From assembly GCF_024138165.1 (NCBI RefSeq), contig NZ_CP100000.1, positions 2,356,001 through 2,420,000 on the forward strand: a DNA stretch of 64,000 bases, read 5' to 3'. The position numbers and the translations under genes are program-made. Below the pieces are notes generated by a model that did not search any database, had not been told where the DNA came from, and saw nothing but the letters and a program-made list of their open reading frames with translations. Positions 1-64,000 of this stretch are shown in pieces. How positions within the stretch are numbered: the stretch's first letter is position 1; each line of letters begins with the position of its first letter. Source of the stretch: Halorussus vallis (GTDB taxonomy: Archaea > Halobacteriota > Halobacteria > Halobacteriales > Haladaptataceae).

Positions 1-541
1 TGTCGCCGACGCCGGCGAGCGCGCGGGCGGCGATCATGCTCCAGAAGCGAAACGCCACCGAGAGCATGATGATGCGGAGGTAGGTCGCGCCAAGTTCGAC
101 GACCGTGGGGTCGTCGGTCAGCACGGTGAGCATCGGTTCGGCCCAGACCCACGTCGCGGCGGTGATGGGGAGCGCCATGGCGAGCGCGAGCCACAGCGAC
201 TGCTTGATGGCGAAGTTGGCCTTCGCGTGCTGGCCCGCGCCCTCGAAGCGCGAGACGACGCTGATGGTGCCGCTGGTCAGCGCCAGCGAGAGGCCGAACG
301 GGATGAAGAAGTACTGGAAGCCGAGTTCGAGCGCCGCGACCGCCTGGGCGCCGAGCGCCCGGCCGACCATGAAGAAGTCCGCGACCCGCAGTAGGGTGCG
401 CATCCCACCGGTGACCATCACGGGCACCGCGAGGTCGAACGCCTCCTCGCCCTTCTCGCGGTCGAGCAGGCCGAGCGCCGCGAGCGCGGCGGGAAAGAGG
501 AACGCGACCCGCCGTGCCCGGCGTTTGGCACCCTCGAACAT
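1..541 (-). CDS. MATE family multidrug exporter, C-terminal part outside window
   Basis: Integral membrane antiporter of the MATE (multi antimicrobial extrusion) family, exporting drugs or metabolites with Na+ or H+ influx. The reading frame starts at ATG 541 on the minus strand (MFEGAKRRARR) and runs off the left edge, giving about 180 N-terminal residues. Hydrophobic helices alternate with short loops, and segments such as GGMRTLLRVADFFMVGRALG and SGTISVVSRFEGAGQ match the first half of MATE proteins. A second, full-length MATE gene lies at 35947-37347, and the two share only family-level similarity. Substrate cannot be told. The 200 bases upstream hold no other gene. Confidence 0.85.
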   Translation of the reverse strand, partial: MFEGAKRRARRVAFLFPAALAALGLLDREKGEEAFDLAVPVMVTGGMRTLLRVADFFMVGRALGAQAVAALELGFQYFFIPFGLSLALTSGTISVVSRFEGAGQHAKANFAIKQSLWLALAMALPITAATWVWAEPMLTVLTDDPTVVELGATYLRIIMLSVAFRFWSMIAARALAGVGD

Positions 542-744
542 CGATTACGGTAATTTCGAAGGCGGTTGTAAACAGTGTTGGCATCGCCGACGCGATTGGT
601 GGTATCGAAGGCGGTGTGGCGCTGGCCGGCGTCGAACGGGGTCACGGAGCGGGGCGGTCGTCCGTCACACCACGGGATGGTCCCGGCTTCGGATTTAAAG
701 CTCGGGGGACGATTTCGGGTCGAACGCAAAGTTCGATTTTCCAC

Positions 745-1056
745 CCCGGCGCGCGCTGGCGCGACCTCGTGTCGCGCCATCATCGTGCAAGGGATGAGGA
801 CCACAGATTGCGAACGCAGTGAGCAATCGAGGACCGCAGTCGGCTGGGGAAGCGCGTGGCGGTTGCGGTTTCAGGGCGCGAAGCGCCCGCACCAGAGTTA
901 GAGGCGGTAAACGCACCAGTAGTGGAAGATGCGCTGAGGCCGAGTCGCTACGGCGACTCGGCCTCAGCGCGTGCCCTTTTTTGGTCCAGATTTTTTCGAG
1001 GAGTGGTGGCTGCCGGGTCTGTGGCCCGGCAGCCACCCGACGAAGAAAAAAGGTGG
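745..1056 (-). repeat. Dispersed hairpin-rich element, copy 1, at the 3' side of oapC
   Basis: Read on the minus strand this begins 18 nt after the oapC stop codon with CCCACCTTTTTTCTTCGTCG and contains five inverted repeats: A (1005-1017 with 1025-1037), B (931-948 with 953-970, perfect 18 bp), C (874-879 with 883-888), D (806-811 with 823-828) and E (758-765 with 771-778). The linkers around A and B (the T-run starts, CCTCGAAAAAA, TGGACCAAAAAAGG) and around C are nearly identical to the copy at 12713-13028. The stems of A, B and E differ in sequence but still pair. The poly-T tracts probably terminate oapC transcription. No coding sequence is credible here. Function is unknown; it may be a structured RNA tail or a non-autonomous repeat. 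Confidence 0.75.
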
Positions 1057-1073
1057 GAACGAAAGCTGGGTGC

Positions 1074-1844
1074 TTAACGGTCGCCGACGCGCTCCCAGGC
1101 GTCGGGAACCTCGATGACGTACTTGCCGTCTTCCCGCAGCGAGATGATGTACTCCTCGCGTTCGTACAGTTCCATCAGATTGAGTTCGTACTGGCCGGGG
1201 TTGACGATGCGGATGCTCTCGAACTGGCTGTTGAGTTCCTCGCGGAGTTCCTCCAGTCCGGGGTTGTGGTCGTCGGGCGCACTCACGACGTTACCCTCCG
1301 TTTCGGGTGCGTCGCCCTCGGCGACCCCGCGTCGCTCGCCTGGGTCCGGGAGTTCGTCCCTGGTGACCACGTCCCGGCGCGCACTTGCCTGCGCGGTGTT
1401 CTCCGCGTCGTCGAGGTCGGCACCGCCGACCGCGCCGCGGTTCGAATTCGCGGGGGCGTCCCGCGACGCGGCGGCGTTTCGACTCGAAGCGGAGGGGTCG
1501 TCGTCGCCGCGCTGGCTCACCCACTCGCGGACGGTGGCCGCCGCGCGGTTGACCGCGTTCGACGTCCCGCCGGTGTCGGCGCTCGACCCGGCGTCCCGTC
1601 GGCCCGCGTCGCCCCTCGTTTCGGGTGCGTCGCGTGCTCGCCCGGTCGCGTCGGGCGAGCGCTCCGGCGCTTTCTTCGGTTCGGTTCCGCCCGCCCTGGC
1701 ACCCCCGGCTCCCGCTCCTCCGTCGTCTACGGCTCCCGCCGGCAGGAACTGGAACTTGTTCCCGCCGCAGTCCGGACAGCCCGAGAGCATCTGCTTCGAG
1801 CCGTCGGCGAACGTCCGCCCGCAGGTGGTGCACTGGTGGGGCAT
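1074..1844 (-). CDS. oapC: Origin-associated protein OapC, zinc ribbon protein
   Basis: Member of the conserved archaeal trio encoded next to the main replication origin; its biochemical role is not established. The 256-residue protein opens with a zinc ribbon (CTTCG at residues 5-9, CPDCGG at 23-28), continues with a long low-complexity linker rich in Arg, Ala, Asp and Gly (about 40-190), and ends with a compact alpha/beta domain (LEELREELNSQFESIRIVNP to the end). It overlaps oapB by one base (TAATG), indicating translational coupling, and follows oapA in the same operon. The linker-coding DNA contains two ORB-like motifs (see 1291-1313 and 1609-1633). Start is fixed by the overlap and by the N-terminal zinc ribbon. 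Confidence 0.85.
   Translation of the reverse strand: MPHQCTTCGRTFADGSKQMLSGCPDCGGNKFQFLPAGAVDDGGAGAGGARAGGTEPKKAPERSPDATGRARDAPETRGDAGRRDAGSSADTGGTSNAVNRAAATVREWVSQRGDDDPSASSRNAAASRDAPANSNRGAVGGADLDDAENTAQASARRDVVTRDELPDPGERRGVAEGDAPETEGNVVSAPDDHNPGLEELREELNSQFESIRIVNPGQYELNLMELYEREEYIISLREDGKYVIEVPDAWERVGDR
1291..1313 (-). promoter_or_regulatory. ORB-like motif inside oapC
   Basis: On the minus strand the core reads GCACCCGAAACGGAGGGT, matching the ACCCGAAACGAAGGGG core of the origin repeats at 3699-3729 with few changes. It lies in the region coding for the variable linker (residues DAPETEG). Binding by Orc1 is inferred only from sequence. Confidence 0.45.
1609..1633 (-). promoter_or_regulatory. 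ORB-like motif inside oapC, second copy
   Basis: Minus-strand core GCACCCGAAACGAGGGGC, closer to the origin recognition box consensus than the copy at 1291-1313 and flanked by the same GCGACGC. It encodes DAPETRG in the disordered linker. A weaker third match (plus strand, ACTCGAAGCGGAGGGGTCG) occurs at 1482-1500. Confidence 0.5.
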
Positions 1845-2233
1845 TATTTGCGGGACACGAGCGCGCTGATGAGGTTCTCGTCTTTGTGGAGCGTCTCTAT
1901 CTGGTTGGCCGGACCGATGACCGTGAGCTTCTGGGTCGACTCCTTGCCCATCAAGCGGTCGAGGAAGCTCTGGTCGGCCGTCTCCGAGCGCGGGTACGTC
2001 TCTATCTCGATGCCGTTGAACTCGTCGGGGGAGATCTCGGTCATCGTCACCTCGATGAGTTTGCTCTCCTCGTCGGGCGAGAGGCCCGTCTCGAGGATGA
2101 CGATGTTGCCCTCGCGGACGCCGTCGAGTATCATCCGTATCTTCTCCATGCTGGCCATGCCGGCCATCCGGTCGGCGCCGATGAGGTCGATCTGCACCCC
2201 GTTGTTCGCGTCGTCGTTGGTAACTTCAGGCAT
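1844..2233 (-). CDS. oapB: Origin-associated protein OapB (DUF2073 family)
   Basis: Small 129-residue cytosolic protein of the archaeal DUF2073 family, found almost always between oapA and oapC beside the origin. The sequence starts MPEVTNDDANNGVQIDLIGA and contains the family-typical segments ADRMAGMASMEKIRMILDGV and SFLDRLMGKESTQKLTVIGP. No catalytic motif is visible, and no enzyme activity should be assumed. The gene follows oapA after 4 nt and overlaps oapC by 1 nt, so the three are one transcription unit. Length agrees with homologues. Family membership is certain; function in replication is inferred from location only. Confidence 0.88.
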   Translation of the reverse strand: MPEVTNDDANNGVQIDLIGADRMAGMASMEKIRMILDGVREGNIVILETGLSPDEESKLIEVTMTEISPDEFNGIEIETYPRSETADQSFLDRLMGKESTQKLTVIGPANQIETLHKDENLISALVSRK

Positions 2234-2237
2234 GATA

Positions 2238-2879
2238 TCACCCGAAGTAGTCCGCGACTTTGTCGTACACTTCGTCCATGTTGTCGCCTTCGAGCGCCGA
2301 GAGCGGAATCGTCTCGTGTTGCGGGAACGCGTTGCGAATGCGCTGGACGCTCGAATCCTCGAGGTCGGTCTTGTTGGCGAGAATGAGGACCGGGAGGTCT
2401 TGACTCTCGATGATGCCGATGAGCATCGTGTTGACCTGCGTGAACGGGTCGGTGGTGCTGTCGAGCACGTATATGACGCCGTCGACGTCCTCGCGGAGCC
2501 AGTGCATCGCCTCCGCGACGCCCTCGGTGGCCTCGCGGGAACGACGGACGGCGTCGTCCTTCTGCATGTCGTGGTCGAGGAACTCCTCGTAGTCCACTTT
2601 GGTGGTGACGCCCGGGGTGTCGACGATGTCGATGGTCACCGTCCGACCGTTCCGTTCGATTTCTACGTTCTCCTTTCGCCGAGCGCGTCGGGTTTCGTGT
2701 GGAATATGGCTCTCCGGACCGATAGCGTCGCCCGTCCAGTCGCGTGCGATGCGATTGGCGAGCGTCGTCTTACCGGCGTTCGGAGGGCCGTATATACCGA
2801 TGCGCTTGGGCTCTTGCGCGGAGAAGAGCTTTTCCGTGACACGTGAGATGCTGTCTTTGAGTCCAGTGAACAGTCCCAT
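2238..2879 (-). CDS. oapA: Origin-associated GTP-binding protein OapA (Era-like GTPase)
   Basis: Small GTPase of 213 residues related to Era/Der-type translational GTPases. Visible G motifs: P-loop GPPNAGKT (G1), DTPG in IVDTPGVTT (G3), NKTD (G4) and the SAL loop (G5). The ATG at 2879 (MGLFTGLKDSISRV) is chosen because upstream in-frame codons are translated from promoter DNA and lack family similarity. A TATA-like sequence (ATTTAAGTA on the minus strand, near 2955-2964) lies about 80 nt upstream. First gene of oapABC, divergent from orc1 across the origin. GTP binding is well supported; its link to replication control is inferred from conserved synteny. Confidence 0.88.
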   Translation of the reverse strand: MGLFTGLKDSISRVTEKLFSAQEPKRIGIYGPPNAGKTTLANRIARDWTGDAIGPESHIPHETRRARRKENVEIERNGRTVTIDIVDTPGVTTKVDYEEFLDHDMQKDDAVRRSREATEGVAEAMHWLREDVDGVIYVLDSTTDPFTQVNTMLIGIIESQDLPVLILANKTDLEDSSVQRIRNAFPQHETIPLSALEGDNMDEVYDKVADYFG

Positions 2880-3192
2880 CCTTACCTCCCAGACCCCGTT
2901 AGCGGCGTTAGAAACCGTAGAGGGGGCTGTTGCGCGAACAACTTTATCCCACCTACTTAAATCTACGTCAGACGACGTTCGCGAAAAATGACGTGTCCGA
3001 ACGGATGTAAATAGCAGGCGTAAGAGGAGGACGTCGATTTCCATCGGTGGCCGTGACGGCCGCGGCGCGGGTGGTTCGTTTCGAAAGGGGTCGCGGCCGC
3101 TTCGTTTCGGGTCCGTCGTCTCCGTATCGGTATTCCCTCATCTTCCCTTACGCCACCTCTCTTCTCACGTCATACCTCTCGTTTCGGTACGA

Positions 3193-3217
3193 CCCAATCC
3201 CCTCCGTTTCGGGTTGA
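3193..3217 (-). promoter_or_regulatory. Origin recognition box
   Basis: Minus-strand core CAACCCGAAACGGAGGGGAT followed by a short G-run. It is the leftmost clear ORB of the intergenic origin. A weaker half-match lies at 3175-3190. Confidence 0.65.
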
Positions 3218-3293
3218 GCGGGACGTTCGAGTCCATAACGACTCTAGTCGGGAGAGACGAACGACTCAGCACCGTAAGCGCTCGAAGCGGTGG

Positions 3294-3318
3294 ATTTCCA
3301 GTCGAAACAGAGGGGGTG
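3294..3318 (+). promoter_or_regulatory. Origin recognition box
   Basis: Plus-strand TTTCCAGTCGAAACAGAGGG followed by GGTG. The TTCCAGTCGAAAC half equals that of the distant copy at 9504-9526, which supports both as real members of the family. Confidence 0.75.
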
Positions 3319-3483
3319 TTCTTCCACAGATACGTCGTTCCGGACCTCTCGCGGGGAACTCGAAACGGTGTCGACTCGGATGATTTCTCGGCGGTCGTTG
3401 ATCGTCGCGATGACAACTCGATTGGACCATGGTATGAATTACCTCTCGACGATTGCTCGAGTGACAGGGGGAAGGGGTGGCCG

Positions 3484-3516
3484 TTCCCCACCCCCACCCC
3501 TTTGTTTCGTGTGGAG
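3484..3516 (-). promoter_or_regulatory. Origin recognition box with double G-string, left of AT-rich element
   Basis: Minus strand: CTCCACACGAAACAAAGGGG followed by TGGGGGTGGGG. With the oppositely oriented box at 3699-3729 it brackets the AT-rich stretch, both G-strings pointing away from it. This is among the two best ORBs in the window. Confidence 0.88.
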
Positions 3517-3574
3517 AGGGCGGAAGACGGGGTGGGGTGGGCGTAGTTGCGACTGCTGTCGAGAAGCGATCAGA

Positions 3575-3655
3575 TACTACAACATAACCAAGCCAAAAAA
3601 TAAACCCTTATTCTTGGTCTACGGGTATGGTTGTATTCCTATTGGTATAAAGGTT
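3575..3655. other. AT-rich duplex unwinding element of the origin
   Basis: Eighty bases much richer in A/T than the surroundings, including AACCAAGCCAAAAAATAAAC and TTGTATTCCTATTGGTATAA, placed between two inverted strong ORBs. Position and composition fit the melting site of a haloarchaeal origin; melting itself is inferred. Confidence 0.75.
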
Positions 3656-3698
3656 CGTGTTGTAGAGTCGGGTCTGCCCACCCCTCCCCTCCGTGCCG

Positions 3699-3729
3699 TT
3701 CCACCCGAAACGAAGGGGTGGGGGTGGGG
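3699..3729 (+). promoter_or_regulatory. Origin recognition box with double G-string, right of AT-rich element
   Basis: Plus strand: TTCCACCCGAAACGAAGGGG followed by TGGGGGTGGGG, the same G-string as the box at 3484-3516 in opposite orientation. A C-rich tract (3677-3693) directly left of it resembles another G-string on the minus strand. Confidence 0.88.
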
Positions 3730-3969
3730 CAACGTCACGACACCCTTCGTCGATGGATCGTCAGCCGCCACCGACTCACCAAAACCCCACTTCGAACGAG
3801 TCCAACCGCGTCCGAGACGAATTCGAGTTCCCTGTTTCGTCTTCAGAACGTCCTCCGGTTACCTTCTATCGAGAAGTTCGTTGCTCCGAACTACCTAACC
3901 CGGCGAAGCGACGGTAGAGCAAACATAAAATCGATACCTGCTCGACGGAGAACGGACGAAGAAGTAACG

Positions 3970-3990
3970 CACGAGAAACGAAGGGGGAAC
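3970..3990 (+). promoter_or_regulatory. Degenerate origin recognition box
   Basis: CACGAGAAACGAAGGGGGAA keeps the GAAACGAAGGGG core but lacks the 5' TCCA half and the long G-string. Confidence 0.55.
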
Positions 3991-4116
3991 GACGCCTCAC
4001 TGCATGAGAAGAAAAATTAGCCGAGTGGGAAAGTCTAGCGACGAACTCGACGTCGGTGGCCTCGAAGAACGGCCCCGAGAACTGCGGGCCGTCCGACCCC
4101 ACGTATCCATGACTCG

Positions 4117-4145
4117 CTCGACTCGAAACGAGGGGGATGGGGGTC
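4117..4145 (+). promoter_or_regulatory. Origin recognition box with G-string
   Basis: CTCGACTCGAAACGAGGGGG followed by ATGGGGG. Good core plus G-string, same orientation as the box at 3699-3729. Confidence 0.7.
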
Positions 4146-4945
4146 CCCACTCGATTGGCCGACACCGTGTGACTCGTACGTCTCTCGACCGAGTCGGGGA
4201 AGAAGGAGTTCAAACCGGAGAAGTTCGGGGTCGGTTCCTCTTTCGACTCGAACCGACACCCTTGGGGTTCGGAACCTTTGCAGGCGCGAAACTCGTCCGC
4301 TGCTGTGACTTCATCGGACGGTAATCGAAACGCGTCCGCGAGCGACCGCGGGCGACCTCGGTCGGCGTCGATCACCGGCGGAATCCATCGCGTTTCGCCG
4401 AAACGGTTCGTCGCTCCTCATCGACTTCGGACGTCCGATTTTCACATCATCTTCGTCCCAAGAACGACGCAGTCGAGGTTCGCACGCGTAGTAACACTAG
4501 TGATCCGATGACTTCGTGGCGCAGTGACTTCGCGACGTTCGTATCCGTAACTCTGCGCTGTCAGTCTGCACTCGCCTCCCTGTGTTCGGACGTGACTCGT
4601 CGACCTTCCGTCTTGCCTGCCATCTTCGTCTCAGTCGGGGGGAGTTTCGATCGGTCGAGTCGGCTTTCGGTTCGGAGTAAATAGCCCGAAATCGAGCGAT
4701 TCATCGCGACCGTTCGACCGAGCGACGGAAATTTTCCGCGACTATCAATTCCGAACTTTGTGCCTACGGCGTCTCTCCTGCTTCCGGAGTTCTATTCCGA
4801 CGGATTCGCTTAGAAGAAGAAAGAGTTTAATACCCTTCCCGACCTTTGGTTCTCTTGCATCAACTGGACGCGCTCGCGCATTCTCCCCCGTATATTCCCG
4901 GCGCTCTCGGTCGGTTTCGTCGGAATTCTGCTGCGCGCCGCGCGT

Positions 4946-4968
4946 CTCCACATGAAACAAAGGGGTCG
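4946..4968 (+). promoter_or_regulatory. Origin recognition box overlapping the 5' end of orc1
   Basis: CTCCACATGAAACAAAGGGG followed by TCGAAACG ends ten bases before the chosen orc1 start (4979). An upstream in-frame ATG (4952) lies within the box itself. Its place suggests that Orc1 binding here could repress orc1 transcription; that is inference. Confidence 0.75.
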
Positions 4969-4978
4969 AAACGAACGC

Positions 4979-6466
4979 ATGACCGACGAAGATACCGAAC
5001 CGACGGACGACGCCGTCGACGTCGACGCAGACCGAAGTTTCGACAACGTCGGCCTGGACGACGTCGTGCTTGACGACGACGGTGAGCAGGGTCTGTTCGA
5101 CGACCTACTCAGCGGCGAACCGATTTTCGAGAACAAGGAGGTGCTGCGGCCGTCGTACACGCCGCACGAACTCCCCCACCGGAAGGACCAGATCAACAAC
5201 ATGGCGACCATCCTGGTCGCCGCGCTCCGGGGCGAGACGCCGTCGAACATCCTCATCTACGGCAAGACGGGGACCGGCAAGACCGCGAGCGCGAAGTTCG
5301 TCAGCAAGGAACTCGAGAGCACGTCGCAGAAGTACGACGTGCCCTGCAACGTCGAGTACATCAACTGCGAGGTCACCGACACGCAGTATCGGGTGCTCGC
5401 CCAACTGGCGAACAAGTTCATCGAGAACAACCGCGAGTACCTCGCCGACCGTATCGCCGAACTCGAAGACCTCCGCGAGGCGGTCGACGACGGCGCGGCG
5501 ACGCTCGACGACACCGAGTTCGACTCGCTGGAGGCCGTCGACGCTCGCATCGGCGAACTCGAGGCCGACCGCGACGAGATGGAGTCGGTGCCGATGACCG
5601 GGTGGCCGACCGACCGCGTCTACAGCACCTTCTTCGAGGCGGTCGACTACGAGGAGCGCGTGGTCGTCATCATGCTCGACGAGATCGACAAACTGGTCGA
5701 GAAGTCGGGCGACGACACGCTGTACAACCTCTCGCGGATGAACTCCGAACTCGACAACTCCCGGGTTTCGATCATCGGCATCTCCAACGACCTGAAGTTC
5801 ACCGACTTCCTCGACCCCCGGGTCAAGTCGTCGCTCGGCGAGGAGGAGATCGTCTTCCCGCCCTACGACGCCAACCAGCTCCGGGACATCCTTCAGCACC
5901 GCGCCGACGTGGCGTTCAAGGCCGACGCGCTCAGCGACGACGTGATTCCGCTGTGTGCGGCGTTCGCGGCCCAGGAACACGGCGACGCCCGGCGCGCACT
6001 AGACCTGCTTCGGACCGCGGGCGAACTCGCCGAGCGCGACCAGGCCGACGGCGTCAACGAGAAGCACGTCCGGAAGGCCCAGGAGAAGATCGAACTCGAC
6101 CGCGTCGTCGAGGTCGTCCGCACCCTTCCCACCCAGTCGAAACTGGTCCTCTTCTCGATCATCTCGCTGGAGAAGAACGGCGTCCACAACATCAACACCG
6201 GCGAGGTGTACAACATCTACAAGCGTCTCTGCGAGGAGATCGACGCCGACGTGCTGACCCAGCGCCGGGTGACCGACCTCATCAGCGAACTCGACATGCT
6301 CGGCATCGTCAACGCCGTGGTCGTCAGCAAGGGCCGGTACGGCCGGACGAAGGAGATCAGCCTCTCGGTGCCCATCGACGAAACCGAGGCGGTGTTGATG
6401 TCCGACTCCCGGCTCGGCGACATCGAGAACATCCAGCCGTTCGTCCAGGCGCGCTTCGACAACTGA
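4979..6466 (+). CDS. orc1: Orc1/Cdc6 family replication initiator
   Basis: AAA+ initiator that binds ORB repeats and opens the adjacent origin. The 495-residue protein has an acidic tail (1-45), Walker A GKTGTGKT (95-102), Walker B VVIMLDEIDK (229-238), a sensor-2/lid segment with HGDARRALDLL, and a C-terminal winged helix (from about KLVLFSIISLEKNG). Between the Walker motifs is a charged helical insertion (about 155-205, AELEDLREAVDDG onwards). I choose ATG 4979 (MTDEDTEP); the longer frame from 4952 would begin inside an ORB and adds only MKQRGRNER. Faces the origin and lies opposite oapA, the usual arrangement for the main haloarchaeal origin. Confidence 0.95.
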   Translation: MTDEDTEPTDDAVDVDADRSFDNVGLDDVVLDDDGEQGLFDDLLSGEPIFENKEVLRPSYTPHELPHRKDQINNMATILVAALRGETPSNILIYGKTGTGKTASAKFVSKELESTSQKYDVPCNVEYINCEVTDTQYRVLAQLANKFIENNREYLADRIAELEDLREAVDDGAATLDDTEFDSLEAVDARIGELEADRDEMESVPMTGWPTDRVYSTFFEAVDYEERVVVIMLDEIDKLVEKSGDDTLYNLSRMNSELDNSRVSIIGISNDLKFTDFLDPRVKSSLGEEEIVFPPYDANQLRDILQHRADVAFKADALSDDVIPLCAAFAAQEHGDARRALDLLRTAGELAERDQADGVNEKHVRKAQEKIELDRVVEVVRTLPTQSKLVLFSIISLEKNGVHNINTGEVYNIYKRLCEEIDADVLTQRRVTDLISELDMLGIVNAVVVSKGRYGRTKEISLSVPIDETEAVLMSDSRLGDIENIQPFVQARFDN

Positions 6467-6515
6467 GCCGAATCGGGACCGAGCCGGGAATCCGAACTGG
6501 AAAACTGAGCCGAGA

Positions 6516-6541
6516 CTTCTCGACGAGAAACGAAGGGCGAG
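6516..6541 (+). promoter_or_regulatory. ORB-like motif just downstream of orc1
   Basis: CTCGACGAGAAACGAAGGGC retains the GAAACGAAGGG core, fifty bases past the orc1 stop. It places an ORB on each side of the gene. Confidence 0.5.
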
Positions 6542-6637
6542 TACCGACTGCGCCGGCGAGCGCGAGCGGTGCGAGGCGAGGACCGGAGGCTACGGGTTGT
6601 AGACCGTGCGTTGCAGGAAGGAAGTTAACAAGCCGAA

Positions 6638-7453
6638 TTACGCCGGGGAGGCGCCGACCGTTGCGGGTGTGCCGACCGTCGCGGGAGTCCAAGTCGTTCC
6701 GGGGGAGATGTACGCCGCGCCGGAGAATTTCAGGCGGACCCACCCGAGGTACGGAATGCGGATTTCGGCCGTGCCGCGGACCCAGCTCGGTTTGACGGGC
6801 GCGCTGATGTCCATCGGTTCGACCTGGTCGTAGTGCTGGTTGTGGTCGCCCTTCGTGATGAACCCCGCGTTCGGGGCGGGGCAGTTCGCGAGTTCGTCAC
6901 AGCTGTCGACGTTACTTCCGATGAACTCCTTGTTGGCCTCGTCGTACCAGTTCTCGCCCTGGTTGACCCAGAACCTGGCGCGGTGGATTATCGGCGTCTC
7001 GTACCCGTGACCGTCTGGTTCGTAGATTATCACGTCGCCGTAGCTGTTGAACTTCCGGTAGCCAGCGTCCTTCCCGGCCTGATAGGTCACCACTCCCGTC
7101 CCGTCGTGGGCGGCGGCGGGCGTGAGCCGATGTTCGTCCATGATGAACACGAGGTCGCCCTTCACCATGTTGGGCTCCATGCTCCCGCTCTCGATGGCGA
7201 CCATCGGCGGCCAGACGCCGCTGACCGCGAACAGGATAGCGCCGATGGCGATGACGATGGCGGCGCTACTCAACATCTCGCGGACGAACACGACCGCCTC
7301 GTTGTCGCTGTCGCGGAACCGCCGGACGTACCCCAGTGGCCCCGACTCGTCTGCGCTCCGTTCTCTGCCGCCGCCGTCGAACCGCGTTCGACGGGGTTCC
7401 TCGTCGTCCGGACCGTCGCTGTCCGACGAGGGACCGTCTCCGGGAGAACTCAT
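6638..7453 (-). CDS. sec11: Type I signal peptidase (Sec11-like, S26B)
   Basis: Membrane-bound serine protease that removes signal peptides from Sec and possibly Tat substrates. The 271-residue protein has a disordered acidic/arginine-rich N-terminus (1-50), one membrane anchor (about 62-80, SSAAIVIAIGAILFAVSGV), then the catalytic domain: Ser91 in ESGSMEPNMVKGD, His157 in TPIIHRARF and Asp203 in ITKGDHNQ, the Ser-His-Asp set of archaeal enzymes. Convergent with orc1 and divergent from the polymerase D subunit. Longer than most haloarchaeal copies because of the N-terminal extension. Family and role are secure. Confidence 0.92.
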   Translation of the reverse strand: MSSPGDGPSSDSDGPDDEEPRRTRFDGGGRERSADESGPLGYVRRFRDSDNEAVVFVREMLSSAAIVIAIGAILFAVSGVWPPMVAIESGSMEPNMVKGDLVFIMDEHRLTPAAAHDGTGVVTYQAGKDAGYRKFNSYGDVIIYEPDGHGYETPIIHRARFWVNQGENWYDEANKEFIGSNVDSCDELANCPAPNAGFITKGDHNQHYDQVEPMDISAPVKPSWVRGTAEIRIPYLGWVRLKFSGAAYISPGTTWTPATVGTPATVGASPA

Positions 7454-7697
7454 TCGGACCTACCTTACCGTTCCGCGGATGTCAATTTTCCGGGTGCGGG
7501 ACGTGGGTGACGAACCTGTTCGTCGAGGCGTCTCGGCCGCGGCGTCGTCACGCCGACCGGAACGTTGGGATTCCGGCCACGTTAGGGTTCGATTGCGGAG
7601 TCGCGGCCGAATCGGACGTCGGCGTTCGACCCGAAACGCTCGGCGGCAACGGTCCGGCACGTTTTTGATTGGCGCCCGATTCTGAGGGAGTGTGCCG

Positions 7698-9416
7698 ATG
7701 GAGACGCCCGGTCGTATCGTCAGCGAACTCACCAGTCGCGGCTACAACGCCGACCGCGAGGCGGTGACGCTCCTCGCGGGCGCCGACGACCCCGCGGGCG
7801 CGCTCGAAGCCGCGGTCGAGCGCGCGCCCGCGGACGCGTTCAAACTCTCGGCCGACCACGTCCGTTCGATTTTGGAGGAGATGGGCAGACGCCCCTCCCC
7901 GGTTTCGAATGGAGCCGATTCTCATTCGAACGCCGAGACGACGCGGGCCTCTCCAGTAGAAACGAAGGGGGTCGAAAACGGCGCCGGCGGCGTCGCATCG
8001 TCGAGCGGCCGAGCGGCCGAGGTCGGTTCGGCCGCGGCGACCGCCGCGGCGGTCGCCGCGGCCGATTCGCCCGGCGACGCCGCAGACCCGTCGGACCGCG
8101 CGCGGTCGGACGAGTCGGCGGGGGCCTCCGTGTCGGACGACGGCCGAAATGCGAGCGAGTCCGGCGATGCCGCCGCCTCCTCGCGGAACCCGAGGTTCGA
8201 CCCGGAGACCGACATCGACGGCGATGTCACCGGCCAGAGCACGGGCACCGGCGAGTACGACGACTTCGTGCAGGTGTTCCGCGACCGGTTCAAGCGACTC
8301 TCGAAGCAGTTGCGCTCGCGGGTCAACGCCCGGCCCACTTCGGCGGTTCGGAAGATGCCCGGCGGCGGCGACACCGCCATCGTCGGCATGGTCAGCGACA
8401 TCCGATCGACCGCCAACGGCCACTGGCTCATCGAACTCGAGGACACGAGCGGGACCTTCCCGTGTCTCGTCATGAAGGACCGCGAGTTCGCCGACGCGGT
8501 CGACGAACTGCTGTTCGACGAGGTCATCGCGGTCGAGGGGACGCTGTCGAACGACAACGACGACGGGGACGGCATCCTGTTCGTCGACTCGCTGTACTTC
8601 CCCGACGTGCCCCGGACCTACAAACCCTCGACCGCAGACCGCCACGTCCAGGCGGCGCTCATCAGCGACGTCCACGTCGGCAGTCAGGAGTTCATGGCCG
8701 ACGCGTGGTCGCGGTTCGCGAACTGGCTCCACACCGAGGAGGCCGAGCGCGTCGAGTACCTGCTCATCGCCGGCGACATGGTCGAGGGCGTCGGCGTCTA
8801 CCCGAACCAGGACGAGGAACTCGATATCATCGACATCTACGAGCAGTACGAGGCGTTCTCGGAGTACCTGAAAGAGGTGCCCGGCGACGTGGAGATAATC
8901 ATGATCCCGGGCAACCACGACGCGGTTCGCCTCGCCGAACCCCAGCCCGGATTCGACGAGGAACTGCGGGACATTATGTCAGTCCACGACGCCCACATCT
9001 CGGCCAACCCCTCGACGGTCACCGTCGAGGGCGTCGACGTGTTGATGTACCACGGCGCCTCGCTCGACGAGGTCATCGCCGAACTCCCCGAAGAGAAGGC
9101 GAGCTACGACGAACCCCACAAGGCGATGTACCAATTGCTGAAGAAGCGCCACGTCGCCCCGCAGTTCGGCGGCAGAACCCGCGTCGCTCCCGAGGAGAAG
9201 GACTACCTCGTGATGGACGACGTGCCGGACGTGTTCCACACCGGCCACGTCCACAAACTCGGCTGGGGGAAGTACCACAACGTACTCGCGGTCAACTCCG
9301 GGTGCTGGCAGTCCCAGACTGACTTCCAGAAGTCGGTGAACATCGACCCCGACGCCGGGTTCGCGCCCATCCTCGACCTCGACACGCTCGACATGACGGT
9401 GCGGCAGTTCTCGTAA
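7698..9416 (+). CDS. polD1: DNA polymerase D small subunit DP1 (3'-5' exonuclease)
   Basis: Proofreading subunit of the euryarchaeal replicative polymerase D, partner of DP2 (not in this window). The 572-residue protein has a helical N-terminus (1-62), a disordered Ala/Ser/Asp linker (about 63-165), an OB fold (about 215-305) and a calcineurin-like phosphoesterase domain with SDVHVGS (323-329), AGDMVEG (358-364), PGNHD (404-408), YHG (451-453) and TGHVH (515-519), all metal-binding residues present. ATG 7698 is preferred over GTG 7692, two codons upstream. Its location a kilobase from orc1 is a replication-gene cluster. The linker DNA carries two ORB-like motifs in opposite orientation. Confidence 0.94.
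   Translation: METPGRIVSELTSRGYNADREAVTLLAGADDPAGALEAAVERAPADAFKLSADHVRSILEEMGRRPSPVSNGADSHSNAETTRASPVETKGVENGAGGVASSSGRAAEVGSAAATAAAVAAADSPGDAADPSDRARSDESAGASVSDDGRNASESGDAAASSRNPRFDPETDIDGDVTGQSTGTGEYDDFVQVFRDRFKRLSKQLRSRVNARPTSAVRKMPGGGDTAIVGMVSDIRSTANGHWLIELEDTSGTFPCLVMKDREFADAVDELLFDEVIAVEGTLSNDNDDGDGILFVDSLYFPDVPRTYKPSTADRHVQAALISDVHVGSQEFMADAWSRFANWLHTEEAERVEYLLIAGDMVEGVGVYPNQDEELDIIDIYEQYEAFSEYLKEVPGDVEIIMIPGNHDAVRLAEPQPGFDEELRDIMSVHDAHISANPSTVTVEGVDVLMYHGASLDEVIAELPEEKASYDEPHKAMYQLLKKRHVAPQFGGRTRVAPEEKDYLVMDDVPDVFHTGHVHKLGWGKYHNVLAVNSGCWQSQTDFQKSVNIDPDAGFAPILDLDTLDMTVRQFS
7891..7914 (-). promoter_or_regulatory. ORB-like motif inside polD1, minus orientation
   Basis: Minus strand CTCCATTCGAAACCGGGGAG followed by GGGC. 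Degenerate in the middle but with the TCCA...CGAAAC half and G-run. It forms an inverted pair with the better copy 36 bp downstream. Confidence 0.45.
7951..7974 (+). promoter_or_regulatory. ORB inside polD1, plus orientation
   Basis: CTCCAGTAGAAACGAAGGGG followed by GTCG, a near-perfect match to the archaeal ORB consensus, encoded within the linker of DP1 (SPVETKG, residues 85-91). The match is better than several intergenic copies. Confidence 0.7.
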
Positions 9417-9462
9417 CGGGCGCGTCGCGGATATGCGCGGAGCTTCTTCCGCCGTCGAAACG

Positions 9463-9499
9463 CGCGCAATCCCCGACGCGACGCGTCGGGGATTGCGCG
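9463..9499. terminator. Perfect 18 bp inverted repeat with 1 nt spacer
   Basis: Arms CGCGCAATCCCCGACGCG (9463-9480) and its exact complement (9482-9499) around a single A, in the gap between the convergent polD1 and a GNAT gene. There is no T-run, so it may act as a bidirectional 3' hairpin or as a protein site rather than a classic archaeal terminator. Confidence 0.6.
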
Positions 9500-9503
9500 T
9501 CTA

Positions 9504-9526
9504 TTTCCAGTCGAAACGAAGGGGTT
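9504..9526 (+). promoter_or_regulatory. ORB downstream of polD1
   Basis: TTTCCAGTCGAAACGAAGGG followed by GTT; the first 13 bases match the origin copy at 3294 exactly. It lies 5 bp from a perfect 37-nt palindrome and 5.8 kb from the AT-rich element. Confidence 0.7.
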
Positions 9527-9550
9527 TCGACCGAGAGAATTCGACTCGCT

Positions 9551-9967
9551 TCAGACCCGAGGCGGGTCGAGGCGGTACTTCACGGTCTGGTCGTTCTCGA
9601 ACCGTGGGCCGGTTCCGACGTCCTCGAACCCGGCGGTTTCGACCACCTCCCTGGTTTCGGCCTCGCTCTCGGGGACCAGCACCTCGACGGCCATCCCCTC
9701 CTTACGGGCGAACCGCGTCGGCTCTTCGAGCAGGCGATTCCGCGCGTCGGCCGACCCGCGGAGGTGGGTGACCAGTACGGATTCGGTGTCTGCGTCGAAG
9801 CCGACGAACCCGACGATGTCGGGGTCCTCGTCGTCCGCGTCGTCCGATTCAGCTTCGGCGACCCGGACGGTTCGGTCGTGAATCACGTTTCGCATCACCT
9901 CGGCCGGGGTGTCCGCGAGGTCGCCGAGTACCTCCTCGTCGTCTTCGACCGCGTCGCGTACGCGCAT
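9551..9967 (-). CDS. GNAT-like acetyltransferase domain protein
   Basis: Short (138-residue) cytosolic protein with the outline of a GNAT fold: MRVRDAVEDDEEVLGDLA at the N-terminus, a beta hairpin with VGFVGFDADTESVLVTHL, and a C-terminal FEDVGTGPRF typical of GNAT ends. The usual acetyl-CoA loop (R/Q-x-x-G-x-G/A) is replaced by RGSADARNRLLEE, so catalytic activity is doubtful. Convergent with polD1 and divergent from the TRASH/RecA gene, the two promoters sharing 148 bp. Could equally be a haloarchaea-specific protein of unknown function that resembles GNAT by descent. Confidence 0.55.
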   Translation of the reverse strand: MRVRDAVEDDEEVLGDLADTPAEVMRNVIHDRTVRVAEAESDDADDEDPDIVGFVGFDADTESVLVTHLRGSADARNRLLEEPTRFARKEGMAVEVLVPESEAETREVVETAGFEDVGTGPRFENDQTVKYRLDPPRV

Positions 9968-10115
9968 TGTTCACACTTCGAACGCGCCGAAGTTAAAACT
10001 CGCGGACGGCGGCGAGGCCGAATCGAGACACGAAACGCGAGACGGGGGACGGGGACCCGCCGGCGGCGTCGCTCCGACGCGTAGGTTCTTGGCCGTCCGG
10101 CCCATAACTGCGCCC

Positions 10116-11384
10116 ATGGCTGACACGGGGAGCGACGGGGGAGACGCAGGTCCCAGCGGGGACGCTGGCGGCGGTAGCATCGTCGAGAGCGACAGGGACG
10201 CAGGCCGCGGTGACGACCGGGGCGACGGGGGCGCGCGCGACGACCTCTGTGACTTTTGTCGACTTCCGTGTTCGAAGGGGACGGTGACGGCCGAACACCA
10301 GTCGACCGTCTACGAGTTCTGTTCGGACACCTGCCGGGAGGCGATGGCCGAGAGCGACCGGGTGTTCACCGAGTACCACGGCTTCCGGCGCATCCGAACC
10401 GGCGTCGAGGGCCTCGACCGGTTCCTCCCGCAGGGGTTCCCCCGCAACTCCTTCGTGCTCCTGTCGAGCGACGAGGGGTCGCGGGACACCGCGCTACTGG
10501 CCGAACTCGTCTGGCGCGCGCTCGAACGCGACGAACCTGCGGCGTTCGTCACGTTCACCGAACCGCCCATCTCGGTGGTCGAGCAGTTCCTCTCGCTCGA
10601 CTGGAACGTCCTGCCGTATCTGGAGGCCGACCAGTTACACATCCTCGACTGCTTCACCTACCGGGTGAGCAACCGCGAGCGGATGTTCGAGCGGATGAAC
10701 GAGTGGAACCGCCACCTCCACCGCATCACCGCCGACGCGACCCGGACCATCCGAGACCCCAGCGACGTGAGCGAACTTCAGAACAAACTCGACAACTGCC
10801 TCGAAGCGCTGGGCATGAGCGACCGCGGCATCGTCGCCGTCGACTCGCTGACGGAGTTCGGTACGCTCGTCCAACCGGTCCAGGCCTACAACTTCGTCAA
10901 GGACGTCCGGGCCGACGTCTGCAAGGGCCGGTTCGTCCCCATCTTCGCTGGCGGGACCGTCGCGGGCGGGTCCGAGGCTCCGCCCCGCGAGATGTTCCCC
11001 CACGACCTCGGCTACGCCGTCGACGGCATCGTGGACCTCCAACTCAACGGCGACATCGTCGAGGACACGCTCATCAAGCGCGCCCGCATCCGGAAGATGA
11101 ACGGCGTCCTGGCGATTCCCGAGTGGACGGCCTACGAGTTCACCGCCGGCGACGGACTGATCGCGTTCGACCCGCTGGAGGAGATAGAGCGGGCCTACGA
11201 ACGCCGCGAGGACGACCGCGCCGAGTCGCCGAACGAGCGGTTGAGCGACTACGTCGACGCCGACGCGGCCGGTCCGCAGTCGAACGGGTACGAGAACTCC
11301 GGACGAGGAACCGGGGAGCCGAGTCCCGAAGCGACAGAGGCCGACAGCGGTGACGGGAGCCGCGACGCCGGCGGCAGGGAGTGA
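10116..11384 (+). CDS. TRASH zinc finger plus RecA/KaiC-like domain protein (HTR-like)
   Basis: Protein of 422 residues combining an acidic Gly/Asp tail (1-43), a TRASH-type zinc finger (CDFC 45-48, C52, FCSDTC 68-73) and a RecA/KaiC-like domain starting FRRIRTGVEGLDRFLPQGFP. The P-loop position reads SSDEGSRDTA, lacking the GKT/GKS needed for normal nucleotide binding, while the rest of the fold (AAFVTFTEPPISVVEQFLS, GIVAVDSLTEFGT) is preserved. Related haloarchaeal proteins are annotated as HTR-like or RAD55-family ATPases and often act near signal transduction genes. ATG 10116 is chosen; upstream in-frame codons overlap the divergent promoter. The acidic C-tail (from about 375) is disordered. 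Confidence 0.8.
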   Translation: MADTGSDGGDAGPSGDAGGGSIVESDRDAGRGDDRGDGGARDDLCDFCRLPCSKGTVTAEHQSTVYEFCSDTCREAMAESDRVFTEYHGFRRIRTGVEGLDRFLPQGFPRNSFVLLSSDEGSRDTALLAELVWRALERDEPAAFVTFTEPPISVVEQFLSLDWNVLPYLEADQLHILDCFTYRVSNRERMFERMNEWNRHLHRITADATRTIRDPSDVSELQNKLDNCLEALGMSDRGIVAVDSLTEFGTLVQPVQAYNFVKDVRADVCKGRFVPIFAGGTVAGGSEAPPREMFPHDLGYAVDGIVDLQLNGDIVEDTLIKRARIRKMNGVLAIPEWTAYEFTAGDGLIAFDPLEEIERAYERREDDRAESPNERLSDYVDADAAGPQSNGYENSGRGTGEPSPEATEADSGDGSRDAGGRE

Positions 11385-11531
11385 GGCGTCCGGTTCTCGC
11401 TCGGACGCGTCGGACGACTCACACTCGCTGGCAAGCTTCTCACACATGAAAGCAGTTATCTGCGCCCCAGAGTTACCCACTCACATGCTCAGTCGTCACG
11501 TACGGGGGTTCTCGGAATCGAAGGTGGTCGC

Positions 11532-12710
11532 ATGCGCGTAGTCGCGAAGTTCGGCGGGACGAGTCTCGGCACCGGCGACCGAATCAATCGCGCGGCCGAC
11601 TCGGTGGCCGACGCCGTCTCGCACGGCCACGAGATAGCCGTCGTCGCCAGCGCGATGGGGAGCACGACCGACGACCTCCTCGACGAGATTCAGTTCGACG
11701 CCGCGGAGGCCGACCGCGCCGAAATCGTCAGCATGGGCGAGCGCACCAGTGTCCGGATGCTGAAGGCCGCCCTCGCCGCCCGCGGGGTCGACGCGCTGTT
11801 CCTCGAACCCGGCGGCGACCGCTGGCCGGTGTTCACCGACGAGCGCGGCGAGGTCGACGCCGAGCGGACTCGCGAGGCCGCCGCCGAACTCGCCGCCGAC
11901 CTCGACGGCGTGGTGCCGGTCATCACCGGGTTCCTCGCGGAGGGGCCGGACGGCGGGGTCACGACGCTCGGCCGCGGCGGGTCGGACACCACGGCCGTCA
12001 TGCTCGGTAACTACATGGACGCCGACGAGGTGGTCATCGTGACCGACGTCGAGGGCGTCATGACCGGCGACCCCCACGTCGTCGAGGGCGCGCGGAACGT
12101 CGCCGAAATCTCGGTCGACGAACTCCGCAACCTCTCGTTCCGCGGCGCGGAGGTCGTCGCCCCGAGCGCGCTCTCCTACAAGGACGACCGCCTCGACGTG
12201 CGCGTCGTCCACTACCAGCACGGCGACTTGCTGGCGGGCGGCACCAGCGTCGTCGGCGAGTTCGAGAGCCTCATCGACATGCGCGAGGAGCCGCTTGCCT
12301 GCCTGACCGTCGCCGGTCGGGCCATCCGCAACCAGCCGGGCATCCTCTCGGAGCTGTCGACCGCGCTCGGCGAGAGCGACATCAACGTCGACGCCGTCGC
12401 CAGCGGGATGGACTCGGTGACCTTCTACGTCGACGCTGAGGAGGCCGAGCGCGCCGAGAACATCCTCCACCGCGAGGTCATCGACGTCGACGCACTCTCG
12501 AGCGTCACGGTCGACGACGACGTCGCGGTCATCCGGGTCACCGGGGGCGAACTCCCGAACCGCGCGGGGGTCATCCGCGGACTGGTCGACCCCATCTCGG
12601 ACGCCCGCATCACCATCCACGACCTCATTACCAGCGCGACCAGCGTCGCGGTGTTCGTCGACTGGAACGAGCGCGAGCGCGCGCTGGAGATCATCCAGGA
12701 CGAGTTCTAG
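11532..12710 (+). CDS. lysC: Aspartate kinase
   Basis: First enzyme of lysine, threonine and methionine synthesis, phosphorylating aspartate with ATP. The 392-residue protein starts with the signature KFGGTS (6-11), has the kinase active-site stretch TTLGRGGSDTTAV and the aspartate-binding segment VTDVEGVMTGDP, and ends with two ACT domains (about 255-392, beginning LACLTVAGRAIRNQPGILSE and DDVAVIRVTGGELPNRAGVI), which normally bind lysine or threonine for feedback control. Short for aspartate kinases (usually 400-450), as in other haloarchaea. Apparently monocistronic; a hairpin-rich repeat element with a T-run begins two bases after the stop codon. Confidence 0.93.
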   Translation: MRVVAKFGGTSLGTGDRINRAADSVADAVSHGHEIAVVASAMGSTTDDLLDEIQFDAAEADRAEIVSMGERTSVRMLKAALAARGVDALFLEPGGDRWPVFTDERGEVDAERTREAAAELAADLDGVVPVITGFLAEGPDGGVTTLGRGGSDTTAVMLGNYMDADEVVIVTDVEGVMTGDPHVVEGARNVAEISVDELRNLSFRGAEVVAPSALSYKDDRLDVRVVHYQHGDLLAGGTSVVGEFESLIDMREEPLACLTVAGRAIRNQPGILSELSTALGESDINVDAVASGMDSVTFYVDAEEAERAENILHREVIDVDALSSVTVDDDVAVIRVTGGELPNRAGVIRGLVDPISDARITIHDLITSATSVAVFVDWNERERALEIIQDEF

Positions 12711-12712
12711 CG

Positions 12713-13028
12713 CCCACCTTTTTTTCTTCGTCGGGTAGCCGTGAGCGCCTTCGGCGCTCCGGCTACCGCTCCTCGAAAAAAGCTGGACCAAAAAAGGACA
12801 CGCGACTGTGCCGAGACGCGATGCGTCTCGGCACAGTCGCATCTTCGACTATTTGGTGCGATTTCTGCACTCGTACTGGTGCGGGCGCTTCGCGCCCTGC
12901 CGACCGCCACCGCACCGCGACAGCCACACGCCTCCCCAGCCGATTCCGTCGTGCCCTGTGGGCACTCAGTCATCCCTCGCGCGAAGAAGGTGCGGCCGAA
13001 ACCGCCTCGGCCGCGCCAGCGCGCGCCA
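12713..13028 (+). repeat. Dispersed hairpin-rich element, copy 2, at the 3' end of lysC
   Basis: Starts CCCACCTTTTTTTCTTCGTC two bases after the lysC stop. Hairpins: A (12734-12741 with 12760-12767, inner 12743-12749 with 12753-12759), B (12802-12819 with 12823-12840, perfect 18 bp), C (12883-12888 with 12892-12897), a short D (GCCC/GGGC near 12952-12963) and E (12992-12999 with 13007-13014). Linkers match copy 1 closely: CTCCTCGAAAAAA, TGGACCAAAAAAGG, CTGGTGCGGGCGCTTCGCGC, CCCCAGCCGA and GCGCCAGCGCGCGCC. Stems A, B and E differ yet pair. No plausible protein is encoded. The remaining 370 bases to pheS hold no other recognisable feature apart from a promoter-like GATAAACGG near 13354. Confidence 0.78.
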
Positions 13029-13401
13029 TGACTCTCGGCTCACCAGCGTCCGAATTGCGACTCCTCCGCCACTGTGCGAACCGTTCCCGCAATCCTTTTC
13101 ACCGATTACCGTCATCTATCGGGTATGCCATCCGAACCTCGGACCGGCGGTATCGCCGACCAGCCACGGCTTCGCGCGAGGTTCGGCTTCTTCTTCGCGG
13201 CCTGAGAGCGGCGGACTCCTCGGTACTCGAAACGGGCGCCGGGGACGAAACCGCTCTTCGCGCGGCGAGTCCACGCATTCGCCGCGCGAATCACGAAGCG
13301 TCCGGTCGGAGTATTCGGGACGAAACCCCCGAGACGTTCGACCGCGCTTCAGAAACGATAAACGGTGGCACGGGGACTACAAAGCAAAGACAGCCCAGAC
13401 G

Positions 13402-14910
13402 ATGAAACTACCAGCATCACAGGTCGCGGTGTTAGAAGCCGCGAGCGCGAACGACGCACAGCCGATAGACGAACTCGCCGAGACGGCCGACCTCAAGCCG
13501 GAGACGGCCACCGGCGCCGCCTTCGAACTCGAATCCGAGGGGCTCGTCGAGGTCGAAGAGTCCGTCGAGGAGACGGTGGCGCTCACCGACGAGGCCCGCG
13601 AGTACCTCGAAGACGCGCTCCCCGAGATTCGCCTCTTCGAGGCCGCCCTCGACGCCGGCGCAGACGACGACCCCGCCCAGATGGGTCGGGTCATCGGCCA
13701 GTCGGGACTCGAGGGCCCGCAGGTCGACATCGCGCTCTCGAACTACGCCCGGAAGGGCTACGGGACCATCGAGAGCGGCGAAATCACCGCCGACCCCGAC
13801 GCCGACCCCGAGAACGACGCGGAGGCCGCCGCGCTCTCGGCGCTCGAACTCGGCGAACCGGTCGCCGACGAGGACGTCCTCGACCAGTTAGAGAGTCGCG
13901 GACTGATTACCCGCGCCGAGTCGACGGTCCGCACGGTGACCCTGACCCAGGAGGGCGTCACCGCGCTGATGGAGGGCGTCGAGGCCGCCGAAACCGTGGG
14001 CCAACTCACCCCCGAGATGCTCACCTCCGGCGAGTGGCGCGACGTGGAGTTCGCCGAGTACAACGTCGAGGCCGACGCCGAGCGCCTCGACGGCGGCAAG
14101 ACCCACATCCTGCGCCAGACCGCGAACAGGGTCAAGGACACCCTCGTCGGCATGGGCTTCGAGGAGATGGAGGGTCCCCACGCCGACGCCGACTTCTGGA
14201 TCAACGACTGCCTGTTCATGCCCCAGGACCACCCGGCACGGACCCACTGGGACCGCTTCGCGCTCTCGAATCCGACCGAGATACGCGACTTGCCCGAAGG
14301 ACTGGTCGAGCGCGTCCACGACGCCCACATGCACGGCGTCGGTGACGACGGCGAGGGCTACCACTCGCCGTGGTCCGAGGACTTCGCGCGGGCCGTCGCG
14401 CTCCGGGGCCACACCACCTCGCTGTCGATGCGCTACCTCTCGGGCCACGAGGTCGGCGACCTCGAACCGCCCAAGCGCTTCTTCAGCGTCGAGAAAGTCT
14501 ACCGCAACGACACCCTCGACCCGACCCACCTGCTCGAGTTCTTCCAGATCGAGGGCTGGGTGATGGCCGAGGACCTCTCGGTCCGCGACCTGATGGGCAC
14601 CTTCGAGGAGTTCTACGCCCAGTTCGGCATCACCGACATCGAGTTCAAGCCCCACTACAACCCGTACACGGAGCCGAGCTTCGAACTGTTCGGCACCCAC
14701 CCGACGACCGGCGAGATGGTCGAGATCGGCAACTCGGGGATGTTCCGACCGGAGGTGCTCGAACCGCTGGGCATCGACTGCGACGTGATGGCGTGGGGCC
14801 TCGCCCTGGAGCGATTGCTGATGTTGATGTACGGCTTCGAGGACATCCGCGACGTCCACGGGACGCTGTGTGACCTGGAACTGCTGCGGGACACGGAGGT
14901 GCTTCACTGA
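13402..14910 (+). CDS. pheS: Phenylalanyl-tRNA synthetase alpha subunit
   Basis: Catalytic subunit of the (alpha-beta)2 enzyme charging tRNA-Phe. The 502-residue protein begins MKLPASQVAVLEAA and carries N-terminal winged-helix-type domains (about 1-210) as in archaeal/eukaryotic PheS, followed by the class II catalytic core: motif 1 around HILRQTANRVKDTLVGMGFE, motif 2 in RFFSVEKVYRNDTLDPTHL, and motif 3 in GMFRPEVLEPLG and WGLALERLLMLMYG. ATG 13402 is preferred; the open frame extends upstream only because of GC-rich non-coding DNA including the repeat element. Stop overlaps the pheT start by one base (TGATG), so pheST is a coupled operon. Confidence 0.95.
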   Translation: MKLPASQVAVLEAASANDAQPIDELAETADLKPETATGAAFELESEGLVEVEESVEETVALTDEAREYLEDALPEIRLFEAALDAGADDDPAQMGRVIGQSGLEGPQVDIALSNYARKGYGTIESGEITADPDADPENDAEAAALSALELGEPVADEDVLDQLESRGLITRAESTVRTVTLTQEGVTALMEGVEAAETVGQLTPEMLTSGEWRDVEFAEYNVEADAERLDGGKTHILRQTANRVKDTLVGMGFEEMEGPHADADFWINDCLFMPQDHPARTHWDRFALSNPTEIRDLPEGLVERVHDAHMHGVGDDGEGYHSPWSEDFARAVALRGHTTSLSMRYLSGHEVGDLEPPKRFFSVEKVYRNDTLDPTHLLEFFQIEGWVMAEDLSVRDLMGTFEEFYAQFGITDIEFKPHYNPYTEPSFELFGTHPTTGEMVEIGNSGMFRPEVLEPLGIDCDVMAWGLALERLLMLMYGFEDIRDVHGTLCDLELLRDTEVLH

Positions 14911-16637
14911 TGCCAGTCGTCGACGTGAATCCGGACGAACTCCGGAAACTGACCGGCCACGACGAGAAATCGGACGACGAACTCATCGACGACATGTTCG
15001 CGCTCGGCTTGGAGTACGAGGGCGAAACCGACGACGGCGACCTCCAACTGGAGTTCGCGCCCGACCGCCTCGACCGCCTCTCGGTGGAAGGTGTCGCCAG
15101 GTCGCTGCGCTACCAGTACGGCGACGACCGCGGCGTCTACGTCCCCGACACCAACGACCCCGACTGGACCATCGAAGTCGACGAGTCGGTGCCCGACGAG
15201 CGCCCCTACGTCACCGGCGCCGTGATTCGGGACGTGAGCCTCGACGCGGACGCGCTCGACTCGCTCATCCAGTTGCAGGAGAAACTCCACGCGACGATGG
15301 GTCGAAAGCGCGCCAAGGGCGCCATCGGCATCCACGACCTCACCATGCTGAAGGGGCAGGCCGCGACCGCCGAGGGCCAGACCGAGGTCGGCAACTCCAT
15401 CACCTACCGGGGCATCGCCCCCGACGGCGACCGGTTCGTTCCGCTCGACGCCGACACCGAGATGACGCCCGAAGACGTCCTGCGCGCTCACCCGACCGGC
15501 GAAACCTACGCCCCGCTGGTCGCGGAGTACGACCGCTACCCCGCCATCTACGACGACATCGGACTGTTCTCGTTCCCGCCGGTCATCAACGGCCGCCGGA
15601 CCGAGGTGGAGGCCGACTCGCGGGACCTGTTCGTGGAACTCACCGGCACCGACCAGTGGACCATCGACCACATGTGCAACATCATCTGCTACGCGCTCTC
15701 CGCACGGGGCGCGACCGTCGAGGAGGTCGAGGTCCAGTACCCCGACCGCACCCTCCTGCGGCCCGACTTCGAGGTGAAGACGAAGACGGTCACCCACGAG
15801 CGCATCGAGAAGACCCTCGGCGTCGACTTCGACGCCGAGCGCGTGGTCGACCTGCTGGAGCGGTCGGGCCTCGACGCCGAACCCGAGACGGTGGGCGACG
15901 ACGAACTCGCCTACGAGGTGTCGATTCCGCCCTACCGCGTCGACGTGCTCCACCCCGTGGACGTGATCGACGACGTGGGCCGGGCCTACGGCTTCAACGA
16001 CCTCGACCCGCGCTACCCCGACGTCGGCACCGTCGGCGGCCGCCACGAGCGCTCGAAACTCGAAGACGCCGCCCGCGAGGTGCTGGTTGGACTGGGCTTC
16101 GAGGACCTGCTGAACTTCCACATGATCAGCGAGGCGGAGAACTTCGACCGGATGGGCGTCTCGCCGGGGACCGACGTCGTCGGTGGCGGCGACCCTGCGA
16201 CCATCAAAGAGCCCTACAGCGAGGACTATACGATGCTCCGGACGTGGGCGCTCCCCTCGCTCGCGATGGTGCTGGAGAACAACACCCACCGGGCGTACCC
16301 CCAGGACCTCGCCGAGATCGGTCTCGCGGCCGAGGTCGACGAGAGCGAGAACACGGGCGTCGCCGAGCGCCGGACGGTCGCCGCGGTGCTCGCGCGCCAC
16401 GACGCCTCCTACGAGGACGCGAAGGCCCGCCTCCAGGCGGTCGCGCGCAACTTCGACGCCGACCTCGAGACGCCGCCGACCGACCACCCGACGTTCATCG
16501 ACGGCCGGGCGGCCGCGGTCGTGCTGGACGGCGAGGAAGTCGGCGTGATCGGCGAACTCCACCCCGAGGTGCTGGTCGAGCACGACCTCGAACTGCCCGT
16601 CGCGGCGTTCGAGTTCCGACTGGACGACCTGGAGTAG
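14910..16637 (+). CDS. pheT: Phenylalanyl-tRNA synthetase beta subunit
   Basis: Non-catalytic partner of PheS with editing (B3/4) and anticodon-proximal domains. The 575-residue length is typical for archaeal/eukaryotic PheT, shorter than bacterial forms. Recognisable segments: LEYEGETDDGDLQLEFAPDR (B1), the B3/4 editing region with GRKRAKGAIGIHDLTMLKG and FPPVINGRRTEVEADSRDLF, the B5 domain around VSIPPYRVDVLHPVDVIDDV, and the C-terminal catalytic-like fold (NFHMISEAENFDRMG to VAAFEFRLDDLE). Overlaps pheS by one base. A few bases later is the convergent 3' end of the next gene, with about 60 bp between. Confidence 0.95.
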   Translation: MPVVDVNPDELRKLTGHDEKSDDELIDDMFALGLEYEGETDDGDLQLEFAPDRLDRLSVEGVARSLRYQYGDDRGVYVPDTNDPDWTIEVDESVPDERPYVTGAVIRDVSLDADALDSLIQLQEKLHATMGRKRAKGAIGIHDLTMLKGQAATAEGQTEVGNSITYRGIAPDGDRFVPLDADTEMTPEDVLRAHPTGETYAPLVAEYDRYPAIYDDIGLFSFPPVINGRRTEVEADSRDLFVELTGTDQWTIDHMCNIICYALSARGATVEEVEVQYPDRTLLRPDFEVKTKTVTHERIEKTLGVDFDAERVVDLLERSGLDAEPETVGDDELAYEVSIPPYRVDVLHPVDVIDDVGRAYGFNDLDPRYPDVGTVGGRHERSKLEDAAREVLVGLGFEDLLNFHMISEAENFDRMGVSPGTDVVGGGDPATIKEPYSEDYTMLRTWALPSLAMVLENNTHRAYPQDLAEIGLAAEVDESENTGVAERRTVAAVLARHDASYEDAKARLQAVARNFDADLETPPTDHPTFIDGRAAAVVLDGEEVGVIGELHPEVLVEHDLELPVAAFEFRLDDLE

Positions 16638-16696
16638 CGTCGCTTCTCGTCGACCTCCGACGACGCCTGGGCCGGAGGGGGAGACGATTCCAGTTC

Positions 16697-18217
16697 TTAT
16701 TCTGCCGGGAACGACCCGTCGAGTAGCGTCCCCGTCTGTCGGTCGACGTAGCTACGTTGCATTCCGTGGACGGCCGCTTTGAGGCTCGCCCCGCCTCGCA
16801 GGCGCTCGCGGACCTCCCGTCGCTTCCACTCGGCGGGAGTCGTTCCATCGTCCGCGCGGCGGCGAAGCGGCCGGAGATACTCGGCGATTCGACCGTCCGA
16901 GAACCCGCGGAGTTCCAGTCCCTCGCGGGCCGCGGCGAACAGGTCGTCGTACAGTTCGCCGGCGTCGCGGGTTTCGGTGCCGTCGGCGGTGATCCACGTG
17001 AGGTCGGCGTCGAGGCCGTCGCGCGTCGCGGCGTAGAAGTTCTCCTCGGCGGTTTCCCAGTCGAGGTCGCCGACCGGGTGGTCCCCGCTGGCGAGGCCGG
17101 TGAGGAGTCCGGCGAACGCCGCCTGGAACGAGAACGCGTCTTCGACGGTCGGCTGGGCGGGCACCGGCCGGAACTCGATTCGGACGTTCGCGCCCGCCTC
17201 CGTCTCACCGTCGAACACCGGCCGGACCCATCGCCAGTAGGTACCCCGCTTCAACTGGAAGTGGGCGAACTCGCCGTCGGGGTCAGCCGACTCGGTCGAG
17301 AGCGGAACCACGGTCCGGTCGGCGACGATGCGGTCTATCGCCTCCGCGGTCGATTCGAGGTCTTTCGGAAACCGAACCTTCCCCGGCGAGTCGTCCGGTC
17401 GGTTCATCACTGTCTCGAACACCGGAATCCGGTTCTCGACCCACGCGTCGTCGACGACCGCCTCGGGGTCGGCGTCGTCGTCGTAGAGGTCCGGCGGGAC
17501 GAACGGCGAGTTGGCCGCGAGTGCGAGCAGGGGTCCGGCGACCCGGAGCGCGTACCGGAAGTAAGTCGGAAGGCGGGTCGCTTGCGGCACCCGATAGTGG
17601 AACTGTGTGGAGGTGATCAGACTCTGTGGGAGGACCGTGTCGGCCGACAGCGAGGCGTTCGGGAGATCGATTCGCATTCCGGACGCCACCTCTTCGCGGT
17701 CCCCGCTCGGATTCGACATCACGTGGTGGCGAACCGACTCGCTCATGTTCGCGGCGATTTGCACGCCGTCCTCCTCGATGTAATCGCAGAGGTACTGCGC
17801 CGCGGTGGTTCCCGACGGCGGAATCGTCCATACCCCGTCGCTGACGAGTCGGAGTCCCTCCACGTCGGCCCAAGTCTGTGCGGCCGCGACGTTCGCTTTC
17901 ACCTCGGCCTCCTGGGCCGCGAGTCCGCGAGGGGTCAGCGGTCGAGGTCGGACCTGCATCTCGGCGTTGTGGATGCCGAGTTCCTTCTCGAAGCCCACGG
18001 TATCGAGCAGGTCGCGCGGAACGCGAGCAAGCGCGCTCGTCTCGTCCACGGCGTAGAACTCGTACTCCATCCCGGCGGTGGCGTCGGGACTGTCGAAGGT
18101 CCCGTCAGCGACCGCCGACTTCAGGCGGTCGGCCTCCGCTTCGACGCGACCGTCGAAGTCCGCCTCGTCGAACTCCATCGCCGCCGCCACCCGCGCCGCC
18201 AGGGGAGTTTCAACCAT
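16697..18217 (-). CDS. Glutamate-cysteine ligase-like protein (GCS2 family)
   Basis: A 506-residue cytosolic protein that resembles the GCS2 branch of glutamate-cysteine ligases, ATP-dependent carboxylate-amine ligases of the glutamine-synthetase fold. The N-terminal GMEYEFYAVDETSALARVPR corresponds to the family GxExEF active-site strand, HNAEMQVRPRPLT to the following metal-binding strand, and GANVRIEFRPVPAQPTVEDA to the conserved C-terminal R-P signature. Haloarchaea make gamma-glutamylcysteine as their main thiol, but the recognised GshA of this group is shorter, so the substrate here is uncertain. Divergent neighbour: none; transcribed away from pyrD with 96 bp between, probably its own promoter near 18235-18260. 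Confidence 0.65.
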   Translation of the reverse strand: MVETPLAARVAAAMEFDEADFDGRVEAEADRLKSAVADGTFDSPDATAGMEYEFYAVDETSALARVPRDLLDTVGFEKELGIHNAEMQVRPRPLTPRGLAAQEAEVKANVAAAQTWADVEGLRLVSDGVWTIPPSGTTAAQYLCDYIEEDGVQIAANMSESVRHHVMSNPSGDREEVASGMRIDLPNASLSADTVLPQSLITSTQFHYRVPQATRLPTYFRYALRVAGPLLALAANSPFVPPDLYDDDADPEAVVDDAWVENRIPVFETVMNRPDDSPGKVRFPKDLESTAEAIDRIVADRTVVPLSTESADPDGEFAHFQLKRGTYWRWVRPVFDGETEAGANVRIEFRPVPAQPTVEDAFSFQAAFAGLLTGLASGDHPVGDLDWETAEENFYAATRDGLDADLTWITADGTETRDAGELYDDLFAAAREGLELRGFSDGRIAEYLRPLRRRADDGTTPAEWKRREVRERLRGGASLKAAVHGMQRSYVDRQTGTLLDGSFPAE

Positions 18218-18313
18218 ACGACCAATTCAACGTTCACCGTTTTCCGGCCGTTGGCTCACTCGTAAACCGATTAATAAGGGGTCGGACGACACGCCGCCGC
18301 CCGGTGGGTGGAG

Positions 18314-19369
18314 TCAGTCGAGGTCGGCGCCGACCGCGGCCTGGACCGAGTCGAAGCCGTCCCGCTCCAAGAGTTCGAGCAGTCCCCGGTTAATCTCGCG
18401 CGCGATGGAGGGGCCGCGGTAGACGAGACCGGTGTACAGTTGGACTACGTGCGCGCCCGCGCGAATCTTCCGGTAGGCGTCCTCGGCGGTGAACACCCCG
18501 CCGACGCCGACGACCGGGACGTCGGTGCGCTCGGCGACGAACCGGACCGTCTCGGTCGCCCGGGCCTCGACGGGTTTGCCCGACAGGCCGCCCTCCTCGG
18601 CGCGGTTGTGGCTTCGGAGGCTCTCGGGCCGGTCGGTCGTGGTGTTCGTCGCGATGACGCCGTCGAGTTCGAGTTCGTCCACGAGTTCGAGCGCGTCCTC
18701 GACCGCCGGCCGCGGGAGGTCGGGCGAGAGTTTGACGAGCAGGGGACTCGCGCCCGCGTCGGTCAGCGTCGAGAGGATGGCCTCCATCGAATCGCGGTTC
18801 TGGAGGTCCCGAAAGCCCTCCGAGTTCGGACACGAGACGTTCACCACGAAGAAATCCCCGCCCTCGACCACCCGCTCGTAGGTGTAGCGGTAATCCTCGG
18901 GGGCGTCCTCGGTCGAGACGTGCTCGGTCTTCGCGAGGTTCACGCCTACTGGAACGTTCGCGTGCGTGCGCGCGAGGCGCTCGCCCACCTCGTCGGCGCC
19001 CCGGTTGTTCAGCCCCATGCGGTTGACGACGCCCTCGTCCTCGCGCAGGCGGAACATCCGTGGTCGCGGGTTGCCGCCCTGGGGTTCGGCGGTGACGCCG
19101 CCGACTTCGACGTGGCCGAAGCCGAGACTCGCCAGCGCGGCGGGCACTTCGGCGTTCTTGTCGAATCCGGCGGCGACGCCGACCGGATTCGAGAATCGCT
19201 GGTCGAACGCCTCGACGCGGAGTCGCTCGTCGTCGACTTCGTACCGCGCGGCCATCGCATCGGCTATCGGCGTTCCCTGTGCGACCCGAAGTCCGGCGTG
19301 GACGAAGTCGTGCGCCGTCTCGGGCGGTAGTCCGAACAGAAGTGGTTTCGCCAGCTCGTAGGCGTTCAT
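18314..19369 (-). CDS. pyrD: Dihydroorotate dehydrogenase (class 2-like)
   Basis: Fourth step of pyrimidine synthesis, oxidising dihydroorotate to orotate with FMN and, in class 2, a membrane quinone. The 351-residue protein has the class 2 N-terminal helical extension (MNAYELAKPLLFGLPPETAH), the substrate motif FDKNAEVPAAL, the loop NRMGLNNRGADEVGERL, and the FMN-phosphate segment ATNTTTDRPES/GGLSGKP/GVGGVFTAEDA. The catalytic base position reads NVSCPN, with Cys where class 2 enzymes carry Ser. ATG 19369 fits the known N-terminus. Downstream of the AbrB-like gene by 46 bp on the same strand; co-transcription is possible. Confidence 0.92.
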   Translation of the reverse strand: MNAYELAKPLLFGLPPETAHDFVHAGLRVAQGTPIADAMAARYEVDDERLRVEAFDQRFSNPVGVAAGFDKNAEVPAALASLGFGHVEVGGVTAEPQGGNPRPRMFRLREDEGVVNRMGLNNRGADEVGERLARTHANVPVGVNLAKTEHVSTEDAPEDYRYTYERVVEGGDFFVVNVSCPNSEGFRDLQNRDSMEAILSTLTDAGASPLLVKLSPDLPRPAVEDALELVDELELDGVIATNTTTDRPESLRSHNRAEEGGLSGKPVEARATETVRFVAERTDVPVVGVGGVFTAEDAYRKIRAGAHVVQLYTGLVYRGPSIAREINRGLLELLERDGFDSVQAAVGADLD

Positions 19370-19415
19370 CGTTCGACCGGCCAGGCCGAGGCGGTAAAAG
19401 TTCCCCGTCTCGCCA

Positions 19416-19613
19416 TCAGAACTCGTGTTCGACCTCGTCCTTGTCGGCCTTCTGGATGATTATCTTGTCCTCCCGGACGCGCACGAACACCTCGTCGCCG
19501 ATGTCCATGCCTGCGACGGCTAGCTCGTCCTCGTGTAGATTGATGTGGACGTTGTGGTACTCGCCGTCCTCGCCTTTCGCGCCACTGGGGCTAAGCTTCT
19601 TTTTCCGTACCAT
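19416..19613 (-). CDS. Small AbrB/SpoVT-like DNA-binding protein
   Basis: A 65-residue protein (MVRKKKLSPSGAKGEDGEYH...) whose C-terminal half, HEDELAVAGMDIGDEVFVRV followed by REDKIIIQKAD, has the swapped-hairpin AbrB/MazE pattern used by dimeric transition-state regulators and antitoxins. No toxin gene is adjacent, so a housekeeping regulator is more likely. A TATA-like AAGTATATTC sits on the minus strand near 19641-19652, about 30 bases upstream. Conserved small proteins of this kind are common in haloarchaea; targets unknown. Transcribed toward pyrD. Confidence 0.7.
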   Translation of the reverse strand: MVRKKKLSPSGAKGEDGEYHNVHINLHEDELAVAGMDIGDEVFVRVREDKIIIQKADKDEVEHEF

Positions 19614-19920
19614 CGCGGTATCCTATGCGTAGGTTCGCCATAGAATATACTTAAGTGTTTTCTACCGACCTCCCCCGTCTCGGCCGCCGACGGCGTTCGA
19701 GTTCGAGCGGTCGGGCGCTTCGATTGTCACCTCTTCTGGGTTGGCGACTCTTTACTCTTCCGCCCACCCCGTCCGCGGGCCGGGCGCGAGCGCGGAGAAA
19801 CCCACCATTACGCGGATAAATACCGGCCTTCGCGCCGGGATTCTGCGCGTAACGCGGCGAAATCGCACGACCGCACAGGCTCAACATATAAATGTATCGC
19901 CGCTAATGGCTCATATCGGC

Positions 19921-19933
19921 GATATATTTATAA
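19921..19933 (+). promoter_or_regulatory. TATA box of the MC1 gene
   Basis: GATATATTTATAA centred about 28 bases before ATG 19955. With the usual archaeal distance, transcription would begin at or next to that ATG, giving a leaderless mRNA. Confidence 0.7.
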
Positions 19934-19954
19934 CGGGTCCTGTGCTGGGTTGGC

Positions 19955-20278
19955 ATGGAGGAGAAAACCATGGTACGTGAAGACGGTAAGCGGAACTTTG
20001 CACTGCGCAGCACCGACGGCGACGAATCGAGCGTCTTCTCGGGCAACACGCCGCGGCAGGCCGCACTGAAGGCGGCCCGCCGTCTCGACCCGGCCTCTTC
20101 GGAGGATTCGGCCGACCGAACCGAACTCAGACTTCGGGAGAAGGGAACCGACAAGGTTCACATCTACGAGGGCTGGGCGTGGCACGAGTCGGCCCCCGAC
20201 GACAAGCCCGACTGGATGCCCGGCGAGATCACCGAGGCCAACGTCTCGAAGCAGGGTATCGAACACCTCGATGAGTGA
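19955..20278 (+). CDS. Non-histone chromosomal protein MC1
   Basis: Monomeric DNA-bending chromatin protein of the MC1 family found in Methanosarcina and haloarchaea. The 107-residue product contains RNFALRSTDGDESSVFSGNT, PRQAALKAARRLDPASS, LRLREKGTDKVHIYEGW and the final EITEANVSKQGIEHLDE, the order of conserved MC1 blocks, but is more acidic than methanogen forms. TATA spacing points to ATG 19955 (leaderless). A second ATG at 19970 (MVREDGKR) has GGAGG eight bases upstream and would give 102 residues, so either or both starts could be used. Strong promoter and isolated position fit an abundant nucleoid protein. Confidence 0.88.
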   Translation: MEEKTMVREDGKRNFALRSTDGDESSVFSGNTPRQAALKAARRLDPASSEDSADRTELRLREKGTDKVHIYEGWAWHESAPDDKPDWMPGEITEANVSKQGIEHLDE

Positions 20279-20542
20279 GGCGGTCGGCAGAGCACACCAA
20301 TCGTTTTCTACGCGCGTGCGCCCGAACCCCGATAGCGAGACGTAGCGCCCGCGAAGTTCAACCCTTTTGTGCTCCCTCTCCGTACCCCGAGCCGCGCGGG
20401 GCGCACTCGCCGCGACGACGCGCACGACGCGCCGGATGAAACGGCCCGTTCTCCACCCGCGCGACAGCGACGCTCGTTCAGCCTCGGCTCCGTCGGATCG
20501 CGACGCGAGTGCTACGTTACACCGGCACGAAGCCGACTCGGT

Positions 20543-20852
20543 CCGACGGCCTTAAGTGTAACCCAGGCATTCGTAGAGATACGAGCGAGGTCCTGCGGTT
20601 TGGGCCTCCGGGACGCGGCGAGAATCGACGTCTTTTTAAGGCGTCTTGGCCGCGTCTCGACGCTAACCCCAATCCAATGCCCTTAAGTGTATGTGGCCAC
20701 TCGAATTGGATGTGAACGGCGTCCTGCGATTTCGGACGTCCGGTTCGCCTCTAATCCGACGGTCTTAAGTACATACGGGGCCTCGGATTGGATACGAAGT
20801 TCCTTCGGGGGTTCTCCTCCGAGGGGCGACTGCGGTCCGACGGCCTTAAATA
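20543..20852 (+). promoter_or_regulatory. Four tandem rRNA operon promoters
   Basis: Four repeats of the haloarchaeal rrn promoter box: CCGACGGCCTTAAGTG at 20543-20558, ATGCCCTTAAGTGT at 20677-20690, CCGACGGTCTTAAGT at 20757-20770 (transition base excluded) and CCGACGGCCTTAAATA at 20837-20852. The last three are about 80 bp apart and followed by similar DNA (GGATTGGATACG, CGAATTGGATGTG), implying duplicated promoter units. Between MC1 and the first box (20279-20540) nothing recognisable is seen. From 20860 to 21166 runs the transcribed leader with the 16S processing arm. Confidence 0.85.
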
Positions 20853-21034
20853 ACTAAGGCCGTTTGGACTGTAATGCGGAAAAGATCAGACGCGATTCGC
20901 GGGGCGTTCAACTCGTCCCGCAATCTCGGCCCGAATGGCCTTCGATGGGTTTAAACCCCGTCGAAGCCAACCTTCGGGTCCGAAGGAAATGAGGATTCCA
21001 CCCCTGCGGTCCGCCGTACACGATGGGATCTGAT

Positions 21035-21066
21035 GTTAGCCTTGGCAGTTCGGTGACACCCGACCA
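21035..21066 (+). other. Left arm of the 16S rRNA processing stem
   Basis: GTTAGCCTTGGCAGTTCG and CCCGACC pair with the complementary bases at 22731-22761 after the 16S gene. The unpaired GTGA/CAC against GCAC/CTT is close to a bulge-helix-bulge, with one mismatch in the four-base central helix, the site where the archaeal splicing endonuclease excises pre-16S. Confidence 0.7.
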
Positions 21067-21166
21067 ACGATTCGGTCCGGGGTCGTCGAACTGACGGACC
21101 TAGACACGATAGACACATTATGTGTCTCCGCCAGAAACCCACCGAGCCATTACGTGCTCGGCAACC

Positions 21167-22638
<1,472 letters not shown>

Positions 22639-22730
22639 AAAGACCGGGACCAGGCCGACGCGCCTGGCCCACCCGTTCGTCGCTTCGGCGACGAACACGA
22701 GGGTTCCTCGACGACCTCGACCGCTTCGGT

Positions 22731-22761
22731 GGTCGGGCACCTTCGAACTGCCAAGGCTAAC
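22731..22761 (+). other. Right arm of the 16S rRNA processing stem
   Basis: GGTCGGGCACCTTCGAACTG and CCAAGGCTAAC complement the leader arm at 21035-21066, closing the loop around the 16S gene. The rest of the 16S to tRNA-Ala spacer holds two local hairpins (CGACG...CGTCG near 22677-22693 and the CCTCCCCG/CGGGGAGG one at 22767-22784). Confidence 0.7.
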
Positions 22762-22785
22762 GAAACCCTCCCCGTCCGGGGAGGT

Positions 22786-22857
22786 GGGCCCATAGCTCAG
22801 TGGTAGAGTGCCTCCTTTGCAAGGAGGATGCCCTGGGTTCGAATCCCAGTGGGTCCA
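22786..22857 (+). tRNA. tRNA-Ala (anticodon TGC)
   Basis: 72-nt cloverleaf in the 16S-23S spacer: acceptor GGGCCCA with TGGGTCC, D-loop AGCTCAGTGGTAGAGT, anticodon stem CCTCC/GGAGG around TTTGCAA (TGC at 22818-22820), T-arm CTGGGTTCGAATCCCAG. CCA is only partly encoded. This is the standard place for tRNA-Ala in haloarchaeal rrn operons. Confidence 0.97.
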
Positions 22858-23010
22858 TACCTCGGACCGGAACTGAATCGCTCCCCTTAAGTGGGATGCG
22901 ACGAAATGTTCGGGTCCGAAGCAACCGATGCACCACCTCGTGAAAGCGTGGGTGGGAAGGGTTCGATGCACGCTCCCGGCCACCTCCGGGACGTGGCGAT
23001 GACGACCGTG

Positions 23011-23054
23011 TGTAAGTGCAATCCAGACGTCCACTGGATCCGTTTAACCGGGTC
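23011..23054 (+). other. Left arm of the 23S rRNA processing stem with bulge-helix-bulge
   Basis: TGTAAGTGCAATCCAG, then ACGT (23027-23030), bulge CCA (23031-23033), then CTGGATCCGTTTAAC. It pairs with 26002-26044. The ACGT/GCGT four-base helix between two three-base bulges on opposite strands is the canonical archaeal splicing-endonuclease substrate. Confidence 0.85.
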
Positions 23055-23073
23055 ACAGTGTGATTCCAACAGC

Positions 23074-25985
<2,912 letters not shown>

Positions 25986-26001
25986 ATTCATACCGCACTT
26001 G

Positions 26002-26044
26002 GACCCGTTAAACGGATCCAGGCGTTAACTGGATTGCACTTACA
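26002..26044 (+). other. Right arm of the 23S rRNA processing stem with bulge-helix-bulge
   Basis: GACCCGTTAAACGGATCCAG, GCGT (26022-26025), bulge TAA (26026-26028), then CTGGATTGCACTTACA. Complementary to 23011-23054. Confidence 0.85.
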
Positions 26045-26105
26045 TTACGGTCAGACGGACCACCGACGTTGGACATAGTTCGCGGTTCGATTCCGCGAGT
26101 CGGCG

Positions 26106-26227
26106 TTAAGGCGGCCATAGCGGCGGGGTCACTCCCGTACCCATCCCGAACACGGAAGATAAGCCCGCCAGCGTTCCGGCGAGTACTGGAGTGCGCGAGC
26201 CTCTGGGAAATTCGGTTCGCCGCCTAC
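26106..26227 (+). rRNA. rrf: 5S ribosomal RNA
   Basis: 122-nt sequence TTAAGGCGGCCATAGCGGCG ... GGTTCGCCGCCTACC, with CCCGTACCCATCCCGAACAC in the loop A-B-C region and GAGTACTGGAGTGCGCGAGC in the loop E arm; first and last ten bases pair. Third rRNA of the operon. Confidence 0.96.
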
Positions 26228-26242
26228 CACTCATACTTCATC

Positions 26243-26278
26243 AAAAGCCCCACAGAGCGCGTGCTCTGTGGGGCTTTT
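26243..26278 (+). terminator. rrn operon terminator
   Basis: Perfect 16 bp stem AAAAGCCCCACAGAGC / GCTCTGTGGGGCTTTT with a GCGT loop, ending in a T-run, 15 bases after 5S. It separates the rRNA genes from tRNA-Cys. Confidence 0.85.
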
Positions 26279-26402
26279 TGTATTTATATCGGAGAGCCGA
26301 CGGCTCGCGCACCGGCGCTGACGCGCCGCCGCGCTCGCCTCGATGCTCGAGTCGGTCCGCGCCGCGACGCCGTTCGCGGTCGCGGAAATCGCCGGATACC
26401 GC

Positions 26403-26411
26403 TATGTTTAA
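26403..26411 (+). promoter_or_regulatory. TATA box of tRNA-Cys
   Basis: TATGTTTAAGC-type box about 30 bases before the tRNA, so the gene has its own promoter beyond the rrn terminator. Other bases of the gap 26279-26438 show nothing recognisable. Confidence 0.55.
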
Positions 26412-26438
26412 GCGCGACGAGCGTTTATCTCAGACCGC

Positions 26439-26514
26439 GCCAAGGTGGCAGAGTCCGGCCGAACGCAGCGGCCTGCAGAGCCGCCTACCGCCGGTTCAAA
26501 TCCGGCCCTTGGCT
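26439..26514 (+). tRNA. tRNA-Cys (anticodon GCA)
   Basis: Acceptor GCCAAGG/CCTTGGC, anticodon stem GCGGC/GCCGC around CTGCAGA (GCA at 26475-26477), T-arm CCGGTTCAAATCCGG, 76 nt. It follows the rrn operon as in most haloarchaea. Confidence 0.95.
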
Positions 26515-26660
26515 TCTCTCGATATCCACGCACGACGAGCGCCGCATGGGACCGTAACTGCCGACCGACCACGAGTTCAATCCCGCTGCCCCACACGACG
26601 AGCGTCTCCTCCGAATGCGAACGGCGACTCGCACCGACTTCGCAATGCACGGCCGACGCT

Positions 26661-28208
26661 CTAGAAATCCATGACTCCCTTGTACAGTTCCCTGACCGTC
26701 AGGTGGTGGTTTTCGACCTGCTCCCTCGTGTTTCGGTAGAACTGTTCTCTCTCGCGTGCGATGTCCTCGCTCACGTAGAAGTCGTTCGTCTCGTAGAACT
26801 CGGAGGTGGCGCCCATGTTCCGCATGACGGTGTAGAAGTCGGGCAACGCGAATATCTTGAGTTCTGCCAGTCGGCCGGTGTCCTCTGTGTCCACGTTCCA
26901 GTCGTAGCCGAACCGGTCGAACGCGTCCGCGATGCGTTCAGTCCGGACGCTTCCCTCCCTCGACCCCATCGCCCGCCAGAACTCCGTGTCGCCCGACGAG
27001 TACTCGTAGTGGACGGCGATGAAGTCGTAGATCGACTCCCCGGTGCGCCGGACCGACTCGTTGTACGCCTCCCGAATCGCGTCGTCCACAAGCCGACCGT
27101 GGGACGACAGCAGATTCGAGAACTGTACCGCGAGAGAGGCGTTGGCGGTGAGGGCGGTCGACTGGAGCGGTTCGACGAACCCCTCGGCGTTTCCGATGGC
27201 CAGACAGTTGTCCACCCAGGCTCGGTCGTAGTATCCGGACGTGAACTCGTACCTGTCGACGTCGGCCTCGGAGACGACCGGGTCGCTTCCGGCGGTGGCG
27301 TCGGGAGCCGCGTCTTCGACGTACGCGAGGAACTCGGCGAGCGCGTCCTCGTCAGTGACGTACTCGGACGCGAAGACGTACCCCAGGTCGCGGTCGTCGT
27401 ACGTGTCGATCTGCCAGAACCACCCGTTGTCGCCGGTTTCGATGACGGTCGCGGGGACGACGTCGGCCAACGGTCGGTCGACTCGGACGTTGAACGCCGC
27501 GTCCAGCGGGAACTCGAAGTCCCTGAACTCGACGTCCTGTTCGCCCCGGAGGACGCGGTTGAACCCGGTCGCGTCGACGTACAGGTCGGCCTCGTAGTCC
27601 TGACTATCGCTTCGGATTCGGTCGACGTGCGCTCCCGTGGTTTCGACCGCGGTGATCTCGTCGTCGACGAGCGAGACGCCGCGCTCCCGGCAGAGTTTCC
27701 GCAGGAACGCGTTGAACCGCCGGGTGTCGAGGTGATAGGCGACCTCGTCGTACCTGTCGAGGTTGCCGTCGGGTCCGTAGTACCACGGCGACTTCCCCTG
27801 CGCGACGATCGCCTCGCACTTCGTCAGATGGTCGGGGCTGTCGTAGAGTTCCTCGTAGTGGTAGTAGTAGTGTTCGACGGCGTTCGGCGTGTCCGGTCCG
27901 GGGTACTTGTCCGGCGGGTCAAACGGATACTGGAAGGCGGGGGAGCCACACCAGTCGCGGAAGTACACCGACGCCTTCCAGATCGGTTTCACCTCCGAGA
28001 TGAACCGGGGTTCGTCTATCTCGAGCGTCCCGTGGAGGATGTTCTGAATCTCCCGGTACGTGCTCTTGCCGACCTGCGGGACCTCCCGTCGGAAGTCGTC
28101 GACGATCGAGACGTCCACCGCCGGATTCATCTTTCGGATGCCGAGCGCCGTCAGCAACCCGACGTCACCGCCCCCGACGATGAGCACGTCGTCTACCTCG
28201 CCGTTCAT
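26661..28208 (-). CDS. Tryptophan-halogenase-like FAD-dependent oxidoreductase
   Basis: FAD enzyme of the flavin-dependent tryptophan halogenase superfamily, 515 residues. N-terminal FAD loop DDVLIVGGGDVGLLTALGIR, the GKSTYREIQNI segment that replaces the family GEST/GEAT motif, a Lys in KPIWKASVYFRDW at the position of the catalytic lysine, the DATGF motif (VDATGFNRVL), NGWFWQIDTYDDRDLGYVF matching the halogenase WxWxIP strand with Asp instead of Pro, and IGNAEGFVEPLQSTAL as the C-terminal FAD motif. True halogenation of tryptophan is unproven; other phenolic or pyrrole substrates or plain oxidation are possible. It is alone, with no flavin reductase or biosynthetic partner beside it, downstream of the rrn region and convergent to it. 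Confidence 0.8.
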   Translation of the reverse strand: MNGEVDDVLIVGGGDVGLLTALGIRKMNPAVDVSIVDDFRREVPQVGKSTYREIQNILHGTLEIDEPRFISEVKPIWKASVYFRDWCGSPAFQYPFDPPDKYPGPDTPNAVEHYYYHYEELYDSPDHLTKCEAIVAQGKSPWYYGPDGNLDRYDEVAYHLDTRRFNAFLRKLCRERGVSLVDDEITAVETTGAHVDRIRSDSQDYEADLYVDATGFNRVLRGEQDVEFRDFEFPLDAAFNVRVDRPLADVVPATVIETGDNGWFWQIDTYDDRDLGYVFASEYVTDEDALAEFLAYVEDAAPDATAGSDPVVSEADVDRYEFTSGYYDRAWVDNCLAIGNAEGFVEPLQSTALTANASLAVQFSNLLSSHGRLVDDAIREAYNESVRRTGESIYDFIAVHYEYSSGDTEFWRAMGSREGSVRTERIADAFDRFGYDWNVDTEDTGRLAELKIFALPDFYTVMRNMGATSEFYETNDFYVSEDIAREREQFYRNTREQVENHHLTVRELYKGVMDF

Positions 28209-28278
28209 AACTACCGTAACCGGGGTTTCCGCGCGGTTATAGTTGCTTCGACGGTTCTAGAACCTCGCGTGCCGGGAA

Positions 28279-28992
28279 TCAGGGCCGCCGGGATTCCAGC
28301 ACCGGCATCTCGGCGATTCGCTCTTCGGACAGCTCGTCCCAGAACACGCCGCCGGGTCGCTCGAACGCCGTCTCGGTCCGAACCGTCCGGGTCGGCGTGA
28401 CGACGAGGTCCATCGGCACGTCGTGTGCGCCGACATCCACCTCGTCGTCGACGACCTGCGCGTCGTGGACCGTGGTCGCCACGGTGGTTTCCTCGTCGAC
28501 CAGGCCGAGTTCGTGAAGGACGCCGTACTCCAGGTCGCTGTACCCCTCGCCTTTTCCGACGCGCGCGCGCCGGCCTCGGTGACCGCGACGCTCCCGGAAA
28601 CCACGAGGTCAACGCGCCCGACCGCTTCGGGGCCGACCTGCCGGGCGTACTCCTCGACGTGCGAGACGGTCGGTGCGCGGTCGCGCTCGGCGGGCGGAAT
28701 CTCCGCGGGGTTGAGTTCGTAGAACGGTTTCTCGTCGCGCAGGCGCGGGACCGCCATGTAGACGGTCTTGCCGGCGGTCAGCGCGCGGCGCCGGACCGGC
28801 AACTGCGGGGCGTCCGGATTGCACTATCAGCGTCGTCGCCGCCTCCCACTCGGGGACGTCTGCGAGTCGGCCGGCGGCGTCGTCGGCGCCGGCGAAGTTC
28901 GGGATGCGGCCGTGGGGCGGAAACGGAAAGCGCGCCAGCCCCTCGTCTTCGAGGCGGTCCCAGACGCGCTCGCGGAGTTCCTGTTTGCTCAC
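28279..28992 (-). pseudogene. 5-formyltetrahydrofolate cyclo-ligase family gene with two frameshifts
   Basis: Three consecutive minus-strand frames spell one protein. Frame 1 from GTG 28992: SKQELRERVWDRLEDEG ... RFPFPPHGRIPNFAGADDAA ... DVPEWEAATTL. After a shift near 28820-28826 frame 2 continues NPDAPQLPVRRRALTAGKTV ... VDLVVSGSVAVTEAGAR. After a second shift in the GC-dinucleotide run 28561-28571, frame 3 gives VGKGEGYSDLEYGVLHELGL ... VVTPTRTVRTETAFERPGG. These blocks are the 5-FTHF cyclo-ligase family (folate C1 metabolism or the related methenyltetrahydrofolate role). Both lesions look like small insertions (+1 and +2). Either the gene is decaying or the assembly has errors; sequence between lesions is well conserved, so the event is recent. 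Confidence 0.8.
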
Positions 28993-29106
28993 GGTCGAAA
29001 CACCGGGTCGAAGCCCCGAAAAGGCTCGCGCTCGACGAGCGAGGCGTCCCGTCGTCCCGTCGGCCAAAAAGTAACCATTAAACGGCGCGCGTCCGTCGCT
29101 TCGAAC

Positions 29107-29919
29107 ATGCAACGACGCGCAGCGACGGTGTACGCCGTCCTCTTTCTCGTAGTCGCTGCTGGTGCGTACTCGCTCATCGGTACGGCCCAGCAGCCTACGA
29201 TAGACGTCGACGGGCAGACGTACGCCCAGAACGAAACCGTGACGGTCAACGGGCGGACGTACAACGTCTCGTCTGTCGGCGAAGGCCAGGGAACGCTCGA
29301 GTGGACGAACCAGTCGGCGGCGTTCACCGCGACGTGGGCCAACAACTCCACAGTCCAGTTCCAGAACAACAACACCTACCGGGTGTTCATCCCCAACACC
29401 TCCAACCCGAACCAGTTCACGCTCCGCCAGGAGTTCAACCTGAGCGACAACACGACGACGGTCAAGCAGGGCAACCAGACGTTCGTTGTCGTCAACCAGA
29501 GCGGCGGCAACAAGTCGCTCGTGCCGGTCGACCAGTACAAGCGCCAGCAGTTCGGTCAACCGGACACCCGCCGGTACTCCGAGGGCCAGACGTTCCAGTT
29601 CAACGGTAACCGGACGACGGTGAGAAACGTCACCACGGAGTCGGCGACGCTGGCCTGGAACGCACCCAAGACCAACCAGGTGTCGCTCAGCGAGGGCGGC
29701 GCGGTCGACCTCGGACCGCCCACCGATAACCGGACGTTCGTCGCCCACTTCCCCGGAAACGGGAACGTCGTCCTCTCGCCGAACGTCGACGGCTATCAGC
29801 AGCAGGTCCAGGACATCAACCACTTCAACGAGCGCATCGCGGGCCTCTGGGGCGTCGTCATCCTCAGCTTCCTGACGGTCGTCCTGCTCGTCGGTCTGGC
29901 GTTCCTGCCGAACAAGTAA
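29107..29919 (+). CDS. Sequon-rich exported membrane protein, function unknown
   Basis: 270-residue protein with an N-terminal hydrophobic segment (ATVYAVLFLVVAAGAYSLIG), a long Asn/Gln/Thr-rich extracellular part and a C-terminal membrane helix (LWGVVILSFLTVVLLVGLAF) ending with a short NK tail. At least a dozen N-x-S/T sequons are visible (for example NET, NVS, NQS, NTS, NLS, NTT, NQT, NKS, NRT, NVT), so AglB-dependent glycosylation at the cell surface is likely. No enzyme motif seen. ATG 29107 follows a TAACCATTAAACGG TATA-like region at about 29077, 30 bases upstream. Conserved unknown in haloarchaea by appearance; role not assigned. Confidence 0.8.
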   Translation: MQRRAATVYAVLFLVVAAGAYSLIGTAQQPTIDVDGQTYAQNETVTVNGRTYNVSSVGEGQGTLEWTNQSAAFTATWANNSTVQFQNNNTYRVFIPNTSNPNQFTLRQEFNLSDNTTTVKQGNQTFVVVNQSGGNKSLVPVDQYKRQQFGQPDTRRYSEGQTFQFNGNRTTVRNVTTESATLAWNAPKTNQVSLSEGGAVDLGPPTDNRTFVAHFPGNGNVVLSPNVDGYQQQVQDINHFNERIAGLWGVVILSFLTVVLLVGLAFLPNK

Positions 29920-29931
29920 GCGGCCGAACTC

Positions 29932-30132
29932 CTATTTTCGCGCTATCCACGCGAGTCCCGCGCCGATAGCGACGGCGGCGAGCGCGCCGAGCACCTGTCC
30001 GACCAGCAGTAGCGCACCCCCGGACTTGTAGGCCCAGGGAGTTCCGACGAGCGTGGCGATGCCGACGAGGACGAGGAACGCGCCGAAGCCGATGCCGAGC
30101 GGTTCGAGCGTGTCCGCGGTCGAAGTTTCCAT
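29932..30132 (-). CDS. Small two-helix membrane protein
   Basis: 66 residues: polar start METSTADTLEPLG, then helices IGFGAFLVLVGIATLVGTPW and SGGALLLVGQVLGALAAVAI, ending GLAWIARK. No known domain recognised; similar short glycine-rich membrane proteins are widespread in haloarchaea. Convergent with the sequon-rich protein (12 bp between stops), 49 bp downstream of the start of nothing else. The coding call rests on hydrophobic pattern, codon bias and the clean start. Confidence 0.7.
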   Translation of the reverse strand: METSTADTLEPLGIGFGAFLVLVGIATLVGTPWAYKSGGALLLVGQVLGALAAVAIGAGLAWIARK

Positions 30133-30181
30133 GTTCGAGTTCTCCGGACGCGTCCGGTTAACTGTTGCCGAATCGTTCGAC

Positions 30182-31198
30182 TCAGGGGGTCAGTCGCGAG
30201 ACGCCGAGCCACTCGACGCGCTCGCCGTCGGTGAGCGCGAACACCATCCGCTTGCGCACGCCGTGGGCGAGTCGGACGTCGAGCGCGAGGTCGCGCGGCT
30301 CGAAGTCGTGGCCGAGCGCGAGCACCCTGACGAGACACTCCGAGTGGCCCAGGTCGTCGACCGACTCGACGTCCGCGTAGGTCCGGAAGTCGGCGCCGAA
30401 CTTGAACCCGGTCTTGGGAACCACCTCACGCTCGCGGAGCGCCCGGTAGACGCGGAGGCGGCGCGCGAACCGCTCGCCCTCGGCGTCCCGACCGCGGTCG
30501 CGGGCCGCGGTCGGGTCGAGTTCGAGGACGCCCTCGTCGGCCAGGTGGGCCGCTTCGACCAGCGAGAGCTGGAGCGCCCGGGGGTCGTCCGCGTCGCGGT
30601 CCGCGAGCGGTTGGCCGTAGAACGCTCTGTCGTGCAGTTCGGCGGGCGGGTCCCAGACGAGCGCGCGGTCGCCCAGCAGGTCGGCCGGGACGCTCGAGGG
30701 GAGGTCGGTCGTCGAACTCCCGCGCACGTCGGCGCGCTCGGTTTCGAGGTAGGTAATCTCGCTCTCCTCGTCGACGACCGCCAGCACCACGTCGCCCAGT
30801 TGGTCGGCGGGCACGTCGGCGCGCTCGCCGACGACGCGAATCCGGTACAGCACCTCGTCGTCCCACGGTCCCTTGCCGCGCGGGTAGACCACGAGGTCGG
30901 AGTTCGACCGGGGCGCGCTCACCCACCCCTCGCGGTCGGGCGAGAGGTAGAACCCCCGGTCGCGCAGGTCGGCGTAGACGAGGAACCGCGTGACCAGTTC
31001 CTCGCTGGCGAGGAACTCGCGGAACCCCATCCCCGACACCGATTCGAGGTCTCCCTTGAACAGCAGGTAGGCGGCCTCGACGCGCGACAGCGCGACCTTC
31101 TGTCCGCCGAGCGGGCGGCCGTAACCGCTGGAGTCGTAGTACCGCTGGCGGGCGTCGCCGCCGACGACCACCTCGTCGTCCCGAAGGCGTCCGTCCAT
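30182..31198 (-). CDS. endA: tRNA splicing endonuclease EndA
   Basis: Cuts introns from pre-tRNA and pre-rRNA at bulge-helix-bulge sites, so it is the presumed enzyme for the rRNA stems seen in this window. The 338-residue protein is the two-repeat (alpha2) haloarchaeal form: an N-terminal degenerate repeat (VALSRVEAAYLLFKGDLESV, FLVYADLRDRGFYLS) and a C-terminal catalytic repeat (LSLVEAAHLADEGVLELD, LRVYRALREREVVPKTGFKF, GADFRTYADVESVDDLGHSE). Catalytic Tyr, His and Lys are expected in FRTY, GHSECLV and GVRKRMVFAL, all present. Start at ATG 31198 (MDGRLRDDE). Next upstream gene on the same strand is the DUF91/zinc-finger protein, 57 bp away; likely one operon. Confidence 0.92.
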   Translation of the reverse strand: MDGRLRDDEVVVGGDARQRYYDSSGYGRPLGGQKVALSRVEAAYLLFKGDLESVSGMGFREFLASEELVTRFLVYADLRDRGFYLSPDREGWVSAPRSNSDLVVYPRGKGPWDDEVLYRIRVVGERADVPADQLGDVVLAVVDEESEITYLETERADVRGSSTTDLPSSVPADLLGDRALVWDPPAELHDRAFYGQPLADRDADDPRALQLSLVEAAHLADEGVLELDPTAARDRGRDAEGERFARRLRVYRALREREVVPKTGFKFGADFRTYADVESVDDLGHSECLVRVLALGHDFEPRDLALDVRLAHGVRKRMVFALTDGERVEWLGVSRLTP

Positions 31199-31254
31199 GG
31201 TGTTCGTTGGCCCGCGGGTCGTCAAAGGTACTGCGATGGCGCTCCCGGTCGGGG

Positions 31255-32049
31255 TCAGTCGTCGTCGCCGTCGGCTGAGGCCGGCGCTTCGCGCTCGGGT
31301 TCGAGTTCGGGAGCGACCGCGCAGTCGCGGTCGAGACACCGTTCCCCGTCCGAACCGTCGACCCGCGGGAGGCCGCACTCGCACTCCCCGACGACCGGGT
31401 CGTCGGGGAGTGCGAACGTCGCCTCGCAGTCGGGGTAGTTCTCGCAACCGAGGAAGAGCGAGCGCTCGCGGAGCACCCGGAGGTCGCCGCCGCAGTCGGG
31501 ACAGGTCCACTCGCGGTCGAAGCGCTCGCCGACCGCGTCGTCCAGGCTCTCGCAGCCGCGGTCGACGCAGAGTTCGAAGCGGGCACCCCGCTCGACGGCC
31601 ATCTCGGGCAGGCCGCAGTCGCAGGTCGAATCGAGGACGGCGGCATCCCGGGGCAGGCCGTGGCTCGCCTCGCAGTCGAGGCACTCGACCGTCCCGCGGG
31701 CGCGGACGAGCGTCCCGTCGCACGACGGGCAGGTGCCGACCGGCGGGCCGGCGTCGGTGCCGCGGAACGCGACGCGCTCGGCCCCGGCCGGGGCCTCGAC
31801 CCGGAGGCGCTCGTCGCCCTTGACGGCGACGAGCGCGAAGCCCTCCTCGCCGCGCTCCCGGTACACAGCGTCGGCGCGGGTCAGCCACTCGACCGGCTGG
31901 TAGCCCGCCGCGTCGTGGACGAGGACGGTATCGTCGGGCTTGTGGACCACGACGACGCGACCGCGCCGGCGCGCGCCGGCGCGGTCGCGTCCTTCGGCGT
32001 CGTAGACTGTCGTACACTCCCCGGCGAAGACGTGGACTGTTTCGGTCAC
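31255..32049 (-). CDS. DUF91/NucS-like N-terminal plus topoisomerase-type zinc finger protein
   Basis: 264-residue protein. The N-terminal part (MTETVHVFAGECTTVYDAEG, VVVVHKPDDTVLVHDAAGYQ, PVEWLTRADAV) resembles the DNA-binding half of NucS (DUF91). The rest is a chain of C4 zinc ribbons: CPSCDGTL...CLDC, CDCGLPE...CVDRGC, CPDCGG...CENYPDC and CECGLPR...CLDRDC, of the kind found at the C-terminus of topoisomerase I. A nuclease core is not visible. DNA or RNA binding is likely; role unknown. A 38-bp perfect palindrome (31954-31991) is embedded in frame and encodes the Arg/Gly-rich RDRAGARRRGR between the first two conserved strands. Same strand and probably same operon as endA. Confidence 0.78.
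   Translation of the reverse strand: MTETVHVFAGECTTVYDAEGRDRAGARRRGRVVVVHKPDDTVLVHDAAGYQPVEWLTRADAVYRERGEEGFALVAVKGDERLRVEAPAGAERVAFRGTDAGPPVGTCPSCDGTLVRARGTVECLDCEASHGLPRDAAVLDSTCDCGLPEMAVERGARFELCVDRGCESLDDAVGERFDREWTCPDCGGDLRVLRERSLFLGCENYPDCEATFALPDDPVVGECECGLPRVDGSDGERCLDRDCAVAPELEPEREAPASADGDDD
31954..31991. repeat. Perfect 38 bp palindrome within coding sequence
   Basis: GACGCGACCGCGCCGGCGC (31954-31972) is followed directly by its exact reverse complement (31973-31991), with no spacer. It lies inside the DUF91-like gene. Confidence 0.85.
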
Positions 32050-32218
32050 GCCCCGCGTTGGTCCCGTCTTCGGATTTAAAGGCTTGTCCGCCGGAGTAAC
32101 GTCGATTCAGACCGTCGAACGCCGACGTTCGCGTTCGGAACGCGGTCGTTCGCGCCGACAAGGGGTCGTTACCGCCGGCGCGCCAACTACTATCTGGCTC
32201 CGCGCCGTCGTCTCGAGC

Positions 32219-32863
32219 GTGCAACCGAAGGCCGTGCTGTTCGACATGGACGGCGTCATCGTGAACTCCGAGCGCTACTGGGTCGAACTCGAGGAGAACG
32301 AGATCTTTCCCTCGGTCGTCTCCGGGTCGGTCGACGTGAGCGAGACCACGGGGATGAACTTCCGGGAGATCTACGACTACCTCGACGAGGAGTACGAGAC
32401 GACCGAGAGCAAGGAGGAGTTCGTCGACCGCTTCGAGGAGGCCGCCCGCGAGATATACGGCGAGCGGGTCGAGTTGATGGACGGCTTCCGCGACCTGGCC
32501 GCCGACCTCCGGGCCGAGGGTATCACGGTCGCGCTGGTTTCGTCGTCGCCGCCGAACTGGATCGACCGGATGCTCGACCGATTCGAGTTGCGCGACGCTT
32601 TCGACGAGATCATCAGCGCCGAGCACATCGCCGGGGCGGGCAAGCCAGCCCCGGACATCTACGAGCACGCCGCGGTCGAAGTGGGCGCCGAACCCGAAGA
32701 GTGCGTCGCGGTCGAGGACTCCGAGAACGGTATCGAGGCCGCCCGCCGCGCCGGCATGCGGGTCGTCGGCTACCGCAACCAGTCCGACGAGGAACTCGAC
32801 CTCTCGGAGGCGGACGCGGTGGCGTCGTCGGCGGCGGAACTGCGCGACGAGTTGCTCGGCTGA
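32219..32863 (+). CDS. HAD superfamily phosphatase (beta-phosphoglucomutase-like)
   Basis: Cytosolic Mg2+-dependent hydrolase or mutase of the HAD family, 214 residues. HAD motif I LFDMDGVIVNSE with nucleophile and acid Asp, motif II in VALVSSSPPNW, Lys in AGAGKPAPDIYEHAAVEVGA (motif III), and motif IV CVAVEDSENGIEAARRAGM. The small cap between motifs I and II is helical, as in beta-phosphoglucomutase and phosphoglycolate phosphatase. GTG 32219 is chosen; a promoter-like ACTACTATCTGG lies about 30 bases upstream, suggesting a leaderless mRNA. Substrate not predictable. An imperfect hairpin at about 32909-32934 may end transcription. Confidence 0.85.
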   Translation: MQPKAVLFDMDGVIVNSERYWVELEENEIFPSVVSGSVDVSETTGMNFREIYDYLDEEYETTESKEEFVDRFEEAAREIYGERVELMDGFRDLAADLRAEGITVALVSSSPPNWIDRMLDRFELRDAFDEIISAEHIAGAGKPAPDIYEHAAVEVGAEPEECVAVEDSENGIEAARRAGMRVVGYRNQSDEELDLSEADAVASSAAELRDELLG

Positions 32864-32994
32864 TTCCTGCGACGAGGGCAGTACTCGAACGCCACGCGGG
32901 CGACGCCGCGCTCTCGGCGTTGCCCGCGCGACTCGTCCGACCTGTCTAACCGGTAAAGAAACGCATTTCCCTTCCCCTCTCCGTGACTCCGATA

Positions 32995-35337
32995 ATGGAA
33001 GTCGCCGAGGTCGTCCCCGAGTTCACCGAGGCGTTCCCCTTCGAGGAGTTCAACCGGATGCAACGGAAGGTGGTCCCGGCGCTCCTCGACGGCGAGGAGA
33101 ACATCGTCGCCAGCGCGCCAACCGCCAGCGGCAAGACCGCGCTGGCCGAACTGGCCATCTGTCGCACCCTGCAGGAAGGCGGCACCGCGCTGTTCATCGC
33201 GCCGATGCGCGCGCTGACCAACGAGAAGGAGAGCGAGTGGGAGCGATTCGAGGAGATGGGCTACTCGGTGTACGTCGTCACCGGCGAGCGCGACCTGAAC
33301 CCGCGGCGGGCCGAGCGCGCCGACATCCTCGTGATGACCCCCGAGAAGACCGATTCGGCGACACGCAAACACGACTCGCCGCGCTATCAGTTCATCGAGA
33401 ACGTCGACTGCTGCGTCATCGACGAGGTCCACCTCCTCGATTCGGAGAAACGCGGCAGCGTCCTCGAAGTCACCATCTCCCGGCTCCGTCGGCTCTGCGA
33501 CCCGCGCGTGGTCGCGCTCTCGGCGACGATGCCGAACGTCGAGGACGTGGCGGCGTGGCTCGACGCCCCGCCCGAACACACCTTCGAGTTCGCCGACGAG
33601 TACCGCCCGGTCGACCTCCACTCGGGCGTCGAGACGTACACCCACGGCGACAACTCCTTCGCCGACAAGTACCGCCGGCTCTACCGGGCGCTGGACCTCG
33701 CGGAACCGCACATCCGCGACGGCGGCCAGGCGCTCGTGTTCGTCTCCTCCCGGCAGGACACCGTCCAGGCCGCCAAGAAGTCCCGCGACGAACTCGCCGA
33801 GCGTGACGTGCCGGTCGGCGCGCGCGGCGACTACGACTTCCACAACGCGGCGAAGGAACTCAACAACGAGACGCTCCGGAAGTCGGTGCTCGACGGGGTG
33901 GCGTTCCACCACGCGGGCCTCTCGAAGAACGACAAGGACCTCGTCGAGGAGTGGTTCAAGCAGGGAAAGGTCCAACTCCTCTTTTCGACGTCCACGCTGG
34001 CGTGGGGCGTCAACCTCCCCGCCCGCTGCGTCGTGCTCCGGGACACGAAGCTCCACGACCCTCTCGAAGGCGAGGTCGACATGAGCCCGCTCGACGTGCT
34101 CCAGATGCTCGGCCGGGCCGGCCGCCCCGAGTACGACGACGTGGGCTACGGCTGGGTGGTCTGCGACCGCTCGGACGCCGACAAGTACCGCCGGCTCCTC
34201 CGGGAGGGCAAGGAGATAGAGTCCCGACTCGACGAGGACCTGGAGTCCCACCTCAACGCCGAGATCGCGATGGGGACCATCCGCGGGCTGGAGGACGTGA
34301 TGGACTGGCTGGAGACGACGTTCTACTACGTCCGCGCGAAGGCCCGGCCCGAGGCCTACAACTTCGAGAACCTGCGCGAGCGGGTTCGGTCGGCGCTCCA
34401 GCGACTCGTCGAGCGCGGCTTCGTCGAAACCGACGACGAACTCCGAGTCTCGGCGACCACCCTGGGTCGGCTCTCCTCGAAGTTCTACCTCCGGATGGAG
34501 ACCGCCGAAGGGTTCGCCGCCCTCGCGAAGACCGAGTCCATCGAAGTCGGCGACGTGCTTCGGACCGTCGCCGACGCCGCGGAGTTCGACAGCGTGAGCG
34601 CCCGCCAGTCCGAGCGCGACGCGGTCAACTCGGTGCTGGTCGGCCAGGAGACGGGCGACCTCGAACCCGGCCCGCGGAAGGTGCTGGCCATCCTCCGGTC
34701 GGCGATGTCGGGGACGACGCCCGGCGAACTCCGGAGCGACGCCTGGGTCATCACCCAGAACGCGTTGCGACTGCTCTCGGCGCTCCGGGAGTTCCTCGAA
34801 CGTTTCGACCGACCGATGGCCGCCAACCTCGCCCGCCGGGCCGAGGCCCGCATCGAACACGGCGTCAGCGACGACGCGGTCGGCCTCACCGCCATCGACG
34901 GCGTCGGGTCGGGCCGCGCGAGCAAACTCGCCAAGGAGGACATCGCGACGCCCGCCGACGTCCAGTCGGCGGGCGTCGACGGCCTCGTCGCGGCCGGCCT
35001 CTCGGCGGGCGTCGCCGAACAGGTCGTCGAGAGCGCCAGGGGCCTGCCCCGGGTGGTCGTCGAGTGGGGGTCGTTCCCCGACGCCATCGCCCGCGGCGAG
35101 AACGACATGCGCGAGGTGACCATCCGAAACGTCGGCGGGTCGGGCGCCGCCGCGATTCGCGTGACGGTCAACGGCGTCGAGATGACCGCGACGACGACCT
35201 ACCTCGACGGCGAGGCGACGGTGCCGGTCGGCGTCTTCGGCGGCACCGACGACGAGATGGAGTACGCTATCGAAGTCGCGTTCCCCGACCTCCCGCTCGT
35301 CCCGGCCTGCGACTCCCGGACGGTCCGGGTCGAGTAA
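32995..35337 (+). CDS. Ski2/Hel308-like DEVH-box helicase
   Basis: ATP-dependent SF2 helicase of 780 residues. Motif I ASAPTASGKTA, Ia APMRALTNEKE, Ib MTPEKTD, II DEVH (CVIDEVHLLDSE), III ALSATMPN, IV VFVSSRQDTVQAAK, V FSTSTLAWGVNLPARCVV and VI QMLGRAGRPEYDD are all present. A winged helix and ratchet domain follow, then a helix-hairpin-helix (TAIDGVGSGRASKLA) and a C-terminal beta domain (VTIRNVGGSGAAAIRVTV to the end) not usual in Hel308. It is likely to act in DNA repair or replication restart, though RNA substrates are possible for Ski2-like enzymes. ATG 32995 is preferred to GTG 32983. TATA-like CGGTAAAGAA lies upstream near 32950. Confidence 0.88.
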   Translation: MEVAEVVPEFTEAFPFEEFNRMQRKVVPALLDGEENIVASAPTASGKTALAELAICRTLQEGGTALFIAPMRALTNEKESEWERFEEMGYSVYVVTGERDLNPRRAERADILVMTPEKTDSATRKHDSPRYQFIENVDCCVIDEVHLLDSEKRGSVLEVTISRLRRLCDPRVVALSATMPNVEDVAAWLDAPPEHTFEFADEYRPVDLHSGVETYTHGDNSFADKYRRLYRALDLAEPHIRDGGQALVFVSSRQDTVQAAKKSRDELAERDVPVGARGDYDFHNAAKELNNETLRKSVLDGVAFHHAGLSKNDKDLVEEWFKQGKVQLLFSTSTLAWGVNLPARCVVLRDTKLHDPLEGEVDMSPLDVLQMLGRAGRPEYDDVGYGWVVCDRSDADKYRRLLREGKEIESRLDEDLESHLNAEIAMGTIRGLEDVMDWLETTFYYVRAKARPEAYNFENLRERVRSALQRLVERGFVETDDELRVSATTLGRLSSKFYLRMETAEGFAALAKTESIEVGDVLRTVADAAEFDSVSARQSERDAVNSVLVGQETGDLEPGPRKVLAILRSAMSGTTPGELRSDAWVITQNALRLLSALREFLERFDRPMAANLARRAEARIEHGVSDDAVGLTAIDGVGSGRASKLAKEDIATPADVQSAGVDGLVAAGLSAGVAEQVVESARGLPRVVVEWGSFPDAIARGENDMREVTIRNVGGSGAAAIRVTVNGVEMTATTTYLDGEATVPVGVFGGTDDEMEYAIEVAFPDLPLVPACDSRTVRVE

Positions 35338-35355
35338 CTCGCCGGGTCGAGTCGC

Positions 35356-35805
35356 TCACCGAAGTTCGATTTTCATGCAGGTCGCGCTCGCCGGACAGAG
35401 GTCGTCGAACTGCGCGCTCTCGCGGACCGCCGGGGGTGTCCGCGCCCGCTCGACCTCCTCGAAGCCGAGTTCCGCGAAGAAGTCGGCCGCGCCGGTCGTC
35501 AGGAGGTAGACGGCTTCGAAGTTCCGCTCGCGCGCCCGAGCGAGCAGTCGCTCACAGACGGCGGTTCCGTAGCCCCGGCCGCGGGCCGACTCGGCGACCG
35601 CGACCGACCGGAGCAGCGCGGCGTCGCCGTAGGCTTCGAGGCCGCCGACGCCAACTCGCTCGCCCGCTGCTTCGGCGACGAACAGCGACGGGTACCCCGA
35701 ATCGAGGTCGTCGGTCGGCAGTCCCGCGGCGTCGAGGAGCGCCTCGACGGACGCTTCGTCTCGTGGTTCGACCGGGCGGAGTTCGACGGGTGACTGGTTC
35801 GACAC
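35356..35805 (-). CDS. arsN2: Arsinothricin/arsenic-type N-acetyltransferase ArsN2-like
   Basis: GNAT acetyltransferase of 149 residues. Acetyl-CoA loop RSVAVAESARGRGYGTAV, preceded by GVGGLEAYGDAALL, and the family-specific tail VYLLTTGAADFFAELGFEEV ... SAQFDDLCPASATCMKIEL. The C-terminal FxxLCPASATCM stretch is typical of the ArsN2 group linked to arsenic resistance. No ars gene lies nearby, so its substrate may be another compound. Convergent with the helicase, 18 bp between stop codons. Confidence 0.82.
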   Translation of the reverse strand: MSNQSPVELRPVEPRDEASVEALLDAAGLPTDDLDSGYPSLFVAEAAGERVGVGGLEAYGDAALLRSVAVAESARGRGYGTAVCERLLARARERNFEAVYLLTTGAADFFAELGFEEVERARTPPAVRESAQFDDLCPASATCMKIELR

Positions 35806-35873
35806 TGTCGGACGTTCGCGAGAATCGACCGTAAAATCACCGCCGCCGACCGCCGCCGGACCGACGCGCTCGC

Positions 35874-35902
35874 CGCGAACCGACCCGACGGGTCGGTTCG
35901 CG
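35874..35902 (-). terminator. Hairpin at the 3' side of the MATE gene
   Basis: 13 bp perfect stem CGCGAACCGACCC / GGGTCGGTTCGCG with a 3 nt loop, 45 bases after the MATE stop. No long T-run. Confidence 0.5.
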
Positions 35903-35946
35903 CGGGCCAGTCGGCGGCCGGACAGCGGTCAGCTAACGGCCGGGTG

Positions 35947-37347
35947 TCAGTCGGCGGCCGCGCGAGCCTTCTCGGCGGCTCGCTTGAGCATCCCGTTGTT
36001 GGTCGTGTAGTAGTAGTAGCACCCGACGCCGATGGCCCCGACGACGTTCGATATCGTCACCGCCCAGAAGACGGCGATGACGTCGTAGCCGAGCCACAGC
36101 GCGCCGACCGCGGCGATGGGGAGTCGAACGCCCCAGTACTTCACGAGGTCGGCGACCATGCTCACCTTGGTCCGGCGCGCGCCGTTGAATCCGGCGCTGA
36201 ACAGGTACGTCGCGCCGATGGCCCAGTAGCCGAATACGAGAATCCGGAGGTACCTGACGCTGAGTTCGATGCCGTCCTCCGTCATGTCCGGGACGAAGAC
36301 GTTCACGAGCAGTTCCGGCACGAACCACTGTATCGCACCTACGACCGTGAGGCCGCCCGCCGCGATGGCGACGCCGACCCACGTCGCGCGCCTCGCGCGG
36401 TCGGGTTTGTCGGCGCCCAGGTTCTGACCGACGACGCTCTGGGCCGCTCCCGAGAGTCCGCTCGCGGGGATGAACGCGACGCTCGCGATGCGCGCGCCGA
36501 CCGTGTAGGCCGCGAGTCCGGCCGACCCGCTGACCGCCGAGACGATCGCGATGATGAGGACGCGGACCGACTGGGCGGCGATCACCTGCCCGCCTCGGGG
36601 CGCACCGATGTCGAGGATTTCGCGATACTCCTCGAGGTCGAAGGTCGCCGACTCGCGGGTGAGGGTGAGGCCGTCGCGGCCCCGGAGCAACATTCCGAGC
36701 GCGAGCGCGAACCCCGCGGTGTAGCCCGCGGCGGTCGCGAGCGCCGCCCCGCGGACGCCCATCGGTTCGAAGAACGGCCCCCACCCGAGGATGAGGAACG
36801 GGTCGAGTCCGAGGTTGACGACGACCGCGGTGACGTTGACGTACATCGACGCCCGCGCGTCGCCCCACCCGATGAACCCGCCCTCTATCGCGTCGCTCAT
36901 CGTCGCGAACGGGAGCGCGAGCATCACCGTCCCGAGGTAGACAGCCGCCTGCGGCGCAACGTCGCCGCCGGTCGTCAGAAGTCCGATGATGACGTCGGCG
37001 CCGGAAACTACAACCACGCCGACCGCGGTTCCGGCCGCCAGCGCGAGCGTCAGGCCGTGGAAGACCGCCCGCCGCACGCCGTCGGCGTCCTCGCCTCCGG
37101 CGCGCTGGGCCACGAGGACCTGCGTGCCCGTGAGAACCGTGGTCGCGACGGCGAAAATGAGCGCCATCACGGGGAAGTTCAGGCCGACGGCCGCCACGGC
37201 GTCCTCGCCGAGACGGCCGACCCAGAACGTGTCGACTACGTTCTGAACGACCTGCACGAGGTTCTGGACCACGAGCGGGGCCGCGAGTACCAGCAGCGCC
37301 CTGACGAGCGAACCGTCGGTGATATCTTCCCGCGAGACGTCTAGCAT
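35947..37347 (-). CDS. MATE family multidrug exporter
   Basis: Complete cation-coupled multidrug or metabolite exporter, 466 residues with about twelve membrane helices. Family features: LLVLAAPLVVQNLVQVVQNV in helix 1, VDTFWVGRLGEDAVAAVGLN, RAGGEDADGVRRAVFHGL in the first cytosolic loop, LNLGLD-like VVNLGLDPFLILGWGP and the second half beginning YREILDIGAPRGGQVIAAQS. AT-rich promoter DNA (TTGCGATAAATACACTACCG reversed) lies just upstream, shared with the divergent aldolase. Same family as the partial gene at 1-541. Confidence 0.92.
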   Translation of the reverse strand: MLDVSREDITDGSLVRALLVLAAPLVVQNLVQVVQNVVDTFWVGRLGEDAVAAVGLNFPVMALIFAVATTVLTGTQVLVAQRAGGEDADGVRRAVFHGLTLALAAGTAVGVVVVSGADVIIGLLTTGGDVAPQAAVYLGTVMLALPFATMSDAIEGGFIGWGDARASMYVNVTAVVVNLGLDPFLILGWGPFFEPMGVRGAALATAAGYTAGFALALGMLLRGRDGLTLTRESATFDLEEYREILDIGAPRGGQVIAAQSVRVLIIAIVSAVSGSAGLAAYTVGARIASVAFIPASGLSGAAQSVVGQNLGADKPDRARRATWVGVAIAAGGLTVVGAIQWFVPELLVNVFVPDMTEDGIELSVRYLRILVFGYWAIGATYLFSAGFNGARRTKVSMVADLVKYWGVRLPIAAVGALWLGYDVIAVFWAVTISNVVGAIGVGCYYYYTTNNGMLKRAAEKARAAAD

Positions 37348-37477
37348 GGTTTTTCGGTTTTACGTTGCGATAAATACACTACCGTACTTATAGATACTTC
37401 GAAACGTTTTCAGGGCCGTTCCGGACCGCCGCATGAGATGAGATGGCATGGCTCTAACACGATTCCCGGCCGGACAG

Positions 37478-37490
37478 AATATATACTTAA
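37478..37490 (+). promoter_or_regulatory. TATA box of the aldolase gene
   Basis: GAATATATACTTAA about 27 bases before ATG 37510, implying a leaderless or nearly leaderless transcript. Confidence 0.65.
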
Positions 37491-37509
37491 CCCTCTAACG
37501 GCTGAGAGG

Positions 37510-38169
37510 ATGCTCGGAGCAGAACGGCGCGCCGTCGCTCGGCGCGCACGAGAGTTAGCCGCGCTGACGCCGGGACGAACGGGAAACCTGAGCGTTCGCC
37601 GCGGCGACCGATTCGCCGTCACGCCTACCGGCGTCCCCTACGACCGCATCGAGGCCGAGGAGGTGCCGGTCGTCTCGCTCGCCGGCGACGAGACGCGGGT
37701 CGAACGGGGCCTCGAACCGTCGAGCGAGACGCCGATGCACTCGGCCGTCTACCGCGAGTTCGACGCGGGGGCCATCGTCCACACCCACTCGCCGTGGGCC
37801 TCGACGCTCGCGGTCCTCCGCGAGTCGATTCCGCCGGTCCACTACATGCTCGCGCTCGCGGGCACGACGGTCCCCGTCGCCGATTACGCCACCTACGGCA
37901 CGCCCGAACTCGCGGCCAACGCCGTCGCCGCGATGGAGGACGCCGACGCGACGGCCTGCCTGCTCGCCAACCACGGCCTGCTGGTCACCGGCGAGGACCT
38001 CGACGCGGCGCTCGAAACCGCGGTCAACGTCGAGTACACCGCGCGCATCTACTGCCAGGCGAAGGCGCTGGGCAGTCCCGTCCAACTCAGCGGCGACGAG
38101 ATGGACGCCGTGGCGACGAAGTTCGAGGGCTACGGACAGGGCGGCGCGGACGCGGAAGAAGAGCGCTGA
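37510..38169 (+). CDS. Class II aldolase family protein
   Basis: Zn2+-dependent aldolase/epimerase fold (L-fuculose-phosphate aldolase, RhuA, AraD group), 219 residues. GNLSVRRGDRFAVTPTGVPY is the phosphate-binding start, SSETPMHSAVYRE carries the catalytic Glu and first His region, IVHTHSPWAS the two zinc His, and LLANHGLLVTGE the third His. Substrate within the group cannot be told; in haloarchaea such genes have been linked to sugar phosphate or methylthio-sugar degradation. TATA spacing supports ATG 37510. The convergent membrane protein ends 9 bp away. Confidence 0.88.
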   Translation: MLGAERRAVARRARELAALTPGRTGNLSVRRGDRFAVTPTGVPYDRIEAEEVPVVSLAGDETRVERGLEPSSETPMHSAVYREFDAGAIVHTHSPWASTLAVLRESIPPVHYMLALAGTTVPVADYATYGTPELAANAVAAMEDADATACLLANHGLLVTGEDLDAALETAVNVEYTARIYCQAKALGSPVQLSGDEMDAVATKFEGYGQGGADAEEER

Positions 38170-38178
38170 GGCTGCGGT

Positions 38179-38544
38179 CTACGAGTCGGAGTTGTACGAG
38201 TCGGTGCCGGTGTTCTCGGTCCCGGTCGAGTCCGAGCGCTCGGTCGCGGTCGGCGTCGAGGTCGTCGAGGCCGCGGTCCGGTCGCGCTGGGCGCGAGCGA
38301 GCTGGCGGTTAATCCGCGCGAGCTTGTAGGCGGTGTACAGCAGGTAGATGCCCGCGACGCCGACGAGGGTGTAGATGAGGCTCTCGACGGTCTGGGCCGG
38401 GCCGGGTCGGAAGACCGGTTCGAGCGCCATCGCCACGATGTTGACCGCCTCGCCCGTCAGTCCGGTCACGCCGATGACGCCCCACGTGAGCGCCCCGACG
38501 ACGACCAGCAGGATGGCGAGCCAGTCGAAGCCATTGGTCTTCAT
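38179..38544 (-). CDS. DUF378-like small membrane protein
   Basis: 121 residues: helix 1 FDWLAILLVVVGALTWGVIG, a loop with FRPGPAQTVESLIYTLVG, helix 2 GVAGIYLLYTAYKLARI, then a Ser/Thr-rich polar tail. The pattern of two helices with L-x-W-G-x-x-G and Y-x-L-V-G-V-A-G matches the DUF378 family (YuzA-like). Function unknown. The tail after residue 90 is low complexity and probably cytosolic. Confidence 0.75.
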   Translation of the reverse strand: MKTNGFDWLAILLVVVGALTWGVIGVTGLTGEAVNIVAMALEPVFRPGPAQTVESLIYTLVGVAGIYLLYTAYKLARINRQLARAQRDRTAASTTSTPTATERSDSTGTENTGTDSYNSDS

Positions 38545-38750
38545 GCGAGCAGAGAGGGGTTCGACGGGCTTTGTTATTCGCCGGCTACCCCGACGGAACG
38601 TCGCCGTACGGTGAGTCCGGTCCGTTTCGCCGCGTTCCGCGGCGATTCGGCGCGGTTCGGCGGTCGATTATCCTCGGCGAAACTTCACGAACGTCCACCG
38701 CGAACCGGAATACCCTACCCTTTTCACCTCGCCGACCGAACGGCGACCCA

Positions 38751-39689
38751 ATGAGTCGCCGCCGGAAACCCGACTGGCTGAAGATGCGACCGCCGTCCGG
38801 CCGGGAGTTCACGGACATCAAGCGGACGCTCCGGGACCACGACCTCCACACGGTCTGCGAGGAGGCCAACTGCCCCAATCTGGGGGAGTGCTGGTCCGGG
38901 CGGAACTCCGACTCCGGCGGCACCGCGACGTTCATGCTGATGGGCGACCAGTGCACCCGCAACTGCGGCTTCTGCGACGTCGACACCGGTGGCGGGCAAC
39001 CCCTGGACCCCGACGAACCCGCCAACGTGGCGAGCGCGGTGGCCGAAATCGGCCTCGACTACGTGGTGCTCACGTCGGTCGACCGCGACGACCTCGAAGG
39101 TCAGGGCGCGGCCCACTTCGCGCGGACGATTCGGGAGATAAAGGAGCGCGACCCTTCGATTCTGATGGAGGTGCTGATTCCGGACTTCCGCGGCGAAGAG
39201 GAACTGATTCGGAAGATTATCGAGGCCGAACCCGACGTTATCGCCCACAACGTCGAGACGGTCGAACGACTCCAGCAGCCGGTCAGAGACCCACGCGCGG
39301 GCTACGAACAGAGCGTTCGCGTGCTCGAACAGGTCGACCGGGAGTCAGACATCTACACCAAGACCTCCATCATGCTCGGGGTCGGCGAGTACGACCACGA
39401 GGTGTACCAGACCCTGAGCGACCTCCGGGAGGCCGACGTCGACATCGTGACGCTGGGTCAGTATCTCCAGCCCTCGCGGGACCACCTCGACGTGTCGAGC
39501 TACGTCCATCCCTCGAAGTTCGAGACGTGGCGCGAGGTCGCCGAGGAGGAACTGGAGTTCCTCTATTGCGCCAGCGGCCCGATGGTCCGGTCGTCGTACA
39601 AGGCAGGCGAACTGTTCGTCGACGCGGTGCTCCGGGACGGGAAGACCGTCGAGGAGGCGCGCCGCGAGGCCCGCAGGGCCTCGGTCTGA
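38751..39689 (+). CDS. lipA: Lipoyl synthase LipA
   Basis: Radical-SAM enzyme that inserts two sulfurs into protein-bound octanoate to form lipoate, needed by the E2 protein encoded 2.6 kb downstream. The 312-residue protein has the N-terminal auxiliary cluster motif CEEANCPNLGEC, the SAM motif CTRNCGFC, the SAM-binding VLTSVDRDDL, DVIAHNVETV, and the C-terminal RSSY (VRSSYKAGE). All cluster ligands are present. ATG 38751 follows a plausible TACCCTTTTCACC upstream region. No lipB or octanoyltransferase is next to it. Its place just before pdhA marks this as a lipoyl-enzyme cluster. Confidence 0.95.
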   Translation: MSRRRKPDWLKMRPPSGREFTDIKRTLRDHDLHTVCEEANCPNLGECWSGRNSDSGGTATFMLMGDQCTRNCGFCDVDTGGGQPLDPDEPANVASAVAEIGLDYVVLTSVDRDDLEGQGAAHFARTIREIKERDPSILMEVLIPDFRGEEELIRKIIEAEPDVIAHNVETVERLQQPVRDPRAGYEQSVRVLEQVDRESDIYTKTSIMLGVGEYDHEVYQTLSDLREADVDIVTLGQYLQPSRDHLDVSSYVHPSKFETWREVAEEELEFLYCASGPMVRSSYKAGELFVDAVLRDGKTVEEARREARRASV

Positions 39690-39694
39690 GCAAA

Positions 39695-39731
39695 CGGCGG
39701 GGAGGTGGCGCGACGCGCCACCTCCCCGCCG
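39695..39731. terminator. Perfect 18 bp inverted repeat with 1 nt spacer after lipA
   Basis: Arms CGGCGGGGAGGTGGCGCG and exact complement around one A, 6 bases after the lipA stop. Same geometry (18-1-18, CGCG-A-CGCG centre in part) as 9463-9499. Confidence 0.6.
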
Positions 39732-40169
39732 CGAGAGTTCGGAAGCCTCGGTGCGAACGACGTGGATACCGCCCCACTTCCGGTCGACACTTTCCGTGCG
39801 CGCCGGGGGCGCGGCCGCGCCCCGGCGCGCGCGAGTTACATTCGAACAAATCTTGACTTGAATTTCCATACTTGGCCCGGAACACCCCAATTTCGCCTGG
39901 AGATGGAGTTTCGAGCGACACATTCTCTCGCACGATTCCGATTTTCGTGCAATTTTTGCCGTTCGTCCATCCAACCCCGAGAACCGGCCGTAACAGGCGG
40001 ACGAACGTCTATTATAGTTCGAAAAAATTTAGAAACACAGCCGAGCTTCGGCCGTAAATGTGGGTTTCAACGACAAAATGGCGCGAGAATAATACCTATG
40101 GAAAGTTGGTTACGAAAACCCTATAATGCGTGCGAGTGACCTATCGAATATGTCAGGACGGGTTCGACC
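39732..40169 (+). promoter_or_regulatory. AT-rich regulatory region before pdhA
   Basis: 440 bases without a credible gene. From about 39840 the composition becomes much more AT-rich than the average, with TCTATTATAGTTCGAAAAAA near 40008, AGAATAATACC near 40087 and CCCTATAATGCG near 40120 as TATA candidates, and an inverted repeat CCGAGCTTCGG at 40041-40051. It probably holds the promoter and operators of the dehydrogenase operon, with a leader of some 20-50 nt. Confidence 0.5.
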
Positions 40170-41279
40170 GTGAGTGTTGTACACCAAGACCCCCGGGACC
40201 GCGTGCAAGTGCTGGACGAGGACGGCAACGTGGTGGAGGGCGCGGACGTGCCCGACCTCTCCGACGAGGAGTTGCTGGACATGTACCGCGAGATGCGGCT
40301 GGCGCGCCACTTCGACGAGCGCGCCGTGAGCCTCCAGCGCCAGGGACGGATGGGTACCTACCCGCCGCTGTCGGGCCAGGAGGGCGCCCAGGTCGCGAGC
40401 GCCCACGCGCTCGACCAGGACGACTGGCTGTTCCCGAGTTACCGCGAACACGGCGCGGCGCTGGTCCGGGGCCTGTCGCTCGAACGAACGCTACTGTACT
40501 GGATGGGCCACGAGCAGGGCAACGCCATCCCCGAGGATGCGAACATCTTCACCGTGGCGGTGCCCATCGCCACCCAGATTCCCCACGCCACCGGCGCGGC
40601 GTGGGCGTCGAAGCTCAAGGGCGAGGACAAGGCGTTCCTCTGCTACTTCGGCGACGGCGCGACCTCGGAGGGCGACTTCCACGAGGGGCTGAACTTCGCT
40701 GGCGTCTTCGACACCCCGTCGGTGTTCTTCTGTAACAACAACCAGTGGGCCATCTCGGTGCCGCGCGAGCGCCAGACCGCGAGCGAAACCATCGCCCAGA
40801 AGGCCCAGGCCTACGGCTTCGAGGGCGTGCAGGTCGACGGCATGGACCCGCTGGCGGTCTACAAGGTGACCCGCGAGGCCGTCGAGAAGGCCAGGAACCC
40901 CGACGAGGGCGAGCGTCGCCCGACGCTCATCGAGGCGGTCCAGTACCGCTTCGGCGCCCACACCACCGCCGACGACCCGTCGGTCTACCGCGACGAGGAC
41001 GAGGTCGAGCAGTGGAAGCGCAAGGACCCCATCCCGCGGATGGAGAAGTTCCTGCGCAAGCAGGGACTGCTCGACGACGAGGCGGTCGCGGAGATAGAGG
41101 ACGAGATCAAAGAGCGGGTCGCCGACGCCATCGACGCGGCTGAGCAGGTCGAGCGCCCCGACCCCGAGGAGATATTCGCGCACGTCTACGCCGACATGCC
41201 CAAGCGACTGCAGGAACAGCTCGAGTGGTTCGAGCGCATCCGCGAACAGTACGGCGACGAAGCACTTCTGGAGGACTGA
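40170..41279 (+). CDS. pdhA: 2-oxoacid dehydrogenase E1 alpha subunit
   Basis: Thiamine-diphosphate subunit of a pyruvate or branched-chain 2-oxoacid dehydrogenase complex, 369 residues. TPP motif [20 protein letters not shown] with [11 protein letters not shown], and [11 protein letters not shown] plus [16 protein letters not shown] as in E1 alpha phosphorylation-loop regions. GTG 40170 ([11 protein letters not shown]) is the chosen start. Haloarchaea oxidise pyruvate mainly by ferredoxin oxidoreductase, so the real substrate may be another 2-oxoacid. First gene of pdhABC, three bases before pdhB. Confidence 0.92.
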
Positions 41280-41281
41280 CA

Positions 41282-42283
41282 ATGAGTCAAGCCGAAACCA
41301 CCCAAGAAACGCAGAACCTGACGCTGGTCCAGGCGGTTCAAGACGGACTGTACACCGAGATGAAGCGCGACGAAGACGTGCTCGTGATGGGCGAGGACGT
41401 CGGGAAGAACGGCGGCGTGTTCCGCGCCACCGAGGGCCTCTACGACGAGTTCGGCGAGAACCGGGTCATCGACACGCCGCTGGCCGAATCCGGCATCGTC
41501 GGCACTGCCATCGGAATGGCCGCCTACGGGCTGAAGCCGGTGCCCGAGATGCAGTTCTCCGGGTTCATGTACCCCGCCTTCGACCAGATCGTGAGCCACG
41601 CCGCGCGCATGCGCACCCGGAGTCGCGGCCGGTTCACCTGCCCGATGGTCGTCCGCGCGCCATACGGCGGTGGCATCCGGGCGCCCGAACACCACTCCGA
41701 GTCGATGGAGGCGTTCTACGCCCACCAGCCCGGACTGAAGGTCGTCATCCCGAGCACGCCCTACGACACCAAGGGCCTGCTCACGTCGGCCATCCGCGAC
41801 CCCGACCCGGTCATCTTCCTCGAACCGAAGCTCATCTATCGGGCGTTCCGCGGCGACGTCCCCGAGGAGTCCTACGAGGTCCCCATTGGCGAGGCCGCGG
41901 TCCGCCGGGAAGGCTCGGACATCTCGGTGTTCACGTGGGGCGCGATGACCCGCCCGACGATGGAGGCCGCCGAGCAGTTGGCGGACGAGATAGACGTCGA
42001 GGTCGTCGACCTCCGGACCGTCTCGCCGCTCGACGAGGACACCATCGTCGAGTCGTTCAAGAAGACCGGCCGGGCGGCGGTCGTCCACGAGGCGCCCAAG
42101 TCGGGCGGCCTCGGCGGCGAGATAACCTCCATCATCCAGGAGGAGGCGCTGCTCTACCAGGAGTCGCCGGTTGAGCGCATCACCGGCTTCGACACGCCGT
42201 TCCCGCTGTACGCGCTCGAAGACTACTATCTGCCCGAACCGGCCCGCATCAAGGAAGGCATCCGGGACGCGGTGAGCTTCTGA
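41282..42283 (+). CDS. pdhB: 2-oxoacid dehydrogenase E1 beta subunit
   Basis: Transketolase-like subunit that completes the TPP site, 333 residues. NLTLVQAVQDGLYTEMKRDE, VMGEDVGKNGGVFRATEGLY with the catalytic Glu, ESGIVGTAIGMAAYGLKPV, RAPYGGGIRAPEHHSESMEA and the C-terminal transketolase domain with HEAPKSGGLGGEI. ATG 41282 gives a 2-nt gap to pdhA, and one base separates it from pdhC, so the three are one operon. Confidence 0.94.
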   Translation: MSQAETTQETQNLTLVQAVQDGLYTEMKRDEDVLVMGEDVGKNGGVFRATEGLYDEFGENRVIDTPLAESGIVGTAIGMAAYGLKPVPEMQFSGFMYPAFDQIVSHAARMRTRSRGRFTCPMVVRAPYGGGIRAPEHHSESMEAFYAHQPGLKVVIPSTPYDTKGLLTSAIRDPDPVIFLEPKLIYRAFRGDVPEESYEVPIGEAAVRREGSDISVFTWGAMTRPTMEAAEQLADEIDVEVVDLRTVSPLDEDTIVESFKKTGRAAVVHEAPKSGGLGGEITSIIQEEALLYQESPVERITGFDTPFPLYALEDYYLPEPARIKEGIRDAVSF

Positions 42284-42284
42284 C

Positions 42285-43877
42285 ATGGTTCGAGAGTTCA
42301 AACTTCCCGACGTCGGCGAGGGCGTCAGCGAGGGCGAGATCGTCTCCTGGCTGGTCGAGGAGGGCGACGAGGTCTCCGAGGACCAGGCGGTCGCGGAGGT
42401 CGAAACCGACAAGGCCATCGTGGAGGTCCCCTCGCCGGTCAACGGTTCGGTCCGCGAGATTCTGGCCGAGGAGGGCGAGGTCGTCCCGGTCGGCAACATC
42501 ATCATTACCTTCAACGTCGAGGGCGAGGAGGAGGAACCGGCCGCGGAGACGACCGAGTCGGCCGAGAGCGACCAGCAGACCGAGTCCCAGCAGGAAACCG
42601 CCGCAGAACCCGAGGTTTCGGAGGGCGAAGCCGGAGCCGCGGGCGACGAGGAGGTTTCGACCGGCGAGGGCCGCGTGTTCGCCGCGCCGAGCGCGCGCCG
42701 ACTGGCCCGCGAACTCGGCGTCGACATCGCGACCGTCGAGGGGTCGGGCCCGAGCGGGCGCGTGACCGAGCAGGACGTGCAGGCGGCTACCGAAGGTGGC
42801 CAGTCCGGCGGTGAGGCCGGCGGACAGAGCACCGCCGGAGGCGAGGAGTCGGGCGCGGCGGCGCCCGACTCCGAGTTCGAACCCGCCGACGTTCAGGAGC
42901 CGTCGGCGGGCGCCGGCGCCGCCGGTTCCGGCGGCACCGGCGGTCCCGCACCGACCCCCGCGGAGGCGGCCGACCGCGACCGGACGCTGGCCGCGCCCGC
43001 GACCCGGCGACTCGCCGAGGAGCAGGGCGTGGACCTGAACGCCGTGCCCGCGAGCGAGGAGCGCGACGGTCAGGCGTTCGTCACACCCGAGGCCGTCATG
43101 GAGTACGCCGAGGCCCAACAGCAGGCCCAGCGAACCGACGCAGCCGCGGTTTCGGCGGGCGCCGCCGGCGAAACCGGCCCGCGCGAGGAGCGGATTCCGT
43201 ACAAGGGCATCCGTAAGACCATCGGCGAGGCGATGTCGCGCTCGAAGTTCACCTCCCCGCACGTCACCCACCACGACACCGCGGTGGTCGACGACCTCGT
43301 CGAAACTCGCGGACGCCTCAAGCCGAAGGCCGAGGAGAGCGGCATCCGCCTGACCTACATGCCGTTCGTGATGAAGGCGGTCGTCGCGGCGCTCAAGCAA
43401 CACCCGAAGCTCAACGCCGCGCTCGACGAGGAGGCGAGCGAAATCGTCCGGAAGAACTACTACAACATCGGCGTCGCGGCGGCGACCGACGCCGGCCTGA
43501 TGGTGCCCGTGGTCGAGGACGTCGACCGGAAGGGCCTGCTCCAGATCTCCAGCGAGGTCAACGAACTGGTCCAGAAGGCCCGCGACCGCTCCATCGCCCG
43601 CGAGGAACTCCAGGGCTCGACGTTCACCATCACGAACTTCGGCGCCATCGGCGGCGAGTACGCGACGCCCATCCTCAACCACCCCGAGGTCGGCATCCTC
43701 GGCATCGGCGAACTCAAGCAGCGCCCGGTCGTCGAGGACGGCGAGGTCGTGGCCCGCCACACCCTGCCCATCTCGCTGTCCATCGACCACCGCATCGTCG
43801 ACGGCGCCGACGCCGCGGCGTTCGGCAACACGTTCATCGAGTACGTCGAGAACCCCGAACTCCTGCTGCTGGAGTAG
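42285..43877 (+). CDS. pdhC: 2-oxoacid dehydrogenase E2 with two subunit-binding domains
   Basis: Lipoyl acyltransferase core of the complex, 530 residues. Lipoyl domain at 1-80 with lipoyl Lys43 in VETDKAIVEVPS; acidic/Gln linker; first peripheral subunit-binding domain at about 133-167 (FAAPSARRLARELGVDIATV, GPSGRVTEQDV); Gly/Ala-rich linker; second binding-like domain at about 236-276 (LAAPATRRLAEEQGVDLNAV, FVTPEAVMEYA); catalytic domain from about 300 with SLSIDHRIVDGADAA carrying His502 and Asp506. Most E2s have a single binding domain; the second here lacks the GxGGRV loop and reads ERDGQAFVTPE. One base after pdhB. Confidence 0.94.
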   Translation: MVREFKLPDVGEGVSEGEIVSWLVEEGDEVSEDQAVAEVETDKAIVEVPSPVNGSVREILAEEGEVVPVGNIIITFNVEGEEEEPAAETTESAESDQQTESQQETAAEPEVSEGEAGAAGDEEVSTGEGRVFAAPSARRLARELGVDIATVEGSGPSGRVTEQDVQAATEGGQSGGEAGGQSTAGGEESGAAAPDSEFEPADVQEPSAGAGAAGSGGTGGPAPTPAEAADRDRTLAAPATRRLAEEQGVDLNAVPASEERDGQAFVTPEAVMEYAEAQQQAQRTDAAAVSAGAAGETGPREERIPYKGIRKTIGEAMSRSKFTSPHVTHHDTAVVDDLVETRGRLKPKAEESGIRLTYMPFVMKAVVAALKQHPKLNAALDEEASEIVRKNYYNIGVAAATDAGLMVPVVEDVDRKGLLQISSEVNELVQKARDRSIAREELQGSTFTITNFGAIGGEYATPILNHPEVGILGIGELKQRPVVEDGEVVARHTLPISLSIDHRIVDGADAAAFGNTFIEYVENPELLLLE

Positions 43878-43932
43878 GGTACGAAATCGCTGGTAGCCAA
43901 ACCGTTTTCCTTCGCAGTCCCCGAGTTCCGGT

Positions 43933-44955
43933 ATGGAGCTCTCTGTCGTCGACCTCTCGCCGGTCCCCGACGGCGGCACCGCGACCGACGCCTACGCGAA
44001 CACCGTCGAAGCCGCGAAGCAGGCCGAACGACTCGGCTACTCGCGGTTCTGGGTGGCCGAACACCACGGCATGGCCGACACCATCGCGGGCACGACGCCG
44101 GAGGTGCTGTTGGGCCACCTCGCGGCCGAGACCGACTCGATTCGGCTCGGCTCCGGGGCGGTGTTGCTCAACCATTACAGCCCGTTCAAAGTCGCCGAGG
44201 AGTTCGGCGCGCTCGACGCGCTCGCGCCCGGCCGCATCGACGCCGGCCTGGGGCGGGCCAACGGTTCGCCCGCCTCCGACCGCGCGCTCGGCACCGAGCG
44301 CCACGTCGAGAACCCCGACGAGGACCACGCCGAGAAGATAGAGGCCGTGGTCAACCACCTCTACGACGCCTACCCTGAGGGCCACCCCTACGCCGACCTG
44401 GCGATTCCGCGCTCGGGCGGCGACTCGCCCGTCCCGTGGGCGCTCGGGTCGAGTCCCTCCAGCGCGGCCATCGCGGCCGAACTCGGCCTGCCGTACTGCT
44501 TCGCCGCCTTCATCCGGCCGCAATTCGCCGCACACTCCTTCGAGGACTATCGGGACCAGTTCGAACCGTCGCGACTGCCCGGCGGCGTCGACGAACCTCG
44601 GGGAATCGTCGCGGTCAACGCGGTCTGCGCCGAGACGGACGAGGAGGCCGCCCGACTCCGGGCGGTGGCCGAGGCGACGTACAAGCGGATGCGCCGCGGC
44701 GAGGTCGGCACCAGGCCGTCGGTCGAGGAGGCCATCGACGAACTCGGCGGCGTCCCCGACCCGACGCCCGAGACGCTCGACCCCGGCGAGTGGCCGCGGT
44801 CGATCTCGGGAAGTCCCGAGACGCTCGCCGGCCTGCTGGAGCAACTCGCCGACCGCGTCGGCGTCGACGAGGTGATGATACAGCACGCGGTCGGCGACCA
44901 CGAGCGGGCGCTCCGCTCGCACGAACTGCTGGCCGAGGGCGTGGGTATCTCGTAG
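43933..44955 (+). CDS. LLM-class flavin-dependent oxidoreductase
   Basis: Luciferase-like monooxygenase-family enzyme (TIM barrel, FMN or F420), 340 residues. Start MELSVVDLSPVPDGGTATDA, RFWVAEHHGMADTIAGTTPE (the His-His motif of the MsnO8/alkanal subgroup), GSGAVLLNHYSPFKVAEEFG and LDALAPGRIDAGLGRANGS. Members of this subgroup are often annotated as MsnO8-type. No substrate known. It lies 56 bp after pdhC in the same direction; a palindrome follows it at 45017. Confidence 0.85.
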   Translation: MELSVVDLSPVPDGGTATDAYANTVEAAKQAERLGYSRFWVAEHHGMADTIAGTTPEVLLGHLAAETDSIRLGSGAVLLNHYSPFKVAEEFGALDALAPGRIDAGLGRANGSPASDRALGTERHVENPDEDHAEKIEAVVNHLYDAYPEGHPYADLAIPRSGGDSPVPWALGSSPSSAAIAAELGLPYCFAAFIRPQFAAHSFEDYRDQFEPSRLPGGVDEPRGIVAVNAVCAETDEEAARLRAVAEATYKRMRRGEVGTRPSVEEAIDELGGVPDPTPETLDPGEWPRSISGSPETLAGLLEQLADRVGVDEVMIQHAVGDHERALRSHELLAEGVGIS

Positions 44956-45016
44956 TTTCTCGGGCGCTCGCCGCCGTCGCTTGCCGCCTCCACCGCTTGC
45001 GCTTCCGCCGCTTGCC

Positions 45017-45051
45017 GCCGACAGGAACGGCGACTCGCCGTTCCTGTCGGC
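45017..45051. terminator. Perfect 17 bp inverted repeat with 1 nt spacer
   Basis: GCCGACAGGAACGGCGA / TCGCCGTTCCTGTCGGC around one C, between the LLM gene and the acyl-CoA dehydrogenase. It is preceded by a degenerate run of CCGC-TTGC units (44971-45016). Third member of the 17-18 bp, 1-nt-spacer palindrome class. Confidence 0.55.
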
Positions 45052-45086
45052 GAAGCTATTAGTCGCTCCTCGTCGGTGGATACCCC

Positions 45087-46229
45087 ATGCCGTTTCAGTT
45101 GACCGAGGACCAGCGCGCGCTCCGCGAGGAAGTCCAGGCGTTCGCCGAGTCGGAGATTCGACCGCGAGCCATCGAACTCGACCGCGAGGAGCGCTATCCG
45201 GGCGACATCCTCGACGAGTGCGCCGACCGGGGGTACGCCGGCGTCACGCTCCCCGAGGAGTACGGCGGTCGCGGAGAGGGACTCGTGGAACTCGTCGTCG
45301 TTATCGAGGAACTCGCGGCGGGGATGATGACCGTCGCCAGCGCGCTGGCGCTCAACCTCGGCGTCGCCACCGTCGTCGAGCGGTTCGGCACCGACGACCA
45401 GCGCGAGCGATTCCTGGCCGAGATGGCGCGCTACGAGACGGTAGGCGCGCTCGGACTCAGCGAGGCGAACGCCGGGGCGAACAAACTCGAGATGGAGACG
45501 ACCGCCGAACCGGACGGGGATGAGTGGGTCCTCGACGGTCACAAGCAGTGGGTGACGAACTTCGAGCGCGCCGACTACGTGCTGACCTACGCCAAGACCG
45601 GCCCGGACGCCGACGCGCCGCACAACATCAGCGCCTTCCTCGTCCCGGCCGAGGAGTTCGAGGTCGAGGAGGTGTGGGAGACGCTCGGGGCGCGGAACGT
45701 CAAGTCCCCGCGCGTGCGCCTCGACGGCGTTCGCGTGCCCGACGCGAACCGGGTCGGCGAGGAAGGCGAGGCGTACGTCCAGCGCGGGACGATTCACAAC
45801 GGCGTCAACGTTCCGGCGCGCGGCGCGGGCATCGCCCGCGCCGCGCTGGAGGACACCGTGGCGTACACGAGCGAACGCGCGCAGTTCGACCACCCCATCG
45901 GCGACTTCCAGGGCGTCCGCTGGCGCGTCGCGGAGATGACCCAGCGGGCCGACGCCGCCCGCCTGCTGACCCTGCGCGCGGCCGACTTGGTAGACAGCGG
46001 CGAGGACGCGACTCGGGAACTCGCCGCGGCGAAGGTGTACGCGACCGAGGCCGCCGTCGAGAACGCCAACGACGCGATGCAGTTCCACGGCGGGCAGGGC
46101 TACACCACCGAGCACCACGTCGAGCGCTACCTCCGCGACGCGCGCCTGCTGACCATCGCGGGCGGGCCGAACGAGGGCCACCGTGACAAACTCGCCGACG
46201 CGGTGTACTCGGAGTCGGCGGGCGAGTGA
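45087..46229 (+). CDS. Acyl-CoA dehydrogenase family protein
   Basis: FAD enzyme oxidising an acyl-CoA, 380 residues in three domains: LTEDQRALREEVQAFAESEI at the N-terminus, GALGLSEANAGANKLEME and HKQWVTNFERADYVLTYAKT (beta domain, FAD contacts), and a C-terminal helical domain with YTSERAQFDHPIGDFQGVRW and FHGGQGYTTEHHVERYLRDA. The position of the usual catalytic Glu (YEGT after RDAKI) reads IAGGPNEGH, and the alternative Glu position before the helix G reads VNVPARG, so the base is not obvious. Within a 2-oxoacid dehydrogenase cluster it may handle the acyl-CoA product. Confidence 0.88.
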   Translation: MPFQLTEDQRALREEVQAFAESEIRPRAIELDREERYPGDILDECADRGYAGVTLPEEYGGRGEGLVELVVVIEELAAGMMTVASALALNLGVATVVERFGTDDQRERFLAEMARYETVGALGLSEANAGANKLEMETTAEPDGDEWVLDGHKQWVTNFERADYVLTYAKTGPDADAPHNISAFLVPAEEFEVEEVWETLGARNVKSPRVRLDGVRVPDANRVGEEGEAYVQRGTIHNGVNVPARGAGIARAALEDTVAYTSERAQFDHPIGDFQGVRWRVAEMTQRADAARLLTLRAADLVDSGEDATRELAAAKVYATEAAVENANDAMQFHGGQGYTTEHHVERYLRDARLLTIAGGPNEGHRDKLADAVYSESAGE

Positions 46230-46337
46230 GAACCGCGGCCGCGTTGCCGAAGCAGGCGAGGGTCTTCACCGACGCGCCGCGCGGACGTGCACCGAAAGAT
46301 TAGTAACCTGATAGTACTTCTGCGGAAAATACATTCG

Positions 46338-46784
46338 ATGATGGTCTCCCGCAGACAACTTCTCGTCGCCGCCGGAGTATCGGTTCTCGGGGGCGTAGGG
46401 ATGGCGTACGAAGTGATGAATTCACCGGTCGAAGCGACGGGCAGTTCGGAGTCGGGTACGCTCTGCGTTGCAACTGCCCTGACCTCACCCGACGGAACGC
46501 TCAGTATCCACGGCGTGCAGGTAAACGAGACGACGGTTTCGGTCTCCTACGACGTTATATCCGACCGTCCCGTCGAGACAGTCGCCGTCGTGGTCGACGG
46601 CGAGGTGGTGACCAGTCGGCCCTGGAACGGCGACAAAGCGGAACTCACCTTCTCGCACGACGGACCGGTCACGTTCGAACTGCAAGCGCGCTCGAAGGAC
46701 GGACGAGTGCTCGATTACGCGGAGATACTGGCAGAGTGCGGCCCCGCGGAGGAGGTGACGGGCGGCACGTCGGGTCGCGACTAA
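46338..46784 (+). CDS. Tat-exported protein of unknown function
   Basis: 148 residues with a twin-arginine signal (VSRRQLLVAAGVSVLGGVGM), then a beta-rich secreted domain with GTLSIHGVQVNETTVSVSYD and ETVAVVVDGEVVTSRPWNGD, the pattern of an immunoglobulin-like fold. Two Cys (TLCVAT, AECGPA) could form a disulfide. No enzyme motif. ATG 46338 or 46341 both precede the twin Arg. Located just before lpdA; promoter-like AGAAAATACATTC region directly upstream. Function not assigned. Confidence 0.72.
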   Translation: MMVSRRQLLVAAGVSVLGGVGMAYEVMNSPVEATGSSESGTLCVATALTSPDGTLSIHGVQVNETTVSVSYDVISDRPVETVAVVVDGEVVTSRPWNGDKAELTFSHDGPVTFELQARSKDGRVLDYAEILAECGPAEEVTGGTSGRD

Positions 46785-46879
46785 TCGCTCTCGATTACTC
46801 CGCGCCAAACGCTAGCACGTCTACCTCCGGTGGTAAAATCCGCCTGATTTTTCACCCGGTAGCGCGATTTTCGAGACAC

Positions 46880-48304
46880 ATGGTCGTCGGAGACATCTCC
46901 ACCGGAACGGACGTACTCGTGATCGGCGCCGGACCGGGCGGCTACGTCGCCGCCATCCGCGCGGGCCAGCTCGGCAAGGACGTGACGCTGGTCGAGAAGG
47001 ACGCGGTCGGCGGGGTCTGCCTCAACTACGGCTGCATCCCCTCGAAGGCGATGATAACGGCCTCGGACCTCGCGTACGACGCGGGCGACGCCGAGGAGAT
47101 GGGCATCTACGCCGACCCCACGGTCGAACTCGCCGAGATGGTCGGCTGGAAGGACGGCGTGGTCGACCAACTCACCGGCGGCGTCGAAAAGCTCTGCAAG
47201 GCCAACGGCGTCGAGATAATGGAGGGTCGGGCGGAGTTCGCCGACGAGAACAAGGCCCGCATCGTCCACGGCGGCGAGGGCCAGGGCGCCGAGACCGTCG
47301 AGTTCGACCACGCCATCGTCTCGACCGGGTCGAAGCCCATCCAGATTCCGGGCTTCGACTTCAGCGACGACCCCGTGCTCGACTCCCGGCAGGCGCTCGC
47401 GCTCGAGGAGATTCCCCAGAGCCTCGTCATCGTCGGCGCGGGCTACATCGGGATGGAACTGGCGGGCGTCTTCGCCAAACTCGGCACCGACGTGACCGTC
47501 GTGGAGATGCTCGACTCCATCCTGCCGGGCTACGAGGACGACTTGGCCCGCCCGGTCAAGAAGAATGCCGAGGAACTCGGTATCGACTTCCACTTCGGTG
47601 AGGCCGCCAAGGACTGGGAGGAGTCCGGCGACGGCATCACCGTCCGGACCGAGGACGCCGACGAGAACGTCTCGGAGTTCGGCGCCGAGAAGGTGCTCGT
47701 GGCGGTCGGGCGCACCCCCGTCACCGACACCCTCGAACTGGAAAACGCCGGCGTCGAGACGACCGAGGACGGCTTCATCGAAACCGACGACCGCGCGCGG
47801 ACTAACGTCGAGCACATCCACGCCATCGGCGACGTGGCCGGCGAACCGATGCTCGCCCACAAGGCCAGCAAGGAGGGCATCGTCGCCGCCGAGGTCATCG
47901 CGGGCGAACCCTCGGCGCTCGACTACCAGGCGGTCCCCGCCGCCGTCTTCACCGACCCCGAAATCGGCACGGTCGGGATGACCGAGGAGGAGGCCGAGGC
48001 GCAGGGCTTCGAACCGGCGGTCGGCCAGTTCCCGTTCCGCGCCAGCGGTCGGGCGCTCACGACGGGCGAGGCCGACGGCTTCGTCCGCATCGTCGCCGAC
48101 GAACCGAGCGGGTTCATCCTGGGCGCCCAAATCGTCGGCCCCGAGGCCTCGGAACTCATCGCGGAGATGGGCCTGGCCATCGAAATGGGCGCGACGCTGG
48201 AGGACGTGGCCGCGACCATCCACACCCACCCGACACTTTCGGAGGCCGTGATGGAGGCCGCCGAGAACGCGCTGGGCCACGCGATTCACACGCTGAATCG
48301 GTGA
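46880..48304 (+). CDS. lpdA: Dihydrolipoyl dehydrogenase (E3)
   Basis: FAD enzyme that reoxidises the E2 lipoyl group with NAD+, 474 residues. FAD motif VLVIGAGPGGYVAA, redox disulfide GGVCLNYGCIPSK (Cys47, Cys52), NAD motif VIVGAGYIGMELAGVF, HAIGDVAGEPMLAHKASKEG for FAD, and the C-terminal active-site His-Glu in IHTHPTLSEAVMEAAE. It completes the complex encoded at 40170-43877, although three unrelated genes stand between. ATG 46880 with a TATA-like region upstream (GATTTTTCACCC near 46845). Confidence 0.95.
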   Translation: MVVGDISTGTDVLVIGAGPGGYVAAIRAGQLGKDVTLVEKDAVGGVCLNYGCIPSKAMITASDLAYDAGDAEEMGIYADPTVELAEMVGWKDGVVDQLTGGVEKLCKANGVEIMEGRAEFADENKARIVHGGEGQGAETVEFDHAIVSTGSKPIQIPGFDFSDDPVLDSRQALALEEIPQSLVIVGAGYIGMELAGVFAKLGTDVTVVEMLDSILPGYEDDLARPVKKNAEELGIDFHFGEAAKDWEESGDGITVRTEDADENVSEFGAEKVLVAVGRTPVTDTLELENAGVETTEDGFIETDDRARTNVEHIHAIGDVAGEPMLAHKASKEGIVAAEVIAGEPSALDYQAVPAAVFTDPEIGTVGMTEEEAEAQGFEPAVGQFPFRASGRALTTGEADGFVRIVADEPSGFILGAQIVGPEASELIAEMGLAIEMGATLEDVAATIHTHPTLSEAVMEAAENALGHAIHTLNR

Positions 48305-48435
48305 ACTTTCCGCGCTTCCGTCGGCTCTTCTGCTTTCTCGTCGTTTCTGTGCCTGGAATCACTGCGAACGCGTAAACTGCTTCGCCGACCCTGATAGTGA
48401 TAAGAGTTAACATCTGGCAATACGTAGTCCGACGC

Positions 48436-48645
48436 ATGAGTCGCGCCAGAGACGATGGACTCTCGGCGTTCGACCGACTCCGGTCGCGCTACGACCGCGA
48501 GGACCTGCGGTGTCCGGCCTGCGGCTACGAGGACGCCGAGGGTCGCTGGCTCGCGGCCACCAGCGGCGAGCGCGTCCGGTACCGTCACGTCTGCCCGAGT
48601 TGCGGCAACATCCGGAGTCGGGAGTTCCGGTTCGGCGACGAGTGA
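48436..48645 (+). CDS. Small two-CxxC zinc finger protein (HVO_0649-like)
   Basis: 69-residue protein with one four-cysteine zinc ribbon: CPACGYEDAEGRW and YRHVCPSCGNIRSREFRF. The N-terminal part is charged helix (GLSAFDRLRSRYDREDLR). Micro-zinc-finger proteins of this layout are widespread in haloarchaea and at least some act in regulation. ATG 48436. TATA-like GATAAGAGTTAACA near 48398 is about 30 bases upstream. Confidence 0.75.
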   Translation: MSRARDDGLSAFDRLRSRYDREDLRCPACGYEDAEGRWLAATSGERVRYRHVCPSCGNIRSREFRFGDE

Positions 48646-48772
48646 GTTCGGGTCGGTTCGGGCGTGGAGCGTTTTCCGTCGTCGAGTTCATTCGAATCGT
48701 CGGCAGCGCGTAGCCTGTGGAGTGAACTTGACAGACCAGAAAGCACTTGGCTAGCCGCGACACCCTCCGCGT

Positions 48773-48979
48773 ATGACTTCGCGGACGGTAGCCGGCCTCC
48801 CCCTCGTCGTCGGCCTCGGACTCGGCTACTGGGCGGTCTACACGCATCTCCGGATAGCCGAGCAGTTGCGAGCGGGGCGCTGCGACGGGTGCGAACCGTG
48901 GCATCCGTTGTTCGTCGCGGCGCTCGTCGGTAGCGCGGCGTTCGTCCTAGTTTCGCTGGTGCTCTTCTCCCGACGGTAA
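48773..48979 (+). CDS. Small two-helix membrane protein
   Basis: 68 residues: helix 1 AGLPLVVGLGLGYWAVYTHL, a short polar loop with RAGRCDGCEPWHP, helix 2 LFVAALVGSAAFVLVSLVLF, ending SRR. The loop CxxC could bind metal or form a disulfide outside the membrane. No family recognised; codon bias and hydrophobic pattern support it. Gap of 127 bp from the zinc finger gene. Confidence 0.65.
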   Translation: MTSRTVAGLPLVVGLGLGYWAVYTHLRIAEQLRAGRCDGCEPWHPLFVAALVGSAAFVLVSLVLFSRR

Positions 48980-49109
48980 CGGTCGCGATGGACGACTCGT
49001 CTCGCGATTCGGCGAACTTCGACGACCGCTACTCGCACGGTACAAGCGAGTACCGTAACCGCGACCGCAACGACAACTGCGACCGCGACTCGCACGACGC
49101 AACTGAAAC

Positions 49110-49303
49110 CGCACTGCAACCGCGACCGCATCGCGCCACACGCCTCCCCAACCGACTGCGGTCCTCGGCCACTCGCTTCGCTCGTGTCTTACGGTCCTCG
49201 TCCACCGTCGGAGCCTCGCTCCGACGAGCCTGCACTCGCTTCGCTCGTGCAGGCCTCGCGCGGAGAAGGCGCGACACGAGGTCGCGCCAGCACGCGCCGA
49301 CCT
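49110..49303 (+). repeat. Dispersed hairpin-rich element, copy 3 (partial, diverged)
   Basis: Shares the distal half of copies 1 and 2: CCACACGCCTCCCCAACCGA, CTGCGGTCCTCG (as in copy 1), stem E GGCGCGAC/GTCGCGCC (49268-49275 with 49281-49288) and the following CCAGCACGCGCC. The A, B and C hairpins and T-runs are missing. The D region is expanded into three short hairpins (CACTCGCTTCGCTCGTG, GTCGGAGC..GCTCCGAC, GCACTCGCTTCGCTCGTGC). DNA from 48980 to 49109 is a run of GCGACCGC-like units and holds no gene. Confidence 0.6.
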
Positions 49304-49461
49304 GAAAGGAGGCGCTTCCGTCACCGGTTCCGAGAGTTTATATCCGAAGCCGAGGCCAACGCTGTGCATGTCCACACTCCGTTCCTCCCCGCCACACTCT
49401 TCCGCCCGGAAAATCTGTCACACCCGACGGCCTTTTAATCGCCTCCGCGAAACACACGCCC

Positions 49462-50268
49462 ATGCAAGCAGTCACCCTCGGCCCCGAGGGAACCTACTCC
49501 CACCGTGCAGCGAGCGCCGTCGCCGACGACGTGGAGTTCCGCGAGTCGGTCACGGCCATCGTCGAGGCCGTCGCCGACGGCGAGTTCGACCGCGGGGTCG
49601 TCCCTATCGAGAACAGCATCGAGGGCAGCGTCACCGAGACCCTGGACGCCATCGCCGACCACGAGGTCGCGGCGGTCAGGGAACTCGTCACCCCGATTCG
49701 CCACGCCCTGCTCGCCCAGTCCGAGGACTTCTCTGTCGTTGCCAGCCACTCCCAGGCGCTCGCGCAGTGCCGGTCGTTCCTCGAATCGGAGTACCCCGAC
49801 ACCGACCTCGAAGCGGTCGCCAGCACCGCCCGCGGGGTCGAACACGCCCGCGAGAACCCCGACGTGGCGGCCATCGGCCATCCCAAGAACGCGGGCGAGG
49901 ACCTCACGGTGGTCGCAGAGGGCATCCAGGACCGGACCTCGAACGCGACCCGGTTCTTCGTCGTCGCGCCCGCCGAGGAAGGGTCGGAGGCCGGCGGGAA
50001 GTCCTCGCTGGTCGTCTACCCGAACGCCAACTACCCCGGCCTGTTACTCGAACTCCTCGAACCGTTCGCCGACCGCGACGTCAACCTTACCCGTGTCGAG
50101 TCCCGACCGAGCGGCGAGCGACTCGGCGACTACGTCTTCCACGTCGACTTCGCGGCGGGCCTCTACGAGGACCGCGCCCGCGAGGCCGTCGAGGAGGTCG
50201 AGGAACTCGCCGAGAACGGGTGGGTCCGCCGCCTCGGGTCGTACGACACCGAGCACGTCGTCCACTGA
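49462..50268 (+). CDS. pheA: Prephenate dehydratase
   Basis: Converts prephenate to phenylpyruvate in phenylalanine synthesis; 268 residues, monofunctional. GPEGTYSHRAA near the start, VPIENSIEGSVTETLD, the catalytic TRF motif in SNATRFFVVAP, and a C-terminal ACT domain with SSLVVYPNANYPGLLLELLE and the Phe-binding ESRPSGERLGDYVFHVD, so feedback by phenylalanine is expected. TATA-like CGGCCTTTTAATCG about 25 bases before ATG 49462 implies a leaderless mRNA. Confidence 0.95.
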   Translation: MQAVTLGPEGTYSHRAASAVADDVEFRESVTAIVEAVADGEFDRGVVPIENSIEGSVTETLDAIADHEVAAVRELVTPIRHALLAQSEDFSVVASHSQALAQCRSFLESEYPDTDLEAVASTARGVEHARENPDVAAIGHPKNAGEDLTVVAEGIQDRTSNATRFFVVAPAEEGSEAGGKSSLVVYPNANYPGLLLELLEPFADRDVNLTRVESRPSGERLGDYVFHVDFAAGLYEDRAREAVEEVEELAENGWVRRLGSYDTEHVVH

Positions 50269-50388
50269 GTGGCCGTCCGGTTCCGCGGTCCCCGCCCTGG
50301 CGCCTCGCCGACCCCTAGTCGGACTGAATTTTTAAGGGCGAACGCGACGAACCCTCTCTGGGCGACCGAACGCCCGATGGGGGAAACT

Positions 50389-50841
50389 ATGGACCGACGA
50401 CGAAATCCGTTCAAGGAGATCGAAGAGATGTTCGACCGCATGGGCCGCCAGTTCGAGGAGTCGATGGGCGGCATGGGCGGTATGGGCGACATGAGTGGCA
50501 TGGGCGAACAGATGTCGATGGACGTGGCCGACCACGGCGAGGAGTACGTGGTCACCGCCGACCTGCCCGGCTTCGAGAAGGAGGACATCGAAGTCTCGCT
50601 GCGCGAGGACCAGCTAACCATCCGCGCCGAACACGCCGAGGAGCGCGAGGAAGGCGACGAGAGCGACGGCCAGTACCTCCGCAAGGAGCGCCGCCACCAG
50701 TCGACCAGTCGCTCGGTGACGCTGCCCGGCGAGGTCGACGAGCAGGGCGTCTCCGCCCAGTACCGCAACGGCGTACTGACGGTGACGCTGCCGAAGGCGA
50801 CCAGCGACGACGGCGACTCGCACAGCATCGACATCAGCTAA
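50389..50841 (+). CDS. hsp20: Small heat shock protein Hsp20
   Basis: ATP-independent holdase of the alpha-crystallin family, 150 residues. N-terminal arm MDRRRNPFKEIEEMFDRMGR with a Met/Gly-rich stretch (GGMGGMGDMSGMGEQ), alpha-crystallin domain with YVVTADLPGFEKEDIEVSLR and DQLTIRAEHAEE, and the conserved QYRNGVLTVTLPKA near the end; terminal SIDIS replaces the usual I-x-I. ATG 50377 (MGET) four codons upstream is an alternative. TATA-like TTTTTAAGGG at 50329-50338 and separation from pheA by 120 bp indicate an own promoter. Confidence 0.93.
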   Translation: MDRRRNPFKEIEEMFDRMGRQFEESMGGMGGMGDMSGMGEQMSMDVADHGEEYVVTADLPGFEKEDIEVSLREDQLTIRAEHAEEREEGDESDGQYLRKERRHQSTSRSVTLPGEVDEQGVSAQYRNGVLTVTLPKATSDDGDSHSIDIS

Positions 50842-50879
50842 GCGCAACTTCCTTGCCGCTTCGGGCGCAACCGTCGGCC

Positions 50880-51332
50880 ATGACGCTCGAACCCGGAGAC
50901 GACGCGCCGACGGTGACGGCCGAGAACCAGCGCGGCGAAGTCGTCACGCTCGACTTCGCGGAACCGACGGTGCTGTACTTCTACCCGCGGGACGACACGC
51001 CGGGTTGTACCGTCGAGGCCGAGCAGTTCGACGCCGAACTCGAATCCTACCGCGACGCCGAGGTCGCCGTCTACGGCGTCTCGACCGACGACGTCGAGAG
51101 CCACGAGGCGTTCGCCGACAAGTACGACCTCGGCTTCGACCTGTTGGCAGACCCCGACGGCGAGGTCGCCGACGCCTTCGGCGTCGAAACTGCCCGCGGC
51201 GCGGCCCCGCGGACGACCTTCGTCCTCGCCGACGGCGAGGTGCAGGCGGTCTACGAGGGCGTCGACCCCGACGGCCACGCCCGCGACGTGCTGAGCGACA
51301 TGCTCGACGACGGGTTGGCGGCGCTGGACTGA
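50880..51332 (+). CDS. bcp: Peroxiredoxin (Bcp type)
   Basis: Thiol peroxidase of the PrxQ/Bcp group reducing peroxides, 150 residues. Peroxidatic Cys in YFYPRDDTPGCTVEAEQFDA; the usual resolving Cys five residues later is missing, so this would be a 1-Cys form needing an external thiol. GVSTDDVESHEAFADKYDL and ARGAAPRTTFVLADGEVQAV match the rest of the family. Only 38 bp after hsp20; co-expression under stress is possible. Confidence 0.93.
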   Translation: MTLEPGDDAPTVTAENQRGEVVTLDFAEPTVLYFYPRDDTPGCTVEAEQFDAELESYRDAEVAVYGVSTDDVESHEAFADKYDLGFDLLADPDGEVADAFGVETARGAAPRTTFVLADGEVQAVYEGVDPDGHARDVLSDMLDDGLAALD

Positions 51333-51380
51333 AACCGCCGACCCGGGAATCGCACGACCGCCGGCCGGAGGTCGCGCGTC

Positions 51381-51403
51381 CGGCCGCGACGACGTCGCGG
51401 CCG
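51381..51403 (+). terminator. Hairpin downstream of bcp
   Basis: CGGCCGCGAC / GTCGCGGCCG, 10 bp perfect stem with a 3-nt loop, about 50 bases after the bcp stop codon. Confidence 0.45.
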
Positions 51404-51432
51404 GGCGCGCGAACGTCCACGCTGAGGACTAT

Positions 51433-51480
51433 GCCGAGAAACCATGCCATGGGATCACGCCGAGAAACCACACCATCGGT
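51433..51480 (+). repeat. Tandem direct repeat upstream of a membrane protein gene
   Basis: Two 22-nt units, GCCGAGAAACCATGCCATGG and GCCGAGAAACCACACCATCG (each plus two bases), at a 26-nt period, 33 bases before ATG 51513. Could be a regulator site or chance duplication. Confidence 0.5.
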
Positions 51481-51512
51481 AGCGTTTTTCTCCGGCGCGT
51501 CGAACACCCGCC

Positions 51513-52013
51513 ATGAGCCGCGAGTCCGACGCGCCCGGCGCTTCCGGCGGCTACGACCCGTCGCTCCGGGCCAAACTCGTCGGCGGCGTCCAGTGGGCGG
51601 TCACCGGCTACTTCGTCTTCGCGCTCGCGTTCTTCGCTGTCGGATGGTACCTCCGCGCCACCAGGGCGATGTTCTCGCTGTCGGTCCGGGAGGAACTGGT
51701 CGGCTTCCTGCTGGCGGCGTTCGTCGGCGGATACGGCTGGGTCGCCCTGCGGACGCGCTCGGCCGCGGCCGAGCGCGTCGCCCACGTCCGCCGAATCGAA
51801 GTCGTGGTCACCCTGCTGGTGCTGGGCTTTTTCCTCCCGGTCGCGGCGATGGTCGTCCTCAGCCTGTTCGGTTTGCCGATGCTCGACCTCGTTCCCGGCG
51901 TTAGCTACGCGCTGACGCTCGTATTCTCGTACGGGTTGGTGTACGGACTCGGCCAGCGATTCTTCGTCGGGCCGAAGGCGGCGCCGGAGTCGGAACTGGA
52001 CGAGTGGTCGTGA
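51513..52013 (+). CDS. Four-helix membrane protein, function unknown
   Basis: 166 residues with a polar N-terminus (MSRESDAPGASGGYDPSLRA) and four predicted helices: AVTGYFVFALAFFAVGWYL, REELVGFLLAAFVGGYGWVA, VVVTLLVLGFFLPVAAMVVL and YALTLVFSYGLVYGLGQRFF. No motif recognised. Convergent with the next membrane protein (68 bp between stops). Confidence 0.7.
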   Translation: MSRESDAPGASGGYDPSLRAKLVGGVQWAVTGYFVFALAFFAVGWYLRATRAMFSLSVREELVGFLLAAFVGGYGWVALRTRSAAAERVAHVRRIEVVVTLLVLGFFLPVAAMVVLSLFGLPMLDLVPGVSYALTLVFSYGLVYGLGQRFFVGPKAAPESELDEWS

Positions 52014-52081
52014 CGCGAGAAGTCGGAGCGACCCGGCGGGCGTCCATCGACGCCGACGATGGATGCGTCGAGAAGGGACGT

Positions 52082-52504
52082 TCAGGACGCCGCCTCGGTC
52101 GCGGCCGAACCTCTAGGTCGTCCCACCGTCAGGAGGACGGCCGCGACCAGCATGAGGAGTCCGAACGGGAGGACGTACAGCCCCACGCTGAAGAGGCTAA
52201 TTCCGGCGAAGAGGGTCCCGGCTATCGCGACCGCCCAGACGCTTCCCAGCTTCCGGGTTCGAACCCAGTACCCGCCGGCAAGCGCGGCCGCGAGTAGCAC
52301 CAGCGCCCAGAACAGGATGACCGGCGCGTTGGCGGCCTCCAGACTCCCCGAGAGGTGCGGCACGCCGTCGAAGACGACGTACGGGAGGACCGACGTCCAG
52401 AGCAGTCCGACGGCCCCGGCGATACCCGCCGCCGCCGCGAGCAGTCCGACGACCCCGCCGAGCGTCGCCGGCCACGTGCCGGCGGACTTGAATCCGGGTG
52501 ACAT
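52082..52504 (-). CDS. Four-helix membrane protein, function unknown
   Basis: 140 residues, ATG 52504 (MSPGFKSAGTWPATLGG), chosen because the minus-strand TATA CTTATATGAGG (52527-52536) sits about 28 bases upstream, giving a leaderless transcript; longer frames begin inside the promoter. Helices: VVGLLAAAAGIAGAVGLLW, APVILFWALVLLAAALAGGY, VWAVAIAGTLFAGISLFSVG and LPFGLLMLVAAVLLTVG. Polar, disordered C-terminus. Divergent from leuS, with 141 bp between. Confidence 0.72.
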   Translation of the reverse strand: MSPGFKSAGTWPATLGGVVGLLAAAAGIAGAVGLLWTSVLPYVVFDGVPHLSGSLEAANAPVILFWALVLLAAALAGGYWVRTRKLGSVWAVAIAGTLFAGISLFSVGLYVLPFGLLMLVAAVLLTVGRPRGSAATEAAS

Positions 52505-52645
52505 CGAGCTGAATGCTTGCTCCGCCCTCATATAAGCGTTCTCACCGTTCCGGGGGTGACGCACCTCGGCACCGTCGCCGCCTGACAGGTCGACCAGTCA
52601 GGTGCGACCCCTCTTTTCTTCCCGGTTCGTACCGTTACGCGTTCC

Positions 52646-55573
52646 ATGGACTACGACCCGCGAGAAATCGAGCGGGAGTGGCAGGACCGCTGGGCGCGGG
52701 AGGGTCGATACGAGGCCGACCCGCCCGCGGAGACGGACGCCGAAGCCGACGAGGACGCCACCTTCGTCACCGTCCCCTACCCCTACCCCAGCGGCGGGAT
52801 GCACATCGGCCACGCCCGTACCTACACCGTCCCGGACGTGTACGCCCGTTACCGCCGTTTGCAGGGCGACAACGTCCTGTTCCCGCTCGCCTGGCACGTC
52901 ACCGGCACGCCCATCGTCGGCGCCGTCGAGCGACTGAAGAAGCGCGAGGAAGACCAGATGTCGGTCCTCCGGGACACCTACGGCGTCCCGGAGGAGACGC
53001 TGGCCGACCTGGAGACGCCGATGGGGTTCGCCCGCTACTTCGTCGAGGAGCACTACAAGAAGAACATGAAGGCGCTGGGGCTGTCCATCGACTGGCGCCG
53101 GGAGTTCACCACCAACGACGACCGCTATTCGAAGTTCGTCACCTGGCAGTACGAGACGCTCAAAGAGCGGGGCCTGCTGGAGAAGGGCCTGCACCCCGTG
53201 AAGTTCTGCACGAACGAGCGCAACCCGGTCACGACTCACGACTTGCTGGAGGGCGAGGAGGCGGAGTTCCAGGAGTACACGCTCGTCAAGTTCCGCGCGT
53301 CGCGAAGCGACGCGGACCGGACGAGCGGCGACGAGCCGCGAGACGCCGACGGCGAGGGCGCGGTCTATCCGATGGCGACACTGCGACCCGAGACGGTTCG
53401 CGGCGTGACCAACGCCTTCGTGAACCCCGACGCCGAGTACGTCAGCGCCACCGTCGACGGAGAAGCGTGGGTCGTGAGCGCCGATGCCGCCGAGAAACTC
53501 GAACTCCAGGCTCACGACGTCGAAGTCGAGGACGAGTTCTCGGGCGCCGACCTGGTGGGCGGTCGAGTCTCGAACCCCGTCACCGGCGAGAACGTCCTGC
53601 TGCTGCCGGCGTCGTTCGTCGACTCCGACAACGCGACGGGCGTGGTGATGTCGGTGCCCGCCCACAGCCCCGACGACTACGTTGCGCTCCGGGAGGCGCA
53701 GGCCGACGCCGACGAACTCGCCGACTACGGCGTCGACCCCGACGAAGTCCGGGCCATCGAACCGAAGTCGATTCTGGACGTGGAGGGGTACGGCGAGGTA
53801 CCGGCACGAGACGCCGTCGAAACCGCGGGAATCGAGGGGAGCGACGACCCTGACCTCCACGAGGTGACCGCCGACCTCTACCAGGCGGAGTTCCACAAGG
53901 GTCGCCTCCGCGAGGTGTACGGCGAGTACGCCGGCGGAGTCGTCGAGGAGGTCCGCGACGAACTGAGAGCCGACTACGAGTCCCGGGGCGCGTTCGGGTC
54001 GATGTACGAGTTCAGCGAGGAGGTCGTCTGCCGGTGCGGCGGCGACGTCGAGGTCGCCGAACAGGAGACGTGGTTCCTGCGGTACGACGACGAGGGGTGG
54101 AAGGCGAAGGCCCACGAGGCGGTCGCGCAACTCGACGCCATCCCGGAAAACACCCGCGAGCAGTACGACCACACCGTCGACTGGCTCAACGAGTGGCCGG
54201 CCATCCGCAACTACGGACTGGGCACCCGCCTGCCGTGGGACGAGGAGTTCGTCATCGAACCGCTGTCGGACTCGACCATCTACATGGCCTACTACACCGT
54301 CGCCCACCGCCTGCGGGACGTGCCGGTCGAGGACCTCGACCGGGAGTTCTTCGACACGCTCTTTTATGGTCCCGAGAGCGTCGATTCTCCCGACGAAACC
54401 GCGCTCGAACTCCGCGAGGAGTGGGACTACTGGTATCCGGTCGACTACCGGTGTTCGGGCAACGACCTCATCAGCAACCACCTGACCTTCTTCCTGTTCC
54501 ACCACGCCGAACTGTTCGAGCCGCCGAAGTGGCCCGAGGGCATCACCGTGATGGGGATGGGCTTGCTGGAGGGCGAGAAGATGTCGTCCTCGAAGGGCCA
54601 CGTCGTCCTGCCGAGTGACGCCATCGAGGAGTACGGCGCCGACACGGTCCGGTTCTTCCTGCTGAACTCCGCGGAACCGTGGCAGGACTACGACTGGCGG
54701 GCCGACCAGGTCCGGTCGACCCACGACCAGTTGGCGCGGTTCTGGTCGCGGGCGAACGAGATTATCGAGGAGGACGACGTGCGAGACGGCGACGAGACAC
54801 CCGACTTGAAGCGCGCCGACCGCTGGCTCCTGTCGAAACTCCAGTCGACGGTGCGCGACACCACCGACGCCCTGGAGCGGTTCGAAACCCGGACCGCCAG
54901 CCAGACCGCCTTCTACAACTTCGAGGAGCACCTGAAGTGGTACCGCAAGCGGGCCGACCTCGATAGGCCGGGCGCGTCGTGGACCCTGCGGGAGGTCCTC
55001 CGGACCCGCCTCCGCCTGCTGGAACCGTTCGTCCCCTACCTGACCAACGAACTGTCCGAGCGACTCGAAGGCGTCCCGGCCGAGGACGCCGACTGGCCCG
55101 AACCTGACCCCGAGTTCGAGAGCGTCCGGACCGAAGTCGAGGAGTCGCTGGTCGCCGACCTGACCGAGGACGTCCGGGACATCGTCGGCGTGACCGACGC
55201 CGACCCCGAGACGATTCGGGTGTACGTCGCCGCCGACTGGAAGCGCACCGTGCTCGACGAGGTCGTTCAGACCGGCCCCGACGTGGGCGCGGTGATGGGG
55301 AAGGTGATGCAGCACGAGGGCCTGCGCGAGCGCGGGAACGAGGTCAACGACCTCGTCCAGGACCTCGTGTCGGTCGTCCGCGAGCGCCCCGACGACGAAG
55401 TCGAGGCGCTGACCGCGGTGGACGAACGCGCCGTCTACGAGGACGCCCGGCGGTTCCTCGAACGCGAGTTCGACGCCGAGGTCGAGATCTACGAGGAGGG
55501 CGAGGAGGCCTACGACCCCGCCGAGAAGGCCGGGAACGCCGCGCCGCTCCGGCCCGCGGTTCACCTGGAGTGA
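52646..55573 (+). CDS. leuS: Leucyl-tRNA synthetase
   Basis: Class I synthetase charging tRNA-Leu, 975 residues, the archaeal/eukaryotic-like length. Signature HIGH motif in PYPSGGMHIGHARTYTV, KMSKS motif in GEKMSSSKGHVVLPSDAIEE, CP1 editing domain around residues 200-420 including RPETVRGVTNAFVNPDAEYV and DNATGVVMSVPAHSPDDYVA, and the anticodon-binding helical region from about WLLSKLQSTVRDTTDALERF. The long acidic insertion DRTSGDEPRDADGEGAV in the editing domain is a halophilic feature. ATG 52646 fits the family start MDYDPREIEREWQDRW. Single gene. Confidence 0.96.
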   Translation: MDYDPREIEREWQDRWAREGRYEADPPAETDAEADEDATFVTVPYPYPSGGMHIGHARTYTVPDVYARYRRLQGDNVLFPLAWHVTGTPIVGAVERLKKREEDQMSVLRDTYGVPEETLADLETPMGFARYFVEEHYKKNMKALGLSIDWRREFTTNDDRYSKFVTWQYETLKERGLLEKGLHPVKFCTNERNPVTTHDLLEGEEAEFQEYTLVKFRASRSDADRTSGDEPRDADGEGAVYPMATLRPETVRGVTNAFVNPDAEYVSATVDGEAWVVSADAAEKLELQAHDVEVEDEFSGADLVGGRVSNPVTGENVLLLPASFVDSDNATGVVMSVPAHSPDDYVALREAQADADELADYGVDPDEVRAIEPKSILDVEGYGEVPARDAVETAGIEGSDDPDLHEVTADLYQAEFHKGRLREVYGEYAGGVVEEVRDELRADYESRGAFGSMYEFSEEVVCRCGGDVEVAEQETWFLRYDDEGWKAKAHEAVAQLDAIPENTREQYDHTVDWLNEWPAIRNYGLGTRLPWDEEFVIEPLSDSTIYMAYYTVAHRLRDVPVEDLDREFFDTLFYGPESVDSPDETALELREEWDYWYPVDYRCSGNDLISNHLTFFLFHHAELFEPPKWPEGITVMGMGLLEGEKMSSSKGHVVLPSDAIEEYGADTVRFFLLNSAEPWQDYDWRADQVRSTHDQLARFWSRANEIIEEDDVRDGDETPDLKRADRWLLSKLQSTVRDTTDALERFETRTASQTAFYNFEEHLKWYRKRADLDRPGASWTLREVLRTRLRLLEPFVPYLTNELSERLEGVPAEDADWPEPDPEFESVRTEVEESLVADLTEDVRDIVGVTDADPETIRVYVAADWKRTVLDEVVQTGPDVGAVMGKVMQHEGLRERGNEVNDLVQDLVSVVRERPDDEVEALTAVDERAVYEDARRFLEREFDAEVEIYEEGEEAYDPAEKAGNAAPLRPAVHLE

Positions 55574-55747
55574 ACCGGAACGGGACGCAGTTCGTCCTCG
55601 CGCGCCGTCTCCGACGATTCCTTCGGACGAAAAACAAATAAACTGGACCTGTTCGCGGTGTTTCCAGACAACCGGAGATTATAATGGATTTCTACCGACT
55701 ATTTATCGGAAATTATGTGGGTTATGGTGTAGAATTCTTGTGAACGG

Positions 55748-57193
55748 ATGTCATCGGAGCACTCGGTACGGTCGGACGACGGACGAAATCGCTTCGTCTA
55801 CGTGACCGCCGCGCTCGCCGCGCTGAACGGACTCCTGTTCGGGTTCGACACGGGCATCATCTCCGGCGCGTTCCTGTTCATCAAGCGCACCTTCGAGATG
55901 TCGTCGCTGTTCGGCGTCCCGATGGACCCGTCGCTCGTCGGCGGACTGGTCGTCAGCGGGGCGCTGGTCGGCGCCATCGTCGGGGCGGCGCTCGGCGGGA
56001 CGCTCGCCGACCGCATCGGTCGTCGTCGGCTCATTCTCGTCGGGGCGGTGGTGTTCTTCGTCGGGTCGTTCATCATGGCCGTCGCGCCCAACGTCGAGGT
56101 GCTGCTGGTCGGGCGCGTCGTCGACGGCGTGGCCATCGGCTTCGCCTCGATGGTCGGCCCGCTGTACATCTCCGAGATTTCGCCGCCGAAGATACGCGGG
56201 TCGCTCGTCTCGCTCAACCAACTCGCGGTCACGACCGGCATCCTCGTCTCGTACTTCGTGAACTACGCCTTCGCCGACGCGGGCGCGTGGCGGTGGATGC
56301 TCGGCACCGGGATGGTGCCCGCGCTCGTGCTCGCGGTGGCGATGGTGTTCATGCCCGAGAGCCCCCGATGGCTCGTCGAGCAGGGCCGCGAGTCGGACGC
56401 CCGCGACGTGCTCGCCCGCACGCGGAGCGAGGACCGAATCGACGACGAGATGTCCGAAATCGAACGGACCGCCCAGGCCCAGGAGGACACCGGCCTCTCG
56501 GACCTCCTCGAATCGTGGATTCGACCCGCGCTCGTCGTCGGAGTCGGACTCGCCGTCTTCCAGCAGGTCACCGGCATCAACACGGTCATCTACTACGCGC
56601 CGACCATCCTCGAATCGACCGGCTTCGGGAGTTCGGTTTCCATCCTCGCAACGGTCGGCATCGGCGTCGTCAACGTCGCCACGACCGTCGCGGCGGTCCT
56701 GCTCGTCGACCGGAAGGGCCGCCGCCCGCTCCTGCTCGCTGGCGTCGCGGGCATGACCGTGACGCTCGTCGTCCTCGGGGCGGCGTTCCACCTGCCGGGG
56801 CTGTCGGGGGTCGTAGGCTGGGTCGCGACCGGGAGCCTGATGCTCTACGTCGCGTGCTTCGCCATCGGACTCGGCCCGGTGTTCTGGCTGCTCATCTCTG
56901 AAATCTACCCGCTGAAGGTCCGCGGGACGGCGATGGGCGTCGTCACCGTCGCCAACTGGGCGGCCAACCTCGCCGTCTCGCTGACGTTCCCGATGCTCGT
57001 CGACGCCATCGCCAAGTCCGGCACCTTCTGGCTGTACGCGGTCTTGAGCGCCGCTGCGCTGGCGTTCACGTACTTCCTGGTGCCCGAGACGAAGGGTCGG
57101 TCGCTGGAGGACATCGAGTCGGACCTGCGGGAGAAGGCGCTCGGCGGCGCGAGCGCGGTCGGCGACCGGCCGTCGGAAGAGCGGGCCGACTGA
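55748..57193 (+). CDS. Sugar porter family MFS transporter
   Basis: H+-coupled sugar or polyol symporter (MFS sugar porter subfamily), 481 residues with twelve predicted helices. GLLFGFDTGIISGAFLFI in helix 1, the loop 2-3 motif GGTLADRIGRRRLI, PESPRWLVEQGRESDA after helix 6, the central loop, QQVTGINTVIYYAPTILEST in helix 7, DRKGRRPLLL in loop 8-9 and the C-terminal PETKGRSLEDIE. Sugar not predictable; xylose, glucose and inositol transporters share these motifs. Promoter-like ACTATTTATCGG near 55698. Confidence 0.92.
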   Translation: MSSEHSVRSDDGRNRFVYVTAALAALNGLLFGFDTGIISGAFLFIKRTFEMSSLFGVPMDPSLVGGLVVSGALVGAIVGAALGGTLADRIGRRRLILVGAVVFFVGSFIMAVAPNVEVLLVGRVVDGVAIGFASMVGPLYISEISPPKIRGSLVSLNQLAVTTGILVSYFVNYAFADAGAWRWMLGTGMVPALVLAVAMVFMPESPRWLVEQGRESDARDVLARTRSEDRIDDEMSEIERTAQAQEDTGLSDLLESWIRPALVVGVGLAVFQQVTGINTVIYYAPTILESTGFGSSVSILATVGIGVVNVATTVAAVLLVDRKGRRPLLLAGVAGMTVTLVVLGAAFHLPGLSGVVGWVATGSLMLYVACFAIGLGPVFWLLISEIYPLKVRGTAMGVVTVANWAANLAVSLTFPMLVDAIAKSGTFWLYAVLSAAALAFTYFLVPETKGRSLEDIESDLREKALGGASAVGDRPSEERAD

Positions 57194-57292
57194 GTCCCCG
57201 GCGACCTGCCGTAGCGTCCCTGCCGTGACGGCCGAACTGACCGACGCCGACCGCCGAAAACGCTTACCTTCCGGTCGTCGATAGGACGGGGT

Positions 57293-57559
57293 ATGAGTCA
57301 GGGGGCTTCCGACGCGGGCGCCGAGAGCGCAGTACCCGAACCGGTGAAGAAGGCGATGCGGACGGTGACGCCGCCGTTCCGCGGACGGCCGGACGCCGAG
57401 ATGACGGTGATCGGCACCGCGTACTTTCTGGGACTCGTCATCCTGCTGATTCCGCTGTTGCCGTTTCTCGTGATCGTGTGGCTCGTCTCGAAGGTGATGG
57501 GCGTGTTCGCGAAGAAGGCGCCGACCGAGCAGGTGACCGAGCGACTGCCGGGGCGGTAG
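57293..57559 (+). CDS. Small membrane protein, conserved in haloarchaea by appearance
   Basis: 88 residues: MSQGASDAGAESAVPEPVKK, then RTVTPPFRGRPDAEMTVIG, a single long or re-entrant hydrophobic segment (YFLGLVILLIPLLPFLVIVW, LVSKVMGVF) and a polar tail. The region around PPFRGRPDAEM looks strongly constrained and precedes the helix. Function unknown. 25 bp from the convergent cyclodeaminase-like gene. Confidence 0.75.
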   Translation: MSQGASDAGAESAVPEPVKKAMRTVTPPFRGRPDAEMTVIGTAYFLGLVILLIPLLPFLVIVWLVSKVMGVFAKKAPTEQVTERLPGR

Positions 57560-57584
57560 AAGGAGCGTTCGGCGCGGCGCGGCT

Positions 57585-58580
57585 TTACTCGACTTCCGAC
57601 CCGATGAGGTCGAAGGGGTAGCCGTTGTCGTTGTCGTCGGCGTGCTCGTAGACGACGTGGGCCGCGGCCACGTCCTGGATGGCGAGGCCCGTGGAGTCGA
57701 AGACGGTGATGCCGTCGTCGGCGGTCCTGCCTTCGAGGTCGCCGACCACGATGTTGCCGAGTTCGCCGTAGATGTCGTCGTCGGTCAGGACGCCCTCGTG
57801 GTACGGGACGTTGATCTCGCCCGAGTGGGTGGTCTGGGCGTGGTCGTCGATGACGAGTTTGGCGTCGAGCAGAATTTGGTCGGCGAGTTCGTGCTTGCCC
57901 TCGGCGTCGGCGCCCATCGCGTTGACGTGGGTGCGCTCGCCGATGGCCTTGCGGGAGACGATGGGCTTTTCGACCGGCGTCACGGTCGAGAGCACGTCGC
58001 ACTGGGCGGCCTCCTCGATGGACCCCGCGCGGACGTCGAAGTCGGCCTCGAAGTAGTCGATGAAGTCGGCGACGGCCTCCTCGTCGGGGTCGCTGACGAC
58101 GACCTCCTCGATGGGTCGGACCGTCGAGACGGCCTCGACCTGGGTGTACGACTGGACGCCCGCGCCGACGACGCCCATCGAGGTGGCGTCCTCGACCGCG
58201 AGGTGGTCGGTGGCGACGGCGGCGGCCGCGCCGGTCCGCTTCATCGTGAGTTCGGTGCCGTCCATGATGGCGAGCGGGAAGGCGGTTTCGGGGTCGGAGT
58301 AGACCATCGTGCCCATCACGGTCGGGAGGTCGAACCTGTCGGGGTTGTCGGGGTGGACGTTGACCCACTTGATGCCGGCGGCGTCCCAGTCCTCGGCTTC
58401 GAGGTAGGCCGGCATCGAGCGGAAGTCACCGTTGTACTGCGGGAGGTCGATGTAGGATTTGGCGGGCATCTGTGCGTTCCCACGGGCGTACGCGGCGAAC
58501 GCGTCCTCGACGGCCCGGATGACCTCCTCCATCTGCGTGTTCTCGTCGACGGCGTCCTGGTTCAGCAACAGCGTGTCCAT
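57585..58580 (-). CDS. ala: Ornithine cyclodeaminase / alanine dehydrogenase family
   Basis: NAD(P)-dependent enzyme of the OCD/mu-crystallin family, 331 residues. Substrate side: RSMPAYLEAEDWDAAGIKWV and MDGTELTMKRTGAAAAVATD, the signature with Lys and Arg. NAD side: VGVVGAGVQSYTQVEAVST-like fold (SMGVVGAGVQSYTQVEA) with SDPDEEAVADF, then NAMGADAEGKHELADQILLD and the C-terminal FDSTGLAIQDVAAAHVVYE. Archaeal members act as L-alanine dehydrogenase rather than cyclodeaminase, which is the likelier role here. ATG 58580; upstream CCACTATAAATTACC (minus TATA TTTATAGTGG) gives a short or no leader. Confidence 0.88.
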   Translation of the reverse strand: MDTLLLNQDAVDENTQMEEVIRAVEDAFAAYARGNAQMPAKSYIDLPQYNGDFRSMPAYLEAEDWDAAGIKWVNVHPDNPDRFDLPTVMGTMVYSDPETAFPLAIMDGTELTMKRTGAAAAVATDHLAVEDATSMGVVGAGVQSYTQVEAVSTVRPIEEVVVSDPDEEAVADFIDYFEADFDVRAGSIEEAAQCDVLSTVTPVEKPIVSRKAIGERTHVNAMGADAEGKHELADQILLDAKLVIDDHAQTTHSGEINVPYHEGVLTDDDIYGELGNIVVGDLEGRTADDGITVFDSTGLAIQDVAAAHVVYEHADDNDNGYPFDLIGSEVE

Positions 58581-58664
58581 ACCCGAACAGTTCGTCCGCC
58601 TCCACTATAAATTACCTAAAACGGTGTCGAATCGTGCAGGGTTTGCCATGCAAATTCCCGGAGT

Positions 58665-59033
58665 TCAACACTCCCCTTCGCCGAAGGCGATTTCGTCGGA
58701 CCGGACGCGGACCGTGAGATGGTTGCAGTCGGTCACGTGCCACTCGTGGCTCGCGGCCGGCGTTCCGTCAATGGCTACCGTCAAGTCGTACGTACCGTAC
58801 TCGGCGAGGTTCTCGATGGTGTTCTCCCCCGGCGTGAGTCTGTGTCGCGTGGAACTGACCGTCTCGCCGTCGGGGAGGGCGACGACGACGTCCGCGGAAA
58901 CTGGACCGTCCGTCTCGTTTATCGCGGTGAGGTCGTTGGCGCGCGGGTCGTGATTCGAGCGGAGACTCGCACAGCCTGCGAGAACCGCCGTCGTCAGCGC
59001 GGCGGACTTCCGGAGGAACGGGCGGCGTCGCAT
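58665..59033 (-). CDS. Tat-type lipoprotein, function unknown
   Basis: 122 residues. Twin-arginine-like signal RRRPFLRKSAALTTAVLAGC with a lipobox LAGC (Cys20 or so), so a haloarchaeal Tat lipoprotein anchored outside. The mature part is a beta sandwich-like sequence (VSADVVVALPDGETVSSTRH, YGTYDLTVAIDGTPAASHEW) ending FGEGEC. Start at ATG 59033, as the longer frame adds non-signal residues. Divergent from the 59172 gene. Confidence 0.75.
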   Translation of the reverse strand: MRRRPFLRKSAALTTAVLAGCASLRSNHDPRANDLTAINETDGPVSADVVVALPDGETVSSTRHRLTPGENTIENLAEYGTYDLTVAIDGTPAASHEWHVTDCNHLTVRVRSDEIAFGEGEC

Positions 59034-59171
59034 ATCGGGACCCTGGTTCGTCGTCACGAAATTCTTTGCGTGTGACGTCTCTCTCGCGGTCGGTACTCGC
59101 TTCAACTTCACTCTCGTCTGCACCGCCCCAACACGCTCTCCTGGCTGGAAACCGTACGTTCGCGCGATACC

Positions 59172-59729
59172 ATGGACGACTCGCTCTACTCGAGTCTTCC
59201 CCGGCGAATCCGACACCGAATCGGTCCCGTCGTCGACCGAATCGCCCGTCGAGTCGGCCAACCGGACTACCGCGTCCGGCCCGCGGGATACGTCGGAACC
59301 GTCCACCGTTCGATTGACGACGTCGAATCGACGCTACGCGACGGGGGGTTCGTCTGGGACCCGATGAGCCTGTACCACTACACGCCGGCGGGCAGCACCA
59401 CCGACGGAAGCTGGGTGTACCGGCCGTCGCGGTTCGCCGACCGACAGCTACACGTCGTGCTCTTCGCCCAGACCGAGAATCGCATCGACCTCTACGCCCA
59501 CGAGGAGTACAACTGGAAGCGCCATCCGTTAAAGCACGCCGCGGAAGAGGACATCCGCCGCCACGAGGGGTCCGCCGAGATGCGCCGGTGGCTGGAGAAG
59601 CGAGGGATCGCGTACGAGTCCGAACCGAAGATAGTTCGCAGAGCCGAACAGGTCGTCGAACGATTTCGAGAGCGCATCCGCGGACGTGACTTTGCCCCGC
59701 TGTTCGGCCTTTGGGGCGGGACGCGATAG
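59172..59729 (+). CDS. Conserved hypothetical cytosolic protein
   Basis: 185 residues rich in Arg and aromatic residues: PDYRVRPAGYVGTVHRSIDD, FVWDPMSLYHYTPAGSTTDG, SRFADRQLHVVLFAQTENRI, HEEYNWKRHPLKHAAEEDIR, then a helical C-terminus. No known domain recognised; the ordered pattern suggests a folded alpha/beta protein. Codon bias normal for the window. ATG 59172. After it (59730-59948) is a stretch without a gene that contains small repeats only. Confidence 0.7.
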   Translation: MDDSLYSSLPRRIRHRIGPVVDRIARRVGQPDYRVRPAGYVGTVHRSIDDVESTLRDGGFVWDPMSLYHYTPAGSTTDGSWVYRPSRFADRQLHVVLFAQTENRIDLYAHEEYNWKRHPLKHAAEEDIRRHEGSAEMRRWLEKRGIAYESEPKIVRRAEQVVERFRERIRGRDFAPLFGLWGGTR

Positions 59730-59948
59730 CGGCCTGCGTTCTTTCTGTCGGGTGTCGGGACGACCCTCGTCCGCGAACGATCGGTGGTAAAATTCGAAAG
59801 AAGCAGGAACTTGGTCGGGAAGACGATTCGACGCGTTGACCTCGGCGGCCGAGTGCGGTCGAACGGTGCGGCGGTGGTCGGGAACGGGCGTGAGTGGGCT
59901 ACTGCCTATCTTACATCGGCTACGTCGAGCGGAGCTCGACGGCCTATG

Positions 59949-59971
59949 AAAATCGGTCGAAGACCGATTTT
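59949..59971 (-). terminator. Thermosome gene terminator hairpin
   Basis: On the minus strand AAAATCGGTC, loop TTC, GACCGATTTT; the left arm includes the stop codon and the right arm ends in a T-run. Confidence 0.65.
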
Positions 59972-61622
59972 ACATAGCGCCGCCCATACCGCCCATGCCG
60001 CCCATGCCGCCGCCCATGCCGCCGGCGCCGCCCTCGTCGTCGCCCTTGTCGGTCGACAGGTCGCCGGCCGAGATGATGTCGTCGATTTTCAGCACGAGGT
60101 TCGCGGCCTCGGTGGCACTGGAGATGGCCTGCTCCTTCGAGTGGGCGGGTTCGACGACGCCCGCCTCGAAGGTGTCCTGCACGTCGCCGCTGAACACGTC
60201 CAGACCGGCGCGCTGGTCGCCGTCGTCGTGGGCCGCGCGCAGGTCGACGAGCGTGTCGATGGAGTCCAGGCCGGCGTTCTCCGCGAGAACGCGGGGGACG
60301 AGTTCGAGCGAGTCGGCGAACGCCTCGACCGCGAGCTGTTCGCGGCCCTCGACGGAGTCGGCGTAGTCGCGGAGACGACCCGCGACCTCGACCTCAATGG
60401 CACCGCCGCCCGCGACGACGCGGCCGTCGGAGACGGTCTGGGCGACGACGTCGAGCGCGTCGGTGACGCCGCGCTCGAGTTCGTCGACCACGTGGTCGGT
60501 CGAGCCGCGCAGGAGGAGGGTGACGCCGTGGCTGTCCTCGCCCTCGACGTAGAACAGTTCGTCGCTCTCGTCGCGAGTGACGCTACCGTGGCCGAGGTCC
60601 TCGGCGGAGGCGCTGTCGAGGTCCGAGACGACGTTCGCACCCAGGACCTCCTTCAGGAAGCCGACGTCGCTCTTCTTGACGCGCCGGACCGCGAGGATGC
60701 CCTCCTTCGCGAGGTAGTGCTGGGCCATGTCGTCGATGCCCTTCTGGCAGAAGACGACGTCGGCGCCGGTGTCGACGATCTGCTGGACCTTCTCCTTGAG
60801 CTGAGCCTCTTCCTGGTCGAGGAAGCTCTGGAGCTGGTCGGGGTTGTCGATGCTGACGCTGGTGTCGACGTCCGTCTCCTCGATCTCGACGGCCTCGTTG
60901 AGCAGGAGGATGTCGGCGTCCTCGACGCTCTTGGGCATGTTGTCGTGGACGGGGTCCTTGCTGATGACCGCGCCCTTGAGGAGTTCGGACTCGCCGGCCG
61001 AGCGACCCGTCTGGGTCTCGGTCTTGATGAACTCGAGGTCGACCGTGCCCTCGACGGTGACCTGCTGGACCGCGTCGACGATGATCTGGCTGAGCGCCTC
61101 CTTGTTGAGTTCGGCGCCCTTGCCGGTCATCGACGTCTCGGCGACCTTGCGGAGGAGGTCCTCGTCGTCGGGGTCGACGTTCTCGGCGACGTTGTTGACC
61201 TCTTCGCGGGCCTTCTCGCTGGCGAGGTGGAAGCCCTTGATGATGGCGGTCGGGTGGATGTCCTGTTCGAGGAGGTCCTCGGCGTTCTTGAGGAGTTCAC
61301 CGGTCACCGCGACGGCGGTCGTGGTGCCGTCGCCCGCTTCGTCCTCCTGTGTCTCGGCGACCTCGATGATCATCTCGGCCGTCGGGTTGTCGATGTCCAT
61401 CTCCTGGAGGATGGTGACGCCGTCGTTCGTGATGGTGACGTCTCCCATCGAGTCGACGAGCATCTTGTCCATCCCTTTCGGGCCGAGGGTGGAGCGAACC
61501 GCGTCCGCGACAGCGCGGGCCGCGGTGATGTTGTGCTCCTGGGCGTCCTTGTCCTTGACGCGCTGGGACTCCTCGGACATTACGATCATCGGCTGGCCTT
61601 GCATTCGACCTCGCTGACTCAT
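59970..61622 (-). CDS. thsB: Thermosome subunit (group II chaperonin)
   Basis: ATP-driven ring chaperonin subunit, 550 residues. LGPKGMDKMLVDSMGDVTIT and NDGVTILQEMDIDNPTAEMI near the N-terminus, DEAGDGTTTAVAVTGELLKN (ATP site), the apical domain with its lid, VVAGGGAIEVEVAGRL and the C-terminal GGM repeats (AGGMGGGMGGMGGMGGAM). Which paralogue (alpha, beta, gamma) cannot be told from one sequence; the symbol is a guess. Minus-strand TATA TTTATATAGAAG (61646-61660) lies about 30 bases upstream; heat inducibility is expected for this family. Confidence 0.94.
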   Translation of the reverse strand: MSQRGRMQGQPMIVMSEESQRVKDKDAQEHNITAARAVADAVRSTLGPKGMDKMLVDSMGDVTITNDGVTILQEMDIDNPTAEMIIEVAETQEDEAGDGTTTAVAVTGELLKNAEDLLEQDIHPTAIIKGFHLASEKAREEVNNVAENVDPDDEDLLRKVAETSMTGKGAELNKEALSQIIVDAVQQVTVEGTVDLEFIKTETQTGRSAGESELLKGAVISKDPVHDNMPKSVEDADILLLNEAVEIEETDVDTSVSIDNPDQLQSFLDQEEAQLKEKVQQIVDTGADVVFCQKGIDDMAQHYLAKEGILAVRRVKKSDVGFLKEVLGANVVSDLDSASAEDLGHGSVTRDESDELFYVEGEDSHGVTLLLRGSTDHVVDELERGVTDALDVVAQTVSDGRVVAGGGAIEVEVAGRLRDYADSVEGREQLAVEAFADSLELVPRVLAENAGLDSIDTLVDLRAAHDDGDQRAGLDVFSGDVQDTFEAGVVEPAHSKEQAISSATEAANLVLKIDDIISAGDLSTDKGDDEGGAGGMGGGMGGMGGMGGAM

Positions 61623-61942
61623 GGTTCAGTAGAAGATATGATTGCCCTTCTATATAAAACTTTACTCCGACGGTCGAACCCGCGGTTTTACTGTCTAGAA
61701 TCGAAGCCCGTAATATCGCTTGCAGGCGTCGGGTACCCCTCCATTCCCGTGCGAATGGTTAGCAAGAGGCTGGACGGCCGCCGGACTCGGTTCGGTCGGG
61801 TTTATATGCCTTCGTCCTCCGGGCGCGCTACCCGTCGTTGCGTCACTTGCATTCCCTGCGCATTGAGTTGTTTAAACCCCGCCCGTTAACTCGCCGGAGA
61901 GACATGCAGCCGAAACTGTGCGTCGGTAACTCGCTCGAAAAA
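61623..61942. other. Intergenic region between thermosome and tRNA-Ser
   Basis: 320 bases without a gene. It holds the minus-strand thermosome promoter (TATA near 61646-61660). A plus-strand TATA-like GGTTTATATGCC at 61798-61809 has no recognisable gene after it, and the palindrome GTTTAAAC lies at about 61870. Nothing else seen. Confidence 0.5.
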
Positions 61943-62024
61943 CGCCAGGACAGGGATTTGAACCCTGAATCCCGGAAGGGAACACGCTTTCCAGGCGTGC
62001 GCCTTACCGTTCGGCCATCCTGGC
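61943..62024 (-). tRNA. tRNA-Ser (anticodon GGA)
   Basis: Read on the minus strand: acceptor GCCAGGA/TCCTGGC, D-arm GGCCGAACGGTAAGGC, anticodon stem CACGC/GCGTG around CTGGAAA (GGA, plus-strand 61990-61992), long variable arm TTCCCTTCCGGGA typical of class II tRNAs, T-arm CAGGGTTCAAATCCCTG. Minus-strand TATA-like GTTAAATGC about 30 bases upstream (62048-62056). Confidence 0.95.
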
Positions 62025-62077
62025 TCAGTACTGAGTAACCGAGGGCCGCATTTAACCGCTTTGTTTCGAAGACCGGA

Positions 62078-63625
62078 CTACGGTCGCCCCGCCCGGAACG
62101 CCGCGAAGACCAGGGCCGCGAGCGCCGGGACGACGCCGAACCCTGGGGTCGAGGCTCCGGACGACTCGTCCGTCGTCGATACCGTCGTTGACGAGGGCGT
62201 CGCACCGGCCGTCTCCGTCGCCGTCGCATCCCGCGTCGCGGTCGCCGCTGAGTGCGTCGTTGACCCGGTCGTCGTGGATTCGGTCGTGGTCGGTGTGCCG
62301 GGTTCTCCGCCGTCGGGAAGCCCGTCGCCGTCCGAGTCCAGACGGAACGGGTTCAGGTCCCGCGACTTCTCCTCGGCCGCCGGGAGACCGTCGCCGTCGA
62401 AGTCGCGTGGTCCCTGCGGTCGGGTCACCCAGTCGCCGCCGTCGGGCATCGGTGGCGTCTCGTTCGTCGTGAAGTACCGGTCGAGCCACGCGTTGAGCGA
62501 CCGGCCGGCCACGGTGGCGACGTCGCGCTCGAACTCGGCGTACGAAACCCGCCCCGAACGTCGGTTCAGCAGGTAGACGACGTCGGCGAACGTCCGCGTT
62601 CCGTTCGTCACGTTCCGGATGCGAGCGTCGAGGGCGGCGAGCACGCGGGGTCCGCGCTCGTACGGGATACCGCCGTGCTGCCACGTCGACCGGTCGGCGA
62701 GCACCGCATCGGGATACTTGCCGCCGGCCGCCTTCTCCTCGAACGCCTTGTAGGACAACTCGCCCTGCTGATGTGCGAGCAGGAGGTCGTAGTACGACGC
62801 GCTGCCCTCGATGAACCAGGCCATCCGCTCCTCGGTGTAGACCGACTGGCGCGTGTGGACGTACTCGTGAAGCAGTGACTGGCGCGTGTACTCGAAGGGC
62901 CACCTCTCCCCGGCCGGAACCAGCATCACGTCGCCGCTCGCCGACCCGGCGTGGATGCCCTCCGTGAGCGCCACGACGGTCACGTTGCCGCGATTCCCGA
63001 CGCGGAAGTCCCGCGACGCCGCCGAGAGCACTCGCCGATAGCGCTCGACCGCGACGCTGCCGGCCCGGGGCCGCACGAGGCGGAACTGCTCTCGGTCCCC
63101 GGTCCAGTTCGCGGTCCGAGTGGGACCCATCAGTCCGATATGCCCGACGCCGGTCCCGTTACCGCCCGCGAACCGGTACTCTCGCTCGAAGTCGCTCTCC
63201 CGGAAGCGCGTCCAGTTCCCCCCGTCCGTCCGGACCCGCCCGCGGACGGTGGCGCGGGCGAGCGCCCAGTCGCCGGTTTCCACGAACGGACCGGGCGCGC
63301 CGTTGTCGGTCGTCTCCACCGGAACGGTGAACGAGACGGTCGGGTCCGCGGTGTCGCCGTTCCAGCGGTAGTCGCAGAAGTTCCCGTACTCGGTGTCGAA
63401 CCCGGTGACCTCGACCGCCGTCGCGTCCGGAGGGAGGCGCACGCAGAGGCCGTCGACCCTTGCCGCGAGTTCGTAGGTCGCGGAGAATCGCACCGACCCG
63501 GCGGTTTCGGGCGTTCGGTCGTACGTTCGTACTTCGGTGACGTCGGGTCCGGTCGACCGGTCGGCGGCGACCGCGGGACTCGCGGTCGCCATGAGGAGGA
63601 GAAGCACCGCGAGCCAACGTTTCAT
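62078..63625 (-). CDS. Surface metalloprotease-like protein with PGF-CTERM anchor
   Basis: 515-residue exported protein. Signal peptide KRWLAVLLLLMATASPAVAA; an N-terminal beta domain with CVRLPPDATAVEVTGFDTEY; a gluzincin-type peptidase domain with HEYVH at 253-257 and a downstream Glu in FIEGSASYYDLL (273), the HExxH...E zinc ligands; TSP3-like Ca2+ repeats DFDGDGLPAAEE and DSDGDGLPDGGE; a Ser/Thr-rich stalk; and a C-terminal STPGFGVVPALAALVFAAF tail with Arg, the PGF-CTERM signal cut and lipid-anchored by archaeosortase ArtA. A secreted S-layer-attached protease is the most probable role; its substrate is unknown. It is the only gene of its kind in the window. Confidence 0.82.
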   Translation of the reverse strand: MKRWLAVLLLLMATASPAVAADRSTGPDVTEVRTYDRTPETAGSVRFSATYELAARVDGLCVRLPPDATAVEVTGFDTEYGNFCDYRWNGDTADPTVSFTVPVETTDNGAPGPFVETGDWALARATVRGRVRTDGGNWTRFRESDFEREYRFAGGNGTGVGHIGLMGPTRTANWTGDREQFRLVRPRAGSVAVERYRRVLSAASRDFRVGNRGNVTVVALTEGIHAGSASGDVMLVPAGERWPFEYTRQSLLHEYVHTRQSVYTEERMAWFIEGSASYYDLLLAHQQGELSYKAFEEKAAGGKYPDAVLADRSTWQHGGIPYERGPRVLAALDARIRNVTNGTRTFADVVYLLNRRSGRVSYAEFERDVATVAGRSLNAWLDRYFTTNETPPMPDGGDWVTRPQGPRDFDGDGLPAAEEKSRDLNPFRLDSDGDGLPDGGEPGTPTTTESTTTGSTTHSAATATRDATATETAGATPSSTTVSTTDESSGASTPGFGVVPALAALVFAAFRAGRP

Positions 63626-63697
63626 GACCGACTCGAAAAACCGTAATTTGATAAGTCTTTCCGGGTGGCGTTTCGGAGTCGAGACGCGGAACGGAAC

Positions 63698-63916
63698 TCA
63701 CTCGTCTGCGGATTCGTCGGAGGGACCGCCCGCAAAGACGCCGTCCGCGACGTACGACAGTGCGGTCGCGCCGCCGAGGACGACCAGCGCCGTGCCCGCT
63801 TTGACCGCAACCGAGTAGCGATGGCCGGCGATCAGTTCGTACCCCTGGAGGAGCACCAGGAAACCGAGCGTTCCGACGACGCCCCACAGGAGGCTGGCTT
63901 TCAGGCGAGGACGCAC
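63698..63916 (-). CDS. Small two-helix membrane protein beside a Rid-family gene
   Basis: 72 residues from GTG 63916: MRPRLKASLLWGVVGTLGFL helix 1, AVKAGTALVVLGGATALSYV helix 2, then GGPSDESADE tail. One base separates its start from the stop of the Rid gene (63918), so the two are co-transcribed and the GTG start is the most likely. No family recognised. Confidence 0.7.
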   Translation of the reverse strand: MRPRLKASLLWGVVGTLGFLVLLQGYELIAGHRYSVAVKAGTALVVLGGATALSYVADGVFAGGPSDESADE

Positions 63917-63917
63917 G

Positions 63918-64000
63918 TCACTCGCTGGAGGCGATTGCTTCGATTTCGACGCCGACGCCCTTCGGGAGGTTGGCGACCTCGACGGCGCTCCGGGCCGGCG
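63918..64000 (-). CDS. Rid (YjgF/YER057c/UK114) family protein, C-terminal end only
   Basis: Only 26 C-terminal residues are in the window: PARSAVEVANLPKGVGVEIE then AIASSE and stop. The P-A-R-S/T-A-V-E-V-A-x-L-P motif is the signature of Rid deaminases that hydrolyse reactive enamines/imines. The Arg in this motif is the substrate-binding residue in active RidA members. The rest lies beyond the right edge. Confidence 0.8.
   Translation of the reverse strand, partial: PARSAVEVANLPKGVGVEIEAIASSE

Follow-up and report, generated by a model that had tools for sequence, protein, structure and literature searches.

The window, a 64,000-nucleotide stretch of the Halorussus vallis genome, contains two copies of a repeated sequence, at 12713-13028 on the + strand and at about 745-1057 on the − strand. 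The first follows an aspartate kinase-like gene (11532-12710, +; PF00696 AA_kinase and ACT domains) that ends with the stop codon TAG at 12708-12710, and the second lies downstream of a gene at 1074-1844 (−) with the stop codon TAA at 1074-1076, a gene that carries an origin-associated OapC domain (PF09845). A preliminary description of this DNA had reported one element of 310 bp, the copies of which begin 2-18 nt past a stop codon, share their linkers and have stems that differ in sequence while remaining paired. The starting positions hold, the quoted linkers occur in both copies, and hairpins A and B are perfect, and different, in each; what had been taken for a single element is actually two independently dispersed repeats lying side by side, and 12713-12846 (E with hairpin B) and 12903-13028 (M3) are each found without the other. 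E is used here for the first repeat, which starts at CCCACC and ends with hairpin B, and M3 for the second, separate repeat.

In the + strand copy, E opens with the left boundary CCCACC and a T7C tract (12713-12726, +), a predicted + strand terminator directly 3′ of the stop codon. Hairpin A (12734-12767, +) lies between opposed T tracts, and its sequence varies among copies while the pairing is kept. It is followed by A6-GCTGGACC-A6 (12776-12795), i.e., TTTTTT-GGTCCAGC-TTTTTT-C on the − strand, a double terminator predicted to act on the opposite strand, and then by hairpin B (12802-12840, +), a perfect 18-bp stem of free sequence. Within the H. vallis genome E often extends to about 12898, with hairpin C (GGGCGCTTCGCGCCC; 12883-12897, +) as an optional tail, and M3 (12903-13028, +) has hairpins of its own. 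The second E copy (977-1057, −) has CCCACC at 1052-1057, T6C at 1045-1051 and A6-TCTGGACC-A6 at 977-996 (all −), with its hairpin B at 931-970 (−) and a more diverged M3 at 745-866 (−). At loci L009, L015, L022, L059 and L282 the loops of hairpins A and C hold nested GC-rich hairpins, which look as if the loops were preferred insertion sites.

A search of all 5 contigs of the genome (5.05 Mb) matched the query at about 40 places, which could be separated into the two repeats. The preliminary description had made its case depend on further copies in the genome and on stem changes that keep the pairing. A covariance model built from an alignment of 19 E copies, and restricted to the first 134 bp, found about 31 strong E copies, all of them on the chromosome (contig C1), with no strong copy on the four smaller contigs C2-C5 (~1.1 Mb); in the 19 aligned copies, 16 predicted pairs had changes on both sides that preserve the pairing. 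M3 is commoner than E, with at least 34 copies in this genome, at least one of them on contig C2, and it also occurs alone and is abundant across most of the genus. It often stands in close inverted pairs that resemble REP/BIME arrays (12903-13028, 745-866, L011, L012, L016-L018, L021, L026-L030).

Beyond this genome, the core AAAAATCTGGACCAAAAA, with at most one mismatch, was present in 168 of 294 sampled haloarchaeal genomes, representing 59 of 78 genera, and a reversed-pattern control gave two matches only. A scan of named genomes yielded at least 80 loci, and among the matches listed all were haloarchaeal by their titles; weak covariance-model matches (below ~60 bits) in distant genomes were left out of the copy counts. 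Viral contigs gave no exact match to E, and a plasmid search gave one weak Halorussus match only. The general form of E is CCACC-T5/6-nnnn-TCGGGT-hairpin A-ACCRCTC-nnnn-A5/6-TCTGGACC-A5/6-hairpin B. The left boundary CCACC is precise and common to 199 copies, of which 179 have the spacer GGTCCAGA/C and 135 have C as the base after the + strand T run. A T run of 5-6 was found in 191 of the 199, a count to be read in the knowledge that the search patterns demand T and A tracts and favour such runs, and so produce part of the tract conservation themselves; moreover, the loci sampled are incomplete and not independent. The open-access literature yielded no description of E, and a search with the letters of the core returned unrelated papers only.

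The 199 copies were placed relative to genes with a codon-usage gene caller (own script). For H. vallis itself, CCACC lies 1-21 nt past the stop codon of a + strand gene in 23 of 31 copies (median 3 nt), and none of the 31 stands between divergent genes. Over all copies, convergent gaps are enriched (76/188 vs 47/475; odds ratio 6.2, p = 4e-18) and divergent gaps are depleted (16/188 vs 143/475; odds ratio 0.22, p = 4e-10); some of the 16 copies in divergent gaps rest on weak gene calls, and one stands behind tRNA-like sequence. At L075 a copy directly follows a tRNA-like 3′ end. Two placements were distinguished: in mode 1, CCACC is no more than 25 nt from the stop codon of a + strand gene, and in mode 2 the stop codon of a − strand gene is no more than 100 nt away. 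The T run of mode 1 copies lies ~8-11 nt past the stop codon. For left genes directed away from E, the distance between gene start and CCACC peaks at ~40 nt, which leaves room for a haloarchaeal promoter of that gene.

The features by which archaeal T-tract terminators are recognized are present in E, namely a T run of at least five soon after the stop codon and a position at the ends of transcription units, with divergent gaps avoided. In Haloferax volcanii, T5C terminates 95% of transcription in vivo, ending at the C (PMC7237163). It is this activity, together with the placement of E at gene ends and the C that follows its T run, that leads us to read E as a two-way terminator; judged from its sequence and surroundings, E is probably a dispersed haloarchaeal cassette that sits at gene ends and terminates transcription in both directions. 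A terminator module had been one of the options put forward in the preliminary description, and the gene context argues for it. The T-stretch terminators of H. volcanii resemble E in having T5 followed by C downstream of genes, but they consist of short T runs and lack a conserved cassette (PMC7237163); E goes beyond them in its opposed tracts on both strands, its palindrome, its GGTCCAGA spacer and its dispersal as a repeat. The conserved GGTCCAGA spacer and the hairpin feet TCGGGT/ACCRCTC would be superfluous for a T-tract terminator and may serve for binding or as a signal for mobilisation. A separate T run occurs past the repeat in Haloferax, so that E may be redundant there.

Of the 168 copies outside the H. 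vallis genome, 72 are flanked on both sides by long direct repeats (21-256 bp), compared with 9 of 425 control sites. These repeats nearly always duplicate the 3′ end of the opposite-strand (− strand) gene, and in nearly all cases the left repeat copy ends 0-9 nt from CCACC. They accompany 60 of 68 copies in mode 2 and 0 of 70 in mode 1. The 68 mode 2 copies fall into 28 gene families, with ileS-like and malic enzyme genes the most frequent, and the mode 1 copies into 51, so that copies are not independent. Differences between the two copies of a repeat number 20, 10 and 98 at codon positions 1, 2 and 3 (98 of 128 at the third position); 97 changed codons are synonymous and 28 nonsynonymous, and the stop codon is kept in 32 of 33 left repeat copies. 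The third-position bias implies that both repeat copies were coding until recently, because a dead duplicate would not diverge in this manner. A translated mini-ORF starting from GGTGG in the copied gene tail was also considered, and the frame counts (18/19/23) showed no preference.

Orthologous loci differ in whether they carry E. At the aspartate kinase locus, 4 of the 18 congeners compared have an intact E, 4 have a decayed one and 10 have none, and at the second locus of the window E is present in 2 of 12 congeners. A methyltransferase locus has E and its repeat in only 2 of 17 readable congeners. The malic enzyme locus of Haloferax carries a single 132-bp unit in most of the close species; genome G183 carries two, and G292 none, being without exactly the 132-bp unit present in G269. 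At the methyltransferase and malic enzyme loci the unit is thus an insertion or a clean loss, and these empty-site comparisons support another option of the preliminary description, a non-autonomous mobile repeat.

The covariation of the stems had initially been ascribed to a possible new structured RNA, on the argument that it was difficult to account for without selection for structure. E would then act either as a stability element in 3′ UTRs or as a discrete ncRNA, with hairpins selected as RNA on the + strand, as the perfect stems with their many double changes and the same-orientation placement a few nucleotides past stop codons might suggest. Palindromes can, however, also be maintained as DNA or by use of both strands. 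In the copies of relatives the linkers are constant and both stems are wholly different in sequence. RNA selection on one strand should leave an excess of G-U over A-C among the departures from pairing, but in ~195 copies the two were equally frequent, with G-U 26 vs A-C 21 in hairpin A, 22 vs 31 in hairpin B and 48 and 52 when pooled, i.e., the non-Watson-Crick positions are strand-symmetric; a similar scan of the rRNA in the window, a weak control, gave 15 G-U vs 7 A-C. Such symmetry is consistent with a palindrome that functions, or is corrected, on both strands, and nothing in these counts indicates a structured RNA on one strand. The first T6-7C of the 12713 copy lies ~8-16 nt past the stop codon and precedes the hairpins, so that most transcripts would be expected to end upstream of them; furthermore, mode 2 copies are oriented oppositely to their gene, and no Rfam family matched E at the gathering or at lax thresholds. 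The structured RNA is left as the least likely of the explanations weighed here, and a quite improbable one.

A selfish miniature element dependent on a transposase, for which the direct repeats would be long target duplications and the T tracts incidental or harm-reducing, would account for the exact left boundary at CCACC, the unit-sized presence or absence at orthologous loci and the patchy distribution. MITEs have terminal repeats and target duplications in common with a transposon, and PATEs and small mobile repeats show no target duplication (PMC3119063). E shows none in mode 1 and does show duplication in mode 2, where the length varies from 21 to 256 bp, in place of the short, fixed length of a MITE. 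The duplicated segment is nearly always the 3′ end of a gene on one strand, and the differences between repeats are coding-like, which duplication at insertion does not predict. Neither an autonomous partner nor a matching viral contig turned up, and this origin is improbable. Ongoing gene conversion is the main rival to spread by recombination. Here the gene-end duplications would be local tandem duplications at palindromes, made by replication slippage and homogenised by gene conversion, with E an old, immobile terminator. Tandem arrays at L104, L105, L106, L181, L149 and L305 are in line with this, as is a mean identity within loci that is higher than the mean identity between species in every family compared. 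Local duplication is harder to reconcile with single-E loci that have two gene tails, with the empty sites in congeners, with the bias of copy divergence to synonymous changes and with a duplication end that almost always coincides with the boundary of E, and we consider it rather unlikely.

The interpretation favored here, with a probability of about two in three, is that E is a two-way terminator whose mode 2 copies have spread between orthologous genes by homologous recombination. Its palindrome is bracketed by T5-6 tracts, one per strand, with the − strand tract doubled as T5-GGTCCAGA-T5. A mode 1 E stands in + orientation immediately after a gene, and a mode 2 E follows a gene in − orientation; polymerase arriving from either side would stop at a T tract, leaving the neighbouring genes insulated. 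On the simplest reading, the left repeat copy would be the old gene end of the recipient, and the right copy would have come with E from a relative, by recombination via the gene on one side and with the repeated tail as the second homology arm on the other. Recombination between the repeats would in turn remove a mode 2 E, tandem arrays and clean loss being the expected side products of such spread. Recombinational spread also predicts recurrence at the same genes, as in the 28 families of mode 2. The many copies in relatives that are flanked by a duplicate of the neighbouring gene's tail appear to reflect a novel route by which such a cassette can spread. In a bolder form of the same idea, which is possible though doubtful, E would be a “portable gene end” that behaves like a homing element but lacks an endonuclease, whereby a donor gene-E-tail recombines into any E-less orthologue, replaces the gene's end, installs the terminator and leaves the recipient's tail as a relic; if true, this would account for the 3′-end repeats of one orientation, the synonymous differences and the few families that recur in many genera.

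In uptake and REP sequences it is the stem that is conserved, unlike E, where the linkers are conserved and the stems are not. E shares dispersal as a repeat at gene ends with DNA-uptake-sequence terminators (PMC1852404) and REP/BIME (PMC2817692), and M3 resembles REP/BIME in its frequent occurrence in inverted pairs. The bidirectional intrinsic terminators of Bacillus cereus likewise use one palindrome for two convergent genes and keep its pairing through double changes, but they work by a hairpin-then-U mechanism and are not a dispersed repeat with conserved linkers (PMC5381666). With the MITEs, PATEs and small mobile repeats of Haloquadratum walsbyi, E has in common that it is small, dispersed, non-coding and palindromic, and loss by repeat-mediated deletion has been described for those transposase-free repeats (PMC3119063); E differs from them by its gene-tail duplications of 21-256 bp, its fixed place at gene ends and its class-wide range.

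With a recognisable two-way terminator, the ends of transcription units could be marked in genomes across the haloarchaea with no need for RNA data, and genetic work on these organisms would gain a ready tool. The combination of fixed linkers and freely varying stems raises the question of what reads GGTCCAGA and the hairpin feet. The synonymously diverged gene-tail duplications may directly document exchanges of gene ends among lineages, and they may provide an example of a regulatory part that spreads by recombination alone.

Several smaller observations were made along with these results. The idea that hairpin B always arises by fold-back of the target, hinted at by L108 and L124, was rejected, as breakpoints were found on every side of this hairpin. 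Of the 70 genes directly before mode 1 copies (e.g., at 12708-12726), 32 have a C-terminal Phe or Tyr, vs 51 of 622 genes (p = 3e-14), and TGA stops are rare among them (10/70 vs 358/622), perhaps reflecting protein families with fixed C-termini. Mode 2 genes (e.g., L124, L120) belong to the same few families across genera, i.e., ileS-like, malic enzyme, methyltransferase and argF-like. At L065 the tail and its relic are identical over 77 bp and differ in the last 46 bp, a patch that resembles gene conversion.
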